Position numbers and translations under genes: made by a program | Notes under the pieces: model-generated | Databases searched by the model: none | The model's input: only the letters and a program-made list of their open reading frames with translations | What the model was told of the DNA's origin: nothing | Shown: piece by piece, positions 1 through 64,000 of the stretch | How the letters are laid out: every line of letters begins with the position of its first letter | Position numbering within the stretch: the stretch's first letter is position 1 | NCBI RefSeq assembly: GCF_016765695.1 | Contig: NZ_JAETGO010000017.1 | Span: 62,001-126,000 of the forward strand | DNA: 64,000 nucleotides | From: Sporosalibacterium faouarense | GTDB taxonomy: Bacteria; Bacillota; Clostridia; Tissierellales; VENL01 | Direction: 5' to 3'

Positions 1-1
1 T

Positions 2-1354
2 GCTATGGAACAACACTTAGCATTGTCGGCTGCATGGGCTGGAGGAAACAAAAAATTATTAGATAAATATCATGGAAGAATAATGGATATGGATACTTTA
101 GCTGCCTTTTATCCTTTCTTAGATGGTTCTATAAGCCATAAAAAAGGCTGTTACATTGGTCATAGAACTAAAGATGGCACTGCAGTATATAAATCCTTTA
201 CAGATACACCTGATGACCAGAACTTTATTGTAACAGGAAGAACTGGATGGGGTAAGTCAACAGAACTTAAAGCTTTGGTTGAATCAATGGAAAATCAAGG
301 AATGAAGGGATATATTTACGATGTTGATGGTGAGTATTATGAATTATGTCAGGAGTTAGGAGGACTATGGATAGACCTCACCCAGGGAAGTGGAAAATTC
401 ATTGATCCAACTTACATAGAGAATTCAATTTTTAATGAAATAGACCCAACAAACTTGAGTGAGACTGACTATAAAAAGGCTAAAGAAGCCGACGATGCAA
501 GATATTCAGAAGCTTCTCACAATACTTTAGGAGTTATCGGGTTATTAGTTGATAAATTCACTGCTAAGAAAAGAAATGCTGCTGCATATGCACTTTTAAA
601 AATGTGGGAAAATGCAGGAATTAAAGAAGAAGAACCAAGCACCTGGAGTACTAGGGAAGGTTTAGGAATTCATAAGTGGTATGAAATACTAAAGGAGCAT
701 GCTAATTCAGATGATGAAGATATTCTCCATAAAGAAGGAGCTAGATTACTTCATGAAGATTTATGGAATTACTTTGAAGGGGTTGATAAAAACTTATTTA
801 AAAATGCAATCTCTCCTGATTATATAAAGAATACTGAGTTAGTAGTATTTCATGTTGCTTCAACCATAGAAAACGCTTTGGATCAGCAAATTGGTGCTGC
901 CAAAATGGTAATGGCATCCCACATGGCCTGGGAGCAGATAAAAAGGGACAGGCTTAAAAAACAGAAGTTTAGCTTTTCAATATATGAAGAAGTTCAAAGA
1001 CTTATAAAGAATGATTATGCTGCCATGTCAATATATAGGGATACTACAACAGGAAGAAAGTTTAATCTCCAATGTATGATTGGTTTTAATGACCCATCAA
1101 TCCTCTTTCCTGATAATAAGGGATTATGGGACAATACAAAATACAAAATACTCTTTACACTAGAGAAAAACACAATAGAAGAGTTAGCTGATAATGGAGC
1201 TATGCCAAGGGAAGTAATAGACGAGTGGTTACAGCTCGAAAAGTATCAATTTATACTAGCTGAGAAAACTGAGAAAGGTAATGCATATGACATTTTAAGG
1301 GCAGAGCTTCCTGATAGTGAACTTAAGTTATCAAAGACCAGGGGACTTAATTAA
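2..1354 (+). CDS. VirB4/TraE-like conjugation ATPase, 5' end outside window
   Basis: C-terminal part of an ATPase that would power a type IV secretion (conjugation) channel at the inner face of the membrane. The reading frame is open through the left window edge, so the true start lies outside. Counting from the first in-window Met (position 5), a Walker A motif GRTGWGKS lies at residues 78-85, and an acidic Walker B-like strand (FSFSIYEEVQ) lies near 325-335. About 450 residues are visible; full VirB4/TraE proteins are usually 600-800. The FtsK-like gene downstream supports an integrative conjugative element, but no relaxase is visible. Family assignment is good; exact subfamily is uncertain. 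Confidence 0.8.
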   Translation, partial: AMEQHLALSAAWAGGNKKLLDKYHGRIMDMDTLAAFYPFLDGSISHKKGCYIGHRTKDGTAVYKSFTDTPDDQNFIVTGRTGWGKSTELKALVESMENQGMKGYIYDVDGEYYELCQELGGLWIDLTQGSGKFIDPTYIENSIFNEIDPTNLSETDYKKAKEADDARYSEASHNTLGVIGLLVDKFTAKKRNAAAYALLKMWENAGIKEEEPSTWSTREGLGIHKWYEILKEHANSDDEDILHKEGARLLHEDLWNYFEGVDKNLFKNAISPDYIKNTELVVFHVASTIENALDQQIGAAKMVMASHMAWEQIKRDRLKKQKFSFSIYEEVQRLIKNDYAAMSIYRDTTTGRKFNLQCMIGFNDPSILFPDNKGLWDNTKYKILFTLEKNTIEELADNGAMPREVIDEWLQLEKYQFILAEKTEKGNAYDILRAELPDSELKLSKTRGLN

Positions 1355-1395
1355 TAGAGATAATGAATTATTAAAAGGTTAATAAGATGTAAACA

Positions 1396-1434
1396 GGGTG
1401 TAATTAACACATTATTAATATACTAATTACACCC
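1396..1434. repeat. GGGTGTAATTA inverted repeat (operator or iteron)
   Basis: Perfect 11-base inverted repeat: GGGTGTAATTA at 1396-1406 and TAATTACACCC at 1424-1434, in the gap just before the 103-residue gene. The same half-sites return after that gene. There is no T-run, so it does not look like a terminator; it is better read as a protein-binding site. Confidence 0.6.
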
Positions 1435-1456
1435 GCAAAAGAAAAGGAGGACAAAT

Positions 1457-1768
1457 ATGTTAGAAAAAAAAGATGGAAATAGGGTGAAGTTAAAATTTAA
1501 TAGTTTTGAGGATACAAAGAATGAACTAAATGAAAGTATGACTTATAAATCAAATGAAAGTATGAATGAGCAATCTAGAGAAGAAGAACCGATTAATAAA
1601 GAAAGTATTGGAAGGCCTTATAAAAATGAAAAAGATAAAAGGGACAAGAGAGTATATTCATATTTAACTGAAGATGAAAAAGAAAAGTATTATAGATATT
1701 GTGCTTCTATTAGAAAGGATGCTTCAGATGATTTAAGAGAATATATATTAGGGTGTATTAACCAGTAG
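1457..1768 (+). CDS. small charged protein, possible ribbon-helix-helix DNA-binding protein
   Basis: Protein of 103 residues that I do not recognise with certainty. Its first half is polar and low-complexity (Asn, Glu and Ser rich). The last ~50 residues (from GRPYKNEKDK) are basic and end in a helix-turn-helix-like pattern, SYLTEDEKEKYYRYC then DASDDLREYIL, which resembles the C-terminal part of some CopG/ribbon-helix-helix plasmid proteins. The ATG follows a good AAAAGGAGG. It is flanked on both sides by GGGTGTAATTA palindromes, which would fit an autoregulator or partition/replication-type DNA binder. That role is inference. Confidence 0.5.
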   Translation: MLEKKDGNRVKLKFNSFEDTKNELNESMTYKSNESMNEQSREEEPINKESIGRPYKNEKDKRDKRVYSYLTEDEKEKYYRYCASIRKDASDDLREYILGCINQ

Positions 1769-1847
1769 GTATTAATTACACCCAAACAAGATATTAATTA
1801 TACCTTATTAAGGTGTAATTAATGATTAATAGATGTTATTTACACCC
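1751..1847. repeat. cluster of GGTGTAATTA half-sites
   Basis: Overlapping palindromes start inside the 3' end of the preceding gene. GGGTGTATTA (1751-1760) faces TAATTACACCC (1773-1783). TTAATTATACC (from about 1795) faces AGGTGTAATTAA (1811-1822). A further TTATTTACACCC lies at 1836-1847. Together with 1396-1434 this gives about six half-sites in 450 bases. Spacing is irregular, so this is not a CRISPR array. Confidence 0.6.
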
Positions 1848-1892
1848 AACTAAGGTGCTAAAAGGGTGCAATATAATAAAGGATGTGATTAA

Positions 1893-2177
1893 ATGGAAAC
1901 TAAATTAATCATAGCTTTAATAATAATTTTAATAGCAGTTATATTTGTTAAAGCTGTAAGCAAAGTCCCAAAGATAGTTTTTATGACTATCCGAGGGATT
2001 TCTTTAATATTTGGGATTATAGCAATATATAAAAATTGGGATATAGCTTATCCAGTAATAAAAGAATTTGGAAATGACGTAACTAGTAAAATTATAGAGA
2101 TTGGCAAGTTGGCATATTTTACTGTAATAAACAATGCAGATAAGGTCTTGTCAGAGATTCCAAATAAAATAAACTAA
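1893..2177 (+). CDS. small membrane protein of unknown function
   Basis: Protein of 94 residues with an N-terminal hydrophobic helix (about residues 4-20, LIIALIIILIAVIFV) and a second one (about 32-46, RGISLIFGIIAIY), followed by a mostly polar C-terminus. The ATG follows AAAGGATGTG. It ends 14 bases before the FtsK-like gene, so the two are probably co-transcribed. It may be a membrane partner of that translocase. I recognise no family. Confidence 0.5.
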   Translation: METKLIIALIIILIAVIFVKAVSKVPKIVFMTIRGISLIFGIIAIYKNWDIAYPVIKEFGNDVTSKIIEIGKLAYFTVINNADKVLSEIPNKIN

Positions 2178-2191
2178 GGGAAGGTGAGAAT

Positions 2192-4126
2192 ATGAAGAAA
2201 CAGAAGGACACAAAAGTCAGTAATGGTGGACTTATAGAAGAATTAATAGAAACAGTACTAAAGGTACTTGTAAATATAATTGTTTTCTCATTAGTGGCCA
2301 TAGTATCAGCTTTGGTTTATCTGAAGGTCGAAAAATTAAATATTTTAATACCTAGATATAATTCACTGGCCATAGATATTATCCAAGTAAGTGGGGTTTT
2401 AATAGGAATTTCACTCTTATTAATGAATATCAAACTTGTAGGAAAGGCATTACTTAAAGTTTTAAAGCAAATATTGAAGCTCATAAGAATCCTACCGGAG
2501 AAATTTATTAGAAGTATATATTACACCTTAAGAAAGAAAACAATCGAAGAACCTATAGGTGATGAGTTAAGGGAACCTACAGAAAAGGATAAAAAAACAC
2601 TAATGGAAAAATGTCCACCCCTGGTTCTATTAAATGAACCAAAAGACATTAATATGGGAAATAAGGATGAATTGAGAAACCTATTGTCTATGACATTTAA
2701 TAAATATGATCTTAATTTTGTAAGGATCAAGGAGGTTTTACCAGGTCCAACTATTACAAGATTTATTTTAGATATAGGTGAAGGGAAAGTATCAGAAATA
2801 ACAAAATATGAAAAGGAAATGGCCATGACTCTTGGGGTTAATTCAATATACATAAAACCTAGTGCTAAGGGACTAACTATTGAAGTACCAAATAGAAAAC
2901 GTTCTAAAGTATATCATAGGGAAGTACTAGAAAATTTTATGAAGCATAGAGATATAAAAGAACTTTTAGAGATTCCTATAGGAAAGACTGCAACTGGAGA
3001 GCTTCAGGTTCTAGATATTGCTAAATGTCCTCATCTTTTAATAGCAGGAGCCACAGGATCAGGGAAAAGTGTTTGTATAAATACAATATTAACAAGTATC
3101 TTATTTAAAGCTAGACCAAAGGATGTAAGGTTATTATTAATAGACCCTAAGATGGTTGAATTAAATGAATATAATGGAATCCCTCATTTACTAAATGATG
3201 TTATAACAGAACCTAAAAAGGCAGCCAAGGCTTTAGAGTGGGCTATTAAGGAAATGAACAGAAGATATCAAGTGTTTGCAAAGGCAAAGGTTAGAAATAT
3301 CAATAGATATAATAGTAAGCCAAACCTACCTAATATGCCTTTAATAGTAATAGTAATAGATGAGTTAGCAGATCTAATGCTTGTAGCAAAGGATGCTATT
3401 GAAGATAAAATCCAAAATCTTGGGCAAAAGGCAAGAGCGGCAGGAATACATTTAATAGTCGCAACTCAAAGACCTTCTGCAGATGTTATTACAGGAACCA
3501 TTAAAGCAAATATTACTGGGAGAATTGCTTTTTCGGTAGCTTCAAATGTTAATTCTAGAATAATACTAGATACAAGTGGAGCAGAAAAGTTACAGGGTAA
3601 TGGAGATGGTTATTTATTAACTACAGAAATGCCAATGCCAGTAAGATTCCAAGGTTCATTCATAGACGATGAAGAAGTAGAAAGAGTAATTAAATGGTGG
3701 AAGAATAGAAGGGGACAGAGGTCTTCAGATAATTTAGAATTTGATTTTGATGCACAAAAAGATATAAATGAAGCTTCAGAGTATCAGGAAGAACCAATAG
3801 ATAGAACAGAAGAAAAACAGAAAATCGAAAGCATTGAAAATACTAAGGAAGAGTATTCTGAAGCAGAGCTTCGAGTAAGGATATACATTAATGAAATAGC
3901 ATATCATTCTGATGAGGTAGAAATCACACTTCCTTCAACAGATGTGATGAGAGAAGAAATTGGTATAATGAAAGCAAATTTAATAAATATTATGAACAAG
4001 TTAGAGAAAGAAAAACTGATCGAGAAAAAAGGAGCAGGTCGTGGAGCTAGGACCTATTTGTTAATTCCACAAGAAAAAGCCTATGATTTTTTAGATAAAT
4101 ATTCTCCTAAATCAGTAAAAGAATAG
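2192..4126 (+). CDS. FtsK/SpoIIIE-type DNA translocase
   Basis: Protein of 644 residues, shorter than chromosomal FtsK/SpoIIIE (750-800). It has two N-terminal membrane helices (about residues 25-45 and 65-85), an FtsK alpha/beta motor with Walker A GATGSGKSV (around residue 288) and Walker B VIVIDELADLM (around residue 390), the ATQRPSADVITGTIKANI signature, and a C-terminal winged-helix resembling FtsK gamma (VMREEIGIMKANLINIM, then GRGARTYLLI). It pumps double-stranded DNA using ATP. Beside a VirB4-like gene it may act as the coupling or DNA-transfer motor of the element, although a gamma domain is more typical of chromosome translocases. The start follows AAGGGAAGGTGAG. Confidence 0.85.
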   Translation: MKKQKDTKVSNGGLIEELIETVLKVLVNIIVFSLVAIVSALVYLKVEKLNILIPRYNSLAIDIIQVSGVLIGISLLLMNIKLVGKALLKVLKQILKLIRILPEKFIRSIYYTLRKKTIEEPIGDELREPTEKDKKTLMEKCPPLVLLNEPKDINMGNKDELRNLLSMTFNKYDLNFVRIKEVLPGPTITRFILDIGEGKVSEITKYEKEMAMTLGVNSIYIKPSAKGLTIEVPNRKRSKVYHREVLENFMKHRDIKELLEIPIGKTATGELQVLDIAKCPHLLIAGATGSGKSVCINTILTSILFKARPKDVRLLLIDPKMVELNEYNGIPHLLNDVITEPKKAAKALEWAIKEMNRRYQVFAKAKVRNINRYNSKPNLPNMPLIVIVIDELADLMLVAKDAIEDKIQNLGQKARAAGIHLIVATQRPSADVITGTIKANITGRIAFSVASNVNSRIILDTSGAEKLQGNGDGYLLTTEMPMPVRFQGSFIDDEEVERVIKWWKNRRGQRSSDNLEFDFDAQKDINEASEYQEEPIDRTEEKQKIESIENTKEEYSEAELRVRIYINEIAYHSDEVEITLPSTDVMREEIGIMKANLINIMNKLEKEKLIEKKGAGRGARTYLLIPQEKAYDFLDKYSPKSVKE

Positions 4127-4156
4127 TTCTAAAAACAGTTCTAGAACTATTCTTTT
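4117..4156 (+). terminator. rho-independent terminator after the FtsK-like gene
   Basis: Perfect 14-base inverted repeat AAAAGAATAGTTCT (4117-4130) with AGAACTATTCTTTT (4143-4156). The left arm overlaps the end of the translocase gene, and the right arm ends in a short T-run. Confidence 0.7.
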
Positions 4157-4277
4157 AAGAAAAATATTAACATAAAATGGCGTAAAACGCATATTTTTAA
4201 AAAAACGAGGTATATACTATTGTAAAGAACTATTTATTAGAACTGTTTTATTTTACAAAGAAATTCAGGAGGAAAAT

Positions 4278-4892
4278 ATGAATAGAAACAAATTAAATAT
4301 AAGAAAACTTTTAGGATCTTTAAATAAATTTGAACGTGAACATTCTATTAGAGTTTCTCTGTACGCTGAAAACTTTGGTAGAGTTTTAGAACTTAATGGT
4401 CATGAAGTAAAAGTGCTTTCTAATATAGCCTTATTACATGACGTTGGAAAAGCAAGAATTCCTATAACCATACTTGAGAAACCAGGAAAGCTAACTGACG
4501 ATGAATATACGATGATAAAGACCCATACAGGAGCAAGTGAAGATATATTAGTTAATAGTCCTGGACTAAATCAATATGCACATATAGCTAAAGCACATCA
4601 TGAAAGATGGGATGGTGAAGGATATCCTGATAAGCTGAAGGGAGAAGAAATACCTTTATATTCTAGAATTATATCTATAATAGACGTCTATGATGCTTTA
4701 GCAAACAAAAGAGTCTATAGAAAAAAAGTTTTCACAAAGAAAGAAGCACTAGATATTATTAATCAAGGAAAAGGAACACAATTTGACCCAAATATAACTG
4801 AAATATTTATAGAAAAAGTTGAGAGTATATTAGATATAAAGAAGAATAATAAAACAACTTCTTTAGGTGAAAGGAAATATAAAATAGGGTAA
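4278..4892 (+). CDS. HD-GYP domain cyclic-di-GMP phosphodiesterase
   Basis: Stand-alone HD-GYP protein of 204 residues. Visible signatures are LLHDVGKARIP (metal-binding HD), HTGASEDIL, AHHERWDGEGYPDKLKGEEIP (the GYP loop), and IDVYDALANKRVYRK. All metal and GYP residues are present, so it is probably active in hydrolysing cyclic-di-GMP to pGpG or GMP. There is no sensor domain or membrane segment. The ATG follows TCAGGAGG. It sits alone between two terminators; a diguanylate cyclase is encoded far away near 58 kb. Confidence 0.88.
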   Translation: MNRNKLNIRKLLGSLNKFEREHSIRVSLYAENFGRVLELNGHEVKVLSNIALLHDVGKARIPITILEKPGKLTDDEYTMIKTHTGASEDILVNSPGLNQYAHIAKAHHERWDGEGYPDKLKGEEIPLYSRIISIIDVYDALANKRVYRKKVFTKKEALDIINQGKGTQFDPNITEIFIEKVESILDIKKNNKTTSLGERKYKIG

Positions 4893-4992
4893 ATGAAAGT
4901 TAATCTAAAAAGTAGACTAACTTTCCCGAATGTAGTTCGAAAAATAGACTGCGTTCTGAAAAAGCGTAATAAAATAATAGAATTTTATACGA

Positions 4993-5030
4993 TGTGCTCG
5001 CCCATGGACGAGCAACTTTTAATATTTTAT
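4993..5030 (+). terminator. hairpin with T-rich tail after the HD-GYP gene
   Basis: TGCTCG (4995-5000) pairs with CGAGCA (5009-5014) and is followed by ACTTTTAATATTTT. It is a short stem, so the call is moderate. Confidence 0.5.
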
Positions 5031-5042
5031 ATAACAAAAAAA

Positions 5043-5080
5043 GAGTGGCCAGAAGTTTTGGTAATGGTCACTTTTTTTTT
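5043..5080 (+). terminator. second terminator-like hairpin
   Basis: AGTGGCC near 5044-5050 pairs, with one G-T pair, with GGTCACT near 5067-5073, and is followed by an uninterrupted run of nine to ten T. It terminates forward transcription ahead of the convergent B3/4 gene. The 77-codon open frame running through it is not credible. Confidence 0.65.
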
Positions 5081-5148
5081 TGAAATATTGCCAATGTATC
5101 ATACTAAAATCAAACTATTGAAATAACTCATCTTATATCTTCCTTAAT

Positions 5149-5856
5149 TTACGCTATTAATACTTCTCTATGATTGATATCAAGAATTGAAATTTTGCAT
5201 TTTCCTCCTAAATTATCTTGTACCACTTTCTCTAGCTCCTCTAATGCATTCTCAAATTCTATAATCCTATTTTCATTAACTAATTCAATACATAGGAAGG
5301 CATTCTTTGTATTTTCTGTAAGCATTGTCCTTACAGATTCACGCCAATTCCAGCATCTACAAATAGCTCCTTCATTATCTTTGTATATTACCTCACCTTC
5401 ATATGGTGGTTCACTTTTATCCGTGCCTAATGTAACAAAACTTTCATTACCGTCTGCCTTCGTCAATCTTATATCACCATTAAATTTCTCTATATCCTCG
5501 CCACCGCATGGTAATGCATATTTTAATGATATAGAATTATAGATATCTACTAGGGGGTTAATAGTTCCTATATGTTTTCCATTATGAACTCTCTTTAGTA
5601 ACGCTTCTATAGAAGACCTTGCACCTTTTTTTGTTTTAAATTTTTGAAACGCTTCTCTCCATACTTTTATAACTTCGTTACTGCTAAATTGTGGGTTCTT
5701 AAAATATTTTAAAGCTTCCTCTTCTGCATTTGAAATTAGCTGTTCGTATTTTTCATTATCTTTGATTGTGTTGTCAATATCACTACAGATAATAACACCT
5801 ATTTTAGCATTAGGAAATAGACTCCAAAAATCATCTTCAATTATAAATTTCTTCAT
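5149..5856 (-). CDS. B3/4 domain-containing protein (PheT-like tRNA-binding fold)
   Basis: Protein of 235 residues with the stand-alone B3/B4 domain of the phenylalanyl-tRNA synthetase beta subunit. Recognisable features are WREAFQKFK, SSIEALLKRV, NPLVDIYNSISLKYALPCGG, the LTKADGNESF segment, and a late CRCWNWRES. In PheT this domain edits mischarged tRNA; the function of the free-standing versions is not settled, with trans-editing of misacylated tRNA or amino-acid derivatives suggested. The start follows an AGGAGGAAT sequence. It is downstream of the marR-paiA-EamA group on the same strand. Confidence 0.8.
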   Translation of the reverse strand: MKKFIIEDDFWSLFPNAKIGVIICSDIDNTIKDNEKYEQLISNAEEEALKYFKNPQFSSNEVIKVWREAFQKFKTKKGARSSIEALLKRVHNGKHIGTINPLVDIYNSISLKYALPCGGEDIEKFNGDIRLTKADGNESFVTLGTDKSEPPYEGEVIYKDNEGAICRCWNWRESVRTMLTENTKNAFLCIELVNENRIIEFENALEELEKVVQDNLGGKCKISILDINHREVLIA

Positions 5857-5896
5857 TTTTATTCCTCCTCATATAATTTAAGTATTATTCTCCTTA

Positions 5897-6328
5897 TCAT
5901 TTGGAAATAAGAATTAAGCCTGTTATACACAGTATCACACCTGAAACAGCTGTAAGTGAAATGGTTTCTTTATAAATCAAAAGGCCTATAGGAATAAGCA
6001 AAAGCGCTACCAATGTATTTGATAAAAGCCCAGCTATGCTTATATTCCAGCCTATTCTATATGATAACAAGAATCCCAATTCCAAACCTACTACTGCAAA
6101 CCCTAATAGAAGACTTGACCAATTTATGGTTCTAAGCGATTGACTTAAGCTGGCATCAGGAACAAAAATAAAGAAAGATACTATAGATACAGCTGAGGCA
6201 GAAACATAAGTAACTATTAGTGTAGCAATAGGGTTTAAATTAGCTGGTGTTGATTTTTGAGACAAATGATAAAATAAACTTGATAAAACTATCAAACCAA
6301 TCGGTAAATACTTTGAAACCATAATCAT
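5897..6328 (-). CDS. small EamA-type (DMT superfamily) transporter under a guanidine riboswitch
   Basis: Very hydrophobic protein of about 143 residues with five predicted membrane helices, equal to one EamA half-unit. The end VSGVILCITGLILISK is typical of DMT transporters. Such half-size members would work as dimers. I chose the ATG at 6328 because it stands about 7 bases after AAAGGG; GTG at 6331 and ATG at 6322 are alternatives. The guanidine-I riboswitch and terminator directly upstream suggest export of guanidinium or a related cation. That substrate is inferred from the riboswitch, not from the protein. Confidence 0.8.
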   Translation of the reverse strand: MIMVSKYLPIGLIVLSSLFYHLSQKSTPANLNPIATLIVTYVSASAVSIVSFFIFVPDASLSQSLRTINWSSLLLGFAVVGLELGFLLSYRIGWNISIAGLLSNTLVALLLIPIGLLIYKETISLTAVSGVILCITGLILISK

Positions 6329-6371
6329 CACTCATCCCTTTACTAATTTCGTATATTCATCATAAAAGAAT

Positions 6372-6415
6372 AAAAATAAAAAATCCCGAGAAATATTATT
6401 AAAGTATCTCCCAGG
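6372..6415 (-). terminator. expression-platform terminator of the ykkC riboswitch
   Basis: On the reverse strand, CCTGGGAGA at the aptamer end can pair through its AGA/GAG part with TTTCTCGGG, which is followed by ATTTTTTATTTTT. The right arm TCTCGG can also pair with the CCGAGA inside the aptamer, consistent with a switch between terminator and ligand-bound aptamer. Confidence 0.6.
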
Positions 6416-6490
6416 CTTTTATCCTTCCGTGTACACAGTTACCTGTGCGTTTTCTCTCGGACCAGCCAGTTATAAACTGCGGAACCCTAG
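6404..6490 (-). ncRNA. guanidine-I (ykkC-yxkD) riboswitch aptamer
   Basis: Read on the reverse strand, the segment carries the conserved blocks of the ykkC class in order: CTAGGGTTCCGC, then CTGGTCCGAGAG, then ACACGGAAGGATAAAAGCC and TGGGAGA. This family (subtype 1) senses guanidinium and normally turns expression on. It lies 10 bases after the paiA stop on the same strand and directly before the EamA-type gene. The closing block reads GCCTGGGAGA instead of the usual GCCCGGGAGA. Covariance-model scoring would settle the subtype. Confidence 0.87.
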
Positions 6491-6499
6491 AAAACTAAT

Positions 6500-7018
<519 letters not shown>

Positions 7019-7044
7019 TTAAATGTTTCGCTCCTTCCATAAAA

Positions 7045-7497
7045 TCAATATTCTCTTTTGTTTCCCTTTTTTACAAACTCCCAATCCTTTTCGACATTTT
7101 TTCTTACTCTTTGCAGAAGATTGGAAATAGTTTCTGTTTCTTTGTCGGAGAACCCCTTTAGTGCAACAGTATTGGAGTAATCATTCTCTCTTTTTATAAA
7201 AACATAAACTTTTTTCCCTTTCTCTGTTGGGAATAATTTATTAACTTTTTTATTATCTTTATCTTCCTTCTTTTCAATAAAGTTATTAAGTTCAAGTTTT
7301 TTTATGGCACGAGATACAGTTGTTCGGTCTACCTTTATCATCTCAGCTAGCTTTTCTTGAATTATTCCTGGATTTTCACATATCCTTACAAGGTATAAAT
7401 ACTGACCCTTTGTAAGATTATATTCTTTAAATTCTATATTACTTATAGAATCTAATGCTCTTGCAATCATTCCAATTTCACGAAGAATTTCTTTCAT
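7045..7497 (-). CDS. MarR family transcriptional regulator
   Basis: MarR/SlyA-type winged-helix protein of 150 residues. The recognition region reads QEKLAEMIKVDRTTVSRAIKKLELNNFIEKKEDKDNKKVNKLFPTE, split by the D-x-R/K-rich wing typical of the family. Dimer helices lie at both ends. It is the first gene of a reverse-strand operon with paiA. The upstream region carries a large mirrored repeat with a TTGCA-AA-TGCAA core in each arm, which is very likely its own operator. Confidence 0.88.
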   Translation of the reverse strand: MKEILREIGMIARALDSISNIEFKEYNLTKGQYLYLVRICENPGIIQEKLAEMIKVDRTTVSRAIKKLELNNFIEKKEDKDNKKVNKLFPTEKGKKVYVFIKRENDYSNTVALKGFSDKETETISNLLQRVRKNVEKDWEFVKKGNKREY

Positions 7498-7524
7498 AGT
7501 AAACTATAAACTCCTTAACTTGTA

Positions 7525-7594
7525 TTTTGTTGCAAATGCAATAAAAATTATTTATATATAGATTAACATGTTTTTATTGCATTTGCAACAAAAA
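7525..7594 (-). promoter_or_regulatory. duplicated inverted operator upstream of marR
   Basis: A 23-base arm (7525-7547) containing TTGCAAATGCAA recurs as its exact reverse complement at 7571-7594, with about 23 bases between. Each arm holds a small palindrome TTGCA-N2-TGCAA, the right kind of target for a MarR dimer. The position just before the marR start supports autorepression. Confidence 0.7.
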
Positions 7595-8090
7595 TAATAA
7601 TAAAATAATAATACTATCTCTAAAAGGTGATTTGATGCAGTTCCATTGTGCATTACATAAGATACAACTTCAAACAAAAACTCTTTAGCGTGTTTTCTAC
7701 AAATTATGCTGCTATGCCTTTTTCATTTTTTAGGATGTTTTCTAATTCTATATATTTATAAGGAATAGTTTTTTCCACTTTCAATCAAAAAATGCAATCA
7801 TGACGAGCACAATGAAAATTAAGGGGGTACATTTACTAGGGACATATCTTTTAAAGCTCTTAGAATCCAATTTGAAGTGTCGATATTTAGTTAACTCTAA
7901 TGAATCTTTTATTAAGAACTAGATAGTGTGTAGAGAAGAAAAAACATACTGTTAATTGATGTCATCATAAATGATAAATGTAAATTATACTCTTTATTCG
8001 TTTACTATTAATGAGCTATTAAATAATTACACCCTTTACACAGAACATACGTTCCTATATAATTTTTATATAGAAGGGAGTTGGGTAGAA
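7595..8090. other. gene-poor gap with no clear feature
   Basis: About 500 bases between the marR operator and the DUF5659-like gene. On the reverse strand a short open stretch near 7710-7790 reads like the C-terminal end of a protein (ending ENILKNEKGIAA, stop), possibly a remnant. An open frame from 7971 runs into the next gene but lacks a ribosome binding site. I see no RNA gene here. Confidence 0.4.
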
Positions 8091-8348
8091 ATGAACAAGA
8101 AAACAGTACAAATTACAGATAAGCAATTAATCATTTTTCTAGTTTGTAAACAGTTTAAAGTTGTAAAAGTTGAAAGAGATCCTGGAGGAAATAGAAGTAT
8201 CATTGATTTTGAAAACTCCGAAAAATTAAACCAGGCATTACTTGATTATACCAATAAAGAAAGCAGTGTAAATATAGCAGACTATCTATCTGCTGAGAAA
8301 AGAGTTAATAATATTCTATATTTCAATAAAAATAGAATGGCTATATAA
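8091..8348 (+). CDS. small DUF5659-like protein
   Basis: Protein of 85 residues when started at the ATG at 8091, which has a GAAGGGAG site before it; an upstream in-frame ATG at 7971 has none. The sequence ITDKQLIIFLVCKQFKV followed by RDPGGNRSIIDFENSEKL matches my memory of the DUF5659 family, common in clostridial mobile elements. The role is unknown. It ends 59 bases before the D12 methylase gene, with which it may be co-transcribed. Confidence 0.6.
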   Translation: MNKKTVQITDKQLIIFLVCKQFKVVKVERDPGGNRSIIDFENSEKLNQALLDYTNKESSVNIADYLSAEKRVNNILYFNKNRMAI

Positions 8349-8407
8349 TCTCTCATATTCTTCTTTCATCACTCAAATTCAATAACTAATAATAGGAGTG
8401 ATGAATA

Positions 8408-9202
8408 ATGTTAAGAAGTCCCTTATCATGGATGGGTGGAAAATATCGATTAAGAAAAGATTTAATTAAGCTTATACCTAATAACCATACTTGCTACGCT
8501 GAAGTATTTGGTGGAGCCAGTTGGGTATTATTTGGAAAAGAAAAATCTGCAGTAGAAGTTTATAATGATATAAATAGGGATTTAGTGAATTTCTTTAGAA
8601 TACTTAAATATCATCCTGATGAACTTAAGAATTGGATTGAAAAGGATGTAGTAAGTCGAGAGATATTTAATGAATATAAAGATATTCCTGGTAAGTACTT
8701 AACAGATATACAAAGAGCTGTCAGATTTTATTACTTAAATAAATATAGTTTTGCAAGTAAAGGTGATTGCTTTGGTTATGGGACTAGCAAAAGACCACAC
8801 CAGGGCATATTTGATACGTCCCTAATAGATAAAGTTCGAGATAGACTAAGTAATTGCTATATTGAGAATATATCCTTTGATATATTGATAGATAAGTATG
8901 ATAATGAAAGAACGTTCTTTTATTGTGACCCACCTTATTATGAAACAGCACAATACAAAGATAAGTTTTATAAAGAAGATCATTTGAAATTAGTTAGTTT
9001 ATTAAAAAATATCAAAGGTCAATTCATGGTTACTATAAATGACCATCCTGAAGTTAGAGAATGGTATAAGGAATTTTATATTAAGGAAGTAGATGTTGGA
9101 TATTCAGTTTGTAGAACAAAGAAGGGTAGAAGACGTTTTGGTGAGCTTATAATAACTAATTATGACTCTGAAGATATACTGCAGAAAAAAGTGAATGTAT
9201 AA
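8408..9202 (+). CDS. D12-class DNA adenine-N6 methyltransferase
   Basis: Protein of 264 residues of the Dam/D12 (class alpha) family. SPLSWMGGKYRLRKDLIKLIP is the N-terminal motif X, YAEVFGGASWVLFGK is motif I (SAM binding), VYNDINRDLVNFFR follows it, and FFYCDPPYYETAQY is the catalytic motif IV (DPPY). It transfers methyl from SAM to adenine N6 in a short target. No restriction partner is adjacent, so it is probably an orphan methylase of the element, protecting it or regulating it. The start follows AATAGGAGTGATGAAT. Confidence 0.9.
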   Translation: MLRSPLSWMGGKYRLRKDLIKLIPNNHTCYAEVFGGASWVLFGKEKSAVEVYNDINRDLVNFFRILKYHPDELKNWIEKDVVSREIFNEYKDIPGKYLTDIQRAVRFYYLNKYSFASKGDCFGYGTSKRPHQGIFDTSLIDKVRDRLSNCYIENISFDILIDKYDNERTFFYCDPPYYETAQYKDKFYKEDHLKLVSLLKNIKGQFMVTINDHPEVREWYKEFYIKEVDVGYSVCRTKKGRRRFGELIITNYDSEDILQKKVNV

Positions 9203-9241
9203 ATAAAGTTTTATTGAGAACGTACTTTATATTTATAAATT

Positions 9242-9281
9242 AAGAAGGTACATCCTTTCCCCCAGGAGTACCTTCTTTTAA
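9242..9281 (+). terminator. terminator after the D12 methylase
   Basis: AAGAAGGTAC (9242-9251) pairs perfectly with GTACCTTCTT (9268-9277), followed by TTT. Confidence 0.75.
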
Positions 9282-9371
9282 CTTAATAACTGAAAAATAA
9301 AATTTTTTCAAAAAAAGTTTTGGAACGTACATTAATACGTGCTAAAATATGTTTAAAGGAAGGAACTAAAA

Positions 9372-9569
9372 ATGAAAGCATATTCTTCGAGGGAAATAAT
9401 TAAAATACTTAAAAGGGATGGATGGTACTTTAAAAGAGCAAATGGCGACCATTATCAATTCATACATCCATCTAAAAAAGGAAAGGTTACAGTTACACAT
9501 CCAAAAAAAGATTTGCCTATTAAAACAATAAACAGTATTTTAAATCAGGCAGGAATTGAATTAAAGTAG
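9372..9569 (+). CDS. hicA: HicA family mRNA interferase toxin
   Basis: Protein of 65 residues with the HicA double-stranded-RNA-binding-like fold: SSREIIKILKRDGWYFKRANGDHYQF carries the catalytic His (GDHYQF), and KVTVTHPKKDLPIKTINSIL is the closing part. It cleaves mRNA when free. The usual toxin-first order is kept, with hicB starting 75 bases downstream. A site AAAGGAAGG precedes the ATG. Confidence 0.92.
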   Translation: MKAYSSREIIKILKRDGWYFKRANGDHYQFIHPSKKGKVTVTHPKKDLPIKTINSILNQAGIELK

Positions 9570-9643
9570 ATTCTTTCCTCTCCCTAATAAAAGAATATGA
9601 TGATAAATATATAGTTAAATGTTATATAAAAGGAGGAAGGAAT

Positions 9644-10057
9644 ATGTACAAAAACAGATATATCTATCCAGCCATTTTTGATTATGCAGAAGATGGAATT
9701 TCAGTAGAGTTTCCTGATATACCTGGTTGTTTGACTTGTGGTAAAACCACTGAAGAAGCCTTAGCAAATGCAAAAGAAGCTTTAGAGTTAAATATGTACG
9801 GAATAGAAGAAGATGAGGAAGAAGTTCCTAAACCATCTGAGCCTTTGGACATAAAGCTAGAAGATAATCAATCTATTGTACTAATTGAAGTATGGATGAT
9901 TCCAGTAAGGGACTATATGCGAAATAAAGCTGTAAAGAAAACATTAACTATTCCAAGCTGGCTTAATGACATGGCTATTGAGAATAAGGTTAATTTTTCG
10001 CAGATTCTAAAAGATAGCTTAGAAGAATATTTAGGAGTTAAGGAAAAGAGACGCTAA
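9644..10057 (+). CDS. hicB: HicB family antitoxin
   Basis: Protein of 137 residues. The N-terminal half is the partly degraded RNase H-like HicB fold (YPAIFDYAEDGISVEFPDIPGCLTCGKTTEEALANAKEAL). The C-terminal part is a ribbon-helix-helix DNA-binding domain (KKTLTIPSWLNDMAIENKVNFSQILKDSLEEYL). It would neutralise HicA and repress the operon. The start follows AAAGGAGGAAGG, much stronger than the hicA site, which favours antitoxin excess. Confidence 0.92.
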   Translation: MYKNRYIYPAIFDYAEDGISVEFPDIPGCLTCGKTTEEALANAKEALELNMYGIEEDEEEVPKPSEPLDIKLEDNQSIVLIEVWMIPVRDYMRNKAVKKTLTIPSWLNDMAIENKVNFSQILKDSLEEYLGVKEKRR

Positions 10058-10086
10058 CCAGGGCAAAAAGTCCTGGTTTTTTTTCT
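10056..10086 (+). terminator. terminator of hicAB
   Basis: AACCAGG and CCTGGTT form a 7-base stem with a 9-base loop, followed by eight or more T. The left arm overlaps the hicB stop codon. Confidence 0.85.
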
Positions 10087-10360
10087 GCTAGTAATATATT
10101 TTTCTCCTTCACAAACTTTTGGTTATAGAATATGAGAGCTTTAACTGAGGAAGGTAGTATTAGTCTTTATGTGAAAATATAAGGCGCATATTGTTGTAAT
10201 ATAACGAGTGTGTCCTATACTGCTAAGGTGCTTCTTAAATTATATCAGGTGTTTAAACAACAGTGATCATAATTGTTTAGTTTTGTACTAAAGATTATTT
10301 AAAAATAAGTTTGTAATAAATTTTCAACTGGCGAAGTTAGTTCTTTTAAGTGAAGCTCTA

Positions 10361-10393
10361 AACAAAAATGTTAGAATATCCAACATTTTTGTT
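10361..10393. promoter_or_regulatory. 12-base inverted repeat upstream of the XRE gene
   Basis: AACAAAAATGTT (10361-10372) and AACATTTTTGTT (10382-10393) are perfect reverse complements. They lie about 50-80 bases before the XRE start and are a likely autoregulatory operator. The rest of the gap 10087-10442 shows nothing definite. Confidence 0.5.
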
Positions 10394-10442
10394 GTATTAT
10401 CTATCAATGATGGATATAATGTTATTAAGGGGAGATGATATT

Positions 10443-10775
10443 ATGAATAAAACATTATGTAATAGATTAAAAAGTGCTAGAAAAAACCTAGGGTTATCAC
10501 AAGAATATGTTGCTAAATTAGCTAATTGTCATAGAACTACAATTACAGCAATTGAGCTAGGCACGAGAAAAGTTACAACGGATGAACTAGTATTTTTTTC
10601 TGAATTATATGGTATAAGTTCTGATGAATTACTTTATGGTACGCAAAATAACACTGATATTAAGATGTTTGCGAGAACTTTTTCTTCTTTGTGTGACAGC
10701 GATAAAAAAGAAATCTTTAATCTAATTGAATATAAACAAAGAATGAAAGAAGGAAAAACGCAATATGATAGATAG
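10443..10775 (+). CDS. XRE family helix-turn-helix regulator
   Basis: Protein of 110 residues when started at ATG 10443, which has AAGGGGAGATG before it; an upstream in-frame start at 10368 lies within the inverted repeat and is unlikely. The HTH reads NRLKSARKNLGLSQEYVAKLANCHRTTITAIELGTRKVTTDELVFFSELYGISSDELLYG. It overlaps the ImmA/IrrE-Fic gene by 11 bases, the arrangement of XRE/ImmA-type regulatory or toxin-antitoxin pairs, so it probably represses its own operon and may be cleaved by the neighbour's peptidase domain. Confidence 0.88.
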   Translation: MNKTLCNRLKSARKNLGLSQEYVAKLANCHRTTITAIELGTRKVTTDELVFFSELYGISSDELLYGTQNNTDIKMFARTFSSLCDSDKKEIFNLIEYKQRMKEGKTQYDR

Positions 10776-12129
10776 TTTTAACTTTAAGCCATATTTTGAT
10801 ACACCAGAAACTCTAGCTAATAAGTTTCTTGATGTTTACTTTAATGATACACAGCCCTCTTATCCTATAAATCCATTTATGATATTGGAAGACTTAAATA
10901 TAGTTTTTCAATTTAGAGATTTTAAGGAGTTAGAGGGCATTTATATTGTACCTGAAGACGAGGATGACATTCCAGTAGTAGGCATAAATAATAAGAGACC
11001 AATTTCAAGGCAGAGGTTTACAGCTGCACACGAAATATGTCATCATATCAAAGATAGGAATGTAGCTCGAATATGTCCTATTGGAAAAAAAGATGAAATA
11101 GAGAAATTTGCTGATAAATTCGCTAGTGAGTTGTTAATGCCCAAATTTGAATTAGAAGCACAGGCAATTAAATTTGAGAAAAATGGATATGTTGAATTTG
11201 AAGATGTCATAATAATTTCAGATTATTTTGGAGTAAGTTTTGAATCATGTGTATTTGCTCTTGCATACAAATTAAGGAAAATAGATGGTGACATTAGAGC
11301 CTCTGAATTAAAAAAACGTATAAGAAAATTCAAACCCGTTAAAAAAAGAAAGAAATTAGGATTGAAAAACTATGATATAAATCTATTAAAGAATGTTATA
11401 GAATCGTATACATATTTTTTAGATACTAGGAGTCCAGCAGTATGGTACAAGTTTAAAAACAACTTTGTATATAATGAAAACAAACTAGAAGGTGTAAATA
11501 TTGATTATCCAGATATTGCAGAGATAGTTACTGACCTGAGAGTAAATAATACACAAAGTGATTACTGTACATCTGAATATAAAGATATCATTGAGGTTGT
11601 TGGACATGCTTCCCTGTATGATTACCTCATAAATACGGAAGAGAATATATCAGTATACAAAATTCTAAAATTACATAAGTTATTATACCAGTATGCTCCA
11701 TATTCTGAATATGGTGGCAGTACTCGTAAGACCAATAATTATGTATCTAGTTCAAAATTTGAGACAGTTGATTTTAATGAAATTGGAAATAGGATGTTTG
11801 AGTTAGATCAGGAGCTTAATCAATTAATAAAAAACAAAGATGAAATCAGTTTATGTGATTATATAGAAATGTGTGTGATGATTCATTATAAAATTACTAT
11901 TATTCACCCTTTTCATGATGGAAATGGAAGAGTATCTAGAGCAATGTTAAATTGGCTCTTAAAGTTGAAAAACCTGCCCCCGATATATTTGAGAGCAGAC
12001 AAGAAAGAAAGATATTATGATGCTTTAATGACAGCTGATACAACTAATGATTACGACCCATTATATGAGGTGTTTTATAGGGCTATACTATCGTCATTAG
12101 TTGAGTTAAACACCAAGTTTGAACTCTAG
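10765..12129 (+). CDS. ImmA/IrrE metallopeptidase fused to a Fic domain
   Basis: Protein of 454 residues combining two enzymatic folds. Residues ~1-170 are an ImmA/IrrE (COG2856) zinc peptidase with H89-E-x-x-H93 (AAHEICHHI) and ASELLMPKFEL. A basic linker (~180-200) leads to a Fic fold with the complete catalytic motif HPFHDGNGRVSR at 381-392. Fic enzymes move AMP or other phosphate groups onto protein hydroxyls. NENKLEGV at 237-244 resembles the Fic inhibitory helix, but with Glu where Ser/Thr is usual, four residues before the key Glu. Translationally coupled to the XRE gene. A toxin or stress-sensing role is inferred. Confidence 0.85.
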   Translation: MIDSFNFKPYFDTPETLANKFLDVYFNDTQPSYPINPFMILEDLNIVFQFRDFKELEGIYIVPEDEDDIPVVGINNKRPISRQRFTAAHEICHHIKDRNVARICPIGKKDEIEKFADKFASELLMPKFELEAQAIKFEKNGYVEFEDVIIISDYFGVSFESCVFALAYKLRKIDGDIRASELKKRIRKFKPVKKRKKLGLKNYDINLLKNVIESYTYFLDTRSPAVWYKFKNNFVYNENKLEGVNIDYPDIAEIVTDLRVNNTQSDYCTSEYKDIIEVVGHASLYDYLINTEENISVYKILKLHKLLYQYAPYSEYGGSTRKTNNYVSSSKFETVDFNEIGNRMFELDQELNQLIKNKDEISLCDYIEMCVMIHYKITIIHPFHDGNGRVSRAMLNWLLKLKNLPPIYLRADKKERYYDALMTADTTNDYDPLYEVFYRAILSSLVELNTKFEL

Positions 12130-12160
12130 ATATTAAAAGTACTAAAGTTTATGAATAGGA

Positions 12161-12199
12161 AAAGTGGAATGGATATATTCTTCGTCCATTCCACTTTTT
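12161..12199 (+). terminator. terminator after the ImmA/IrrE-Fic gene
   Basis: GTGGAATGGA (from 12164) pairs with TCCATTCCAC (12185-12194), followed by five T. A strong stem. Confidence 0.85.
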
Positions 12200-12257
12200 A
12201 ATTTCAATAAGTACACTTTATGAAACACTTTAAAAGTAATAGCGATACATATTTCAA

Positions 12258-12328
12258 AAAGTATACAAACGACATTTGAAACATTTCAATAATTGCATTG
12301 ATGTTTTGCAACACTTCATGTATACTTT
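12258..12328 (+). promoter_or_regulatory. promoter and possible res/operator site of the resolvase
   Basis: AAAGTATAC (12258-12266) and GTATACTTT (12320-12328) form an inverted pair about 50 bases apart. The second overlaps a likely -10 TATACT (12321-12326), set 17 bases after TTGATG (12298-12303). This fits both a self-repressed promoter and a recombination site of the res type, as usual upstream of resolvase genes. Confidence 0.5.
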
Positions 12329-12354
12329 AAGTATGAATCAGAGAGGTGTTTAAA

Positions 12355-12966
12355 ATGGGAATTAGAAACTATGCTTATATTAGAGTATCTAGTAAAGAGC
12401 AAAATACAGATAGACAGCTTGCAGTGCTTAAAGGTATAGATATTGATGAAAGAGATATATACATAGATAAACAAAGTGGAAAAGATTTTAATAGACCAGA
12501 GTATCAAGCTCTTAAAAGAAGTATTAGGGCGGGAGATACTCTTTTTATTAAATCTCTAGATAGGTTCGGCAGAAATAAGAAAGAGATCCTTAGAGAGTGG
12601 CAATGGCTAATGGATCACGAGATTAATGTTGTAGTTTTAGATATGCCTTTATTAGATACTAGGAAGTATACAGAGTTAGATGGCGTTGGAGAATTAGTCA
12701 CTAATTTAGTATTGCAGATATTGAGTTGGCTGGCTGAAGAGGAAAGAAAGAATATAAGACAAAGGCAGTCTGAAGGAATAAAAGTTGCGAAAGAAAGAGG
12801 AGTTAAATTTGGCAGACCTAAAGTTGAGATAGATAAAAATTTCATAGAGACTTATGATATATGGAAAAAAGGGAACATAACAGCTACTGAAGCGATGAAG
12901 CTGATAGGAATGAAGAGGAATACTTTTTATAGGAGAGTTAAGGAACACGAAAAACAATTGAAATAA
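12355..12966 (+). CDS. serine resolvase/invertase family recombinase
   Basis: Protein of 203 residues. NYAYIRVSSKEQNTDRQL carries the catalytic Ser; LFIKSLDRFGRNKKEI and EERKNIRQRQSEGIKVAKERGVKFGRPKVE complete the resolvase signature, and a C-terminal helix-turn-helix follows (NITATEAMKLIGMKRNTFYRRVKE). The ATG at 12355 is preferred over the GTG at 12346 because of the GAGAGG spacing. The size is that of Tn3-type resolvases or DNA invertases, not of large serine integrases, so it is unlikely to integrate the whole island alone. Confidence 0.9.
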   Translation: MGIRNYAYIRVSSKEQNTDRQLAVLKGIDIDERDIYIDKQSGKDFNRPEYQALKRSIRAGDTLFIKSLDRFGRNKKEILREWQWLMDHEINVVVLDMPLLDTRKYTELDGVGELVTNLVLQILSWLAEEERKNIRQRQSEGIKVAKERGVKFGRPKVEIDKNFIETYDIWKKGNITATEAMKLIGMKRNTFYRRVKEHEKQLK

Positions 12967-13310
12967 GTAAAACTGAAATTATCGAAGGTAATTTTAAAGT
13001 GTTCATCTTTTTAATGTTTTTATCTATAATATCAAAAACAGAAAAATCTAATCACCTAGAAGGAAGTCTTGCTACCCTTAGAACTTTATTACATATAGTT
13101 AATTCAGACTTATTAATTAAGAGTTGTAGACCAAGAAAGGTCATTTTTTAACTTCATATCTGTAACTAAAATAATGGGGGTAATAGTTTTTTACAAAAGA
13201 GATAAAAGAGAGTAACCTTAAAAAGAATGTATTTAAAATAGCCTAAATTTGATGAACGCTATATATTTACAAGGATATATTTGTCAGCTAATTAGTAGTT
13301 AAGCTCAATA
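12967..13310. other. non-coding stretch before the methyltransferase promoter
   Basis: About 340 AT-rich bases with no credible reading frame, no strong hairpin and no repeat that I can see. It separates the resolvase gene from the methyltransferase-kinase-receiver set. Confidence 0.4.
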
Positions 13311-13339
13311 TTTACAAAGATTTTATAAAGTGATATAAT
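13311..13339 (+). promoter_or_regulatory. consensus-like promoter for the methyltransferase gene
   Basis: TTTACA (13311-13316), a 17-base spacer and a perfect TATAAT (13334-13339). Transcription would start near 13346 and leave a leader of about 100 bases. Confidence 0.7.
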
Positions 13340-13375
13340 TGTGATAAGAAAGTTTTTACATATGGAGAATTTATT

Positions 13376-13411
13376 AGAGCACATCTCAACTTTTTATGCA
13401 AGGTGTGCTCT
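13376..13411 (+). promoter_or_regulatory. leader hairpin upstream of the methyltransferase gene
   Basis: AGAGCACA (13376-13383) pairs with TGTGCTCT (13404-13411) across a 20-base loop, with no T-run after it. It lies between the promoter and the start codon at 13449. It may act at the RNA level or be an operator for a controller protein; neither is proven. Confidence 0.45.
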
Positions 13412-13448
13412 CGTCCTGGAATAAAATTGAGAGTTTGGTGATTATATT

Positions 13449-15122
13449 ATGGGTAAAATTTTGGAAAATAGTTTATGGGAAGAAATTGAATTAGACTTTG
13501 AAAGTGAAAATGACTTTTCATCGTTTTTTTCCTCTGATGGAAACATTCATTCATATCCAGCAAAAGCTGTACCAAATATGATTAATTCTTTACTATTAAA
13601 ATTATCGGATCTATATGAAATAAGTTCAGTTCTTGATCCATTTGTTGGAAGTGGGACAATTGGGCTAGAAGCTAAATATTTAGGATTAGATTTTTATGGT
13701 TCCGATTTAAATCCTTTATCAATATTATTAACCCAAACAAAGCTAATGACTATAAAAAAAACATATTATATAAAGAAAAGAGTATTAGATTTTGTAAATG
13801 ATATTATAAAAGAGTATGAGAAAGATGTTGCTATACCACTAGTAAATTTTAATAACATTAATTATTGGTTTAAAGAAGAAAACATTAGAGAATTGTCATA
13901 CTTAAAAATGAAGGTGAATAAGTTTATAAAGAATTCAAAAAAGTACAAAACAACTTTTGCACTAATACTATTAACAGCTTTTAGTGCAACAATAAGATAC
14001 ACGTCATTATCTAGAAATGGTGAATTTAAATTGTATAGAATGTCACCAAGTGATATTAAGAAATTTAATGTGAATTCATTAGAAATTTATAAAAAGAAAA
14101 TTGAATATCTATTAGATATGTTAAAGGCTACTAATGATACTTACAAAAGAGAAACCATTTCCCAAATTCAATTAAAAAATGCAAAAAATTTAGATTATTT
14201 AAAAGATGAAAAAGTTGATTGTATCATAACTTCTCCACCTTATGGTGATTCAAAAAGTACGGTAGCTTATGGTCAATTTTCTAGACTTTCTATACAATGG
14301 ATTGGTGATTTGATATACAAGTATTTGCATATAAAACATGACTCGGCAGATTGTGATCAATATTTACTAGGTGGGAAAAAATCAGTAGTAGATGAAAGAA
14401 AAATATATGGATACAATTCATCAAAGAATTTAAATGAACTTTCAAAACAGATGGATAGTATTATTAGTGAAGATGTAGAAAAATATATTAGAGCAAAAGA
14501 TAAATTGACAGAAATAATTAGTAATATTAACCAAAGCCACTACTTATTAAAACAAGAATTGACTAGAGATGAAATAGTATGGAAACTAATAAAAGAAAGA
14601 GTGAGATTGGAGATATATAGAAACATTAAATATAATGATACTTATCTTACTAATAGTAAAATGAGAGAGCTAGCGAAATCGCAATGTAATATGTTCTTTA
14701 ATGAACTCTTTAATGATAAAAAAAAGGTTTCCTATAAAAGAATTTACCAGCTTCGATCAAAATTACCCGCCATCTTAGAAACTATTAATAGAAAAATAAA
14801 ATCTTTACCTAGTAGAAAGAATGAAATATTAGACTTTTTCAAAGATTTATATCAAGTAGTATTAGAATGTGATAGAGTACTTAAATCAGGAGGTATACAA
14901 ACGTGGATTGTAGGACATAGAACTGTATTAGGAAGCATAACTGTAAATATGGAAAGCATCCTAAGTGATTGGTTTAAAGATATAAATTATGAAATTATTA
15001 CGTCCCTAAGTAGGAAGTATTCTTTTAAAAGAATGCCTCATCACATAAATTCGACAATTACTAGGAAAAACAAGGTTAAAACAATGATGAATGAATATAT
15101 ATTAATAGTAAAAAAGAGTTGA
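13449..15122 (+). CDS. DNA methyltransferase (N4-cytosine/N6-adenine type) of a candidate conflict system
   Basis: Protein of 557 residues with a SAM-binding motif I DPFVGSGTIGLEA at 63-75, preceded by the HSYPAKAVPNMI element common in N4C/N6A enzymes, and a catalytic motif IV TSPPYGD at 261-267. Motif I comes before motif IV, with about 190 residues between them that would hold a target-recognition or lid insertion. A long charged helical section (~300-470) follows, then a C-terminal GGIQTWIVGHRTVLGS segment. It has its own strong promoter and its own terminator, so it can be expressed apart from the next two genes, as expected of a protective modification enzyme. The target sequence is unknown. 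Confidence 0.85.
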   Translation: MGKILENSLWEEIELDFESENDFSSFFSSDGNIHSYPAKAVPNMINSLLLKLSDLYEISSVLDPFVGSGTIGLEAKYLGLDFYGSDLNPLSILLTQTKLMTIKKTYYIKKRVLDFVNDIIKEYEKDVAIPLVNFNNINYWFKEENIRELSYLKMKVNKFIKNSKKYKTTFALILLTAFSATIRYTSLSRNGEFKLYRMSPSDIKKFNVNSLEIYKKKIEYLLDMLKATNDTYKRETISQIQLKNAKNLDYLKDEKVDCIITSPPYGDSKSTVAYGQFSRLSIQWIGDLIYKYLHIKHDSADCDQYLLGGKKSVVDERKIYGYNSSKNLNELSKQMDSIISEDVEKYIRAKDKLTEIISNINQSHYLLKQELTRDEIVWKLIKERVRLEIYRNIKYNDTYLTNSKMRELAKSQCNMFFNELFNDKKKVSYKRIYQLRSKLPAILETINRKIKSLPSRKNEILDFFKDLYQVVLECDRVLKSGGIQTWIVGHRTVLGSITVNMESILSDWFKDINYEIITSLSRKYSFKRMPHHINSTITRKNKVKTMMNEYILIVKKS

Positions 15123-15180
15123 TGAACTAAGCTGCTTATTTTAGAAAAAATTAGTTTATATAGTAGTTAAAATTTTTGTT

Positions 15181-15223
15181 ACAAAGTTTGAATATAATTC
15201 AAAAATTCAAACTTTGTTTTTTT
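15181..15223 (+). terminator. terminator after the methyltransferase gene
   Basis: ACAAAGTTTGAAT (15181-15193) pairs perfectly with ATTCAAACTTTGT (15205-15217), followed by seven T. Confidence 0.85.
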
Positions 15224-15402
15224 ATGGACAAAAAAATGGTTAGTGTATTACAAGACAAAGTAAAATTAAAAATGCAATAGACTAATATTCAAAAATGAAA
15301 TTATGTTAATAGAAGGAAATATTTTTTCTTTATAGAAGTAATATTTTATAAGGTATATATTGTAAAAATATATATTAATTTTGCAAATGGGGGGTGTGTT
15401 TT

Positions 15403-17838
15403 ATGGATAATAAAAAAAACAATATCTTAAGAAATAATGATGAAGAAGTTCAAATATCAAATATGCATGTACACGCGTCTATTATTAATAGATTAGGGGA
15501 AGAGTTAATATCTAGTGAAATAACAGCATTTTCAGAGTTAATTAAAAATTCCTATGATGCAGATTCTCCAATAGTGGATTTTTTTATAGATAGCTTCTAT
15601 ACGGGTGTTGAAGAGGTAGAGATAAAAACAAGCAATTCAAATCAATTTGAGAAGAAACAAGTACCAGTATCAGGAATTATAAGGATAGAAGATAAAGGAA
15701 TAGGTATGAGCTTAGAAGATATCGAAAGAGGTTGGCTTACTATATCAAATTCCCTTAAAAAGAAATTTAAGTCTCAAGAAATGAGAACTACAAAATATAA
15801 TAGATATCCTATAGGAGAAAAAGGATTAGGAAGAATATCTTTGCATAGATTGGGGAATATATCCACTTTGATTACAAAAAAAGAAGATTCAAACATTGAA
15901 TATACTGTTAAAATCCCTTGGCTAATGTATGAAGAAGATATAACATTAGAAGAAGTCAAAATTAAAATCTACAAAAGAACAGTTGAAAATACTTCTAAGG
16001 GATATACGAAAATAATTATTAAAGATCTAAAAAATAGAGATCTATGGAATAATAAGAAAAATATTAGAGAGTTTGAAAAGAATTTAATGCAAATAACCTC
16101 ACCTTTTAGTAAAGATTTTTCTTTTTTAATAAAAGGAATGATAAATGGTAAAAAATTCAACTCTCAGCTAATATCTAATACCTTACTGGAAAAAAGAAGA
16201 AGCGAATATGAAGTTAAACTAGAAGGCAAAAAGTTGACTATAAATGGCTATTTAGATAGAAGGTGGTTCATAAGAAATAATAATTATCCAACTAATGAAG
16301 AAATGTTAGACTTTTTTAATTCAGAGTTTAATAAGATGAAAACTACTTTTAAACTTATTGATGATAACAAATTTAAAGTAATGCTAGATATAAAAATTAA
16401 TGATATAAAAAATGGTGTAGATGGATTATACATGATAGACAAATATCATCCTGGTGACTTTTATATTAGACTTTACGATTTTAATTTAGATGCAGGTTAT
16501 TTTCAGGAACTAGTAAAGACTAGGAATATTGGTATATTAGAAAATGTAACATCTTATAGAGAAGCAGTAAAAAACTTTAATGGGGTTTATGTGATTAGAG
16601 ATTCATTTACTGTGTTACCGTATGGATATGATGGGAAAGATTGGCTAGGTATAAATACTTCTTCAAAGACAGGAGGAACTTTTTATGACATAAAAAATGA
16701 TACTATCATTGGATATATTAAATTAGATGGTATGAAGAACAAAAATTTAAAGGAAAAAACTGACAGAGAAGGGTTTATAGAAAATTTCTACTATAATAAC
16801 TTTATAAAAATAATAAATAAAGCAATTGGTGAGATAAAATCAAAGACATCTAGTATTATAAAAAATAATTACAATAAATATAAAGAAGAAAAATACAATG
16901 ATAAAACAAAAATAAAAAATACTGATGATGCATTAGGAAATGTAAATAAAGCTGTAAATAGGTTGAAGCAAAATAATAATAAAAGGGATAATGAAATTAA
17001 TGGACAAATAAACTTGCTTAACAAAAATATGCATAATAATTCACAAGAGTCAGAAGACACAAACAAAGAAACAGAACAATATTTACATCAAATACAGTCT
17101 AGTATGGATTATCTAAAGAGAGTTCTTGAAGAGCAAACAGAGCGAGTTGAAGAACTAGCACATTTAGCTGGCTTAGGATTAGTTTCAGAGGCACTAACAC
17201 ATGATATGATTACCACTTTAGATAATTTGGAAGTATATACAAATAAAGTAAAGAAGAATATTAAAGCTAATATAAATAATTTAATAGAGAATTATTTTGA
17301 TTATGTTATAACTACTATAAATTTATTTAGAAAACAAATTTCACATATGTCTCCTGGATTTATGATTGTAAGAGAAAAGAAAGATACAATTGATATTTAT
17401 ATGTTTGTAATGAAATTTCAAGACTTTTACAAAGATAGATCAGAAAAGAAAGGTATAAAAATAAATATAATCAAAAAAGGGAATTTTGAAATCTATATGA
17501 ATAAAGGACAACTTAATCAAGTACTAGATAATTTATATCTTAATTCAGAGTACTGGTTATCAAAATACAAAAAAAATACTGGATTTGAAGAAACCAACTT
17601 TTATATTGAAATATCAGATAATAATACCTTGAATATATGGGACAATGGGTATGGCATATCAAAAAATAGAGAGGAAGATCTTTTTTATCCTTTTGTTACT
17701 GATAAAGATAAAGGAAGAGGTTTGGGCTTATATATTGTTCAATCAATATTAGCAAATAATAAAGCAGATATCTGTCTATTACAAGAAAGAAATAATAATA
17801 ATAATAGATATAAATTTAAAATAACATTCGCAGACTAA
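15403..17838 (+). CDS. dual-GHKL protein: Hsp90/MutL-like ATPase plus histidine-kinase module
   Basis: Protein of 811 residues with two separate GHKL ATP sites. N-terminal site: AFSELIKNSYDADS (E45, N49), IEDKGIGMS (97-101) and GEKGLGRIS (138-146), as in MutL, Hsp90 and MORC ATPases. After a mid region and a coiled coil (~500-590) comes a kinase-like part: LAGLGLVSEALTHDM with an H-box-like His at 600, an N box NQVLDNLYLNS near 705-715, WDNGYGIS near 747 and DKGRGLGLYIV near 770-778. It is cytosolic, with no membrane segment. The next gene, 13 bases on, encodes a receiver protein, so phosphotransfer between them is likely. The start at 15403 has GGGGGG ahead of it. Confidence 0.85.
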   Translation: MDNKKNNILRNNDEEVQISNMHVHASIINRLGEELISSEITAFSELIKNSYDADSPIVDFFIDSFYTGVEEVEIKTSNSNQFEKKQVPVSGIIRIEDKGIGMSLEDIERGWLTISNSLKKKFKSQEMRTTKYNRYPIGEKGLGRISLHRLGNISTLITKKEDSNIEYTVKIPWLMYEEDITLEEVKIKIYKRTVENTSKGYTKIIIKDLKNRDLWNNKKNIREFEKNLMQITSPFSKDFSFLIKGMINGKKFNSQLISNTLLEKRRSEYEVKLEGKKLTINGYLDRRWFIRNNNYPTNEEMLDFFNSEFNKMKTTFKLIDDNKFKVMLDIKINDIKNGVDGLYMIDKYHPGDFYIRLYDFNLDAGYFQELVKTRNIGILENVTSYREAVKNFNGVYVIRDSFTVLPYGYDGKDWLGINTSSKTGGTFYDIKNDTIIGYIKLDGMKNKNLKEKTDREGFIENFYYNNFIKIINKAIGEIKSKTSSIIKNNYNKYKEEKYNDKTKIKNTDDALGNVNKAVNRLKQNNNKRDNEINGQINLLNKNMHNNSQESEDTNKETEQYLHQIQSSMDYLKRVLEEQTERVEELAHLAGLGLVSEALTHDMITTLDNLEVYTNKVKKNIKANINNLIENYFDYVITTINLFRKQISHMSPGFMIVREKKDTIDIYMFVMKFQDFYKDRSEKKGIKINIIKKGNFEIYMNKGQLNQVLDNLYLNSEYWLSKYKKNTGFEETNFYIEISDNNTLNIWDNGYGISKNREEDLFYPFVTDKDKGRGLGLYIVQSILANNKADICLLQERNNNNNRYKFKITFAD

Positions 17839-17851
17839 GGGGGGAAAGATT

Positions 17852-20143
17852 ATGAACAATTTAAATGAATGGCTCAAACTAAATAAGATAGGTTATATTA
17901 TTTCTATAGATGACTTACATAATGAAGAAATAACAAATACAGATAGGTTAGTACTATTTAAAAATGGATTAAGGAAAGATTTTGATAAATATTCAAAACC
18001 TTTTAAACCTATGATACAACTATGGGAAAACATAGATATATACAGAGACAATGTAGATGCTTTTGTGAATATTTATGAAAATTTAATAGATAATAAAGAG
18101 AATATGGGGATTATCAAAGAAGTAGACAAGTTATTAGAAGATGATTATAAACCTACTAATACGGCGATTAGAGAATTAGTAATTCAGTTGCAAGAGTTAG
18201 CAAAAGATGATAAAAATCCAATTCAGGAGTTTAAATTATATAAATCGTATGATGAAGTCATAAAAAATTATGATGAATATTTATCAAATATTAATCATAA
18301 TTTTAAAGTTTTATGGCTGGTAGATTTTGAATTAGAAGGTAAAGATGATAAACGAAATGGGATAGAACTAATAAAAAAAATATTAGAACATAATAAGAAT
18401 AACAGGGAGTTTATAGAAAATAATATTTTTTCAATACTAAGTTCTCAGATTGGAGAAAATCATGATCTAGAAGATATTTATAGAAGAGTATATGTGATAG
18501 ATAAACAAACATTAAGTGACAGAGTCGAGTTTTCCAATAAGATAATTACTGGATCAAAATCATATATATCTTCTGTACTAGTAGGAGATATAGTAAAGAG
18601 GCTGAAAGATGGTCTAAATAACGCAAAAGATAGATTGTTAAGAGAGTCATTAGAGATTCTAGACTATTTAATAATATCATATCCTAATCAAGAAGGAACC
18701 CATCCATTAGAGCTGTTACTACGGATATTTAATATTATAAGCAAAGCTGAATTCGAAAATTCTATTTCTTCAGATATACCTCAAGTTTTTAAATTATTGA
18801 ATGAATATGAGCTTATGTGTGGAGATAATAAGGTGGAAGAAAGAAAAAGCGACTTTATAAATGAATGTTTTAAGATAGAAAAATATAATGATAATATAAA
18901 TGTACTATATAATAGCATTAACTCCGGTGATATATTTAAGATTTTTGGTCATTACTATATTTTAATAACACAACCATGTGATTTAGCAGTAAGAAACGAT
19001 GGAAATAGATCTTCTGAATATGGAATTTTATTAAGAATAGATAAAGGGAATTCAAGTAGTAAGTTTAGTTACCCCTTAAATTATTTCAAGAGTACTCCTT
19101 ATTACATAGATTTAAAAGTGCAAATGCATATTGATTTAGATATTTTAGACTTATGTATATTAAATAAAGATGGTTACTCAAAACTTAATTCTAAAGTTAT
19201 TGATGATAAATTTAAAGAGTTTCTAGAGTTAGAGGAAAGTGATGAAGAAAGAATAATATTATATTTTAAGGAATTAATAGAAGCAAGTTATGTAGAGGGC
19301 TACTTTAATAGACCTAATAAACTAAAACTTATTAGAGTAATTAAGAAAGTGTATAACTCATATAAGGGTATAAAGGAAATTAAAGACTTAATACCAGAGG
19401 ATAAACATAATATTGTTGAACATATAATAGGTAATAGTGAAGATCTAGTGAATTTCAATAAATTTAAAGTAGAAGATGGATACATCAAGTATGATATTCA
19501 AAGAGTAACCAATTTAAATAGTGTGGTTACAAGTGATTTAATAAGCAAATTTAGTAACTATATATCTAGGATAGGTAAACCAGGGGTATTTGCAGATAAT
19601 ATTGATAAAGAAACAAAAACATTTAAAATATATATCGAAGATATATGCAACGGTGAGGACGTCTTAATAGAACAATTAGATTTACGAAATGAGATTGAAA
19701 TTATACAAAATAAAATTGCTGAAAGATATAAAGGTATTGTAAATGCTAAGAATATAAAAAAACTAAATCCTGAGCTTGATAGTATTAAGATTACTGGAGA
19801 CTTACAAGTGGTTAATATCTGTGGACAACCCTTTAATTTAAAGGGTAGCAAAAACAATTATACTATTTCATTAAGCTTAAAAGAATTGCAAAGTATAGAT
19901 GGGGGGAATGAACTTATAGCTACATTAGAAGAGATTGCTACTTCAATTGAAGAAGGGAATATTGATAATCCAAAAAAATTCGCAAAATATTATGATGATG
20001 AGATTAACGCTATAAGACCAAAGTTTAACTTTCCCTATAAGAAGGAAGAAAGATTGCTAAATAATCTGTTTTTAATAAAGGCTAATCTCAATAGAGAAAA
20101 GTTAGTTAACGTAGGGGAAATAATAATGAAAACCCAATTTTGA
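17852..20143 (+). CDS. receiver-domain protein with large uncharacterised effector region
   Basis: Protein of 763 residues. Residues ~10-225 look like a divergent receiver domain: acidic pair IIS-I-D20-D21, phospho-acceptor strand LWLVD158FEL, Ser-rich strand ILSS (~193-196) and conserved Lys VYVIDK218. An unusual insertion of about 100 residues separates the first strand from the acceptor Asp. The rest is unassigned. A central stretch GDIFKIFGHYYILITQPCDLAVRN, and a lysine/glutamate-rich C-terminus ending in VGEIIMKTQF, are the most distinctive parts. I find no nuclease or toxin motif by eye. It is the last gene of the kinase operon and is presumably the output of the upstream dual-GHKL protein. 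Confidence 0.75.
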   Translation: MNNLNEWLKLNKIGYIISIDDLHNEEITNTDRLVLFKNGLRKDFDKYSKPFKPMIQLWENIDIYRDNVDAFVNIYENLIDNKENMGIIKEVDKLLEDDYKPTNTAIRELVIQLQELAKDDKNPIQEFKLYKSYDEVIKNYDEYLSNINHNFKVLWLVDFELEGKDDKRNGIELIKKILEHNKNNREFIENNIFSILSSQIGENHDLEDIYRRVYVIDKQTLSDRVEFSNKIITGSKSYISSVLVGDIVKRLKDGLNNAKDRLLRESLEILDYLIISYPNQEGTHPLELLLRIFNIISKAEFENSISSDIPQVFKLLNEYELMCGDNKVEERKSDFINECFKIEKYNDNINVLYNSINSGDIFKIFGHYYILITQPCDLAVRNDGNRSSEYGILLRIDKGNSSSKFSYPLNYFKSTPYYIDLKVQMHIDLDILDLCILNKDGYSKLNSKVIDDKFKEFLELEESDEERIILYFKELIEASYVEGYFNRPNKLKLIRVIKKVYNSYKGIKEIKDLIPEDKHNIVEHIIGNSEDLVNFNKFKVEDGYIKYDIQRVTNLNSVVTSDLISKFSNYISRIGKPGVFADNIDKETKTFKIYIEDICNGEDVLIEQLDLRNEIEIIQNKIAERYKGIVNAKNIKKLNPELDSIKITGDLQVVNICGQPFNLKGSKNNYTISLSLKELQSIDGGNELIATLEEIATSIEEGNIDNPKKFAKYYDDEINAIRPKFNFPYKKEERLLNNLFLIKANLNREKLVNVGEIIMKTQF

Positions 20144-20273
20144 TTAGAAGTAAAAGGATAGTTAAAATATATTTCTGACACATGATATATATTGAGAGAG
20201 TTTAAGAATGATTTCTTGTGTAATTTATCTAAAAATACTTATCAGTATTAATGAATATAGTAAATTACTGTAT

Positions 20274-20309
20274 AAAAATAGTAGTCAAAGATCTTTGACT
20301 ACTATTTTT
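20274..20309. terminator. 36-base perfect palindrome, bidirectional terminator
   Basis: AAAAATAGTAGTCAAAGA is followed at once by its exact reverse complement. It has A-run and T-run ends on both strands, so it can stop the kinase/receiver operon from the left and the truncated protease gene from the right. Confidence 0.8.
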
Positions 20310-20391
20310 ATGATAAATCATATTTTGAATTTCTTTATCATGTATAAATAATTTCAAAGAATATACCATATACATTTCAAGAATAGAAATA

Positions 20392-21015
20392 TCATTGCAT
20401 TTTAACCAGTATAGCACTAACTATATCTGAAGTACTTCCACTACCATTTTCATCTAAAGCCTTTACACCTAGAATGTTCGCTTCAGGAGCAACGCCTGCA
20501 TACTTACCATTTGAAGAATAGCCATTTGATGCTATAATACCTGATACGTGAGTTCCATGACCATTATCATCATATGGCTTACTTCTATCATTCACAAAGT
20601 CCTTGAAGCCAACAATTCTACTTCTAGGTTTAATTAAGTCACTGTGAGGAGCAACACCTGTATCCACAACAGCAACAGTTATATCTTTGCCTGTATATCC
20701 TTCTACCTGCGGTATTTGACAACCAATAGATTCAGTAGCTATATCTAGAAGTGCAAAGACTTTTGAGTCAAAGCTTATATATTCAATGTTAGGGTCTTTA
20801 GATAGCTTATCAATAGCACCAATATTCATATTACATGCTACTCCACCAACTAATGGTAGGTTATATTTAACTCGCCCAGACATATTAAAAACTAAGCCGC
20901 TAAGTTTATTAGAATCGTTATCTTTCGCTCGAATGATAACCGGTACTTCTTCTTTTGATTTTGAAAGAAGTTTTGCGCTTAGAACTGGACATACTCTTTT
21001 AGCTCTCTTCATCAT
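20392..21015 (-). pseudogene. 3'-truncated subtilisin-like (S8) serine protease gene
   Basis: The frame encodes 207 residues of an S8 protease: an inhibitor-like propeptide (to ~75), then VAVVDTGVAPHSDL with the catalytic Asp and DNGHGTHVSGIIAS with the catalytic His. It then ends at SDIVSAILVKMQ-stop, without the GTSMA(T/S)P block that carries the catalytic Ser. S8 proteases of this kind are normally 300-450 residues. The last few residues no longer match the family, so the gene was cut at about 20400 and joined to foreign DNA. The start follows GGTGAG. The protein could not be an active protease. Confidence 0.8.
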
Positions 21016-21161
21016 AATTTATCTCACCTGCCTATGCTTCAATGTATGCGGATATGCAAAAAAAGGTGAATAAAAAATTACCAATGAAGTTTACATAATA
21101 TCGTGTTATAATAATACTATCCCCTTTACATATACATATATAAATGAAAGGGGGAGTGTAT

Positions 21162-21992
21162 ATGAAATTAAAAAGAAAAGCTAGAAAAAGTATTGTATTT
21201 GTTTTAGTTATAATCATGACTTTAACAGTATTTAGTTTATTTAATTTAAATATAAAAAGCAAGTTTAGCCAGTTAGTAAAAGCTTTTGAAAAGACTAGAA
21301 TCTTACACAATGTAAAAGAATATGATAAGCTGGAAACTGAGAGGTTTGTTATTAGGTACGAGGATGATAAGAAAAATGCAGAACTGACAGCGAAAATACT
21401 AAGTAAATATTATGATCAGGTATGTTCGATGTTTGATTACTATCCACAAGAGAAAGTCGTAATAATCATTTATAATAATGGAGAAGACTTAGTAGATAAT
21501 ACTAGATTAAAGAAAGACACTCCGCCATTAGGAGTATATTATAGTGGTACAATTAATATACTATCTCCTAAAGTTTGGTTGTCTCAAAATGAATCATATG
21601 AAGAAGCCTTTGAAAAAAATGGACCTGTAGTACATGAATTTGCTCATCAAGTAGTAGATGATATTACAAATGGTAACTATCCGATATGGCTTACAGAAGG
21701 GATTGCCTTATATGTAGAATATAAAACTACAGGGTTTGAATGGGGTAGTGAAATCAAGAATGGTAATGACATCACTGTTGAAGATTTAACTAATAAATTC
21801 TATGATATTGATACTGGGCTATCCTATAGAAAGTCATTTGAAGTCGTTTCCAGTATTTCAGAAAATTGGGGATTTGACAAGTTAAGGCTATTGTTAGATA
21901 CTTTAGGAGATGGTAATAGTATGGATAAATCGACACAGAAAGTTTTGAAAGTAAATCTTATGGATATAGATAAAACACTTTTAAAAGAGTGA
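21162..21992 (+). CDS. membrane-anchored peptidase MA family (gluzincin-like) metalloprotease
   Basis: Protein of 276 residues from the ATG at 21162, which has GAAAGGGGGAG ahead; the ATG at 21144 overlaps that site. An N-terminal membrane anchor (about 10-28, KSIVFVLVIIMTLTVFSLF) is followed by an extracellular domain with the zinc motif VVHEFAHQVV and a downstream LTEGIALYVEY that supplies the third ligand Glu. This is the peptidase MA pattern often seen in clostridial surface or sporulation-linked proteins. The substrate is unknown. It precedes walR by 170 bases but is separated by a strong terminator. Confidence 0.8.
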   Translation: MKLKRKARKSIVFVLVIIMTLTVFSLFNLNIKSKFSQLVKAFEKTRILHNVKEYDKLETERFVIRYEDDKKNAELTAKILSKYYDQVCSMFDYYPQEKVVIIIYNNGEDLVDNTRLKKDTPPLGVYYSGTINILSPKVWLSQNESYEEAFEKNGPVVHEFAHQVVDDITNGNYPIWLTEGIALYVEYKTTGFEWGSEIKNGNDITVEDLTNKFYDIDTGLSYRKSFEVVSSISENWGFDKLRLLLDTLGDGNSMDKSTQKVLKVNLMDIDKTLLKE

Positions 21993-22020
21993 GCTTAAAA
22001 AGTCACTCTTTTAAAAGTGT
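21975..22020 (+). terminator. terminator after the peptidase MA gene
   Basis: ACACTTTTAAAAGAGTGA (21975-21992) pairs perfectly with TCACTCTTTTAAAAGTGT (22003-22020). The left arm includes the stop codon. Confidence 0.7.
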
Positions 22021-22165
22021 TTAAATTAATATATTACAATGCAATAGTAGGTAGTTAGCAGGAAAAATATGTACATTCATAGAATATACTTATATAATAG
22101 ATAATTAAAAATACAAAAAATAATAGTTTACTAATATATTAAAAATTTAAATGGGGTGAGTAGCA

Positions 22166-22858
22166 TTGAGTAAAAAAATACTAGTTGTTGATGATGAGAA
22201 GCCAATTGCTGAGATTTTAAAATTTAATCTTGAAAAGGAAGGATATGAAATTGACCTTGCATTTGACGGAGAAGAGGCTATTAACAAAGCTTTTGATATA
22301 AAACCTGATATAATTTTATTAGATGTAATGCTACCAAAAAAAGATGGATTTCAGGTTTTGAAAGAGGTTAGGGGTAAGCTACAGATACCAGTATTGATGT
22401 TGACTGCTAAGGAGGAAGAAGTAGATAAGGTGTTGGGATTAGAACTAGGTGCTGATGATTATATTACTAAGCCATTTAGTATGAGAGAACTTATTGCGAG
22501 AGTAAAAGCAAATCTAAGAAGGTCAGAAATTGTGTCAGATAATTCAACTGACGGGGACTTGGTAATATCAGGTGACCTAATAATTGATATTAATAAATAT
22601 GAAGTTAGAAGAAATGATGAAATTATTAATTTAACTTTGAGAGAGTTTGAATTATTAAGGTTCTTAGCCACTAAGGCTGAACAAGTATTTTCAAGGGAAA
22701 AATTACTTGAAGAAGTATGGGGATATGAATACTACGGAGACATTAGAACGGTTGATGTAACTGTGAGGAGATTAAGAGAGAAAATTGAAGATGACTCTAA
22801 AGGCTATAAATACGTCCTTACTAAAAGAGGTGTAGGATACTACTTCAGGAGGGCATAA
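22166..22858 (+). CDS. walR: WalR (YycF) response regulator
   Basis: OmpR-family regulator of 230 residues that controls peptidoglycan hydrolases and cell-wall turnover. Receiver domain: VVDDEKPIAEIL, phospho-acceptor in ILLDVMLPKKDGF (about residue 53), LTAKEEE and DDYITKPFSMREL. Winged helix: LTLREFELLRFLATKAEQVFSREKLLEEVWG, then DIRTVDVTVRRLREKIE. Translation starts at TTG (22166) behind AATGGGGTGAG. It ends 2 bases before walK. Confidence 0.95.
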   Translation: MSKKILVVDDEKPIAEILKFNLEKEGYEIDLAFDGEEAINKAFDIKPDIILLDVMLPKKDGFQVLKEVRGKLQIPVLMLTAKEEEVDKVLGLELGADDYITKPFSMRELIARVKANLRRSEIVSDNSTDGDLVISGDLIIDINKYEVRRNDEIINLTLREFELLRFLATKAEQVFSREKLLEEVWGYEYYGDIRTVDVTVRRLREKIEDDSKGYKYVLTKRGVGYYFRRA

Positions 22859-22860
22859 AA

Positions 22861-24660
22861 ATGTTTAAAAGTATAAGATGGAAATTTATTACTGTATACT
22901 TTCTGTTAGTTTTTATAGCTATGGTTATAGTAGGAGTATTCATTGTTGAAAAATTCTATGAGAATCAAGAAAATCAAATAACAAAGAGAATGGAAAATAC
23001 AGTAAATAATCTATTGGTAATTAATAGTGGCTTAGCTAAAGATGACTGGAAGGCATCAGAAGATGAAATAAGAAGATCTATTATTAGTAATGGTTCATTT
23101 CAAGGAAATTTATATATTATTAATAATTCAGAAGCACCTGAGATAATTGCGTCATATTCTAGTAGAAGGTTCAACCAAGAAGATTTAGTGGGAAAGAGTC
23201 CGTTTCAAGATAATACTCTTTTAAATCAGGATATTATACTTGAGGCACTAGAGGAAGGCAAGATATCTTATAAAACATTTGAAGAAGATAAGATTAAACA
23301 TTTAGCTTATCCTGTGGAAAATGAGTTTGGAAAAGTAAAGGGTATAATTTATGTTACAGCTGACTTAGAAAATATGTATGAAACTTTAGATGATGCACAG
23401 GAAATCCTAACTAAAGCGACCCTTTTAGCGTTGTTTATAACCATATTTCTAGGTTTTTTTATAGCTAATAGCATAACTGGACCTATTAAGGATGTTACAG
23501 TAAAAGCTGCTAGGATGGCCAAAGGAGACTTTGATCAGGTTGTTGAAGTAAAATCAAATGATGAGATTGGACAATTAGCTAGCATGTTTAACTACTTAAC
23601 TCTTAAGCTTAAAAGAACAATGTCAGAGGTATATAGAGAAAAAAGTAAACTGGATACTATATTTACTTATATGGCTGATGGAGTTATCGCAGTAAACATA
23701 AATGGAACTATTATCCATGTAAATCCAAATGCTTTAAAGATGCTCGGCATTACTGAGGAGGAAGTAGAACATAAGACTTTTGATGAGATTTTTGTAAAGT
23801 ATAATCCAAAATTAACATTATCATATATAAAAGAAAACAATGATTGGAAGGGAAGTTACCTATTAGATATGGACCCTTCTGTTTATAGAGCCAAATATGC
23901 ATCTTTTAGAAATAAAAACAATGAAATTGGTGGTCTAATAATAGTTTTACAAGATGTAACAGAGCAACAAAAGCTAGAAAATATGAGAAAAGAGTTTGTT
24001 GCCAATGTTTCTCATGAATTAAAGACCCCAATAACAACTATTAAAAGTTATACTGAAACTTTACTCGATGGAGGTATGGAAAGTCCTGAGCTTTCAAACA
24101 AATTTCTGGATGTTATAGACAGTGAATGTGATAGAATGGCAAGGATTGTTAGAGATTTACTTCAGCTATCTAATTTAGATTATAAACAAACTAAGTGGAA
24201 TAAAAGCTCTCTTTATATGGAGAACTTATTAAGGGATGCTTACTTTAAAATGAAGATAGCGGCTCAAGAGAAGAATCAAAAAATTACTCTTGATATTCAA
24301 GGTGATATTCCTCAAATAGCAGGTGACAAAGATAGGCTAGAACAAGTGGTTTTAAATGTAATAAGCAATGCGATAAAGTATACACCAGATGATGGTGAAA
24401 TAGAGATAATAGCAAAAAAACAAGAAAATCATGTTATTGTAACGGTGAAAGATAATGGCTTGGGTATACCTGAAGAAGATATAGATAGAATTTTTGAAAG
24501 GTTCTATAGAGTTGACAAAGCAAGGTCAAGAGCTCTAGGTGGGACTGGATTAGGACTTTCTATTGCAAAACAGATAGTAGTCTTTCATGGCGGAGACATT
24601 AAAATTAGAAGTGAATACAACGTAGGAACAGAAGTAGACATCATTTTACCAATACAGTAA
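22861..24660 (+). CDS. walK: WalK (YycG) sensor histidine kinase
   Basis: Kinase of 599 residues with the full WalK layout: TM1 (~10-30), extracellular domain (~30-180), TM2 (~183-203), HAMP (GPIKDVTVKAARMAKGDF), PAS (~260-360, MADGVIAVNINGTIIHVN), HisKA with FVANVSHELKTPITT, and HATPase with NVISNAIKYTPDDGEI, VKDNGLGIPEEDIDRIF and GGTGLGLSIAKQIV. It senses cell-wall state (lipid II or hydrolase products in other species) and phosphorylates WalR. Confidence 0.95.
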   Translation: MFKSIRWKFITVYFLLVFIAMVIVGVFIVEKFYENQENQITKRMENTVNNLLVINSGLAKDDWKASEDEIRRSIISNGSFQGNLYIINNSEAPEIIASYSSRRFNQEDLVGKSPFQDNTLLNQDIILEALEEGKISYKTFEEDKIKHLAYPVENEFGKVKGIIYVTADLENMYETLDDAQEILTKATLLALFITIFLGFFIANSITGPIKDVTVKAARMAKGDFDQVVEVKSNDEIGQLASMFNYLTLKLKRTMSEVYREKSKLDTIFTYMADGVIAVNINGTIIHVNPNALKMLGITEEEVEHKTFDEIFVKYNPKLTLSYIKENNDWKGSYLLDMDPSVYRAKYASFRNKNNEIGGLIIVLQDVTEQQKLENMRKEFVANVSHELKTPITTIKSYTETLLDGGMESPELSNKFLDVIDSECDRMARIVRDLLQLSNLDYKQTKWNKSSLYMENLLRDAYFKMKIAAQEKNQKITLDIQGDIPQIAGDKDRLEQVVLNVISNAIKYTPDDGEIEIIAKKQENHVIVTVKDNGLGIPEEDIDRIFERFYRVDKARSRALGGTGLGLSIAKQIVVFHGGDIKIRSEYNVGTEVDIILPIQ

Positions 24661-24665
24661 TTCTA

Positions 24666-24720
24666 TGTAATTCAATTTTAATTCCGTTGTAATATGTTTG
24701 TAATAATACTATTATATAAT
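24666..24720 (+). promoter_or_regulatory. two tandem WalR boxes and a promoter
   Basis: Box 1 is TGTAAT-N5-TTTAAT (24666-24682) and box 2 is TGTAAT-N5-TGTAAT (24688-24704). They start 22 bases apart, about two helical turns. This fits the known WalR consensus of two TGTWAH hexamers 5 bases apart. A TATAAT at 24715-24720 follows, so the boxes cover the -35 region. An internal, WalR-controlled promoter for the downstream genes is likely. Confidence 0.72.
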
Positions 24721-24760
24721 TAGGCTGTAGAGATAGATATTATATTGAGGAGGACATATA

Positions 24761-25519
24761 ATGTTTAAAAGAATCATATCAGCCACAATAGTGCTTGCGA
24801 TAATAGGTACTACTGGAACTGTTTCATATACAAGTAGTGGAAAAATTTCATCTAATGAAAAAATAGCGAAAAAGATAAATAGTAGTAAAATTCACAAATT
24901 CTATGAAAGTAATATTGAAGTGTTTCAACCAAAAGATAATTTAGTTACTTCTCATAAGACCGTTTTACTTTCTGGTAAAGCACCTGAAGAGAGTAAAGTG
25001 GTTGTGGAAGTATATTCAACGCCAAATTTATCACTGAAAAATTTAACAAAAAATAATATAGCTTTAAATAATGATAAAGCATTAAAAGAGTTTTATGATA
25101 AACAACAAGAGTTCTTTTTGCCCCCTAGTACTAAAGAAATCGAAGTAGGGTCTTTTGGGATTTTTGTGCAAGAATTAGAACTGAAGCTTGGTTTGAACAA
25201 AATAAACGTATACATAAAAGGCTCAGAAGATATGGGAAAAGTAAGATTTATTTATGTAAATGAAGAAACCAATGCAGAAGATTTAATTAATGATATTGAT
25301 AGGATAAATTTTTTAAAGGTATTTAAAAAGTTTTTTTTAGAGAGCAATAAAATAAATGAAGAAGATACTGAAAATGTTGAAGATAAAGAAGATATTGAAA
25401 ATGTAGAACCTGAAGATGTAGAACCTGAAAATATAGAAAGTATAAAAGAAGAAACTAAAAATATAGAAGAGAAAGAGTCATCAATAGATACTAACCAGGA
25501 TACGTTTCAGAATGATTAG
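24761..25519 (+). CDS. secreted protein with Ig-like domain and acidic tail, in the wal operon
   Basis: Protein of 252 residues, not recognised by name. An N-terminal signal sequence or anchor (FKRIISATIVLAIIGTTGTVS) is followed by a beta-rich domain (~50-170) that resembles a bacterial Ig-like fold (VTSHKTVLLSGKAPEESKVVVEVYS, then LKLGLNKINVYIKG). The last ~65 residues are acidic and repetitive (EDTENVEDKEDIENVEPEDVEPE broken into short Glu-Asn-Val units). It replaces nothing in the classical yyc order but sits between walK and yycH behind two WalR boxes. A cell-wall sensing or WalK-modulating role is an inference from position. Confidence 0.65.
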   Translation: MFKRIISATIVLAIIGTTGTVSYTSSGKISSNEKIAKKINSSKIHKFYESNIEVFQPKDNLVTSHKTVLLSGKAPEESKVVVEVYSTPNLSLKNLTKNNIALNNDKALKEFYDKQQEFFLPPSTKEIEVGSFGIFVQELELKLGLNKINVYIKGSEDMGKVRFIYVNEETNAEDLINDIDRINFLKVFKKFFLESNKINEEDTENVEDKEDIENVEPEDVEPENIESIKEETKNIEEKESSIDTNQDTFQND

Positions 25520-25554
25520 TGAAGTAATAACGCAGTATACTGGAGTTGGAGCCT

Positions 25555-27042
25555 ATGTATAGGGAAAGAGTAAAGACATTATTTTTATTAATATTAATTA
25601 TGGTTAGTATTCTTTTAGCCAATGAGATTTGGATTGAAATTCCAAATTCTTTTTTTCCTTCATTTGGAAGTGAGGTAGAAGAGGAGAACACGGAATATTT
25701 GCTTGCTGATATAGTTAAACCAGAGAAGATTTTATACAATTTTGACACAGGACATACTGTATTCTATTCGGATAAAGAATTTGGGTTTTGGGATATAGGT
25801 AGGGATGTTCTAGCTAAGACATTAGAAAATTCGCAATTATCTGTTGGATTAATATCTGTTGAAGAATATGATGACTATAAGAGTAAAACGTCATTAGATT
25901 ACTATTTTCCAGAGAATATTCATATTCATTTACTAGGAAAGATAATTGAAGAAAATATACCGAGTGCTGCATATGAGAAAATTGAATACGTGAATAATGT
26001 TCATATTGATTTAGGAACATCTCCATTTATTGTATTAAGTGATGAAAAGACACATTTAAAGATTAGCTCTGAAGATATTGATGTTAGAGTAATAAGAAAT
26101 GCTTTAAATAATATAGATAAAGAGGATCAAACTAAGTTTGTTTCTATGAAGACTTCTTTGAACATTAATAATAACGAATACTTACCAATAAATATGAAAT
26201 ATAATATGCCAGTGGTAAAGGTAAAAAAAGAGATTGAAGTAAAGAGTAAGAATCTCGAAAGTATCGTAGAAAAGTTTTTTAGTAGGAATCCTAACTATAT
26301 AAGAGGATATGAAGAAGATAATGGAGCAAAGATTTATTTTTATAATCAACAAATATTAAAGATTCATAGCAATGGATTATTAGAGTATCATAACTCCATA
26401 GCAGAACCGATAGAAAATAGAGAATTATATAAAAGTTTAAATACTGCAGTTAATTTTGTATCTAATCATGTTGGATGGCCTGAGGGGTCATTTTTAAAGG
26501 AAATTGAGCCAATAGAATGGGAAGAAAATAAAGGATTTAGATTTAAATTCACCTATAAGATAAATGGCGGACAGGTAGTCATTGATGAAGAAAAAAGTGT
26601 TGGTTTAGAAGAGCCAATAGAGATAGAAGTCTATAATAATGATGTTAAAACATACAAAAGGTATGTTAAATTAGTTGAAAATGTTGAAAACAATGAGGTA
26701 GCTTCACAGGAATCACTTAATACAAGAAAGCTATCTGTTTTAGAAATATTAATGAAGAAGGAAAATTCAGATATAATTAGAGAGAAATATATTGAATATA
26801 ATGAATTAGACCCATCGGAAATAGATGAAGAAGAATTAAACAATAGAATTTTAGAGGCAATTAACAACATTTATATTGGATATTATTACATTGGAGATAA
26901 TTCAGTATGGATTTATGGAGAAAGATTACAGCCCAGATGGGTAATAGATATTGATGGTTTAAAGTTATCCTTTGAAATTAACGAAGAGAGCAATAAAATT
27001 GTAGAAGATAATGAGAAGGTAGATGAGGTGATATTCAAATAA
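25555..27042 (+). CDS. yycH: YycH-type WalK regulatory protein
   Basis: Protein of 495 residues with one N-terminal membrane helix (about 8-22, LFLLILIMVSILLANE) and a large extracellular region, the layout of YycH, which with YycI modulates WalK from outside the membrane. I chose the ATG at 25555, with GGAG 9 bases ahead; the TTG at 25546 is too close to that site. Sequence conservation in this family is low, so the call leans on length, topology and position between walK and yycI. Confidence 0.8.
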   Translation: MYRERVKTLFLLILIMVSILLANEIWIEIPNSFFPSFGSEVEEENTEYLLADIVKPEKILYNFDTGHTVFYSDKEFGFWDIGRDVLAKTLENSQLSVGLISVEEYDDYKSKTSLDYYFPENIHIHLLGKIIEENIPSAAYEKIEYVNNVHIDLGTSPFIVLSDEKTHLKISSEDIDVRVIRNALNNIDKEDQTKFVSMKTSLNINNNEYLPINMKYNMPVVKVKKEIEVKSKNLESIVEKFFSRNPNYIRGYEEDNGAKIYFYNQQILKIHSNGLLEYHNSIAEPIENRELYKSLNTAVNFVSNHVGWPEGSFLKEIEPIEWEENKGFRFKFTYKINGGQVVIDEEKSVGLEEPIEIEVYNNDVKTYKRYVKLVENVENNEVASQESLNTRKLSVLEILMKKENSDIIREKYIEYNELDPSEIDEEELNNRILEAINNIYIGYYYIGDNSVWIYGERLQPRWVIDIDGLKLSFEINEESNKIVEDNEKVDEVIFK

Positions 27043-27064
27043 TGCATTTGGATGGTGAGGAATT

Positions 27065-27913
27065 ATGGATTGGTCAAAAGCAAAAAATATTCTTATTGTG
27101 GCTTTTATAATTACAAATCTAATACTAGCTTATGTTCTCATAGATAATAGAGCTAGCGAAACTACTATGGATGAAAAGTTTATAAATAATGTTAAAGAAA
27201 AGCTTTTAGTAAAGGATATTCATATTTCGCCAGATATTCAGATACCTTTAGGCAAACCATCCCTCTCAAAATTAAATGTAGAATATCAAGTATATAGTCC
27301 AACTGAGATAGCTGAGGCTTTTTTAGGAGATTATAACTATAATACTAGTATAACTAAGGATAGTTATGTATATAAGAAGAACAATCAAGTTTTAACAATA
27401 TCCCATGATAATAAAAAAATTGTATATGTTAACAATAATGATGAAAGTGATATTGTGACATCGCCTGATTTAAGTGAGAAAAGAGTCCATTTTTTAATAG
27501 AGGTATTTTTAAATGAAAAGGGATTTGCAGATGATGACTTTAAGCTTATAAACTATAATTTTGATAAAATGCCATATACACTAGAGTATGTTAAGGTGTA
27601 TAAAGGAATATATGTTGAAAAGACTTGGATGAAAATTGAAATTGATAAATCAGGAGTAAGAAAATTTGAAAGAATGTGGATTGATATAGATGGTGTAGAT
27701 ACAAAGGTATCTATAAATTCCGCGCCAAATGCTCTGCTTACTTTATTATCTAAAGAAGATATATCAGAAAAAACAATTTCAGATATGAGTTTATGCTACT
27801 ATCTTGATTCTGAGGAAAAGGATAATTTGGATTCTGAAAAAATTATAGCTGGTCAAGCAACTCCAGCTTGGAGAATTGAATTTTCTGATGGAACGAAGGA
27901 ATTTCTAAGATAA
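27065..27913 (+). CDS. yycI: YycI-type WalK regulatory protein
   Basis: Protein of 282 residues beginning MDWSKAKNILIVAFIITNLILAYVL, a hallmark start of YycI proteins: short cytosolic DWSKAK segment, one membrane helix, then an extracellular domain. It would form a complex with YycH and restrain or tune WalK. It starts 22 bases after yycH and ends at a terminator. Confidence 0.88.
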   Translation: MDWSKAKNILIVAFIITNLILAYVLIDNRASETTMDEKFINNVKEKLLVKDIHISPDIQIPLGKPSLSKLNVEYQVYSPTEIAEAFLGDYNYNTSITKDSYVYKKNNQVLTISHDNKKIVYVNNNDESDIVTSPDLSEKRVHFLIEVFLNEKGFADDDFKLINYNFDKMPYTLEYVKVYKGIYVEKTWMKIEIDKSGVRKFERMWIDIDGVDTKVSINSAPNALLTLLSKEDISEKTISDMSLCYYLDSEEKDNLDSEKIIAGQATPAWRIEFSDGTKEFLR

Positions 27914-27957
27914 AAATATTTATTAATAAACAAAATAATGAAGGATTTTTAATATCG

Positions 27958-28000
27958 AAATAGAAGAGGTTTAAGGGAGTAACCTTTTCTATTTTATTTT
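27958..28000 (+). terminator. terminator of the wal operon
   Basis: AAATAGAAGAGGTT (from 27958) pairs, with one G-T pair, with AACCTTTTCTATTT (27981-27994), followed by TATTTT. Confidence 0.7.
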
Positions 28001-28035
28001 ATGGATAAATATCGCTAAATAGTAAAGAATACGTG

Positions 28036-28064
28036 TTTAAAAAAGCTTTAAGATTATATATAAT
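28036..28064 (+). promoter_or_regulatory. probable murA promoter
   Basis: TTTAAA (28036-28041), 17-base spacer, TATAAT (28059-28064). The -35 is weak but the -10 is perfect, and it lies just after the wal terminator. Confidence 0.5.
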
Positions 28065-28129
28065 AGTATTATAACTTTAACAGTCGAGAAAGAGGGGTGA
28101 ATAAACTGGCTTTTTAGTCAGTTGAAATT

Positions 28130-29386
28130 ATGGATAAATTCATTATAGAAGGCGGAGCTAAGCTTAAGGGGAAAGTTAATGTAAGTGGTTTTAAGAATGC
28201 AGCATTGCCAATAATACCAGCAACTTTATTGGCAGGAGATAAGTGTATTATAGAGAATCTTCCTTTAATAAAGGATGTTAATATTTATAAAGAAATTATG
28301 GCTAGTTTAGGTGCAGACGTTAGTCTAGACGATAAAGGTACAATGGAAATAGATACAAGCAAAATTAAAGAGTGTATAGCTACAAGTGATTTAGCTGGTA
28401 GAATTAGGGGCTCATATTATCTTTTAGGAGCTGCTCTTGGGAGATTTAAGGAGGCTGAGGTTTCATATCCAGGTGGTTGTAATATAGGAAATAGACCAAT
28501 AGATCAACATATAAAGGGATTTGAGGCGCTAGGAGCTAAAGTAGATATTGACCATGGAATCATTAAATGTAAAGCAGAGAAGCTAATAGGAACGAAGATA
28601 TACTTAGATGTTGTAAGTGTTGGGGCCACTATTAATATAATGTTGGCAGCTGTTCTGGCTGAAGGTAAGACAGTTATTGAAAATGCAGCTAAGGAACCAC
28701 ATATAGTGGATGTAGCAAACTTTTTAAATGCTATGGGAGCTGATATTAGAGGAGCAGGAACTGATGTAATTAGAATAAATGGCGTAGAAGAACTTAAGGG
28801 TTGCACATATAGCATAATACCTGACCAAATTGAAGCTGGAACTTATATGATTGCAGCAGCTATTACAGGTGGCGACGTGATAATTGATAATGTTATACCA
28901 ACGCATTTAGAGTCTGTGACTGCTAAGCTTAAGGAAATGGATATAATAGTAGAAGAGTATGGAGACTCTATAAGAGTCAGTGCTCCTAATCCTTTAAAGA
29001 GTATAAATGTAAAAACCTTACCTCATCCAGGGTTTCCTACAGATCTTCAGCAACCTATGAGTGTACTTTTATCCCATGCAGAAGGTACTAGTATAGTGAC
29101 TGAAAGTGTATCTGAGAGCAGATTTAAATATATAGATGAGCTGAAAAGAATGGGAGCAAATATTAAAGTTGATGGAAGGACTGCTGTCATTGAGGGAATA
29201 GGAAAACTAAGTGGTGCAAAGGTATCTGCTACAGATTTAAGAGCAGGAGCTGCGCTAATAGTAGCTGGATTAGCGGCTGATGGTACCACAGAAGTAGAGA
29301 ATGCTCAACATATAGATAGAGGATATGAAAAAATAGATAATAAGCTTCTGAATTTAGGAGCTAAGATTAAAAAAGTTCAAGAATAA
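28130..29386 (+). CDS. murA: UDP-N-acetylglucosamine 1-carboxyvinyltransferase
   Basis: Protein of 418 residues, normal length for MurA, which adds enolpyruvate from PEP to UDP-GlcNAc in the first step of peptidoglycan synthesis. Visible are [23 protein letters not shown], the catalytic Cys in [15 protein letters not shown], and [17 protein letters not shown] near the C-terminus. SGFKNAA has Phe where Ala or Ser is usual. The ATG at 28130 fits the family N-terminus but has a weak site; the strong AGAGGGG lies 33 bases up, in front of an in-frame GTG (28097) that is closed by TAG after six codons. Confidence 0.95.
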
Positions 29387-29419
29387 GTGTAACCAGAAGA
29401 TGATTATTGGAGGAATAAC

Positions 29420-30214
29420 ATGTCTTTACAGTTTTGTTCATTGTCAAGTGGTAGTAGTGGAAATTGTCAATATATATCAACAGATAACGTTAAAATTCTA
29501 GTAGACAGTGGTTTAAGTGGAAAAAAAGTAGAGAATTTTTTAAAAGAGATAGAGGTTCAAGCAAATACTATTGATGGAATTTTAGTAACCCACGAGCATA
29601 AAGACCATATCAAAGGGGTTGGAATTCTTTCAAGGAGGTATGATCTTCCTATATATGCTAACACAAATACTTGGAAAGCTATGGAAGGTGAACTGGGGAA
29701 AATAAATGAAAAGAATATTATAGAATTTAAGACTGATGAAGGATTTGAATTAAAGGATTTGGCAATACTACCTTTTAGGATATCTCATGACTCTAGTGAG
29801 CCTGTAGGATTTGCTTTTTATCATAAAAACAAAAAAATCAGTTACTTGACAGATACGGGATATGTAAGTGATGATGTTAAGAAGAAAATAAGGAATTCGA
29901 ATCTTTTAGTAGTAGAATCAAATCATGATGTAGAGATGCTTAAAATAGGTAAATATCCTTGGTTTCTTAAGAAGAGGGTACTAGGATCAGAAGGACATTT
30001 ATCAAATGAAGATGCTGGCAAATTAATAACTGAAGTTTTATCTGGAAGGGAACAAGATATTCTTTTAGCTCATCTTAGTAAGGAAAATAATTTTCCAGAG
30101 CTTGCATATCAAACTGTTGTGAATATTGTTAGTGAGAAGGGTATAAAGATTAACGAGGAAGTAAATATAAATCTTACGTATAGAGATAAACCTACTAGGG
30201 TGTTTAACTACTAG
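29420..30214 (+). CDS. walJ: WalJ (YycJ) metallo-beta-lactamase-fold hydrolase
   Basis: Protein of 264 residues with the MBL metal motif THEHKDHIKG, a downstream ISHDSSEPVGF, YLTDTGY and LLAHLSKENN. In other Firmicutes YycJ/WalJ is encoded with walRK and is linked to coordination of DNA replication and cell division; it has been described as a 5'-3' exonuclease in Bacillus. The start follows TTGGAGG. It begins 33 bases after murA, probably co-transcribed. Confidence 0.9.
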   Translation: MSLQFCSLSSGSSGNCQYISTDNVKILVDSGLSGKKVENFLKEIEVQANTIDGILVTHEHKDHIKGVGILSRRYDLPIYANTNTWKAMEGELGKINEKNIIEFKTDEGFELKDLAILPFRISHDSSEPVGFAFYHKNKKISYLTDTGYVSDDVKKKIRNSNLLVVESNHDVEMLKIGKYPWFLKKRVLGSEGHLSNEDAGKLITEVLSGREQDILLAHLSKENNFPELAYQTVVNIVSEKGIKINEEVNINLTYRDKPTRVFNY

Positions 30215-30236
30215 AGTTATACTTGGAGGTGGATCC

Positions 30237-31544
30237 ATGAATGACGAAAATAATAGAGATGAGATAGTAGGTTCTAATTTTATTATGCAAGATAGCAAGA
30301 AAGAAAAAGAATCGGATAGAAGTAATGAAGACTTTATTGAAAAAGAAAATGATAGTGGAGAAATGATTCCAGAGCATTATTATACAAGAGAGAACATAAA
30401 CCATAAAGTAAAATCCAAGCAAAAGTCAAGATTTCTTTCTTATTTTATAGTAGCATTGATAGCTGCTCTGATAGGTGGATTAATTTCATCTTATATAGCG
30501 CCAATGTATCTATATGGAAAAATAATACCTGTACCAAATTATTATAGTGGTTTAGGAAATAGAGAAGAAATAAAAATTAATCCAACGAATGAAATAGGTG
30601 CTGTTGAGGCTGTTGCTAAAAAATCTATGAAGTCTGTTGTGGGAATTACTACAATAGAAGAGGAAGAGGTAGACTACTTGTTTTGGAGAGTACCTGTTCA
30701 AAGACAAGGGTTAGGGTCAGGAGTAATAATAAATAGAGATGGATACATAATTACTAACTCCCATGTTGTTGCAGATGGTAGGGCGAAAGAAATCACTGTA
30801 TTATTCGAGGATGGATCTAAGAAATCCGGTGAAGTATTATGGAATTCCGTTGTATATGATCTTGCTGTGGTAAAGGTTAAGGTGTCAAATTTACCTGTAG
30901 CTGAACTAGGTGATTCTGACGACCTAGAGGTTGGACAATTAGCAGTGGCTATAGGTAACCCACTTGGTTTAGAGTTTCAGAGGACTGTCACATCTGGAGT
31001 TATTAGTGGTTTAAATAGAACTATAGTTATAGAAAATAATGAAAAAATTGAGAATTTGATACAAACAGATGCTTCTATTAATCCAGGTAACAGTGGAGGT
31101 CCATTATTAAACGCAAAGGGTCAAGTTATTGGGATAAATACAGCTAAAATACAAGGTGGAGAAGGTTTAGGGTTATCTATACCAATAAATGTTGTAAAAC
31201 CTATTATTGATCAAATAATCAATAAAGGTGAATATAAGCAGGTTTACCTAGGTATAAGCGGTGCTTCAATAGATGAATATGAACAAGCTTTAGGAATTGA
31301 TTTAAATGCCGATAGAGGTTTATACATTTACGAGGTTATAAAAAACTCTCCAGCATATGAGAGTGGAATGCATGCGGGTGACATTATACTAGAATTGGAT
31401 AATAATGAAGTTAATTCTATAAATGATTTGAAAAAATTATTGTTTAAGTATAAGCCTGGGGATACTGGAATATTAAAAATTTTAAGAAATGGCGACGAAA
31501 TCAATTTAGAAATAACATTTGCCGAAATGCCAGATAATTTTTAG
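30237..31544 (+). CDS. htrA: HtrA/DegP-type membrane-anchored serine protease
   Basis: Protein of 435 residues: acidic cytosolic N-terminus (~60 residues), membrane helix (~65-90, FIVALIAALIGGLISSYIA), S1C protease domain and one C-terminal PDZ domain (~335-425). Triad: His in ITNSHVVAD (~176), Asp in VVYDLAVVKV (~208) and Ser in NPGNSGGPLL (~286). It degrades or refolds misfolded secreted proteins at the outer face of the membrane. HtrA next to walJ is the standard arrangement. It follows walJ by 22 bases behind TTGGAGGTGG. Confidence 0.94.
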   Translation: MNDENNRDEIVGSNFIMQDSKKEKESDRSNEDFIEKENDSGEMIPEHYYTRENINHKVKSKQKSRFLSYFIVALIAALIGGLISSYIAPMYLYGKIIPVPNYYSGLGNREEIKINPTNEIGAVEAVAKKSMKSVVGITTIEEEEVDYLFWRVPVQRQGLGSGVIINRDGYIITNSHVVADGRAKEITVLFEDGSKKSGEVLWNSVVYDLAVVKVKVSNLPVAELGDSDDLEVGQLAVAIGNPLGLEFQRTVTSGVISGLNRTIVIENNEKIENLIQTDASINPGNSGGPLLNAKGQVIGINTAKIQGGEGLGLSIPINVVKPIIDQIINKGEYKQVYLGISGASIDEYEQALGIDLNADRGLYIYEVIKNSPAYESGMHAGDIILELDNNEVNSINDLKKLLFKYKPGDTGILKILRNGDEINLEITFAEMPDNF

Positions 31545-31546
31545 TT

Positions 31547-31585
31547 TAAAAAGACTTAACAATTTTCGTTGTTAGGTCTTTTTTA
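31547..31585 (+). terminator. terminator after htrA
   Basis: AAAAAGACTTAACAA pairs, with one T-G pair, with TTGTTAGGTCTTTTT, ending in a T-run at 31577-31583. Confidence 0.8.
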
Positions 31586-31664
31586 TTATTTTTCAGAAAA
31601 TATTTTTTGTTTTTTTGATGATACTATATAATAGAACTATAGTTTTAAGATGGGAGTGAAAGGA

Positions 31665-31832
31665 ATGTATGTAGTATGTAATGAACATTTAGATATTGCT
31701 ATAGAGGACTTTATTGAAGTTTATCAGCAGCCGCCAGATATATATGAGCTAGAAAAGATATCTTTTACTGACTGGACAAGTCCGAATACATGTGAACATT
31801 GTGATAGAAAACCTAAGTACCTAGTAGTATAG
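31665..31832 (+). CDS. small CxxH/CxxC protein
   Basis: Protein of 55 residues when started at ATG 31665, which has GTGAAAGGA ahead; the ATG at 31650 overlaps that site. VVCNEHLD supplies the CxxH and CEHCDRKPKYLV the CxxC, so it probably binds one zinc ion. Members of this small family are encoded near htrA and rlmH in Bacillus and relatives. No function is known. Confidence 0.8.
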   Translation: MYVVCNEHLDIAIEDFIEVYQQPPDIYELEKISFTDWTSPNTCEHCDRKPKYLVV

Positions 31833-31947
31833 AGAGAATTACTCTAAATCTAAATAATTTAAAACCATAATTTAAGGGAATAAATCTATAGTAATATTAG
31901 ACAAGCTATAGATAAGGATTTATCATAATTTTTAAGGACGGAATAAT

Positions 31948-32292
31948 ATGAAGCCGAGGAATAAAGAAAAAATATACATATATGAAAGAGAAGATAAGAA
32001 GTGTTTTTACTGTGGTAAGAAATTGACATTTAGACAAATGACATTAGATCACTTCTTACCATTGAGTAAAAAAGGAACTAATGTGGAGGATGGCATTATA
32101 TTAGGAGAAGGACTGAACATAGATAATAAAGAGTTGAGAGAAATACTTTTAGAAGTTATTAAAATTGAAGACATCACTGACCGATTTGTACTTCAAAGCA
32201 ATAATTTAAGGTTCTATATTGAGAATAATCTAGTGAAGAAAGTAGTTTATATAGGAGGAAATAATGAATATAACCATAATTTCAGTTGGTAA
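31948..32292 (+). CDS. HNH-nuclease-like protein, shortened
   Basis: Protein of 114 residues. [25 protein letters not shown] is the start of an HNH zinc/betabeta-metal motif (CxxC and DH). The part that normally follows, with Asn/His and a second CxxC, is missing and is replaced by an unrelated acidic segment ([15 protein letters not shown]). It is therefore a degenerate or repurposed member. The last 29 bases overlap the start of rlmH, an overlap that suggests coupled translation. A site TAAGGACGG precedes the ATG. Confidence 0.6.
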
Positions 32293-32743
32293 AATTAAAG
32301 AAAAGTATTTTACTAATGGTATCAAAGAGTATAGTAAGAGGCTATCAAGATATTGTAAACTAAGGCTTATAGAAGTTAATGATGAAAAAGCTCCAGAAAA
32401 GCTTAGTGATGCAGAAATGGAGATAGTGAAGGATAAAGAAGGTCAAAGAATATTAAATAAGATTAGTGATAGTTCTTATGTAATTGCCTTAGCTATAGAA
32501 GGTAAGCAGTTATCCTCTGAAGACTTATCTTCTAAAATAGACAGTCTAGCAGTGTCTGGAAATAGTGATATAACTTTTATAATAGGTGGGTCACTGGGTT
32601 TATCTAAAGAAGTACTAAATCGGAGCAACTACAAGCTTTCTTTTTCAAAAATGACCTTCCCTCATCAACTTATGAAGATAGTATTATTAGAACAGATATA
32701 TAGATCTTTTAGGATTAGTAAGGGTGAACCGTACCATAAATAA
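32264..32743 (+). CDS. rlmH: RlmH, 23S rRNA pseudouridine-1915 N3-methyltransferase
   Basis: SPOUT-class methyltransferase of 159 residues, full family length. It methylates pseudouridine 1915 of helix 69 on 70S ribosomes. Visible signatures are [66 protein letters not shown] and the C-terminal KGEPYHK that contacts the active site. Its final codons are copied several times downstream. The 3' end of this gene (orfX) is the integration site of staphylococcal SCC elements. Confidence 0.96.
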
Positions 32744-32751
32744 CGGCGGTT
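32723..32751 (+). repeat. rlmH-end repeat R1 (parental attachment-like site)
   Basis: GGTGAACCGTACC plus the stop-codon part ATAAATAACGGCGGTT, spanning the GEPYHK codons, stop and 8 bases after it. Copies 1.1, 2.3 and 3.5 kb downstream share 27-29 of the 29 positions. Here the T-run found after the other copies is replaced by CTATC, as expected if foreign DNA was joined at this point. Confidence 0.85.
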
Positions 32752-32961
32752 CTATCTTAGAATTAGTAAAAGTACTAGGTTGTAAGAAATTTCACATGAT
32801 ATACTTAGTTTCAATTTTTACAGAATGAGTGAAATAGTATCATGGCTTAACTTGAGCTTATTTAGGATTCGATAAGATATTAAGATAGCATAGAATTTTT
32901 GAGTATTAAACAAAACTTATTTATATAGTAGTAGAAAAATTTATCTTTGGGGGATTATATT

Positions 32962-33726
32962 ATGGAATTTAATAAATCAAAGTTATTACAAGTGGTAAAA
33001 AAACAATTAGCAATAGATATGAATTGTAATATAGAAGATTTCACTAAAGAGAGCATAGTATTTTGTGAAGCAAAATTAAATGAAGGAAGAAGAATGTTTA
33101 ATAGGCAATCTCCCTTTCTTGAAATTGCAACAATGGGAAAAAGTACGGTTGTTTCAGCAGACAGTGATATTTTGACAAAAGTAAGACCATTATTAGAAAC
33201 TAAAGCTAGAGAGGATATATTTGTAGCACCTTTCATATTTGGACATTCTCTTAATTATATTCCTGATTTCAATAGGATAAAAAAGTTAACTCCTCCTGAT
33301 GGATTTACCTTTCATATAATAGAGGGTAAAGAGATACATGAGCTATATAAGAATCCAGGTTTTGAAAATGCACTCCAATATGATAGCAATCATCCTTGTC
33401 CTGATGCAATTGCAATATATGCAACTTATGGTTCTGAAATTGCGGGTGTGGCAGGAGCATCTACTGATAGTAGCTTAATGTGGCAAATAGGAATAGACGT
33501 AATCCCAAAATTTAGAAACAAGGGACTTGCCACAAGTTTAGTTAGTAATCTTGCGATAATAATTATGGAAAAAGAAGTAGTTCCATATTATGCTGCTGCT
33601 TCATCTAATATATCATCACAAGCTGTGGCATATAGAAGTGGCTTTACTCCTACTTGGATGTGTTCTTATAGAAATACTTTCGATGGGAATGCACCTTATG
33701 ATTGTGATATAAAAATAAAATTTTGA
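32962..33726 (+). CDS. GNAT family acetyltransferase (cassette A)
   Basis: Protein of 254 residues from ATG 32962, behind TTTGGGGGA; the upstream TTG at 32947 is unlikely. The C-terminal half is a GNAT fold with an acetyl-CoA loop (VIPKFRNKGLATSLVSNLA) and a final AAASSNISSQAVAYRSGF. The N-terminal ~110 residues are a separate domain without recognised motif. It is the only gene between rlmH-end repeats R1 and R2. The substrate is unknown. Confidence 0.8.
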   Translation: MEFNKSKLLQVVKKQLAIDMNCNIEDFTKESIVFCEAKLNEGRRMFNRQSPFLEIATMGKSTVVSADSDILTKVRPLLETKAREDIFVAPFIFGHSLNYIPDFNRIKKLTPPDGFTFHIIEGKEIHELYKNPGFENALQYDSNHPCPDAIAIYATYGSEIAGVAGASTDSSLMWQIGIDVIPKFRNKGLATSLVSNLAIIIMEKEVVPYYAAASSNISSQAVAYRSGFTPTWMCSYRNTFDGNAPYDCDIKIKF

Positions 33727-33794
33727 TACTAAATCTTTGAAAAGAACTTATTAAGTTTTTGGTCAAAGTTACTTAGGATTGATATTTAAATAAT

Positions 33795-33846
33795 CGCCGA
33801 TAGCATAGTCACGGTGAACCGTACCATAAGTAACGGCGGTTTTTTA
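33795..33846 (+). repeat. rlmH-end repeat R2 with inverted left arm
   Basis: The core at 33813-33841 differs from R1 by one base (ATAAG for ATAAA) and runs into TTTTTT. An upstream CGCCG (33795-33799) pairs with CGGCG in the core, and ACGGT-GA-ACCGT forms a small inner palindrome. The unit could therefore serve as both terminator and recombination site. Confidence 0.8.
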
Positions 33847-33959
33847 AAAACCGAGTAATATCAATGCTTATATAGAGTATGATTTGCCATATAAAACCAA
33901 TTTGCAAATAATAAAATAACTTGAATAGAGTACATAGTAAAGTTAAGGGGGACTAATTT

Positions 33960-34943
33960 GTGCTAAATACAAAATTAATTTTAATTGACGGTATAACAGG
34001 TTCAGGTAAGTCTACGACAGCTCAATTTCTAGCAAAACAATTGAAAAAGAATGGGGTTAAGAGTAAGTGGTATCACGAGACACAAACTGACCATCCTTTA
34101 GAATATGAAGAGGATGTGGAAGTTTTTGATTCACAGGCTGACATGGATAAATTTCTAGAGACAATTCCAAAACTATGGAGACAATTTGTTGAACAAGTAA
34201 GTCAATCTGATGAAGTACATATCATTGAAAGTTTTCTGTTACAAGATACTGTTAGACTTCTTTTTCAGAATAATCTTGAAGAAGAAAGAATTATAGGTTT
34301 TGTACAGGAGATTGAAGATATAATCAGGCCATTAAATCCAGCTCTAATTTATTTTCATCAACAGGATGCTAATCGTTCTATTAGAATGATTTGGAAACGT
34401 AGGGGAGATGATTGGAAAAAGTGGTTTATTGATTCGGATATTCAGACTCCTTACGTTAAGTCAAGTGGCTTAGTAGGAGAAGTAGGTGCTATAAAACTTT
34501 GGTCAGATTATCAAAACTTTACTAATCAACTCTTTGATATATATCAATTTAAAAAGATTTCCATCGAAAACTCGGCAAGTAAATGGGATGAATATTACCA
34601 AAAGATTTTAGATTTTTTAGATTTAAATTTAGTTGTTGAAAATAGAGATTTAACTTTGGAAGAAATGAAAAGATATTGTGGAGATTACAAAGAACAGGAA
34701 GGGAAGTTAGAATGTAGCATCAAACTTCTTAATGGAAATCTGGTTTGTAACTTAATTTGGCCTGATATTAGAATTTTACCCGTGGAGAATGAAGATGACA
34801 GCCTTTTTTATTTAGAGTCGTTTCCTGTTTTTATTAAATTCAAAGAAAATGAAGAAGGTTACATTAAATCATTAAGCTTAAGTGGAAAGAGAAAGAATTT
34901 GGATGGTAAAGAATTAGAAAAGATACATGCAGTTAACAACTAA
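33960..34943 (+). CDS. P-loop nucleotide kinase-like protein (cassette B)
   Basis: Protein of 327 residues starting at GTG 33960 behind AAGGGGGAC. The N-terminal P-loop LILIDGITGSGKSTTAQFLAK and an IIESFLLQDTVR lid-type region resemble thymidylate or uridine kinase-like ATPases. A C-terminal ~90-residue beta-rich extension (YCGDYKEQEGKLECSIKLLNGNLV) is additional. It is the only gene between repeats R2 and R3. A drug- or small-molecule-phosphorylating role is possible but unproven. Confidence 0.7.
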   Translation: MLNTKLILIDGITGSGKSTTAQFLAKQLKKNGVKSKWYHETQTDHPLEYEEDVEVFDSQADMDKFLETIPKLWRQFVEQVSQSDEVHIIESFLLQDTVRLLFQNNLEEERIIGFVQEIEDIIRPLNPALIYFHQQDANRSIRMIWKRRGDDWKKWFIDSDIQTPYVKSSGLVGEVGAIKLWSDYQNFTNQLFDIYQFKKISIENSASKWDEYYQKILDFLDLNLVVENRDLTLEEMKRYCGDYKEQEGKLECSIKLLNGNLVCNLIWPDIRILPVENEDDSLFYLESFPVFIKFKENEEGYIKSLSLSGKRKNLDGKELEKIHAVNN

Positions 34944-34960
34944 TAAACATATAGAATTTA

Positions 34961-35015
34961 AAGCCGCCGATATTATAGTTACGGTGAACCGTATCACAAA
35001 TAACGGCGGTTTTTT
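34961..35015 (+). repeat. rlmH-end repeat R3 with inverted left arm
   Basis: The core at 34983-35011 matches R1 except for GTATCAC in place of GTACCAT. The left arm GCCGCCG (34963-34969) pairs with CGGCGG, and TTTTTT follows. It lies directly after the kinase-like gene in the same orientation as R1 and R2. Confidence 0.82.
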
Positions 35016-35283
35016 GTAGAAACATTGAGAATACTGGAGTACAACCATGTCGTATAGCTCCATTTTATAATTATTAACTTTTATAGAACAAAGAAAATGA
35101 GATTATTACTTGTTGTAAGGTTATTTTGGTTATGATACAGTGTTAAGACCGTATCATAACCAAAATTCAATCAAGTATTTGATTAATAAAGTAACATTGA
35201 TAGATGTTTCATTGACGATTAAATAGCTATGTGCTAATATTAGAATAATAATAAAATGTTATAATACTTTAAAAGTTTTGACA

Positions 35284-35505
35284 AAGAGAGCAAATAGTAT
35301 TATAGTCTTTTAAAAAGTTGGGTTTGGTGGGAACCAGCAGAGGAAGTGCTATTTAAAATTACTCTTGAACTGATTACTGAACACATATCTGAGGATGCGT
35401 AATTAAGTAAAACCGGATGATCAACGTTATCTGACCCACATTTCATTGAATGGTGTAAGAGGTGGTTATTGAAGTTTCGTCCTATTATTGACGGAGCTTT
35501 TTTTT
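35284..35505 (+). ncRNA. T-box leader, specifier probably CAC (His)
   Basis: Blocks in T-box order: AGAGAGC (~35287), GGTGGGAACC and AGCAGAGG (stem I loops), ACTCTTGAACTG, TGAACACATA in which GAA-CAC-A fits the specifier context, AGGATGCG, AACGTTATC, then AGAGGTGGTTATTG (T-box with TGGT for the tRNA CCA end) and TTTCGTCC. The terminator pairs AAGTTTCGTC (35472-35481) with GACGGAGCTT (35490-35499) and ends in nine T. The T-box motif is weaker than the AGGGTGGTACCGCG consensus. Uncharged tRNA-His would allow read-through into the GNAT gene. The specifier call is tentative. Confidence 0.7.
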
Positions 35506-35542
35506 CAATTATACGCTCTTATTTTTGAAAGGAGGTGGTTGC

Positions 35543-35650
35543 ATGGAAAGTGATATTAGCGATATTTTCAATTACACATTAATTAGAAAAGGAGTCGATT
35601 TTTATGTGCAATCATCAAAAAGAAGGTTTAAAGGACCCTTGCAAAAATGA
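35543..35650 (+). CDS. possible small ORF (35 residues) overlapping the GNAT start
   Basis: ATG at 35543 follows a near-perfect GAAAGGAGGTGG. The frame begins MESDISDIFNYTL and ends GPLQK-stop at 35650, overlapping the next gene by 47 bases in another frame. It may be a translated leader that opens the downstream start site, or the leftover start of a lost gene. Confidence 0.35.
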   Translation: MESDISDIFNYTLIRKGVDFYVQSSKRRFKGPLQK

Positions 35651-36197
35651 GTATTTACTAAGAGATGGTCAAAGACTTATTGTACGAAATCCTAAAATTG
35701 GAGATGAACAAGGTTTAATTAATCACATGAAAGCAGTTGATAGTGAAACAAAATTCTTAGCAAGAGAACCTGGTGAGTTTAGTTTCACATTGGAACAAGA
35801 GAGAGAATTTATTAAAAGTTGTATAAACAATGAGAATATTTTCTTTTTAGTTGGGGAAATTGGTGGTAAAATTATTGCTAATTGTTCAGTTGGAATTGTT
35901 ATGAATAACAAAAGATATCTTCATAGAGCAGCAATGGGTATTGCTGTAAGAAAAGATTATTGGCATAGAGGTATTGGTAAAAGGATGATGGAAGAATGCA
36001 TTAAATGGTGTAGGGAGAAGGGTGTTGAACAACTTGAGCTTGAGGTTGTTACCCAAAACAATCGTGCTATTTCTATGTATAAGAGCATTGGTTTTCAGAT
36101 CCAAGGTACTAAAAAACACGCATTGAAATACCGTGATGGATCTTATGCTGATGAGTATTTAATGATATTGTTCCTAAATGATATCAATGCGAATTAA
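35604..36197 (+). CDS. GNAT family acetyltransferase (cassette C)
   Basis: Protein of 197 residues with a clear RimI/RimL-type fold: LRDGQRLIVRNPKIGDEQGL, FFLVGEIGGKIIANCSVG, the acetyl-CoA loop VRKDYWHRGIGKRMME, and LEVVTQNNRAISMYKSIGF. It starts at ATG 35604 behind AAAAGGAG. It is the only full gene between repeats R3 and R4. Control by a T-box leader is unusual for a GNAT gene and suggests a substrate tied to an amino acid, perhaps histidine. Confidence 0.85.
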   Translation: MCNHQKEGLKDPCKNEYLLRDGQRLIVRNPKIGDEQGLINHMKAVDSETKFLAREPGEFSFTLEQEREFIKSCINNENIFFLVGEIGGKIIANCSVGIVMNNKRYLHRAAMGIAVRKDYWHRGIGKRMMEECIKWCREKGVEQLELEVVTQNNRAISMYKSIGFQIQGTKKHALKYRDGSYADEYLMILFLNDINAN

Positions 36198-36228
36198 GCT
36201 GTTTGAGAAGTATTGCTTAAACTCGATC

Positions 36229-36283
36229 AAAAACCGCAGTTACAGCGATAAGGTGAACCGTACCATAAATAACGGCAGTTTTT
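36229..36283 (+). repeat. rlmH-end repeat R4 with inverted left arm
   Basis: The core at 36252-36280 differs from R1 at one position (AACGGCAGTT). The left part AAAACCGCAGTTA partly mirrors TAACGGCAGTTTTT. It has the same orientation as R1-R3 and lies directly after the cassette C gene. Confidence 0.82.
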
Positions 36284-36369
36284 CACACAAGAAAATAATA
36301 GCGTAAACTTAATACTAATTATAGGATAAATAACAAATCGAGCATCTAATTGATTTGTTATTTTTTTAT

Positions 36370-36412
36370 TTGATTATTTAATAAGAATCTTATATAATAT
36401 GAGTATACTCAT
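36370..36412 (+). promoter_or_regulatory. promoter with palindromic operator before the TetR gene
   Basis: TTGATT (36370-36375), 17-base spacer and TATAAT (36393-36398) are followed at once by the perfect palindrome ATGAGTATACTCAT (36399-36412), a likely TetR operator covering the transcription start. Confidence 0.7.
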
Positions 36413-36445
36413 AAATGAGTTTAATCATATTTTGAGGAGGTATAT

Positions 36446-37066
36446 ATGACTGGTTTAAGAGAAATTAAAAAGAAAAATACAAAAAAGGCTATATTGCAAT
36501 ATGCTGAGAAAGTGTTTAAAGAAAAGGGATACAGCAAAGTAAAAACATCTGATATTGCTAAAGGTTCAAATATTGCAGAAGGTACACTTTTTAATTATTT
36601 TAGTTCAAAAGGAGAATTATTTGTTGAAGCTGTTTTTAGAGATTTCGATATGGGAAAATACAAGATCCATCTATCAGAAAAAATAGATGAAGATATATTA
36701 GTCAACGAAATTGTTAATTTAATTGATTTTTATATAAAAAAAATGGCCAATGTGGATAAAAAGCTACTTAGAGAGTATTTTTCAGTTGTTTATAGCATTA
36801 ATAACTCAGAGTCGCTAGTTGCAAGAAATAGTCTTTTTCGTATGGATGAGATGGTTATGGAAGAGTCTAAACAGTTGCTTAATCTACTAAAAAAAGGATA
36901 CGAAAAAATAGAAGAATTCGATCTGGATATAGCTGTTGAATGTATATATAGTTGTGTAATACTTCAATTTACAAAGTATACATACAGTGATGAATTCAGC
37001 TATTCTAATATGATTGAAAATATAAGAGAGCAAATTAGGTTCATTATTCGTGGCAGCATATTATAG
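36446..37066 (+). CDS. TetR/AcrR family repressor
   Basis: Protein of 206 residues. The N-terminal helix-turn-helix reads KKAILQYAEKVFKEKGYSKVKTSDIAKGSNIAEGTLFNYFSSKGELF; the ligand-binding C-terminal part is variable. The ATG follows TTGAGGAGG. It leads a probable operon with the EFR1 and ATC-hydrolase genes, which start 32 and 930 bases further on, and likely represses it through the palindrome at 36399. Confidence 0.9.
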   Translation: MTGLREIKKKNTKKAILQYAEKVFKEKGYSKVKTSDIAKGSNIAEGTLFNYFSSKGELFVEAVFRDFDMGKYKIHLSEKIDEDILVNEIVNLIDFYIKKMANVDKKLLREYFSVVYSINNSESLVARNSLFRMDEMVMEESKQLLNLLKKGYEKIEEFDLDIAVECIYSCVILQFTKYTYSDEFSYSNMIENIREQIRFIIRGSIL

Positions 37067-37098
37067 ATGGAAATATATATTTGACTGGAGGAGAAGAT

Positions 37099-37980
37099 AT
37101 GATGAATATATTAATATTGTATTTTAGTGGTACAGGAAATACAGAATTTGTGGCTCGTTACATAAAACAGAAATTTAAATCTGACAATACTGAAGTAACA
37201 ATTTCTCCTATAGAATCATTTAAAAAAGAAACCATATCACATTATGACATTTTATTTTTTGGTTTTCCAGTATATGCATGTGATGTACCTCAATTTATTA
37301 AAAATTACTTACAGGATGTACCCGTTACAAAGACAAAAGCAGTATTTGTATTTTGTACTAAAGCTTTTTATACTGGATTAGCCATGCAAAATGCTTTGAA
37401 AATTTTTTGTGAAAGAGGATATATAGGACTTGGATATACTGATGTAAACATGCCAGGATCAGATGGATTAGCTTTTTTAAAAAAAGATTCTAGAGCAGTT
37501 CGAAAAATAGTAAATAAGGACTTCTCAAATCTTAAAGAAATAGATGAAATGATAAAAATAAGTAAAAGTTTAATAGAAGGTTTTGAGAAAAGTAATATAA
37601 AACAATGTAATACAAATGAAAACCCTACTATTACGAAGTACCTTGCCAGTAAACTTTTAGAATCAGTATTTCATATTGTTGAAGAAAAAATGAAAAGGAA
37701 GTTCTGGGCAAATGAGAGTTGCACTAGATGCTTAAAATGTGAAAAAATATGTCCAGCCAGAAATATTAAAGTGAATAAAGAAGGGGTTAAATTTGGGGAA
37801 AGCTGTTACCTTTGCATGAGATGTTTACATCAATGCCCAAAAGAAGCCATCCAAATAGGTAAAAAGACTATAGGTAAATATAGGTGGAAAGGACCAGTAC
37901 AAGACTATAATCCATTAAAAATAATGAGGGATAGAAAAACTAATATAAATATCAAACAAAGAATGAAAGATAAAATTTGA
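37099..37980 (+). CDS. EFR1-type flavodoxin/ferredoxin fusion protein
   Basis: Protein of 293 residues. An N-terminal flavodoxin-like domain with the FMN phosphate loop YFSGTGNTEF is followed by a C-terminal pair of [4Fe-4S] motifs: CTRCLKCEKICP and CYLCMRCLHQCP. It probably passes electrons between FMN and iron-sulfur centres in an anaerobic reduction. The ATG at 37099 follows TGGAGGAG; the TTG at 37081 precedes that site. It shares an operon with the TetR and ATC-hydrolase-like genes. Confidence 0.87.
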   Translation: MMNILILYFSGTGNTEFVARYIKQKFKSDNTEVTISPIESFKKETISHYDILFFGFPVYACDVPQFIKNYLQDVPVTKTKAVFVFCTKAFYTGLAMQNALKIFCERGYIGLGYTDVNMPGSDGLAFLKKDSRAVRKIVNKDFSNLKEIDEMIKISKSLIEGFEKSNIKQCNTNENPTITKYLASKLLESVFHIVEEKMKRKFWANESCTRCLKCEKICPARNIKVNKEGVKFGESCYLCMRCLHQCPKEAIQIGKKTIGKYRWKGPVQDYNPLKIMRDRKTNINIKQRMKDKI

Positions 37981-37996
37981 AAATAGGGGGAGTATA

Positions 37997-38794
37997 ATGG
38001 AATTTCATGAGGTTGAAAAGTTACAGCCACAAAATAGTGAAATGTCACCAGTAGCACAATTTAATATTATGAAAGGAATAAAAAATATTTTAAATGACGA
38101 AATTGGAAGTATGAAAGCTACTTGCATACTTATTAAATCATTTTTCATTGATCCTTTATTTAATAGACCAGCTTGGAAACCAGAGGTATTTAAACTTCCA
38201 AATAACGAAGTAGAGCAAGCCTATGCAAAGAAATTTAGGGACTTAGTTCCTTTTATATGCTTATTTAATAGACTAAAGAAAGATTATGGTATGAAACGGG
38301 CTCAAATGATTACAGTCAAAGTAAGTGTTCCTTCATCAGTACCTTATTTGGCTAAAACCTTCAAAACCAATCCAAATATAAAAGACATTGATCAATTTAG
38401 ACAAGATATGACGAATTATCTCGGCAAAGGAACTGCTTTTGAGTGGACAGAAAAGGTATCGGAAGATAAACAGGAAGTAAAATATAAGTTCACAAGATGT
38501 GCCTATATTGAAATTCTTCGAGCATATAAAATGGAGTATGCAGCATCAATGGTTTGTTACTGTGACCATATTATTTTTGATAATTGCACTCCGGAACTAT
38601 ACTTTAAGAGAGACCACTGTAAGGGTGTAGGTGATAGTTTTTGTGACCATCACTATAAAATAAGAAACCTGATTAAGGATGAAAATGATAATAAAAGATA
38701 TGGAGATACAGATAAAGCGCCATATGATGCAATAAAGATTATCAAGGATTGGGAGAGAAATTTTAGAAACAATAATGGGCAATTCAAATGGTAG
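37997..38794 (+). CDS. L-2-amino-thiazoline-4-carboxylate hydrolase-family protein
   Basis: Protein of 265 residues resembling the ATC hydrolase family: WTEKVSEDKQEVKYKFTRCAYIEILRAY, and a Cys/His-rich end with MVCYCDHIIFDN and GVGDSFCDHHYKI. The founding enzyme opens the thiazoline ring to give S-carbamoyl-cysteine, but most clostridial relatives are uncharacterised and appear next to TetR and EFR1 genes, as here. Its start follows TAGGGGGAG 17 bases after the EFR1 stop. Confidence 0.78.
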   Translation: MEFHEVEKLQPQNSEMSPVAQFNIMKGIKNILNDEIGSMKATCILIKSFFIDPLFNRPAWKPEVFKLPNNEVEQAYAKKFRDLVPFICLFNRLKKDYGMKRAQMITVKVSVPSSVPYLAKTFKTNPNIKDIDQFRQDMTNYLGKGTAFEWTEKVSEDKQEVKYKFTRCAYIEILRAYKMEYAASMVCYCDHIIFDNCTPELYFKRDHCKGVGDSFCDHHYKIRNLIKDENDNKRYGDTDKAPYDAIKIIKDWERNFRNNNGQFKW

Positions 38795-38835
38795 TTTACT
38801 ATGTTGCGTGGTTTGCCAAAAGATTGGAGTGAGAA

Positions 38836-39153
38836 ATGAAAGACTTGTTAAAAAACACATACAGTAAAATAAATAGCATTGAACAACAACATCACAAAAG
38901 ACTTCTTTATTTAGGTATTGCGTTATCTATACTTATAATTTGGAATGGAGTATGTGACTATATTTATGGTTATTGACCTGATTTAAGGGGACTGGATTAT
39001 TCTTCCCCTAAGGTTATTGATGTTGTTCTAACAGCAAATAGTCGCCCGCACTGGCTTATTATGCTTGGGCAAACGGTAGGGTGGTTATATCCAATATATG
39101 CCTTAACTTATTATCTCTGGTGGATAGGGATGCGTAAAGCGGTTTTTTGGTAG
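38836..39153 (+). pseudogene. small membrane protein gene interrupted by one in-frame TGA
   Basis: ATG 38836 behind TTGGAGTGAG opens a frame that meets TGA at codon 47 (38974) and then stays open to TAG at 39151, 105 codons in all. The first part has a membrane helix (YLGIALSILIIWNGVCDYIYGY); the second part (PDLRGLDYSSPKVIDVV, then HWLIMLGQTVGWLYPIYALTYYLWW) has two more. A Trp codon TGG turned into TGA is the simplest explanation; readthrough or a sequencing error are alternatives. No family recognised. Confidence 0.5.
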
Positions 39154-39157
39154 ATAA

Positions 39158-39220
39158 GACTGGAAATCGAGTGTGCAGGTGTTCTTTGTACCGTGGGTTC
39201 AAATCCCACTCTATTCGCCA
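39158..39220 (+). pseudogene. tRNA-Ser(GGA) 3' fragment (integration scar)
   Basis: The stretch from GACTGGAAATCGAG (anticodon loop with GGA) through a variable arm, the T arm GTGGG-TTCAAAT-CCCAC, TCTATTC, discriminator G and CCA reproduces the 3' two-thirds of a tRNA-Ser. The upstream bases do not provide the D arm or an acceptor strand GAATAGA. Such fragments starting at the anticodon loop are left by tyrosine-integrase elements that insert in tRNA genes. Confidence 0.75.
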
Positions 39221-39606
39221 ATATCAAGGGTTCTAGCAGATTTGTTAGGCCTTTTTTTAGTGGAGATTTTGAGCAAAAAAAGACAAAAAGGCGACGATTT
39301 GGCGTCGTAATAGGAAAAAGAGATAGAAAAGGATGAGAATTAATTTAAAATAGATTCAGAATAAATAGGGCGTACTTAAAAAATTCACAATGGGTACTAT
39401 TGTCTAATGAATATTAGTGGGGACAAAGATTTGTTTACATAATTTCTTAAGCTTTTGATATATAATACGATAAAGGTTATTGAAGTCTACTTTCTCAGTT
39501 CTATTAGTCAATGTTTAAATAAATATTACTTGAAATTAACATATGTTAATGACGTCAATACTATAACGATATACAATAACGATATAAAGAGTGAAGGAGA
39601 AATAGA
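39221..39606 (+). other. gap after the tRNA scar with a degraded tRNA terminator
   Basis: AAGGGTTCTAGC (from 39226) partly pairs with the TTAGGCCTT ahead of a seven-T run ending near 39258, a likely terminator of the former tRNA gene. Near 39290, GGCGACGA-TTTGG-CGTCGT forms a small hairpin. Just before the next gene, AACGATATA occurs twice in tandem (39560-39590). No reading frame is credible. Confidence 0.45.
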
Positions 39607-40188
39607 ATGAATGATAAATTTACTTTAAAGTTTGAAGAAATACTAAAATATCACAATAAATATATAGAAAAAGAAGACTTGAATAAAATTGTGGATTTCA
39701 ATAAAATAATTAGTTTTAAAAAAGGAGATTTGATTTCAGCAGAGCATAAAGGTTTTCTTCTGCTATCTGGTCTTATACGGGGTTATTATCTCGATATAGA
39801 TGGAAACGATATTACACATGTATTTATTTTTGAAGGCAGGACCTATGGTGCTGACTTTTTAACGACAGATAAGCCATATATATGTAATTTTGAAGCTCTA
39901 GAAGAATGCATAGCTGTTGAACTAAATAGAACTTTTTTAGTGGAGGAATTTAAGACTAATCAGGGATTATTAATGTGGTATATTCACATGCTAGAGAAAT
40001 CTTTGAAACGGAAAATTCTGAGAGAAGTCGACCTTGTTACAAAAAATGCTACAGAGCGATATTTGAATTTGAAGAAAGAATATCCTAATATTGACAAAAG
40101 AGTCAGTCAAGCACATATTGCTTCGTATTTGGGAATTTCACCTGTATCGTTAAGCCGTATTCGACGTTTTACTAAAGAAGAGAACTAA
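39607..40188 (+). CDS. Crp/Fnr family transcriptional regulator
   Basis: Protein of 193 residues: an N-terminal cyclic-nucleotide-binding-like beta barrel (residues ~15-110, FKKGDLISAEHKGFLLLSGLIRGYYLD) and a C-terminal winged HTH with VSQAHIASYLGISPVSLSRIRR. No cysteine cluster for an Fnr-type iron-sulfur centre is visible. The start follows GTGAAGGAG. It may control the SDR gene 117 bases downstream. Confidence 0.87.
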   Translation: MNDKFTLKFEEILKYHNKYIEKEDLNKIVDFNKIISFKKGDLISAEHKGFLLLSGLIRGYYLDIDGNDITHVFIFEGRTYGADFLTTDKPYICNFEALEECIAVELNRTFLVEEFKTNQGLLMWYIHMLEKSLKRKILREVDLVTKNATERYLNLKKEYPNIDKRVSQAHIASYLGISPVSLSRIRRFTKEEN

Positions 40189-40304
40189 AGTAAGTGATTT
40201 GAAAAGAATCAATTTGATTAGCAGATTTATAAAATGTATCATATGGGATCCGTGTGTCTGAAACCAATGGTTAGACTATACTATAAATGTAAGGAGCATG
40301 ATAA

Positions 40305-41336
40305 ATGAACAATAATAGTAGGCAAAAGCTAATTATATCTGACTATGGGCATTTTACAAAGCCAAAAGAAGTTGTAAAAGAAAAAAGTTTAAAGGGAAGG
40401 ATAGCCGTAATTACAGGGGGACATACTGGAATTGGACTTGAAACTACGAAGGCATTAACTAGTATTGGAGCGAAAGTCATTGTTCTTGCAAGAGATGTCA
40501 AAAGAGCAAAGAGAAATTTGAAAAAGATTTCTAATATTGAAATTGAATATCTAGATTTACTAGTACCTGAATCAATAGATGATTTCGCTAATAAATTTTT
40601 AAGAAGTAATAGGCCCATACATTTATTAATAAATGATGCAGGAATTATTGCTCCCCCTTTTTCTAAAGATAAAAGAGGATATGAGTATCAATTTGCAACA
40701 AATCATCTTGGTCATTTTCAGTTGACAGCTAGATTATTTCCAGCACTAAAGAAAGCAAATGGTGCTCGAGTCATTGAAGTGGCATCCCGTGGACATAGAC
40801 TTGGAGGGGTTATATTTGACGATGTGAATTTTGAAAAAACAGAGTACAACCCTATGAGAGCTTATGCACAGTCTAAAACAGCGAATATTTTATTTATGGT
40901 CAAATTGGATGAAGTTGCGAAAAAGCATAACATAAGAGCTTATGCTGTTCATCCAGGACCCATTCCTTCGTCAGATCTTTTTGCAGAAAGTGTGGTCGGC
41001 ATTAAGCCTCCAATAGTTGTTGGTTTTATGCGATTAGTTGCAAAACTTATGCGAGGACTACACATAACAGAATTCTTAAATGCAATAAGGAGTCCCGAAG
41101 TACCAAATGCTTTTAAAACAGTTGAGCAAGGAGCGTCGACCTCTATATGGTGTGCTGTTACCAGTGATTTAGATAATATAGGAGGAGTATACTGCGAGGA
41201 TTGTAATATAGCTCCTGTTGTTCCTGCTGATAGTGAAGCTCCATACGGAGTACGTCCTTGGGCGATTGATATGGAACAAGCAACACGTTTATGGAAACTT
41301 AGCGAGAAAATGTGTGATTTAGAATTTGACATATAG
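40305..41336 (+). CDS. short-chain dehydrogenase/reductase (retinol dehydrogenase-like)
   Basis: Protein of 343 residues. The NAD(P)-binding motif is ITGGHTGIGLETTKAL, followed by LARD, NDAG (LLINDAGII) and the catalytic Tyr-x3-Lys in RAYAQSKTANILF, with VHPGPI after it. The length and the NxAG/YxxxK spacing are those of extended retinol-dehydrogenase-like SDRs. The substrate is unknown. It is transcribed with or after the Crp-type regulator. Confidence 0.87.
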   Translation: MNNNSRQKLIISDYGHFTKPKEVVKEKSLKGRIAVITGGHTGIGLETTKALTSIGAKVIVLARDVKRAKRNLKKISNIEIEYLDLLVPESIDDFANKFLRSNRPIHLLINDAGIIAPPFSKDKRGYEYQFATNHLGHFQLTARLFPALKKANGARVIEVASRGHRLGGVIFDDVNFEKTEYNPMRAYAQSKTANILFMVKLDEVAKKHNIRAYAVHPGPIPSSDLFAESVVGIKPPIVVGFMRLVAKLMRGLHITEFLNAIRSPEVPNAFKTVEQGASTSIWCAVTSDLDNIGGVYCEDCNIAPVVPADSEAPYGVRPWAIDMEQATRLWKLSEKMCDLEFDI

Positions 41337-41446
41337 CAAGAATTGAATAAGTACCATGGAAGGCTCCAAGAAACAATTTCAAAAGTCATGTATGTTATGT
41401 ACTTTGGCAAGTGGGGATGGTCCTTGCTTGCTAGATTGACAGGTGT

Positions 41447-41486
41447 AAAACCGCAGTTATAATGGGACGGTTTACCGTACCAAAAG
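41447..41486 (+). repeat. degenerate rlmH-end repeat R5
   Basis: AAAACCGCAGTTA matches the left arm of R4, and GGTTTACCGTACCA matches the first half of the core with two changes. The AACGGCGGTT half is lost. Same orientation as R1-R4. Confidence 0.6.
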
Positions 41487-41652
41487 CAATTCATTGGAAT
41501 AAATTAGCAATTAACAAGATATAGTAACTTTAAGGATGATAATAAAAGTAATATGTTATGGGATACATTAAGTAGGAATAGATATATGGAAAGAACATCA
41601 TTAAAGGGATTTAGTTACTTTTGTTTTTGAAACCGGAGAAGATGACGTAAGC

Positions 41653-41687
41653 GATAGGTCTCAAAATTTAATATTTAGAGACCTATC
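41653..41687. repeat. 10-base inverted repeat GATAGGTCTC
   Basis: GATAGGTCTC (41653-41662) and GAGACCTATC (41678-41687) form a stem with a 15-base loop, without a T-run. It lies in the 480-base gap that separates the SDR gene from the reverse-strand aminotransferase gene. A weak terminator or an operator is possible. Confidence 0.5.
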
Positions 41688-41820
41688 TTATATATTGGAA
41701 TATAAGATATAAACTAACTGTTTCTTTATTCTGTAAGAATATATAGAGACAAAATACTTTACTTTAGTACAATTAATTGTAGAAATCTTTTGACTCCATG
41801 GATACGTACTTTATGTAGAA

Positions 41821-43095
41821 TCAAGCAAGAATTTCTTTAAAAACTTCTTCTAAGTTAGCTATCATATTATCTATATCTTCTCTAGAGATAACAAGAGGTG
41901 GTTGAAATGCAAGAACATCTCTATTCAAACCATTTTTTCCAATTATAAATCCCCTATCTTTCATTTTTTCTAAAGTTGTATCCACAATATCTGCTGAAGA
42001 TAAAGATAGGTTAAAGGATTTAATTTGCAGGCCAAGCATAAGTCCGCAACCTCTTACTTCCTTAATAAATGGAAACTGTAGTTGTTCTAACTTTTCTTTT
42101 AAGTATTCGCCTAGATCCTTTGCTTTATTAACTAAATTATTTTTATCTATATAATTAAGCACACTTAATGCAGTTTGTGCTGCTACTGGGTTTCCTCCAA
42201 AAGTAGAGGCTGACGGCTTGGTAAAGGCTTTTGCAATTTCATCAGTTGTTGAAAAGGTAGAAATTGGTATTCCATTTCCTAAAGCTTTTGCTGTAACAAT
42301 GATATCAGGGACAATATCATAATGCTCTATACAAAACATTTTTCCAGTACGGCCATATCCAGTCTGAATTTCATCTGCAATCAATAGTACATTATATGAC
42401 TCTAGAAGCTTCTTTACTTTATTTAGATAACCTTCAGGATATTTAATTATTCCACCATTTCCTTGTATTGGCTCTATCAACATAGCAGATATATTATGAC
42501 CATGTTCTTTTAGTATCATTTCAAGCTGCTCTAAAGAGTTATTCATGGCTTCTTCATAGCTTAAGTTATCAGAGTATGGACGATCAATAAAAAAGATGTT
42601 TTCCTTAACCAAATTATCGTCTAATCGCCACATAGGTATTCCTGTAACACTCAAAGTTAAATGTGTTCTGCCATGAAGGCCACCATTTAAGGCAATAAAT
42701 CCACTTTTTTTGGTATATAACCTTGCTAAGGCCATTGCTCCTTCGTTGGCTTCTGACCCAGTCACACAAAAGAAAGTTCTTTTTATATCACCTGGGAAAA
42801 GTTCAGAGAGTTTTTCAGCAAGGATAACCATAGGCTGTGTTAGATAAATTATAGTTGTATGTTGTAAGTTACTTAATTGTTGGATAGTATCTTCTAGAAT
42901 CTTAGGATTTGAATGTCCACAATTCATAACTGATACTCCAGCGAAAAAATCAATATACTTTTTATTGTTTTCATCGAAGAGGTATTGCATTAATCCTCTT
43001 ACAATTTGTGGAGGCTCTTTATAAAAATTAGCTGTTGATGGAAAAAGGTATTCTTTTCTCTTTTCAATTATATTTTTAGGACCTATATAATTCAT
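41821..43095 (-). CDS. class III PLP-dependent aminotransferase
   Basis: Protein of 424 residues related to 4-aminobutyrate, ornithine and alanine-glyoxylate aminotransferases. Key parts: FFAGVSVMNCGHSNP, CVTGSEANEGAMALAR (phosphate binding), GGLHGRT, EPIQGNGGII, LLIADEIQTGYGRTGKMF with the PLP-binding Asp, and TAKALGNGIPIS with the Schiff-base Lys. The amino donor is unknown. It is the last gene of a five-gene reverse-strand operon, 10 bases after the U32 gene. Confidence 0.9.
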   Translation of the reverse strand: MNYIGPKNIIEKRKEYLFPSTANFYKEPPQIVRGLMQYLFDENNKKYIDFFAGVSVMNCGHSNPKILEDTIQQLSNLQHTTIIYLTQPMVILAEKLSELFPGDIKRTFFCVTGSEANEGAMALARLYTKKSGFIALNGGLHGRTHLTLSVTGIPMWRLDDNLVKENIFFIDRPYSDNLSYEEAMNNSLEQLEMILKEHGHNISAMLIEPIQGNGGIIKYPEGYLNKVKKLLESYNVLLIADEIQTGYGRTGKMFCIEHYDIVPDIIVTAKALGNGIPISTFSTTDEIAKAFTKPSASTFGGNPVAAQTALSVLNYIDKNNLVNKAKDLGEYLKEKLEQLQFPFIKEVRGCGLMLGLQIKSFNLSLSSADIVDTTLEKMKDRGFIIGKNGLNRDVLAFQPPLVISREDIDNMIANLEEVFKEILA

Positions 43096-43105
43096 ACTAT
43101 CACTC

Positions 43106-45046
43106 CTATTCTATATTAAGTTTATAAGATAGAGCACCTGCAGTGAAACCAGCTCTTGAAGATTCAATATTTGAATATAAATCTTTGCATTTTGATGGGT
43201 CATCTATAGCTGATTGGTAAATCATAATGATGTCTTTTAATTCATCAATAGAATAAGTTTGACCTTCAATTCTAAAGCATATTAGATTGTCAAAATTTAA
43301 GCTAGCTATATTAGGAAGTAGACAGAATTCTTTTGATGTAAATAAATGATTTCTTTGATTATTATCTATATAAACTGGATTTTCACCCTTATCTGTTTTT
43401 AATACTAATACATCGTTATCAACATACTTATTATTTTCTTGTTTAAATGTATCAAATACAGAGATATTTTCATAGAGATTATAGTCTAAGTACATTACCC
43501 TTAATGGACCATGAACAATTAGTTCAAGGGGGTTATTAGATAATCTAATGAATTTTGTCAACTCATTTATTTTCGTTTCTATTGATATAGTATGTTCATT
43601 CACACCTAAGCTTTTATAGAAGTCTATTGCTTTGCTATTATAAATATTTGCATTATAGTCGGTTATAATTTTATACTTATGACCATACTTTTTTACTGCA
43701 CCTAAATTTGAAACCAATAATCCATCTAAAATATCACCATGTTTATCCAGATACTGATCAATCATATCAAACTGCAAGTCATCCATCATTTGTGGTAAGT
43801 CAAGATAAAGTTGAGTAGAACCTTTAATAGCTACTAATTCCTGAAGTTCATCCGTTGTTATGAACTTATCTGGCATGAAAACCTCGCAAGGCAGGTATAT
43901 TCTATTTACGCCTAATTCTATACATAATTTAGCTTGACTAAAATTATTAACCTTTACTGATAGATCAGGTTTCTTAATAACTTGACTAACATGATCATTA
44001 TCTAGTTCATCTTCAATTTTGCTGATAACTTCATTTGTTAATTCAGGTTCTTCTATTGGCGTGGAAAAAACTTTTCCCGTTGAATAAAACTTTCCTGTAC
44101 CTTCATATCGTGTATTAATAAAACCTAGGTCAGGCTTTGAAAAGGCATAAGCTGTAGTAAAATCACGCTTTCTATTATTGAATAGATGTTTAGAATGTTT
44201 TGTTCTATTAAAACTTAAGGGATTTGCTATATATCTATCTATTGCTTCTCCATATGTATTAACTAAATCCACAATGAAGTCAGCATCTCTCATACGACCT
44301 TCTATTTTAAATGAGGTAACATTAGCCTCGATTAATTCAGGTATATGTTCATACATATACATATCTTTTGCAGCTAAAGGATATTTAGTTGAAAAGATAG
44401 AACCATCCTTTTTTATTAAATAAGGCCATCTACACGGTTTAAAGCATCTACCTCTATTAGAACTATTTCCCCAAAGCAAAGAGCTATAATAGCAGTTGGC
44501 ATCGTTGACCGCACATATGTCACCATGTACAAAATATTCGGTTTCGATATTTGTTTGAGTTTGGAGTAATTTAGCAGTTTTTAAATCCATTTCTCTAGAT
44601 AACACAACTCTTGATACACCAAAATCTTTTAGGGTTTTTATAAATTCAAGGTTATGTACATTCATCATTACTGATGAGTGTATCTCAAAATCACTAATAT
44701 TTTCTTCTTTGCAGATTTGCAAAACCCCCAAATCTTGAACTATTATACCATCGACTTGGATATCTTCTAAGAAATGTAGATATTCAATTGCTTCATCTAT
44801 TTCATAATCATTTAATAAATTATTAACCGTGACATATACTTTTTTATCAAGATTGTGAGTCATGAGCGTAGCTTCACGGATTTCATCATTAGAAAAGTTG
44901 AATCCTTTTCTTATCATTCTCATATTTAGGTTCTTACCACCGAAATAAATTGCATCACAGTTTGCAGTTACAATACTTTTAAAAATCTCCATATTCCCGG
45001 CAGGAGCTAGCAATTCTATTTTTTTACCATTAAAAAGTTTTGACAT
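43106..45046 (-). CDS. U32 family protein (PrtC/RlhA/UbiU-type fold)
   Basis: Protein of 646 residues from the ATG at 45046, behind GAGAGGAGT. The N-terminal U32 domain reads IELLAPAGNMEIFKSIVTANCDAIYFGG and continues with YVTVNNLLNDYEIDEA, SVMMNVHNLEFIKTL, CAVNDANCYYSSLLWGNSSNRGRCFKPCRWPY (a cysteine cluster that in relatives binds a [4Fe-4S] centre) and FKIEGRMRDADF. The C-terminal half is a second alpha/beta unit. Relatives hydroxylate RNA or quinone precursors, often using prephenate. Next to UbiA and UbiD genes a role in quinone-like biosynthesis is plausible but unproven. Confidence 0.82.
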   Translation of the reverse strand: MSKLFNGKKIELLAPAGNMEIFKSIVTANCDAIYFGGKNLNMRMIRKGFNFSNDEIREATLMTHNLDKKVYVTVNNLLNDYEIDEAIEYLHFLEDIQVDGIIVQDLGVLQICKEENISDFEIHSSVMMNVHNLEFIKTLKDFGVSRVVLSREMDLKTAKLLQTQTNIETEYFVHGDICAVNDANCYYSSLLWGNSSNRGRCFKPCRWPYLIKKDGSIFSTKYPLAAKDMYMYEHIPELIEANVTSFKIEGRMRDADFIVDLVNTYGEAIDRYIANPLSFNRTKHSKHLFNNRKRDFTTAYAFSKPDLGFINTRYEGTGKFYSTGKVFSTPIEEPELTNEVISKIEDELDNDHVSQVIKKPDLSVKVNNFSQAKLCIELGVNRIYLPCEVFMPDKFITTDELQELVAIKGSTQLYLDLPQMMDDLQFDMIDQYLDKHGDILDGLLVSNLGAVKKYGHKYKIITDYNANIYNSKAIDFYKSLGVNEHTISIETKINELTKFIRLSNNPLELIVHGPLRVMYLDYNLYENISVFDTFKQENNKYVDNDVLVLKTDKGENPVYIDNNQRNHLFTSKEFCLLPNIASLNFDNLICFRIEGQTYSIDELKDIIMIYQSAIDDPSKCKDLYSNIESSRAGFTAGALSYKLNIE

Positions 45047-45076
45047 ATTGACTCCTCTCATAACACAAATGTAGTA

Positions 45077-45832
45077 TCAATTAGTTGATGTAGCTTTCCA
45101 TTTACATAATGTTTCTTCGATAATATCTATTAATATAAATAGGGCAAAACCCAAAAGACTTATAACCACAATACCTGCATACATAGCCATATAGTCAATT
45201 CTCATCCATGAATCAAGAATATAATAACCAATGCCATATTGTGTTCCATAACCTTCTGAAAAGAACAGTATAGACAGTGCTGTCCCTATAGATAATCTTA
45301 GGTTAGTAAGCAGCGCAGGTAAAATAGCGGGAACTGTAATATTAATGAATACCTGTAATTTCGAAGCACCAAGGCTTGTTAAAGGATGGTAGGTTTCTGG
45401 AGAAATATTAAGAACAGCATCTTTCACCGCCACAATAACCTGGAATACTAATATAAAAACTATTAGAATAATTTTTGAACTATTTCCTAATCCAAATAGT
45501 AGCATCACTACAGGTAATAGAGCAGTTTTAGGTATAGGATATGTAAAATAGACTAAAGGGTTTAATAGCTTGCTACCTAGATTTGAATAAGCCATAATCA
45601 GACCTATAGAAATTCCTAATATTAATGCTATACCTAACCCGCTAAATATTCTATACAGACTGACAAGAACGTGGATATAGAGACTTTTACCATATAGATG
45701 GTTCATATTTAGATATACGTCTGTAGGTTTCGGCAATACTTTCATGCTAATGATGCTTGCAATAATATACCATAGAATATTGAATAGGATAAAGCCTTGT
45801 AAAAATGTCTTGATTTTTCTTAGTGACTTCAT
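45077..45832 (-). CDS. ABC transporter permease (SsuC/TauC-type)
   Basis: Protein of 251 residues with about six membrane helices and the binding-protein-dependent permease loop SLGASKLQVFINITVPAILPALLTNLRLSIGTALSILFF (EAA-type motif). ATG 45832 overlaps the stop of the ATPase gene as ATGA, a sign of coupled translation. It pairs with the ATPase and lipoprotein genes to form an importer of the nitrate/sulfonate/thiamine-precursor type. Confidence 0.9.
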   Translation of the reverse strand: MKSLRKIKTFLQGFILFNILWYIIASIISMKVLPKPTDVYLNMNHLYGKSLYIHVLVSLYRIFSGLGIALILGISIGLIMAYSNLGSKLLNPLVYFTYPIPKTALLPVVMLLFGLGNSSKIILIVFILVFQVIVAVKDAVLNISPETYHPLTSLGASKLQVFINITVPAILPALLTNLRLSIGTALSILFFSEGYGTQYGIGYYILDSWMRIDYMAMYAGIVVISLLGFALFILIDIIEETLCKWKATSTN

Positions 45833-46584
45833 AATTTCCACCCCTTTTTAACAACATTTCTTAGATGGGCAGAGAGTTTATGAAATTCGTTATGTTCTCT
45901 TAAATTCTTAGTATTAAAAAGTGGGTTGTCTATAATTTCAACAATAGTGCCAGGACAGTGAGACATAATTACGATTTTCTTTCCCATATAGATAGCTTCT
46001 TCTATGCTATGAGTTGAAAATACAGTGGTAGTTTTATACTGATTCCACATATCAACGAATAACTCTTGTGCTTCTTCTCTTGTAAGAGCATCCAAAGCAG
46101 AAAAAGGCTCATCCATCAATAGTAAATCTGGACTCATTATAAAGGATCTAGCAATAGCAGCTCTCTGCTTTTGTCCTCCACTCAGTTCTCTTGGATATCT
46201 ATCTCTTAATGAAGTAATATTTAACTTATCCATTATATAATCAATCCTCTCTATATGAGAGGAAGTGATAGCCTTTTCTTTAATTCTAAGAGATAGCAGA
46301 CAATTTTTATAAACTGTCTTCCAAGCTAGTAGGCCAAAATTTTGAGGTATGAATCCAATATCATGTTTCTTAGGGTTGATCTTTTTACCATTAAGAGTTA
46401 CTTGTCCCTGATAATCTTTTATAATTCCACTCAAGACATGTAAGAGTGTAGATTTACCACAGCCTGAGGGGCCTATAAGTGCATATATATCGCTGGAATC
46501 GACTTTCAAACTTATAGGACCTAGGGCGTGAACTGCTTTCTTGTCAGGGAGGTAACTAACAGATAGTTCATCTATTTCAAGCAT
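45829..46584 (-). CDS. ABC transporter ATP-binding protein (SsuB/TauB-type)
   Basis: Protein of 251 residues with Walker A GPSGCGKSTLL, Q-loop IPQNFGLLAWKTVYKN, signature ELSGGQKQRAAIARS, Walker B LLLMDEPFSALD and H-loop FSTHSIEEAI. Complete and probably active. It energises uptake by the adjacent permease. Confidence 0.93.
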   Translation of the reverse strand: MLEIDELSVSYLPDKKAVHALGPISLKVDSSDIYALIGPSGCGKSTLLHVLSGIIKDYQGQVTLNGKKINPKKHDIGFIPQNFGLLAWKTVYKNCLLSLRIKEKAITSSHIERIDYIMDKLNITSLRDRYPRELSGGQKQRAAIARSFIMSPDLLLMDEPFSALDALTREEAQELFVDMWNQYKTTTVFSTHSIEEAIYMGKKIVIMSHCPGTIVEIIDNPLFNTKNLREHNEFHKLSAHLRNVVKKGWKL

Positions 46585-46616
46585 AGAATACCTCCATAGT
46601 AGTACTAAAATTAATA

Positions 46617-47561
46617 TTAAATACCAATGTTATCTAACAAATCCTCTGGCTTAAGGTCTTTATTTATTAAATCATTTTGTGTAGCCCAATCAATAACAGA
46701 TTGTATCTCATCTTTAGAGGGGAGTTCATTTTTTCTAAATGTAGGTAGTTTGATTTCACCCTTCATTTCTTCAGGATATCCTACGATTTCAATAATTATA
46801 TCTTCGTATTCATAAATAGGTGTATTGTTGATATAGTCTACAGCTTCATTGTATGCTCTATAGAAAGCTTTAATTTCATCAGCTTTTGTGTCAATTGATT
46901 CTTGAGTAAAAGTAGTAACTGAAGGATAGAACCCTTGTTCCATAGCACTTCCTAAAAGAATTCCACCATCTTTAATAGCTAGAGAAGAAAATGGCTCTGG
47001 AAGTAATGCTACATCTACCTTATCATTTCTTAACATTTCAAGTCTGGTAGGAACAGGTGGAATCATAGATTTTTCGATATCATTAGGATTCATACCATTC
47101 TTCTCCAATATTTTATCAAGAGTATATTCGATACAAGTTTTCTCAGAAATGGCTATACTTTTGCCAATAACATCATCTAAAGTTTTTATTTCAGATTTAG
47201 GATTTGCTATAAGCATGAAGTCGCCATCAGTAACACCTGTAATTTTCACATCGAAATCTGCATTTTGATATAGGCTGACTGCTATTTCATCACAAATAAT
47301 TCCATCTAAATTTCCACCTTGAAAAGCTGCATCTCTATCTTTTGCACTCTTAAAAGGTTGAAAGTTAACTGTGATGCCTTCATCTTCAAAATATCCATTT
47401 TCAGTAGCCATAATAATTGGAATTGCATCCACTGAAGATATTGCCCCTATGTTTAAAGATTGACTTGAAGTATCAGTGCCCTTAGTTTCATTTGATGATG
47501 AACAAGCGGATAGTGATAAAATTAACAAACAAGAAACTAAAATCATAAGTACTTTTTTCAT
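46617..47561 (-). CDS. ABC transporter substrate-binding lipoprotein (NMT1/SsuA-like)
   Basis: Protein of 314 residues with a lipoprotein signal peptide ending LSLSAC (Cys at residue 20). The mature part has the NMT1/THI5-like pattern: DAIPIIMATENGYFEDEGITV, GGNLDGIICDEIAVSLYQNADF, NPKSEIKTLDDVIGKSIAIS, and DVALLPEPFSSLA. The ligand is unknown. No thiamine-pyrophosphate riboswitch is visible upstream. It is the first gene of the reverse operon. Confidence 0.88.
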   Translation of the reverse strand: MKKVLMILVSCLLILSLSACSSSNETKGTDTSSQSLNIGAISSVDAIPIIMATENGYFEDEGITVNFQPFKSAKDRDAAFQGGNLDGIICDEIAVSLYQNADFDVKITGVTDGDFMLIANPKSEIKTLDDVIGKSIAISEKTCIEYTLDKILEKNGMNPNDIEKSMIPPVPTRLEMLRNDKVDVALLPEPFSSLAIKDGGILLGSAMEQGFYPSVTTFTQESIDTKADEIKAFYRAYNEAVDYINNTPIYEYEDIIIEIVGYPEEMKGEIKLPTFRKNELPSKDEIQSVIDWATQNDLINKDLKPEDLLDNIGI

Positions 47562-48107
47562 TCTATTATCCTCCTATGTTTTCAACTAATGTATTTTTAA
47601 AATTGTGAGATTATGTAAAACCTTTGAAAATATTAAAACAACCCATGAAGCTTATTATATAACTATAAAAATGATTGTAATTATTGTATTATATTGAATA
47701 GATTCCCATACTTACTTCAAAATAAGTTTAACATAGATTTATAAAAAATAATAGTCCTTGTATTAATATCGAAAAGCATGTAAAAGGTATAGTTGATATA
47801 AGAATAATTAATATATTTTGATAATTGAATAGATAGAATATTAAAATTCTTTGATAGATCTGTAAGATTACAGTATTGATACAACGGTATTCAGTTACGG
47901 TAAGATTTAATTTAAGAAAAAAGCAAATCAATTTTGCATGAATATATTTAGTTTGTAGATATTCAACTTTCTCAACTAATTAAATTTATCATATATGTAA
48001 ACTATTGAAACTACTATTGAATAGATATAAGATTAGTATGGAGAAGATGATAAGAAAAAGTCGATTTTTAACAATCAATATATATCATAAAGAAGGTGAA
48101 TTTAGAA
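47562..48107. other. divergent control region between the importer and UbiD operons
   Basis: About 545 AT-rich bases that must hold promoters for both directions. For the forward genes, TTGAAA (48005-48010), 17 bases and TAAGAT (48028-48033) make a fair promoter. Apart from a good AGGAGGAT site for the lipoprotein gene, I see no riboswitch, RNA gene or strong palindrome. Confidence 0.5.
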
Positions 48108-49535
48108 ATGTATAATAGTCTTCAAGACTTTATAACAGTATTAGAAGAAAAGAAACAACTTAAGAGAATTGGTGTAAAAGTAAATAGTGATTTAGAAATT
48201 ACTGAAATAACCGATAGGGTGTCAAAGACATATGGGCCTTCACTATTATTTGAAAGAGTAGATGATTCTCCCTATCCTCTTTTGATCAATGCTTTTGGAA
48301 CAGAGGAAAGGTTAAATCTTTCGCTTAGGGTAGATAATATTGACTCGATTGCTGAAGAGATTAAAAACTTTATTGATAGGTATAATTACAAGAGATCTCT
48401 AAATAATATTCCTAATGTGACATATTTAGATAATATAATTCCTAAAAAAGTTGACAGCGCTCCTTGTCAAGAAGTTGTTGAAGAACCGGATTTGTCTAAG
48501 CTTCCTATTTTAAAATGTTGGCCAGAAGATGGCGGAAAGTCCATTACTTTACCTTTAGTAATAACTAAAGATCCTGAAACAGGTATTCAAAATATGGGTA
48601 TGTATAGGCTTCAGGTTTATGATAGTAAAACTACAGGCATGCACTGGCACTTACATAAGGATGGAAGAGAGGCATATAAAAAGTATAGAAAGTTAGGAGG
48701 TAAAATGCCTGTATCAGTGGCAATAGGAACTGACCCAGCAACTACTTATGCGGCTACAGCTCCCCTTCCAAAGGAAATAGATGAAATGGTATTTTCAGGA
48801 TTTTTGAGAGAGCAACCACTTGAAATTGTTAAGTCAAGAACAAATGATATATATGTCCCTGCAAATGCAGAGTTTATTCTTGAAGGGTATGTTGATGTAA
48901 ATGAGGAACTTAGAGAAGAGGGACCTTTTGGTAATCATACAGGGTACTATTCGTGCAAGGATTTGTATCCAGTATTCCATATTACATGTATAACTCATAA
49001 AAAAAATGCAGTGTATCCAACTACAATAGTAGGAAAGCCTCCAATGGAAAATTGCTATCTTGGAAAAGCTAGTCAAAGAATATTTTTACCTCTCTTAAAG
49101 ATTCAGTTGCCAGAGATTGTAGATATCAATTCTCCTATTGAAGGAATTTTTAATAATTGCCTTATTGTGGCTATGAGAAAAAGTTACCCAGAACATGCTA
49201 AAAAGGTAATGGATGCTATTTGGGGCATGCGTAACATGATGTACACAAAAATGATTATTGTAGTAGATGAAAGTATAAGCCCGCATGATTTATCTACAGT
49301 AGCTTGGAAGGTTTTTAATAATATAGATGCGAAGAGAGATATAGTTATAGTTGAAGGACCCCTAGATGCATTGGATAATGCTTCAAATATGACTAAATAT
49401 GGACACAAGATGGGTATAGATGCAACTAAAAAGTGGTATGATGAAGGACATGCTAGGAAATGGTCAAATGATGTTAAAATGACTGAAGATGTAAAGCGAC
49501 TAGTTGACAGGAGGTGGAAAGAATATGGTTTTTAA
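48108..49535 (+). CDS. UbiD family decarboxylase (menaquinone-type)
   Basis: Protein of 475 residues from the ATG at 48108, behind AAAGAAGGTG; the GTG at 48096 overlaps that site. Family signatures: LPILKCWPEDGGKSITLPLVI, NMGMYRLQVYDSKTTGMHWH, TAPLPKEIDEMVFSGFL, and EEGPFGNHTGYYS containing the conserved Glu of the prenyl-FMN active site. UbiD enzymes decarboxylate prenylated aromatic acids using prenylated FMN. No ubiX gene for that cofactor is visible in the window. It overlaps the UbiA gene by 11 bases. Confidence 0.88.
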   Translation: MYNSLQDFITVLEEKKQLKRIGVKVNSDLEITEITDRVSKTYGPSLLFERVDDSPYPLLINAFGTEERLNLSLRVDNIDSIAEEIKNFIDRYNYKRSLNNIPNVTYLDNIIPKKVDSAPCQEVVEEPDLSKLPILKCWPEDGGKSITLPLVITKDPETGIQNMGMYRLQVYDSKTTGMHWHLHKDGREAYKKYRKLGGKMPVSVAIGTDPATTYAATAPLPKEIDEMVFSGFLREQPLEIVKSRTNDIYVPANAEFILEGYVDVNEELREEGPFGNHTGYYSCKDLYPVFHITCITHKKNAVYPTTIVGKPPMENCYLGKASQRIFLPLLKIQLPEIVDINSPIEGIFNNCLIVAMRKSYPEHAKKVMDAIWGMRNMMYTKMIIVVDESISPHDLSTVAWKVFNNIDAKRDIVIVEGPLDALDNASNMTKYGHKMGIDATKKWYDEGHARKWSNDVKMTEDVKRLVDRRWKEYGF

Positions 49536-50385
49536 AAAGATTAAAACCTATGGAAGTTTAGTGATGTTTTCACATACTATTTTTTCTTTGCCATTTGCAT
49601 TTATTTCTATGTTAATTGCAGCAAATGGGATGCCAGATTTTAGTGTGTTCTTTTGGATAGCCGTTGCATTCTTAGGTGCAAGAACAGGTGCAAATGCAAT
49701 TAATAGACTAATAGATAAAAAGATAGATGCAAAAAATCCAAGAACTTCCAACAGACATATGCCTAAAGGAATTGTGAAAAATTATGAAGTTATTATTATT
49801 ACTGTAGTGAGTTTTCTGTTATTAAGCATAGCTGCATATATGCTTAATTCACTCTGTTTTATACTTTTACCAGTGGCAATAGTTTTGTTTCTTTTATATT
49901 CTTTTACTAAGAGATTTACCTGGGCATGTCATATTGTTCTTGGAGTAATAAGTGGAGGTGCTCCTGTGGGAGCTTGGATAGCTGTGACAGGAAGATTTGC
50001 ATGGATTCCATTTATTTTAGGAGCTGCAAATGCCCTTTGGGTTTCTGGCTTTGATATAATATATGGATCTCAAGATATAGATTTTGACAGAAAAGAAGAG
50101 TTGTATTCTATACCATCAGTGTTTGGGGTAAAAACTGCATTATTAATATCAAAGTTATTCCATATTACAACTTTAGTTATTCTTTTATTTATTTATTTTA
50201 TTGCAAATATGAGCTGGCTTTACTTAATAGGGTTAGGAGTTGTTGCGTGGCTTTTATACAAAGAACATTCTATGGTATCTCCTACAAATCTTTCAAATGT
50301 AAATATAGCTTCATATAGTATAAATCAGCTTGTGAGTATTGCGTTCTTAATATTCAGTACTGCAGATATATTTTTATTGAGATGA
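49525..50385 (+). CDS. UbiA family prenyltransferase
   Basis: Membrane protein of 286 residues with about eight or nine helices. The two Asp-rich motifs are NRLIDKKIDAKNPRTSNR (first, with N-x3-D-x3-D) and DIIYGSQDIDFDRKEELYSIP (second). It would attach a polyprenyl chain to an aromatic acid. The ATG at 49525 has ACAGGAGGTGG ahead and lies inside the end of the UbiD gene, so the two proteins are made together. The UbiA/UbiD pair parallels MqnP/MqnL of the futalosine menaquinone route. Confidence 0.9.
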   Translation: MVFKKIKTYGSLVMFSHTIFSLPFAFISMLIAANGMPDFSVFFWIAVAFLGARTGANAINRLIDKKIDAKNPRTSNRHMPKGIVKNYEVIIITVVSFLLLSIAAYMLNSLCFILLPVAIVLFLLYSFTKRFTWACHIVLGVISGGAPVGAWIAVTGRFAWIPFILGAANALWVSGFDIIYGSQDIDFDRKEELYSIPSVFGVKTALLISKLFHITTLVILLFIYFIANMSWLYLIGLGVVAWLLYKEHSMVSPTNLSNVNIASYSINQLVSIAFLIFSTADIFLLR

Positions 50386-50469
50386 TAATATAAGCAAATA
50401 TAGATTAGATCTTAAGCATAAGTAGAAGTGTATATTTAAATCTATCTAAAGAAATGAGGAGAGAAAAGA

Positions 50470-52308
50470 ATGTATCGTAATCTAGAAGAATGTATTATTG
50501 ACTTAGAAAAATCAGGTCAATTAGTAAGGATACATGAAGAGGTGGATCCATATGTTGAAATAGCTGCTATACATAGGAGAGTTAATGGATCAGGGGGGCC
50601 AGCAATATTATTTGAAAATGTTAAAGGCTCTAAATTTCGAGCATTATCAAATCTATTCGGTAATCTTGAGAGAAGTAGGTATATTTTCAGAGATACATTA
50701 AAGGAAACGCAAAATGTAATTGAGCTAAGAAATAATCCTTTGAGTGCATTAAGAAATCCATTTAAGCATCTAAAAAGTGGTTTAATGGCTTCAAAGGCGC
50801 TTCCATTGAAAAGTATAAGAAATAAATTGTCTGATTTTGAAGAGATACAAATTTCAGATCTTCCTCTTATACATCACTGGCCAGATGATGGAGGAGCATT
50901 TATAACTTTACCTCAAGTATATACAGAAGATCCAGAAAAACCAGGGATTATGAATAGTAATTTAGGGATGTATCGTATTCAGTTAACAGGCAACGATTAC
51001 ATAATGAACAAGGAAGTAGGTCTACATTATCAAATACACCGTGGGATAGGAATTCATCAGGAAAAAGCAAATAGACTTGGTCATCCATTAAAAGTGAGCA
51101 TCTTTATTGGGGGATCTCCCGCCCACACTTTAGCAGCCATAATGCCCTTACCAGAAGGATTAAGTGAAATGACCTTTGCTGGTCTTCTTGCTGGACGTAA
51201 CTTTCGCTATTCCTACGTTGATGGTTACTGTATTAGTCTAGATGCTGACTTTGTTATTACAGGCGAGGTGTATCCTGGTGAAACTAAGCCAGAAGGGCCT
51301 TTTGGAGATCATATAGGTTACTATAGTCTTACTCATGATTTCCCTGTGATGAGGGTTCATAAAGTATTTGCAAAGCCTAATGCAATCTGGCCATTTACAG
51401 TTGTTGGTCGTCCGCCTCAAGAGGATACTGCTTTTGGAGAGCTTATTCATGAACTAACGGGGGATGCAGTAAAACAAGAAATTCCAGGAGTGAAGGAAGT
51501 TCATGCTGTAGATGCTGCGGGAGTACATCCATTGTTGTTTGCCATTGGCAGTGAACGTTATACACCATATCAAAATATAAAGCGACCAGCTGAGATATTG
51601 ACCCTTGCAAATCGGATTTTAGGAACTGGGCAATTAAGTCTGGCTAAGTATCTATTCATAACAGCTGAAGACGATAGACCTCTAGATACTCATAAAGAGG
51701 TAGAGTTTTTAACATATATATTAGAACGAATTGATCTTCATCGAGACATTCATTTTCAAACAAAAACAACCCTGGATACTCTTGACTACTCTGGAACGGG
51801 ATTGAATACAGGAAGTAAGGTAGTAATTGCTGCTTATGGAGACAAGAAAAGAGATTTATGTAGTGAAGTGCCGAAGATACTAACGGATATACCTAACTTT
51901 AAAAATCCGCGATTTGTTATGCCAGGAATTATTGCTATTGAAGGTCAAAAGTTTATAAATTATAAAGAATCAAAACAGGAGTTAGACAAGTTATGTTCAT
52001 CAATAAAAGAAAGAGGAAAGATACCAGAATGCCCAATAATTATAGTTTGTGATGATAGCTCGTTTGTTAGTAGTTCTCTTCAAAACTTTTTTTGGACTAC
52101 TTTCACAAGGAGTAATCCATCTCATGATATATATGGGGTTAATAGTTATTATGAAAATAAGCATTGGGGCTGTGACAATATGATTATAGATATACGAATA
52201 AAGCCACATCATGCGCCACCTTTAATTTCTGATCCAGAAGTTGAGAAGAAAATCGAACATTTGTTTGAAAATGGAGGAACTTTAAGTAGTATATCCAATA
52301 AAAAATAA
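50470..52308 (+). CDS. second UbiD family decarboxylase (long type)
   Basis: Protein of 612 residues, the long UbiD form known from Bacteroidetes and epsilon-proteobacteria. Signatures: LPLIHHWPDDGGAFITLPQVY, NLGMYRIQLTGND, AAIMPLPEGLSEMTFAGLLAG, and EGPFGDHIGYYS with the conserved Glu. It diverges from the first UbiD in length and sequence, so a different substrate or step is likely. It begins 85 bases after the UbiA gene behind GAGGAGAG. Repeat R6 follows its stop after 27 bases. Confidence 0.88.
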   Translation: MYRNLEECIIDLEKSGQLVRIHEEVDPYVEIAAIHRRVNGSGGPAILFENVKGSKFRALSNLFGNLERSRYIFRDTLKETQNVIELRNNPLSALRNPFKHLKSGLMASKALPLKSIRNKLSDFEEIQISDLPLIHHWPDDGGAFITLPQVYTEDPEKPGIMNSNLGMYRIQLTGNDYIMNKEVGLHYQIHRGIGIHQEKANRLGHPLKVSIFIGGSPAHTLAAIMPLPEGLSEMTFAGLLAGRNFRYSYVDGYCISLDADFVITGEVYPGETKPEGPFGDHIGYYSLTHDFPVMRVHKVFAKPNAIWPFTVVGRPPQEDTAFGELIHELTGDAVKQEIPGVKEVHAVDAAGVHPLLFAIGSERYTPYQNIKRPAEILTLANRILGTGQLSLAKYLFITAEDDRPLDTHKEVEFLTYILERIDLHRDIHFQTKTTLDTLDYSGTGLNTGSKVVIAAYGDKKRDLCSEVPKILTDIPNFKNPRFVMPGIIAIEGQKFINYKESKQELDKLCSSIKERGKIPECPIIIVCDDSSFVSSSLQNFFWTTFTRSNPSHDIYGVNSYYENKHWGCDNMIIDIRIKPHHAPPLISDPEVEKKIEHLFENGGTLSSISNKK

Positions 52309-52334
52309 AAGTGAATCTTCATTACTTATGCTAA

Positions 52335-52358
52335 GGTGAACCATAAATGACGGCGTTA
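52335..52358 (+). repeat. degenerate rlmH-end repeat R6
   Basis: GGTGAACC joined directly to ATAAATGACGGCG and TTAAC: the R1 core with the five bases GTACC deleted and two or three changes. Same orientation, just after the second UbiD gene. Confidence 0.6.
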
Positions 52359-52398
52359 ACTATAAGGAAGTTTACAAGTATACATGTGGAGGTATGGA

Positions 52399-53067
52399 AT
52401 GAATAAAATATTGGTTGTTGAAGATGAAGATATACTGCGTGAAGTAATAATAGACTATCTGATTGAAGATGGATATCAGGCATTAGAGGCTGCAGATGGA
52501 GAAAAAGCTTTAGAACTGTTTCAAACAAATTCTGTCGATTTAGTTATCTTAGACATTGTTTTACCAAAGATTGATGGTTGGTCAGTATGCCGTAGAATAC
52601 GGAAAAATTCCAGTATTCCTATAATCATTTTAACTGCACGTTCAGATGAGGATGATTCTCTTTTAGGGTATGAACTCGGAGCAGATGATTATCTAATCAA
52701 ACCATATAGCCCTAGGGTTTTAATGGCAAAAGTGAAGCGATTTCTTGAAAAATACTCAGGCAATATAGAAGGAATGTTGATATCGGCTGGTGGTATTATT
52801 ATAAATCTGGGGTCAAGACTTGTTTCTGTAGATGGTGATGTTATTAATTTGACTCACACAGAATTTGAAATTCTCGCTTATTTAATGCAAAATAAAGGAA
52901 TTGTTATTACCAGAAAGCAGCTAATCGTTAAAATATGGGGTTATGATTTTTATGGTGATGAAAAGACCGTGAATAGCCATATCAGGAATCTACGTGCTAA
53001 GCTAGGGAGTAGAGGTAGCTGTATTGTTACGGTTATTCGCTCAGGTTATAAATTTCAAGAGGAGTAG
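52399..53067 (+). CDS. OmpR/PhoB-type response regulator
   Basis: Protein of 222 residues from the ATG at 52399, behind GTGGAGG. Receiver: VVEDEDILREVI, phospho-Asp in LVILDIVLPKIDGW, LTARSDEDD, DDYLIKPYSPRV. Winged helix: LTHTEFEILAYLMQNKGIVITRKQL, then DEKTVNSHIRNLRAKLG. It is coupled to the sensor kinase, which starts 3 bases after the stop. The regulated genes may be the adjacent O-acetylation set, which is an inference from position. Confidence 0.93.
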   Translation: MNKILVVEDEDILREVIIDYLIEDGYQALEAADGEKALELFQTNSVDLVILDIVLPKIDGWSVCRRIRKNSSIPIIILTARSDEDDSLLGYELGADDYLIKPYSPRVLMAKVKRFLEKYSGNIEGMLISAGGIIINLGSRLVSVDGDVINLTHTEFEILAYLMQNKGIVITRKQLIVKIWGYDFYGDEKTVNSHIRNLRAKLGSRGSCIVTVIRSGYKFQEE

Positions 53068-53069
53068 AT

Positions 53070-54803
53070 ATGAAAAAAAGTATTGTTTTTAAATGGTTTG
53101 TACTTACAACTCTATTATTTTCTACGATGTTTCTCTTTATTGGAATCATGCAAAATTACTTTTTTGAGAAATATTATATTAATAAAAAATTAGATGCTCT
53201 TAAAATGTACGCTAATGAGTACTCTGATATATCAGCAGAAAAGGGTACAGAAGTAGCATCAATGGAACTATATAAGAATAATCGTATCTGGATTACAAAA
53301 CTGGATCAATATGGACGTATATGGGATGTAGAAAATTACTATATGGAAGTAAAATTGAAGAATGAATCCCAAGGTATTTTGCGAATACCAATGTACTCCT
53401 TCGAAGGAGAATTTTCTTCTGATGTACTTTCTTCACTAAAGGTTGGAGATGAGGTGATTATTGATACTGTAAATATTGCAGATGAAATCACACCTTATCT
53501 AATACAAACTGATACAATGGGAGTCGTAAATTTAAATATTGCAAATAAGATGCATGGCTCTAATGCCGATAAAGCATATAGTCATTTAAGCACTGGTCTA
53601 TATAGGGGTAGGATAACAAAGACTGTATTTCCAGAACGAAGAGAGTATATTACTTTTCCTTACAATGAACGTTATTTTTTGGAGCAGGTAAAAGAATTTC
53701 AAGCCGGTCTATTAGCTGAAAATGCAAAACCTTTTAAGCATACAGAAGAGTTTAGTACAATAGAAAATTTTGCAGAATATAAGATAATAATTAAACCCAT
53801 TGTTGAGAATGGAGTAGTGGGATATATTTTTGCTATGACTTCCCTTCAGCCAGTAGATGAAGCAATATCAGTTATAAGGCAATTCTATCCTTACTTTTTT
53901 GGATTTACTTTCCTAGGCATTATACTTTTAGCCTTTGTCTTTTCTAAGTGGCTAGCTAAACCGATGATATTGATTAATCAGATTACTGAGAAAATAGCAA
54001 ACTTAGATTTCTCTGGAAAGCTACCAGTGAGTTCTGAGGATGAAATAGGTCAGTTATCTAGAAATATCAATCATTTATCAAGCCAGATGGAAGAGTATAT
54101 TGGTCAATTGAAGAAGGATCTCGATAAAGAGAAGCAGTTAGAAAATACACGGAAGGAATTTATTGCTGGAGTATCTCATGAATTGAAAACACCTCTTGCT
54201 GTTATGAAAAGTTGTTTATCCATTTTTAAAGATGGAATTGCAACTGAGAAAAGGGAACACTATCTTCAGGCGATGGAAGATGAAATACAGAGAATGGATT
54301 TGCTGGTAGTAAATATGTTGGATTTAGCTAAGTTTGAATCCGGTACCTATAAGCCTGAAATGATTCCTTTTGAAATAGACAAAGTGATTACCCAAGTATG
54401 CAAGTCATTGAATGAGCAAATACAGGAGAAAAATATCTCTCTTATATCAAGAATCTGTTCTCAAATGGTGGTGGGTCACAAAGGTTTAATCAGTCGAGTT
54501 ATTACTAACTTTCTCAGTAATGCAATTCGACATACAGAAAATGGACGTGCAATCGTGATTTCTGTGAATTGCAATGGAAAGACTGCAGAAATTAGCATAG
54601 AAAATCAAGGGAACTCGATATCAGAGGAAGGCAGAAAAAGGATATGGGACCAATTTTATCGTGTTGATGCAAGGTCCTCTAAAGCAGGTACGGGTCTTGG
54701 TCTTTCCATATCTAAGGAAATATTAAAGCTTCATAATTCAATTTATGGTGTAGAAAATACAAAAGATGGCGTTCGTTTTTTCTTTTCACTGCCAATACAA
54801 TAG
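53070..54803 (+). CDS. sensor histidine kinase
   Basis: Protein of 577 residues: TM1 (~8-28), extracellular sensing region of about 240 residues, TM2 (~272-292), HAMP (KPMILINQITEKIANLDFSG), HisKA with FIAGVSHELKTPLAVMKSC, and HATPase with RVITNFLSNAIRHTEN, IENQGNSI and GTGLGLSISKEIL. In the G1 box, ENQGNS replaces the usual DNGxGI, a divergence also seen in some VanS-like kinases. It phosphorylates the regulator encoded just before it. Confidence 0.92.
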   Translation: MKKSIVFKWFVLTTLLFSTMFLFIGIMQNYFFEKYYINKKLDALKMYANEYSDISAEKGTEVASMELYKNNRIWITKLDQYGRIWDVENYYMEVKLKNESQGILRIPMYSFEGEFSSDVLSSLKVGDEVIIDTVNIADEITPYLIQTDTMGVVNLNIANKMHGSNADKAYSHLSTGLYRGRITKTVFPERREYITFPYNERYFLEQVKEFQAGLLAENAKPFKHTEEFSTIENFAEYKIIIKPIVENGVVGYIFAMTSLQPVDEAISVIRQFYPYFFGFTFLGIILLAFVFSKWLAKPMILINQITEKIANLDFSGKLPVSSEDEIGQLSRNINHLSSQMEEYIGQLKKDLDKEKQLENTRKEFIAGVSHELKTPLAVMKSCLSIFKDGIATEKREHYLQAMEDEIQRMDLLVVNMLDLAKFESGTYKPEMIPFEIDKVITQVCKSLNEQIQEKNISLISRICSQMVVGHKGLISRVITNFLSNAIRHTENGRAIVISVNCNGKTAEISIENQGNSISEEGRKRIWDQFYRVDARSSKAGTGLGLSISKEILKLHNSIYGVENTKDGVRFFFSLPIQ

Positions 54804-54858
54804 CAAAAACATATAGTTCAACTGAGATACACTTATTTAAATAACCCAATAATCCATT

Positions 54859-54894
54859 AAAAAGGCTATGAATATTTCTTCATGGCCTTTTTTG
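54859..54894 (+). terminator. terminator of the two-component pair
   Basis: AAAAAGGCTATGAA pairs, with one T-G pair, with TTCATGGCCTTTTT. The run of six T ends at 54893. Confidence 0.82.
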
Positions 54895-54999
54895 TGATGA
54901 ATAAAAACAAAAAATATACTAACTTTATATTATCTGCACCTGTTCTGCATTTTACTGCTGTAATATTTATGTATCAAATAAAGAAAAGAGGGATTTTTT

Positions 55000-55608
55000 A
55001 TGAAAAAATTAGTAATTAGTTTCTTGATAGGTATTCTTTTGATTAGTATGACTGCCTGCGGGAATGAAGCTGTTGAAAAGGATGTTAAAGCTAAGTTTAG
55101 CAACAGTGTATTTATTGGAGATTCCATTACAGAAGGATTTGCTTTTAATGAAATTCTACCTAAGGAAAATGTAATGGCAGGGGCAGGAGCTACAGCAGGT
55201 TATATCTATGAAGAATATATGAATAATCTAGCTCAAAATAAATGGGATAATGTCTTTATTATGTTAGGCTCTGATGACATGCTCATGCCTGTAGATGATC
55301 CTAAAGAATTGTTCAAAAATGATTTGATAAAGCTAATACAAAAGATAAATCTCGAACTACCTAACTCTAAAATATATATACAATCTATAACACCTGTAAC
55401 ACAGGATGCATTAAAACGAGAACCTCGCTATAAAAGGATAGAGGAGTATAACGTGCTTTTAAAAGAGTTGGCGGACAAATTATCTGTTACTTATGTAGAT
55501 ATAGGAGCATTATCAAAGGGAAAGCCTGATTTATTTGCTGAAGATGGTATCCATTTTAAGAAAGAATTCTATCAACTGTGGCTGAAGAAATTATCTAAAT
55601 CATTATAG
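55000..55608 (+). CDS. SGNH/GDSL-family lipoprotein
   Basis: Protein of 202 residues with a lipoprotein signal (FLIGILLISMTACGN, Cys at 20). The SGNH blocks are FIGDSITEGF (nucleophile Ser), MLGSDD in place of the usual GxND, and DGIHFKKEFYQLW with the Asp-x-x-His pair. It would act as an esterase or acyl transferase outside the cell. It precedes an AlgI-type gene by 11 bases, so transfer of acetyl groups onto a surface glycan is likely. Confidence 0.85.
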   Translation: MKKLVISFLIGILLISMTACGNEAVEKDVKAKFSNSVFIGDSITEGFAFNEILPKENVMAGAGATAGYIYEEYMNNLAQNKWDNVFIMLGSDDMLMPVDDPKELFKNDLIKLIQKINLELPNSKIYIQSITPVTQDALKREPRYKRIEEYNVLLKELADKLSVTYVDIGALSKGKPDLFAEDGIHFKKEFYQLWLKKLSKSL

Positions 55609-55619
55609 CGGAGGGATAT

Positions 55620-57026
55620 ATGGTTTTTAGCAGTCTATTTTTTATATTTGCTTTTTTACCAATTACAGTAATTTTATATTATTTATTTGGCAATCATTTA
55701 AAGAATATAATCCTGCTCACTGCAAGTCTATTTTTCTATGCATGGGGAGAACCTGTCTATGTGTTATTGATGTGCACTTCTATAATGGTTAATTACTGTA
55801 TATGCATTCTCTTAGGTAGGGGTAAGGCCAGTAGACGAAAAAGGAAATTTCTTTTAATAATAAGCCTAGCGTTCAATTTAGGTTGTCTGGCTTATTTTAA
55901 ATACTTTGGTATGATCATGAGTACAATAGGATCAATTGGTAATTGGAATTTGAATATAGGAACACCAGCGCTTCCCATAGGAATTTCCTTTTACACTTTT
56001 CAGATACTATCTTATGTGATTGATGTATATAGGGGGAAAATAAAGTCACAAAAAAACCTGACTCTTTTGTCTCTTTATATCACTATGTTCCCCCAATTGG
56101 TGGCAGGACCTATTGTGAACTATGGAGATATTGAACTACAGTTAGCTCATCGGAAAATGACCTTCAAGAAGTTTGCTTCTGGGCTGAGACGTTTCCTATG
56201 CGGTCTTGCAAAAAAAGTACTTCTTGCTAATAACATAGGGCTGTTATGGTCAGAAGTTAAAGCTATGCAAAGTATAGAAATTTCAGTGCTTATGTCATGG
56301 CTAGGAATTATTGCCTTTACATTACAAATTTATTTTGATTTTAGCGGCTATTCAGATATGGCTATCGGATTAGGAAAAATGTTTGGATTCCGTTTTAAGG
56401 AAAATTTCCAGTATCCATATATTTCTCAAAGCATCTCGGAGTTTTGGCGAAGATGGCATATTTCCCTAGGGTCGTGGTTTAAGGAATATGTGTATATTCC
56501 TTTTGGTGGGAACCGTGTCGGTAAGTGGAAAATGATACGGAACTTATTTCTCGTATGGTTTCTCACAGGCCTCTGGCATGGTGCAAGTTGGAATTTTGTT
56601 TTATGGGGTCTCTATTTTGGAACTTTAATATTAATGGAAAAATTATTTTTACAAAAAAGCATGATACGATGGCCAAAGGCTATTCGTCATATATATTTAT
56701 TGATGTTTGTTGTTATAGGGTGGGTGTTTTTTGAATTTAGCAACCTGACTGATATATTAAATTTTCTACAGATCATGTTTGGAGTGGGAGACAATCCTAT
56801 TATTGATAGTCAAGCAATTATAAAGCTAAAAACTTATATTTGTCTTTATATTCTTTGCATCATTGCTGCTTCACCTTGGCCTAAGAAACTGGCGTTATTA
56901 TTTAAAAGAATACATTTTAAAATTTATAGATTAGCAATAAACTTGTACTATTGTTTACTAATGTTTCTTTCAACTGCTTATATTGTTTCTTCAACCTATA
57001 ACCCATTTATATATTTTCGATTTTAA
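55620..57026 (+). CDS. MBOAT family O-acyltransferase (AlgI/DltB-like)
   Basis: Polytopic protein of 468 residues with ten or more membrane helices. LPIGISFYTFQILSYVIDVYRG, QLVAGPIVNYGDIE, FSGYSDMAIGLGKMFGF, SISEFWRRWHISLGSWFKEYVYIPFGG, and LWHGASWNFVLWGLYFG with the catalytic His are textbook AlgI features. It moves acetyl groups across the membrane to a polysaccharide-modifying partner, here the SGNH lipoprotein before it or the DHHW protein after it. The start follows GCGGAGGG. Confidence 0.93.
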   Translation: MVFSSLFFIFAFLPITVILYYLFGNHLKNIILLTASLFFYAWGEPVYVLLMCTSIMVNYCICILLGRGKASRRKRKFLLIISLAFNLGCLAYFKYFGMIMSTIGSIGNWNLNIGTPALPIGISFYTFQILSYVIDVYRGKIKSQKNLTLLSLYITMFPQLVAGPIVNYGDIELQLAHRKMTFKKFASGLRRFLCGLAKKVLLANNIGLLWSEVKAMQSIEISVLMSWLGIIAFTLQIYFDFSGYSDMAIGLGKMFGFRFKENFQYPYISQSISEFWRRWHISLGSWFKEYVYIPFGGNRVGKWKMIRNLFLVWFLTGLWHGASWNFVLWGLYFGTLILMEKLFLQKSMIRWPKAIRHIYLLMFVVIGWVFFEFSNLTDILNFLQIMFGVGDNPIIDSQAIIKLKTYICLYILCIIAASPWPKKLALLFKRIHFKIYRLAINLYYCLLMFLSTAYIVSSTYNPFIYFRF

Positions 57027-57040
57027 CCTGGAGGATTAAT

Positions 57041-57331
57041 ATGAGAAAAAATAATAAAAAAAACTGTTCTATTATAGAAAATATAGTATCTATGCTTCCA
57101 ATTTTATTTATACTTACTATGTTTATATTACATCTGGTTATGCCGAATAAAACCTTTTCGAAAGAGGAACAACGTTACTTAGCACAATGGCCTGATTTCT
57201 ATATTGAAAAAGTAATAGATGGCAGTTATGAGACTAAAGTTGAAGCATATTTTTCAGATCAGTTTCCTTTTCGAAACTTTTGGGTTCATATTCAGGAGGA
57301 TTTTAACGAAATTTTTCACAAAGTAAATTGA
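57041..57331 (+). pseudogene. truncated DHHW (AlgJ/AlgX-like) protein gene
   Basis: Only 96 residues remain: a membrane anchor (~18-35, MLPILFILTMFILHLVMP) followed by NKTFSKEEQRYLAQWPDF and YFSDQFPFRNFWVHIQEDF, the characteristic beginning of DHHW proteins, which are normally about 350-400 residues and carry the catalytic Asp-His pair further on. A terminator follows directly, so the rest was lost by deletion rather than by frameshift. It probably has no catalytic activity. Confidence 0.75.
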
Positions 57332-57332
57332 G

Positions 57333-57366
57333 ATAGGGTACCCTAGATGAAGGGGTATCCTATTTT
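57333..57366 (+). terminator. terminator of the O-acetylation operon
   Basis: ATAGGGTACCC pairs imperfectly with GGGGTATCCTAT, followed by TTTAT. Confidence 0.65.
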
Positions 57367-57558
57367 ATACTTTACTAAAAAATTCTCTAGGAATCGCATG
57401 TTTTTATCTAGGTAGCTGAGAATACCACACCTTTTAAATAAAATGAAAGTGGTGGCTGAATCAGATTCTTTTTTCACCCTCTTAAACAAACGTCCGTTCT
57501 GTTGCTTGGATTTTGTGCTATAATATTTGTATAGCTTGTATGGTGAGGAGGTAAAAAT

Positions 57559-57705
57559 GTGAATCAGAAATTAACTTTTAAATTTAGACCTAGACTTGAT
57601 AAACTTAGGGAAGATATCATTAAAGAGTTGTCATTTCATACTATAAAGTTATATAATATTGTAAATTATAACCTAAGGGTTCAAAGTTTGCAATATTTTG
57701 TTTAA
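57559..57705 (+). pseudogene. N-terminal remnant of a TnpB (IS605/IS607-type) gene
   Basis: A GTG start (57559) behind GAGGAGG opens 48 codons. VNQKLTFKFRPRLDKLRED then LSFHTIKLYNIVNYNLR matches the start of IS-encoded TnpB/OrfB proteins. The frame stops at 57703 and nothing of the RuvC-like part remains. The upstream AAACGTCCGTTCTGTTGC is typical of solitary clostridial tnpB loci. The 410-base gap 57332-57743 holds nothing else obvious. Confidence 0.6.
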
Positions 57706-57743
57706 TAAAAATGTAATTAATACTGAAAATAAAGGAAGATTAA

Positions 57744-58910
57744 ATGATTAATAAATTTTTAAATAATAATTATGAAGAATATAAAGTAGATATAACTTCA
57801 GAACATATTAACCAAATTAACGACAAAATAAAGAAAACAAATTATAAACGGTTACTTATATTCAGTATTCTTACTACCGTTCTTGAAGTGATATTAATTA
57901 TTTTTAACGATATACCAGTAATATTTAAAGGCAATGGCAATGTATTTATTGGTAAAATGTATCTACTTTTTCATTCTTTGATTTTGATTACAAGCTCAAC
58001 TGTACTTATATTGTTACGAATATATAAGAAAAAGCGAAGCAGTAAAATATATAATTTTATTGCTGAAACAACTGTATTGCTTGGCATGACGTGTATGGCA
58101 TTTATAGGAGCACTCGATCAAATTACAATTGGACAGATAACATCATATATTACAATTTTAATTATATGTGGAATTGCTATTTTAATTAAACCGCCAAAAA
58201 ATTATTTAGTATATTCCGTACCTCATCTTATATTTCTATACCTAACATTTAGGTTTCAAGAGAATCAAAATATTCTTTTAGATATTGTTGTAAATAGCAC
58301 CATGTATTATATCTGTGTTTTGCTAATATCGAAAGTGATTTATGAAAATCAAGTGGAACATATAGTAAAAAATATAGTTTTAGAAGCAACAAATAAAAAA
58401 CTTGAATATATTTCCAACTATGACTTTTTAACTAATTTATTTAACAGAAGATACTTTGAAGATGTTATAAAGACAAAGATTACAGAAGATAAGAATTATG
58501 AAAAGAAAGAAATTGCTATAGGAGTAATGGATATTGATCATTTTAAGTCTGTTAATGATAAATATGGACATAAAGCTGGGGACATTGTACTGCAGGAAGT
58601 TGCAAAAATAATCACTGAGAATATTGGAGATACTGACTTGACTGCAAGATGGGGCGGAGAAGAATTTATCATATTATTTGCAGATAAATCAATTGAAAGC
58701 TGTGAAACCATTGCTAATAAAATACGAGAAGAAATAGAAAGAAATGATGTGTTATTTGATAATAGCTCCATTTGTGTTACAGCAAGTTTTGGACTAACCA
58801 AATTTGAGGGAAATACAGAAAAAGATTTTTCAAATGGTTTCAAGAAAGCTGACGAGGCACTTTATCTAGCTAAAAAGAATGGGAGAAATAGAATTGAGTG
58901 TCTATATTAA
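57744..58910 (+). CDS. membrane-bound GGDEF diguanylate cyclase
   Basis: Protein of 388 residues: five or six N-terminal membrane helices (~40-200) and a C-terminal GGDEF domain (~220-388) with YDFLTNLFNRRYFED, MDIDHFKSVNDKYGHKAGD and the active-site loop ARWGGEEFIILF. It makes cyclic-di-GMP from two GTP. No RxxD inhibitory site is visible five residues before GGEEF, so product inhibition at the I-site is probably absent. Its start follows AAAGGAAG. The HD-GYP enzyme near 4.5 kb could remove its product. Confidence 0.92.
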   Translation: MINKFLNNNYEEYKVDITSEHINQINDKIKKTNYKRLLIFSILTTVLEVILIIFNDIPVIFKGNGNVFIGKMYLLFHSLILITSSTVLILLRIYKKKRSSKIYNFIAETTVLLGMTCMAFIGALDQITIGQITSYITILIICGIAILIKPPKNYLVYSVPHLIFLYLTFRFQENQNILLDIVVNSTMYYICVLLISKVIYENQVEHIVKNIVLEATNKKLEYISNYDFLTNLFNRRYFEDVIKTKITEDKNYEKKEIAIGVMDIDHFKSVNDKYGHKAGDIVLQEVAKIITENIGDTDLTARWGGEEFIILFADKSIESCETIANKIREEIERNDVLFDNSSICVTASFGLTKFEGNTEKDFSNGFKKADEALYLAKKNGRNRIECLY

Positions 58911-59063
58911 TTTTATGAAAAGAACAATGAAGGCAAATAATTTCATTAAAAAAATTAAGAATTGAAAACTAATATTATCAATAGTAAGAAATAAAGATGA
59001 TTTTTCTTTGAATCTAATTATTTTTCGTGATACAATTAGAAAAAAATAAAGTGAGGATATAGC

Positions 59064-59414
59064 ATGACCAAACATCGCATCTATACAATGAGTTTCGCAA
59101 ATGTCTATCCCCATTATGTTAGGAAGGCAGAGAAAAAAGGACGTACGAAAGAAGAAGTCGATGAAATTATCAGTTGGTTGACAGGATATAATCAGAAAGA
59201 ATTAGAAGCTCAACTGGAAAAACAGACAGACTTTGAAACTTTTTTTGCCAAGGCTCCCCAAATGAATCCTTTGAGGACTTTGATTAAAGGGAAGGTTTGT
59301 GGTGTGCGAGTGGAAGATATCGAAGAACCAACTATGCAAGAAATTCGTTATTTAGATAAGCTAATCGACGAGTTAGCAAAGGGAAAAGTAATGGATAAAA
59401 TTTTGCGGAAATGA
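59064..59414 (+). CDS. DUF2200 family protein
   Basis: Protein of 116 residues beginning [36 protein letters not shown], with ITWLTGYNQ-like and [41 protein letters not shown] segments that define DUF2200. It is predicted cytosolic; function unknown. The start follows GTGAGGATATAGC. It stands alone before a strong terminator. Confidence 0.85.
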
Positions 59415-59421
59415 TAAGTAG

Positions 59422-59464
59422 AAAGGAATGAATCTAAGCAAATTGCTTAGATTCATTCCTTTTT
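59422..59464 (+). terminator. terminator after the DUF2200 gene
   Basis: AAAGGAATGAATCTAAGCAA (59422-59441) pairs perfectly with the arm ending TTCATTCCTTT at 59462, followed by more T. A 20-base stem. Confidence 0.88.
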
Positions 59465-59613
59465 TATTGAAATAGTAAACTTTTGCAGGGATGAAATTGA
59501 AGTAATATTCTGTTTTATTTTACTTAAGTCCCATATATAATTGAACTAAGCACGGGGTACAAATATTATGTTAAAGAAATAGATAACCTATTACAACATT
59601 AGGGGGAAATCAT

Positions 59614-61635
59614 ATGATTCAGCTAACATTAAGACAGCGACAGATTATAGAGGATTTATTAAACCAAACTACTCCAGTGTCTGCTAAAGACCTTGCAGAC
59701 AAATTTAATATTAGTGTGAGAACCATAAGATATGATCTGGATTCTATTGAAGATTGGCTTAAAAGTCACAGTGTATCTCTAATGAAGAAACCTAATGTAG
59801 GAATTTGGGTAGAATTATCAGATGATTATAAAGAATCTATTAAAAATAAAATTGAGTATGATAAGCCAGATAATAAAGTTCTTTCAAAAAATGAAAGACA
59901 TCACCATATTTTATTAGAGCTGCTTAAGACCATAAATCCAATTACAGCAGAGTATCTATCTAATATATTAGGTGTTAGTAGGACAACAGTGATGAAAGAC
60001 TTAAAGGATATAAAAAAAGAATTAAAAAGATATGATATAGGTCTAAAAAGTAAGCAAAGAGTAGGATATATGATAACCGGAAATGAAAAAAGGATAAGAA
60101 AATTTATTGGAGATATTCTTCTTAATTCCTTAAATAGGCATGAACTACTAGAAATTATAAAGCTAGTTGGAAATAATCAAAAACGAAATGAAGTATCCTT
60201 TGATATTGAAGCATTAAAAGGATTATCATCAAAAATAGATATAAATGATATAAAAAAGGCTGTAAAATCAGGGAGGAAAGTATGCGATTTTAGTATTCCT
60301 GATAGCTCCTATATATCACTTTTAGTGCATATAACAATAGCTGTCGATAGACTACTTAAGGGGCAACAAATTGAACTAGCCAAAGATAAAATAGCATCGG
60401 TAAAGGAACAGAAAGAATATATGATTGCCTCAGAGATAGGAAAGTCATTATCAGAAATATTTGATGTTAAAGTCCCCGATGCTGAAATAGCTAATATTAC
60501 AATTCATCTTATTTCATCAAACTTGAAACTTAAATACTTGTACAATGAAGATTTTTTTCTAATTCAAAATAGGTTAGATAAGACTATAGAGGATATGATC
60601 AAAGAAATAAAGGAATATATCGGATTAAATGATTATAATATGGAGAAGCTTAAGGCTGATCTATTATCCCATCTCAAATTAACCCTAAAAAAATATGACT
60701 TAAATATTATTCCAGAGAATCCGCTAATTAATGAGATAAAAGCAAATTATACTAAAGCATTTGACTTAGCTAAAAAGATGGCCACTGTGTTTCACCATAA
60801 GATGGAAATAGAACTTCCGGAAAGTGAAATTGGATATATAGCTTTACACTTAGCTGCTCAACTAGAAGTGGCAAGTTCAAAAGTAAATAAAAAAGCTTTA
60901 GTAGTTTGTACAACAGGTAAGGGATCAGCTAAAATCCTTGCAGTTAAGTTAAAAAATAATATTCCAGAGCTTGAAATAAAAGATACTGTTTCAATATTCG
61001 AGTTAGAGGATAAGGATTATTTACTAGATGATGTTGATTTTGCAATCAGTACAATAAATATAAAGACTACTGATAAGCCTGTTATAAAGGTAAGTCCTCT
61101 AATATCAAATGCCGAATTAAATAGAATAAAGGACTTCGTTTACAAAGGAAAGGTTGAAGCTTTGAATAGGGAGAATGAACATAAGAATTATATGCTTGAG
61201 TCTATAATGAATGTTATTGATAAATACATTTCTAGGGAGGATAAACCAAAGTTAAGGACTGAGCTTGGATATGTAACTGATTTTTTTATAAATAGTTCAA
61301 ACAAAGTAACTAAAGAGTCAAGTATAACAGAAAACTTTTCTAGAAACATAGCAACCATTTTAGTAGAGATAGGGAACATGATAATTGAAATTACTAGTAA
61401 GGATAGTATGGACTATGATCTATCAACTCTATGGGGTGTTATTGTTCATGTAGTTATGGCAGTTCCAAGATGGGAAGCTGGCGAATTTAACAGAGAAGTT
61501 AATATAGACAAGTATAGAAAGGAGAATAAAGAATTATTTAATACTGTTAGGAAAACCTTTAATCTAATTGGTGACAAATATGATTTTAGAATACCAGATA
61601 GTGAAGTTGTAGCTATAATTAGATATTTAATATAA
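59614..61635 (+). CDS. BglG/LicR-type PRD transcriptional regulator
   Basis: Protein of 673 residues: N-terminal HTH (LTLRQRQIIEDLL, VSAKDLADKFNISVRTIRYDLDSI), a second HTH (LLKTINPITAEYLSNILGVSRTTVMKDL), two PRD domains (~190-290 and ~310-415, with LLVHITIAVDRLL and IALHLAAQLEV), an EIIB-like domain with a possible phospho-Cys (ALVVCTTGKGSAKIL, ~430-500), and a third PRD-like unit at the C-terminus (LWGVIVHVVMAVPRW, ~570-673) in place of an EIIA domain. It probably activates the operon starting 13 bases downstream in response to a sugar-type substrate. Confidence 0.85.
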   Translation: MIQLTLRQRQIIEDLLNQTTPVSAKDLADKFNISVRTIRYDLDSIEDWLKSHSVSLMKKPNVGIWVELSDDYKESIKNKIEYDKPDNKVLSKNERHHHILLELLKTINPITAEYLSNILGVSRTTVMKDLKDIKKELKRYDIGLKSKQRVGYMITGNEKRIRKFIGDILLNSLNRHELLEIIKLVGNNQKRNEVSFDIEALKGLSSKIDINDIKKAVKSGRKVCDFSIPDSSYISLLVHITIAVDRLLKGQQIELAKDKIASVKEQKEYMIASEIGKSLSEIFDVKVPDAEIANITIHLISSNLKLKYLYNEDFFLIQNRLDKTIEDMIKEIKEYIGLNDYNMEKLKADLLSHLKLTLKKYDLNIIPENPLINEIKANYTKAFDLAKKMATVFHHKMEIELPESEIGYIALHLAAQLEVASSKVNKKALVVCTTGKGSAKILAVKLKNNIPELEIKDTVSIFELEDKDYLLDDVDFAISTINIKTTDKPVIKVSPLISNAELNRIKDFVYKGKVEALNRENEHKNYMLESIMNVIDKYISREDKPKLRTELGYVTDFFINSSNKVTKESSITENFSRNIATILVEIGNMIIEITSKDSMDYDLSTLWGVIVHVVMAVPRWEAGEFNREVNIDKYRKENKELFNTVRKTFNLIGDKYDFRIPDSEVVAIIRYLI

Positions 61636-61648
61636 GTGAGGTGGCAGA

Positions 61649-62773
61649 ATGAGAGACTGTTTATTAATAAAAAGTGGTACCCTTTTAGATGTTGAAAGTG
61701 GATTTAAATATTTAAAAAAAGATATATATATTGAAGATGGGATTATTAAGGAAATAGGAGATGACCTCCTAGACTTTAAGGATAACTGTAGCATATTACA
61801 GTTAGATGGTGAAATAGTGTCTCCAGGGTTTATTGATATTCATACCCATGTATATAATGGGGCTGGATTAGGAATTGATCCAGATATTGTTGGCATAAAG
61901 TCAGGGGTTACAACTTTGTTTGATGCTGGAAGTTCTGGAGCTAAGAATTTCAAGGATTTTTATGAAGGAACTATTGAGAAAAGCAAGACAGGAGTGATTT
62001 CCCTACTAAATATTGCTTATTCGGGTCTGGAACAGCTGAGATATGAAATAGCTGATCCTAAAAACATTATTATAGAGGCCACTAAGAATGTGGTGGAGGA
62101 AAATAGGGATTATATAAAAGGCATTAAAGCCAGAGCGAGCGCATCAACTGTTGGAGATTTAGGAATAAAACCTATTGAAATAGCAAAGCAAGTAGCTTCA
62201 GATTTAGGTATTCCTTTAGTAGTTCATATTGGAAACTATCCTCCTAAAATTGAGGATGTACTAAAGCTAATGGATAGCGGAGATGTAATAACTCATTGCT
62301 TCCATGGAAAACCTAATGGACTTCTTAATGAAAATGGAGACATTAAGGATGAGACCTTAGAAGCATTGAAAAGGGGCGTGTTATTTGATATTGGGCATGG
62401 AACTTCAAGCTTTAACTTTAATATTGCAGAAAAGGCAATTAGTAAAGGATTCTACCCCCACATAATAAGTACAGATATATATAAGCAAAACTACAATGGT
62501 CCTGTATACAGTCTTCCTGTAACCATTAATAAAATGATGGCCCTTGGAATGTCTTTAGAGGATTGTATTAGTAAAGTAACCACTGTACCTGCTAATACTT
62601 TTAATCTAAATAATATTGGTATGTTAAATAGAGGATATAAGGCAGACATAACTATCTTTAAGATTAATAATTCTCCTATGGAACTAGAAGACTCAGAGGG
62701 AAATGTTAGAGAAACTAATAAGCATATTGAAGTAAAATATGCAATTAAAAATGGAGAGTTAAATAGACTCTAA
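61649..62773 (+). CDS. amidohydrolase/deacetylase family metallohydrolase
   Basis: Protein of 374 residues of the amidohydrolase superfamily (EF_0837-like). Metal motif PGFIDIHTHVYNG, a carbamylated-Lys candidate in KGIKARASAS, VVHIGNYPP, ITHCFHGKPNG, and ISTDIYKQN supply the expected His, Lys and Asp ligands. It likely removes an N-acyl group from an amino-sugar or amino-acid derivative before further breakdown. It is coupled to the PRD regulator and the SFCGS-type genes; start behind GTGAGGTGG. Confidence 0.85.
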   Translation: MRDCLLIKSGTLLDVESGFKYLKKDIYIEDGIIKEIGDDLLDFKDNCSILQLDGEIVSPGFIDIHTHVYNGAGLGIDPDIVGIKSGVTTLFDAGSSGAKNFKDFYEGTIEKSKTGVISLLNIAYSGLEQLRYEIADPKNIIIEATKNVVEENRDYIKGIKARASASTVGDLGIKPIEIAKQVASDLGIPLVVHIGNYPPKIEDVLKLMDSGDVITHCFHGKPNGLLNENGDIKDETLEALKRGVLFDIGHGTSSFNFNIAEKAISKGFYPHIISTDIYKQNYNGPVYSLPVTINKMMALGMSLEDCISKVTTVPANTFNLNNIGMLNRGYKADITIFKINNSPMELEDSEGNVRETNKHIEVKYAIKNGELNRL

Positions 62774-62796
62774 GATATTATGTGGGGGTGATTATT

Positions 62797-63168
62797 ATGA
62801 AAACATTAAATAAATTAAAGAAGAAATTAAATATAAAAGATGAGGATTTTGAAGAAATAGTATTTGAAATTAATAGGATTAATAAAAAACTTAAGGGAGA
62901 AAATATTATATTAAACGAACAACTTGAGATAGGATTATATTCCCATATAATTAGTTTTATTAATAGATTAAGGGATAGTGAGAAGATTATGTCAATCAGT
63001 GATGAGGTATTATCCCAACTTGACGAGGATTCAATAGAATTATCAAAAACAATTTTAGAACCCTTATTTATCAAGTATGATGTTCCAATAGATATGTCAG
63101 AGGTTGCATTAGTAGCAATTCATTTGCAAACTGCAAGGGAAAATAGTATGAAAGGAGGGGAAAACTAA
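62797..63168 (+). CDS. single PRD-domain protein (EF_0829-like)
   Basis: Protein of 123 residues from the ATG at 62797, behind TGTGGGGGTG. It is one PRD unit: LGLYSHIISFINRL-like helix (here IGLYSHIISFINRLRD) and VPIDMSEVALVAIHLQTARE, each with a conserved His (the first in LYSHI, the second in AIHLQ). Stand-alone PRD proteins of this kind accompany SFCGS/DUF4312 genes and may act as phosphorylation-sensitive regulators. Its stop is joined to the next start (TAA-ATG). Confidence 0.78.
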   Translation: MKTLNKLKKKLNIKDEDFEEIVFEINRINKKLKGENIILNEQLEIGLYSHIISFINRLRDSEKIMSISDEVLSQLDEDSIELSKTILEPLFIKYDVPIDMSEVALVAIHLQTARENSMKGGEN

Positions 63169-63537
63169 ATGAGTGACCAAATAGTGGTTGTAATAGGAGA
63201 TAGATTAGGAAAGGGTCAAAAGGTAGCAAAAGGGATTGAATCAGCTGGTGGAAAAGCAATAGTAATTCCAGGTATGGCAGCAGATATGAAGCTAGGAGAT
63301 GTCATGAATGAAGAAAATGCAGATTTAGGGCTTAGTTTCTGTGGAAGCGGAGGAGCAGGTGCTCTAATGGCTTCAAACAAGTATGGTTATAAATCTAAGC
63401 ATCATCTCCGCTCAGTTGACTCAGGAGTTACAGCATTAAAAGAAGGAGCAAAAGTACTAGGATTTGGATTCTTAGATAGTGAAGAATTAGGTAGAAGAAT
63501 TGTGGAAGAATATATAAGACTTCATAAGAAAGGGTAA
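63169..63537 (+). CDS. SFCGS family glycine-rich protein
   Basis: Protein of 122 residues with the diagnostic glycine-rich block LGLSFCGSGGAGALMASNKYG and then HHLRSVDSGVTALKEGAKVLGFGFLDSEELGRRIVEEY. The N-terminus (IVVVIGDRLGKGQKVAKGIESAGG) looks like a Rossmann-type strand-loop. Family function is unknown. It always travels with DUF4310/4311/4312 membrane proteins, so a role as a soluble component of an uncharacterised transporter is often suspected. Confidence 0.88.
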   Translation: MSDQIVVVIGDRLGKGQKVAKGIESAGGKAIVIPGMAADMKLGDVMNEENADLGLSFCGSGGAGALMASNKYGYKSKHHLRSVDSGVTALKEGAKVLGFGFLDSEELGRRIVEEYIRLHKKG

Positions 63538-63542
63538 TTTCT

Positions 63543-63830
63543 ATGACAGGGAAACAGTGTATGGAAACTATTGAAAAAGAATTTATTATTGAGGCATCAG
63601 GAAAATCAAGTGAAGAAGCTATAGGAAGTATATTTGGAAAGCTTAGAAAGCAAATATACAGTGAAGTGAAAGGTTCTGTTTTACACATGGAGCCCCTGGA
63701 AGTCTACAAGGTGTCAAAGGATAAAAAAGAATATATAGAAAAATTTTTATGGGTTTTCATGCCACGGAAAAAAGTGGAGTATAAAATCAAGCTTAAAATT
63801 ATTGTTTTAATTAAATATATACCAAATTAA
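63543..63830 (+). CDS. DUF4312 family protein
   Basis: Protein of 95 residues: MTGKQCMETIEKEFIIEASGKSSEEAIGSIFGKLRKQIY, then VLHMEPLEVYKV and a basic end FMPRKKVEYKIKLKIIVLI. This matches my memory of the DUF4312 family (EF_0831-like). Cytosolic, function unknown. It starts 5 bases after the SFCGS stop. Confidence 0.78.
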   Translation: MTGKQCMETIEKEFIIEASGKSSEEAIGSIFGKLRKQIYSEVKGSVLHMEPLEVYKVSKDKKEYIEKFLWVFMPRKKVEYKIKLKIIVLIKYIPN

Positions 63831-63850
63831 AAAAAGAGGGGGAGAGAGTA

Positions 63851-64000
63851 TTGTTAGGAATTATAATTAAGTCACTAATAATAGGGGCCCTAGGTGGTGC
63901 AGCTATAGCAGCTGGTGCTGCTAGAATGTTCCATGCACCAAAGGTTCAATCAATGGGAGCCTTTAGAACATTAGGGGAATTAAATGCATGTAAAGGTGAT
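63851..64000 (+). CDS. DUF4311-like membrane protein, cut by window end
   Basis: A TTG start (63851) behind GAGGGGGAGAGAG opens a frame that stays open for 50 codons to the window edge: LGIIIKSLIIGALGGAAIAAG, then ARMFHAPKVQSMGAFRTLGE. A first membrane helix and the glycine/alanine-rich segment fit DUF4311, the next gene expected in SFCGS-type operons. Only the beginning is visible. Confidence 0.7.
   Translation, partial: MLGIIIKSLIIGALGGAAIAAGAARMFHAPKVQSMGAFRTLGELNACKGD

Follow-up and report, generated by a model that had tools for sequence, protein, structure and literature searches.

The wal locus of Sporosalibacterium faouarense carries, between the genes of the sensor kinase WalK and the modulator YycH, a gene for a predicted exported protein with one Ig-like domain, here called X, which is preceded by a promoter array of four WalR-type half-sites and a TATAAT element. 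Judged by sequence comparison, X is a previously undescribed exported-protein gene that is widespread in the order and in the class Clostridia, and phosphorylated WalR (WalR~P) probably activates the array promoter of X, yycH and yycI, which would set the level of the WalK modulators. Among the open-access full-text matches listed, none dealt with X or with a WalR site downstream of walK. The window analysed here is the whole stretch of 64,000 nucleotides in which the locus lies, and its features are collected in Table 1.

Table 1. Features of the wal locus and of the promoter array before X, in positions of the window.
Feature	Position	Strand	Basis or remark
Peptidase-MA-like exported protein (PF13485)	21144-21992		Upstream of walR
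walR (yycF), response regulator	22166..22858	+	NCBIfam resp_reg_YycF, E 3.7e-101, 337.2 bits, cut-off 340
walK (yycG), sensor kinase	22861..24660	+	Pfam HAMP, PAS, HisKA and ATPase domains
Half-site 1, TGTAAT	24666..24671	+	Columns conserved in relatives
Half-site 2, TTTAAT	24677..24682	+	YTTAA in relatives
Half-site 3, TGTAAT, then A	24688..24693	+
Half-site 4, TGTAAT, then A	24699..24704	+	Roughly at the position of a -35 element
-10 element, TATAAT	24715..24720	+	Exactly 10 bp after half-site 4
Ribosome-binding site, AGGAGG	24748..24753	+
Start codon of X, ATG	24761	+
Gene X (252 aa), for a predicted exported protein with a single Ig-like domain	24761..25519	+
Residues 1-24 of X, putative signal peptide	24761..24832	+	By eye, from sequence and alignment
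Predicted Ig-like core of X, residues 52-166	24914..25258	+	AlphaFold2, structure comparison, weak PF09136 match
Acidic C-terminal tail of X, lineage-specific	25358..25516	+
yycH (walH)	25546..27042	+	TTG start listed; alternative ATG at 25555
yycI (walI)	27065..27913	+
murA	28130-29386		Between yycI and yycJ; named by resemblance
yycJ	29420		Named by resemblance and order
HtrA-type protease (htrA)	30237		Named by resemblance and order

The window shows the walRKHI-type order walR, walK, yycH, yycI, yycJ, with X and murA as insertions. WalR and WalK give strong NCBIfam matches (for WalK, HK_WalK with E 9.3e-169 and 562.8 bits, cut-off 725), yet both stay under the equivalog cut-offs. Neither YycH nor YycI of the window matches a Pfam family itself, and sequence searches of solved structures with the YycH and YycI profiles gave no credible match. 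Among their aligned relatives, 6 of 16 YycH proteins match PF07435 (best 1.7e-14) and 12 of 17 YycI proteins match PF09648 (best 3.1e-24), each at E <= 0.1, which bears out the placing of yycH and yycI after X in a preliminary description of this DNA. The PF13485 peptidase-MA-like gene recurs before walR in named relatives (for example L035-L038, L040, L046, L048, L050, L052, L053, L061, L062 and L064). The position of murA between yycI and yycJ is shared by several relatives (L035, L046, L048, L050, L053, L058, L059, L061 and L062) and not by certain others.

Read directly from the sequence, the gap of 100 bases between walK and X holds the four half-sites, a 10-bp gap and TATAAT. The half-sites follow one another in exact 11-bp steps, which amounts to two 17-bp boxes 22 bp apart; the two WalR-type boxes 22 bases apart before a TATAAT that had been described earlier are thus confirmed, and resolve into four half-sites with an 11-bp period. 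The proximal box (24688-24704) is a perfect copy of the Bacillus subtilis WalR consensus TGTWAH-N5-TGTWAH, as quoted in PMC9210968, and the distal box (24666-24682) departs from it by one mismatch (TTTAAT). The array also fits the VicR refinement, having A at position 7 of half-sites, for which PMC4168254 gives the Streptococcus mutans consensus TGTWAHA-N4-TGTWAHA. No consensus -35 element lies at the usual distance from the TATAAT of the array promoter. A consensus scan returned a weak sigma-70 pair, TTGTAA-17-TATTAT, at 24687-24715 (9/12), and this pair we count against activation by WalR. Perfect copies of TGTWAH-N5-TGTWAH number 2 in the 64-kb window against 1.06 expected; a lone WalR box is therefore at chance level here, and conservation in relatives was used as the test. 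The other perfect copy lies at 1388-1404 (TGTAAACAGGGTGTAAT) and is expected by chance. The array stands above chance because both it and its 10-bp distance to TATAAT are conserved in relatives.

For scoring, gaps between walK and X were anchored on their best match to TGTAAY-N5-TGTAAY-N10-TATAAT (18 positions), which yielded 76 distinct segments from the order and the class. The match is complete (18/18) in 68 segments and reaches 17 positions in four, 16 in two, 15 in one (L077) and 10 in one (L092), the last two being mis-anchored; L092 has its own box before X with 1 mismatch. Outside the anchor, conservation extends to TGTAA in the half-site at -22 (T 95%, G 95%, T 100%, A 85%, A 99%) and to YTTAA in that at -11; in 75 segments, half-site 3 is directly followed by A in 84% and half-site 4 in 100%. 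Conservation is poor over much of the length of the spacers, and TATAAT is near-invariant. Both strands of 548,026 bases from 86 wal loci contain 74 exact array matches, each before X, counts that do not represent independent events, since the locus sequences are related, and that include duplicate genomes (L014/L037, L017/L045, L022/L038, L024/L042). Of these matches 73 were tagged as X promoters and the remaining one (L094) likewise precedes X; the one-mismatch sites of L089 and L092, tagged 'other', are promoters of X as well. Run over the same 548,026 bases, the reversed pattern had no match with up to one mismatch and 6 with two. Genus g23 (L077, L202), where X is present and the array degenerate, and L095, where 3 mismatches are the fewest of any match near X, count against activation by WalR. 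Of 28 regions upstream of walR, 27 were valid, and a box was found in 0 of these 27 relatives; L041 was left out as its locus starts inside walR.

Across whole genomes, the exact array occurs once in the 4.12 Mb of S. faouarense, at X, and in the eight genomes scanned it is present at X in 8/8, plus one copy elsewhere. At <=2 mismatches the eight genomes hold 90 array matches against 62 of the reversed pattern, and S. faouarense holds 9 against 7, so that no wider regulon is visible in its own genome; a mis-spaced control in nine genomes gave 69 matches against 71 reversed. We read 38 of about 95 listed sites away from X and 29 of the 69 control sites (L179 left unscored). In these nine genomes, 20 of the 38 sites and 6 of the 29 controls lie outside a long ORF, the former set being richer in 0-1-mismatch sites than the mis-spaced control, and intergenic sites precede an exported-like protein in 10/38 against 1/29 (p 0.018), one of the ten frames being doubtful (L119, 71 aa). 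Near matches precede polysaccharide deacetylase, S-layer homology (SLH), phosphodiester glycosidase and LytR-CpsA-Psr genes, and two further ones precede response regulators; those before exported or envelope genes lend modest support to WalR. In G536, a putative Clostridioides genome picked on 97 CW_binding_2 candidates, 17 array matches stand against 6 reversed, and the two best of them lie before genes for a GH129 lipoprotein and for a response regulator, neither of which could be tied to the published WalR regulon. The small excess in S. faouarense and the result for G536 count against WalR. A site at L111 (about 1501-1533; C21:2302-2334 in the genome of S. faouarense) reads TGTCAC-N5-TGTCAC-N10-TATAAT before a small exported protein, which is the geometry of the X array with a PhoB/CpxR-like letter change; a paralogous regulator perhaps uses the same promoter layout there.

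Box and X are also absent together. A WalK search of 30 genomes, most of them picked for an absent or weak X-profile match, returned 21 loci, with nine genomes giving no match at E <= 1e-100. Six of the 21 loci carry a profile-confirmed X, five of them with the box at 0-1 mismatch and the sixth (L202) with a degenerate box of 3 mismatches, and in the 15 loci without X after walK the box is found in none (0/15, with 5 or more mismatches). At 14 of these 15, YycH (profile-confirmed in 14/14) starts at most about 25 bases from the walK stop; at the remaining one, L193 of genome G088, a nagB-like gene follows walK. The association of box and X (5/6 vs 0/15) has a Fisher p of 2.9e-4, with related loci treated as independent, and of 1.8e-5 if L202 is counted as boxed. 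Detached copies of box-X-yycH-yycI occur in two draft genomes, for which mis-assembly is possible. In G088 the copy lies at L204 (C67) 1299-4101, on another contig than walK and behind an unrelated gene, and its box has one mismatch; in G611 it lies at L207 (C33) on the minus strand, behind an unrelated 604-aa exported protein, with a box (L089) of one mismatch and no walK in the 12 kb upstream held by the contig. The separation from walK in two genomes points to a separate transcription unit, which would most simply be box-X-yycH-yycI.

A search with the single protein X matched 68 of 249 order genomes at E <= 0.01. At E <= 0.001, a profile of 25 X sequences matched 71 of the 249, a few of these matches being short and weak (e.g. 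G009, G169, G081), and 87 in a class-level sample of 391 genomes, several again short and weak. X is thus no local peculiarity. The preliminary description, which had called the protein unusual, had proposed looking for the gene between walK and yycH in relatives, where it was indeed found in 30/30 order-level genomes fetched, the 30 best of 68 (33 loci, three of them repeats). In the class loci L069-L096, walK lies upstream of X in 25/28 (tblastn) and a YycH-profile match follows X in 28/28; an extra gene stands between walK and X in L092, and L094 and L095 have no assignable gene upstream of X. The named-scan loci L037-L063 gave an X-profile match in 25/27, and in the two without X, L060 and L063 (Peptoniphilus, Tissierellia MAG), yycH starts at the walK stop. 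Carriers of X include Caloranaerobacter azorensis, Tissierella simiarum, Schnuerera, Anaerosolibacter, Thermotalea, Anaerovirgula, Tepidibacter, Peptoclostridium and Alkaliphilus. G015 and G017 (L185, L187) have X with an exact box, yet were missed by the order-wide profile search, and the X family is thus wider than these tallies.

The protein itself is predicted, from alignment and modelling, to consist of a signal peptide and one Ig-like domain. Its N-terminal hydrophobic signal ends in (G/S)Y(A/S/T) in many members, and no lipobox was seen by eye in the alignment; within the Ig-like domain L141 and G144 are invariant, and P57, G72, G130, G133, N146 and K147 nearly so. The AlphaFold2 model has a mean pLDDT of 70.6 and a pTM of 0.52, with low confidence in linker and tail and pLDDT block means of 85-95 over residues 61-90 and 121-170. 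Structure comparison (VIA-align) returned Ig-, Fn3- and macroglobulin-like matches (best Z 8.0); 1ug9, glucodextranase domain B, is among them with Z 7.5, these scores are of a size that common arrangements reach, and no match stands out. A sequence search of solved structures with the X profile gave no credible match. Against PF09136, 12 of 25 X proteins match at E <= 0.1 (best 3.9e-6), and the X of the window, at 16.4 bits with a cut-off of 27, is not assigned to that family. X resembles glucodextranase domain B (PF09136) in its predicted Ig-like sandwich and in weak profile similarity, but has no attached enzyme and stays under the Pfam cut-off. The hydrophobic N-terminus and the AlphaFold2 core support what had been claimed of an extra gene inside the wal operon with an exported, Ig-like product. 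As for the acidic repetitive tail also claimed, the D/E-rich end is present in the protein of the window but lies outside what is conserved: among 76 X proteins, with a median length of 173 aa, five have a D/E content of 28% or more over their final 60 residues, and the tail is a local addition. The idea of X as a third member of the YycH/YycI group was rejected, neither PF07435 nor PF09648 being among the 13 families matched by 25 X proteins at E <= 0.1. No feature of X pointing to WalK was found.

Several known systems invite comparison. CpxP of the Escherichia coli Cpx system is a regulon-encoded exported inhibitor of its own kinase, and differs from X in fold and phylum. The saePQ genes lie behind a SaeR-driven promoter. 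In saePQRS of Staphylococcus aureus, the auxiliary envelope proteins SaeP and SaeQ act back on the kinase, in what the cited part of PMC8774646 describes as a negative feedback mechanism; we compare only how the two systems work and claim no sequence kinship. The Clostridioides difficile operon walA-walR-walK-truA2 also encodes a lineage-specific exported protein proposed as a WalK modulator; WalA, encoded first in its operon, is a lipoprotein for which a beta-propeller is predicted (PMC9210968), whereas X is a predicted signal-peptide Ig-like protein encoded after walK, behind its own box. Overexpression of walR in C. difficile did not induce the native operon, which counts against a reading by autoregulation, and the same portion of PMC9210968 holds that neither this operon nor wal operons elsewhere are autoregulated. 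The walK and walH genes of S. aureus overlap by 8 bp, and no WalR site was found before the operon (PMC4801191, section cited); PMC8774646 is inconsistent on this walRKHI operon within the parts cited, the text having it apparently not autoregulated and Table 1 listing it as 'auto'. The wal operon of B. subtilis is called not under auto-regulatory control in the discussion cited from PMC7299342, where a shift of the set point via WalK-WalH-WalI levels is considered unlikely for this reason, and where WalRK is described as essential in most Firmicutes and as a drug-target candidate. The locus of S. faouarense shares with the walRKHI(J) operons of these Bacilli walR-walK, the membrane modulators yycH and yycI, and yycJ, and differs from them in the box, the promoter and the extra gene between walK and yycH.

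WalK is known to be modulated by YycH and YycI, which act as inhibitors in B. subtilis. In the circuit that we propose, two WalR dimers would occupy the four half-sites, all on the same side of the DNA helix, and the proximal dimer, at the -35 position and 10 bp from TATAAT, would recruit sigma-A polymerase. WalK activity would then lead to higher X, YycH and YycI outside the membrane; because YycH and YycI inhibit WalK in B. subtilis, the loop would most likely be a negative feedback that adjusts the set point of WalRK. X would most likely serve as a third extracytoplasmic modulator, binding WalK, YycH/YycI or the wall. WalR binding to the array is likely, and we infer WalR as the binder, activation in preference to repression, the sign of the feedback and the binding target of X. 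The fullest form of this proposal, an autoregulated Wal system of Clostridia in which X, YycH and YycI form a WalR~P-driven feedback module and X is a ligand or co-inhibitor of WalK, is put forward tentatively, as quite possible but falling somewhat short of probable. Since no box precedes walR in 27 relatives, walRK itself need not be autoregulated.

Boxes of the PhoB/OmpR family are alike, which we count against the identification of WalR, and another regulator of that family (PhoP in the first place, or an orphan) might bind the array, whose 10-bp gap to the -10 element resembles a PhoB-type promoter as its geometry is generally known. PMC4168254 remarks that the consensus sequences of PhoB and WalR are similar. 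We nevertheless regard such a regulator as improbable, given that nearly every locus has the WalR gene beside the box and that the pst promoter of S. faouarense has TTAACA repeats (at -105, -94 and -83 before pstS, in 11-bp steps) which differ from the TGTAAT repeats of X on the coding strand; moreover, the 16 kb around pst show no surplus of TGTNAY boxes with <=1 mismatch (3 against 5.5 expected). The pst promoter (L134, C80, about 11880-11925, minus strand) combines three TTAACA with AAAACA as a PhoP-type box of four half-sites. Repression of the X promoter by WalR, or a block to read-through from walRK, is conceivable in so far as WalR can repress, as at iseA of B. subtilis (PMC7299342, in the part cited), but the promoter, with no consensus -35 and a rigid 10-bp gap to a near-invariant TATAAT, is built as for an activator site, and we consider this reading unlikely. 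That the repeats are AT-rich chance matches before an ordinary promoter is hardly credible: a lone WalR box would turn up by chance about once in a window of this size, but the array is conserved across families of the class, is absent jointly with X, and in 548 kb of wal loci matches exactly at X alone.

A more serious competitor accepts that WalR drives X-yycH-yycI and holds X to be a wall-associated Ig-like protein, structural or a modulator of wall hydrolases, outside signalling, and thus just a further WalR target whose place in the operon is incidental. The single Ig-like domain, with no catalytic or sensor family found, is compatible with such a role, as are the weak similarity to glucodextranase domain B, an accessory domain in a carbohydrate enzyme, and the wall genes that follow other near matches of the box. 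It is made less probable by the pairing of X with yycH, which is seen in all 28 class loci and holds where walK is not adjacent (L089, L092 and G088), and by the joint absence of box and X while yycH stays; we see it as possible, but less likely than not.

If WalR~P does activate the array promoter, modulator levels would follow Wal output, contrary to the argument made for B. subtilis in the cited part of PMC7299342, and the array would break the rule of no autoregulation for the modulators only. By shifting modulator levels, a promoter of this kind would be able to move the set point of WalRK in Clostridia. The array is a strongly conserved candidate WalR site for this class, for which PMC9210968, in the portion cited, relied on consensus prediction, and X would be a new accessory protein of the Wal system that is directly testable.
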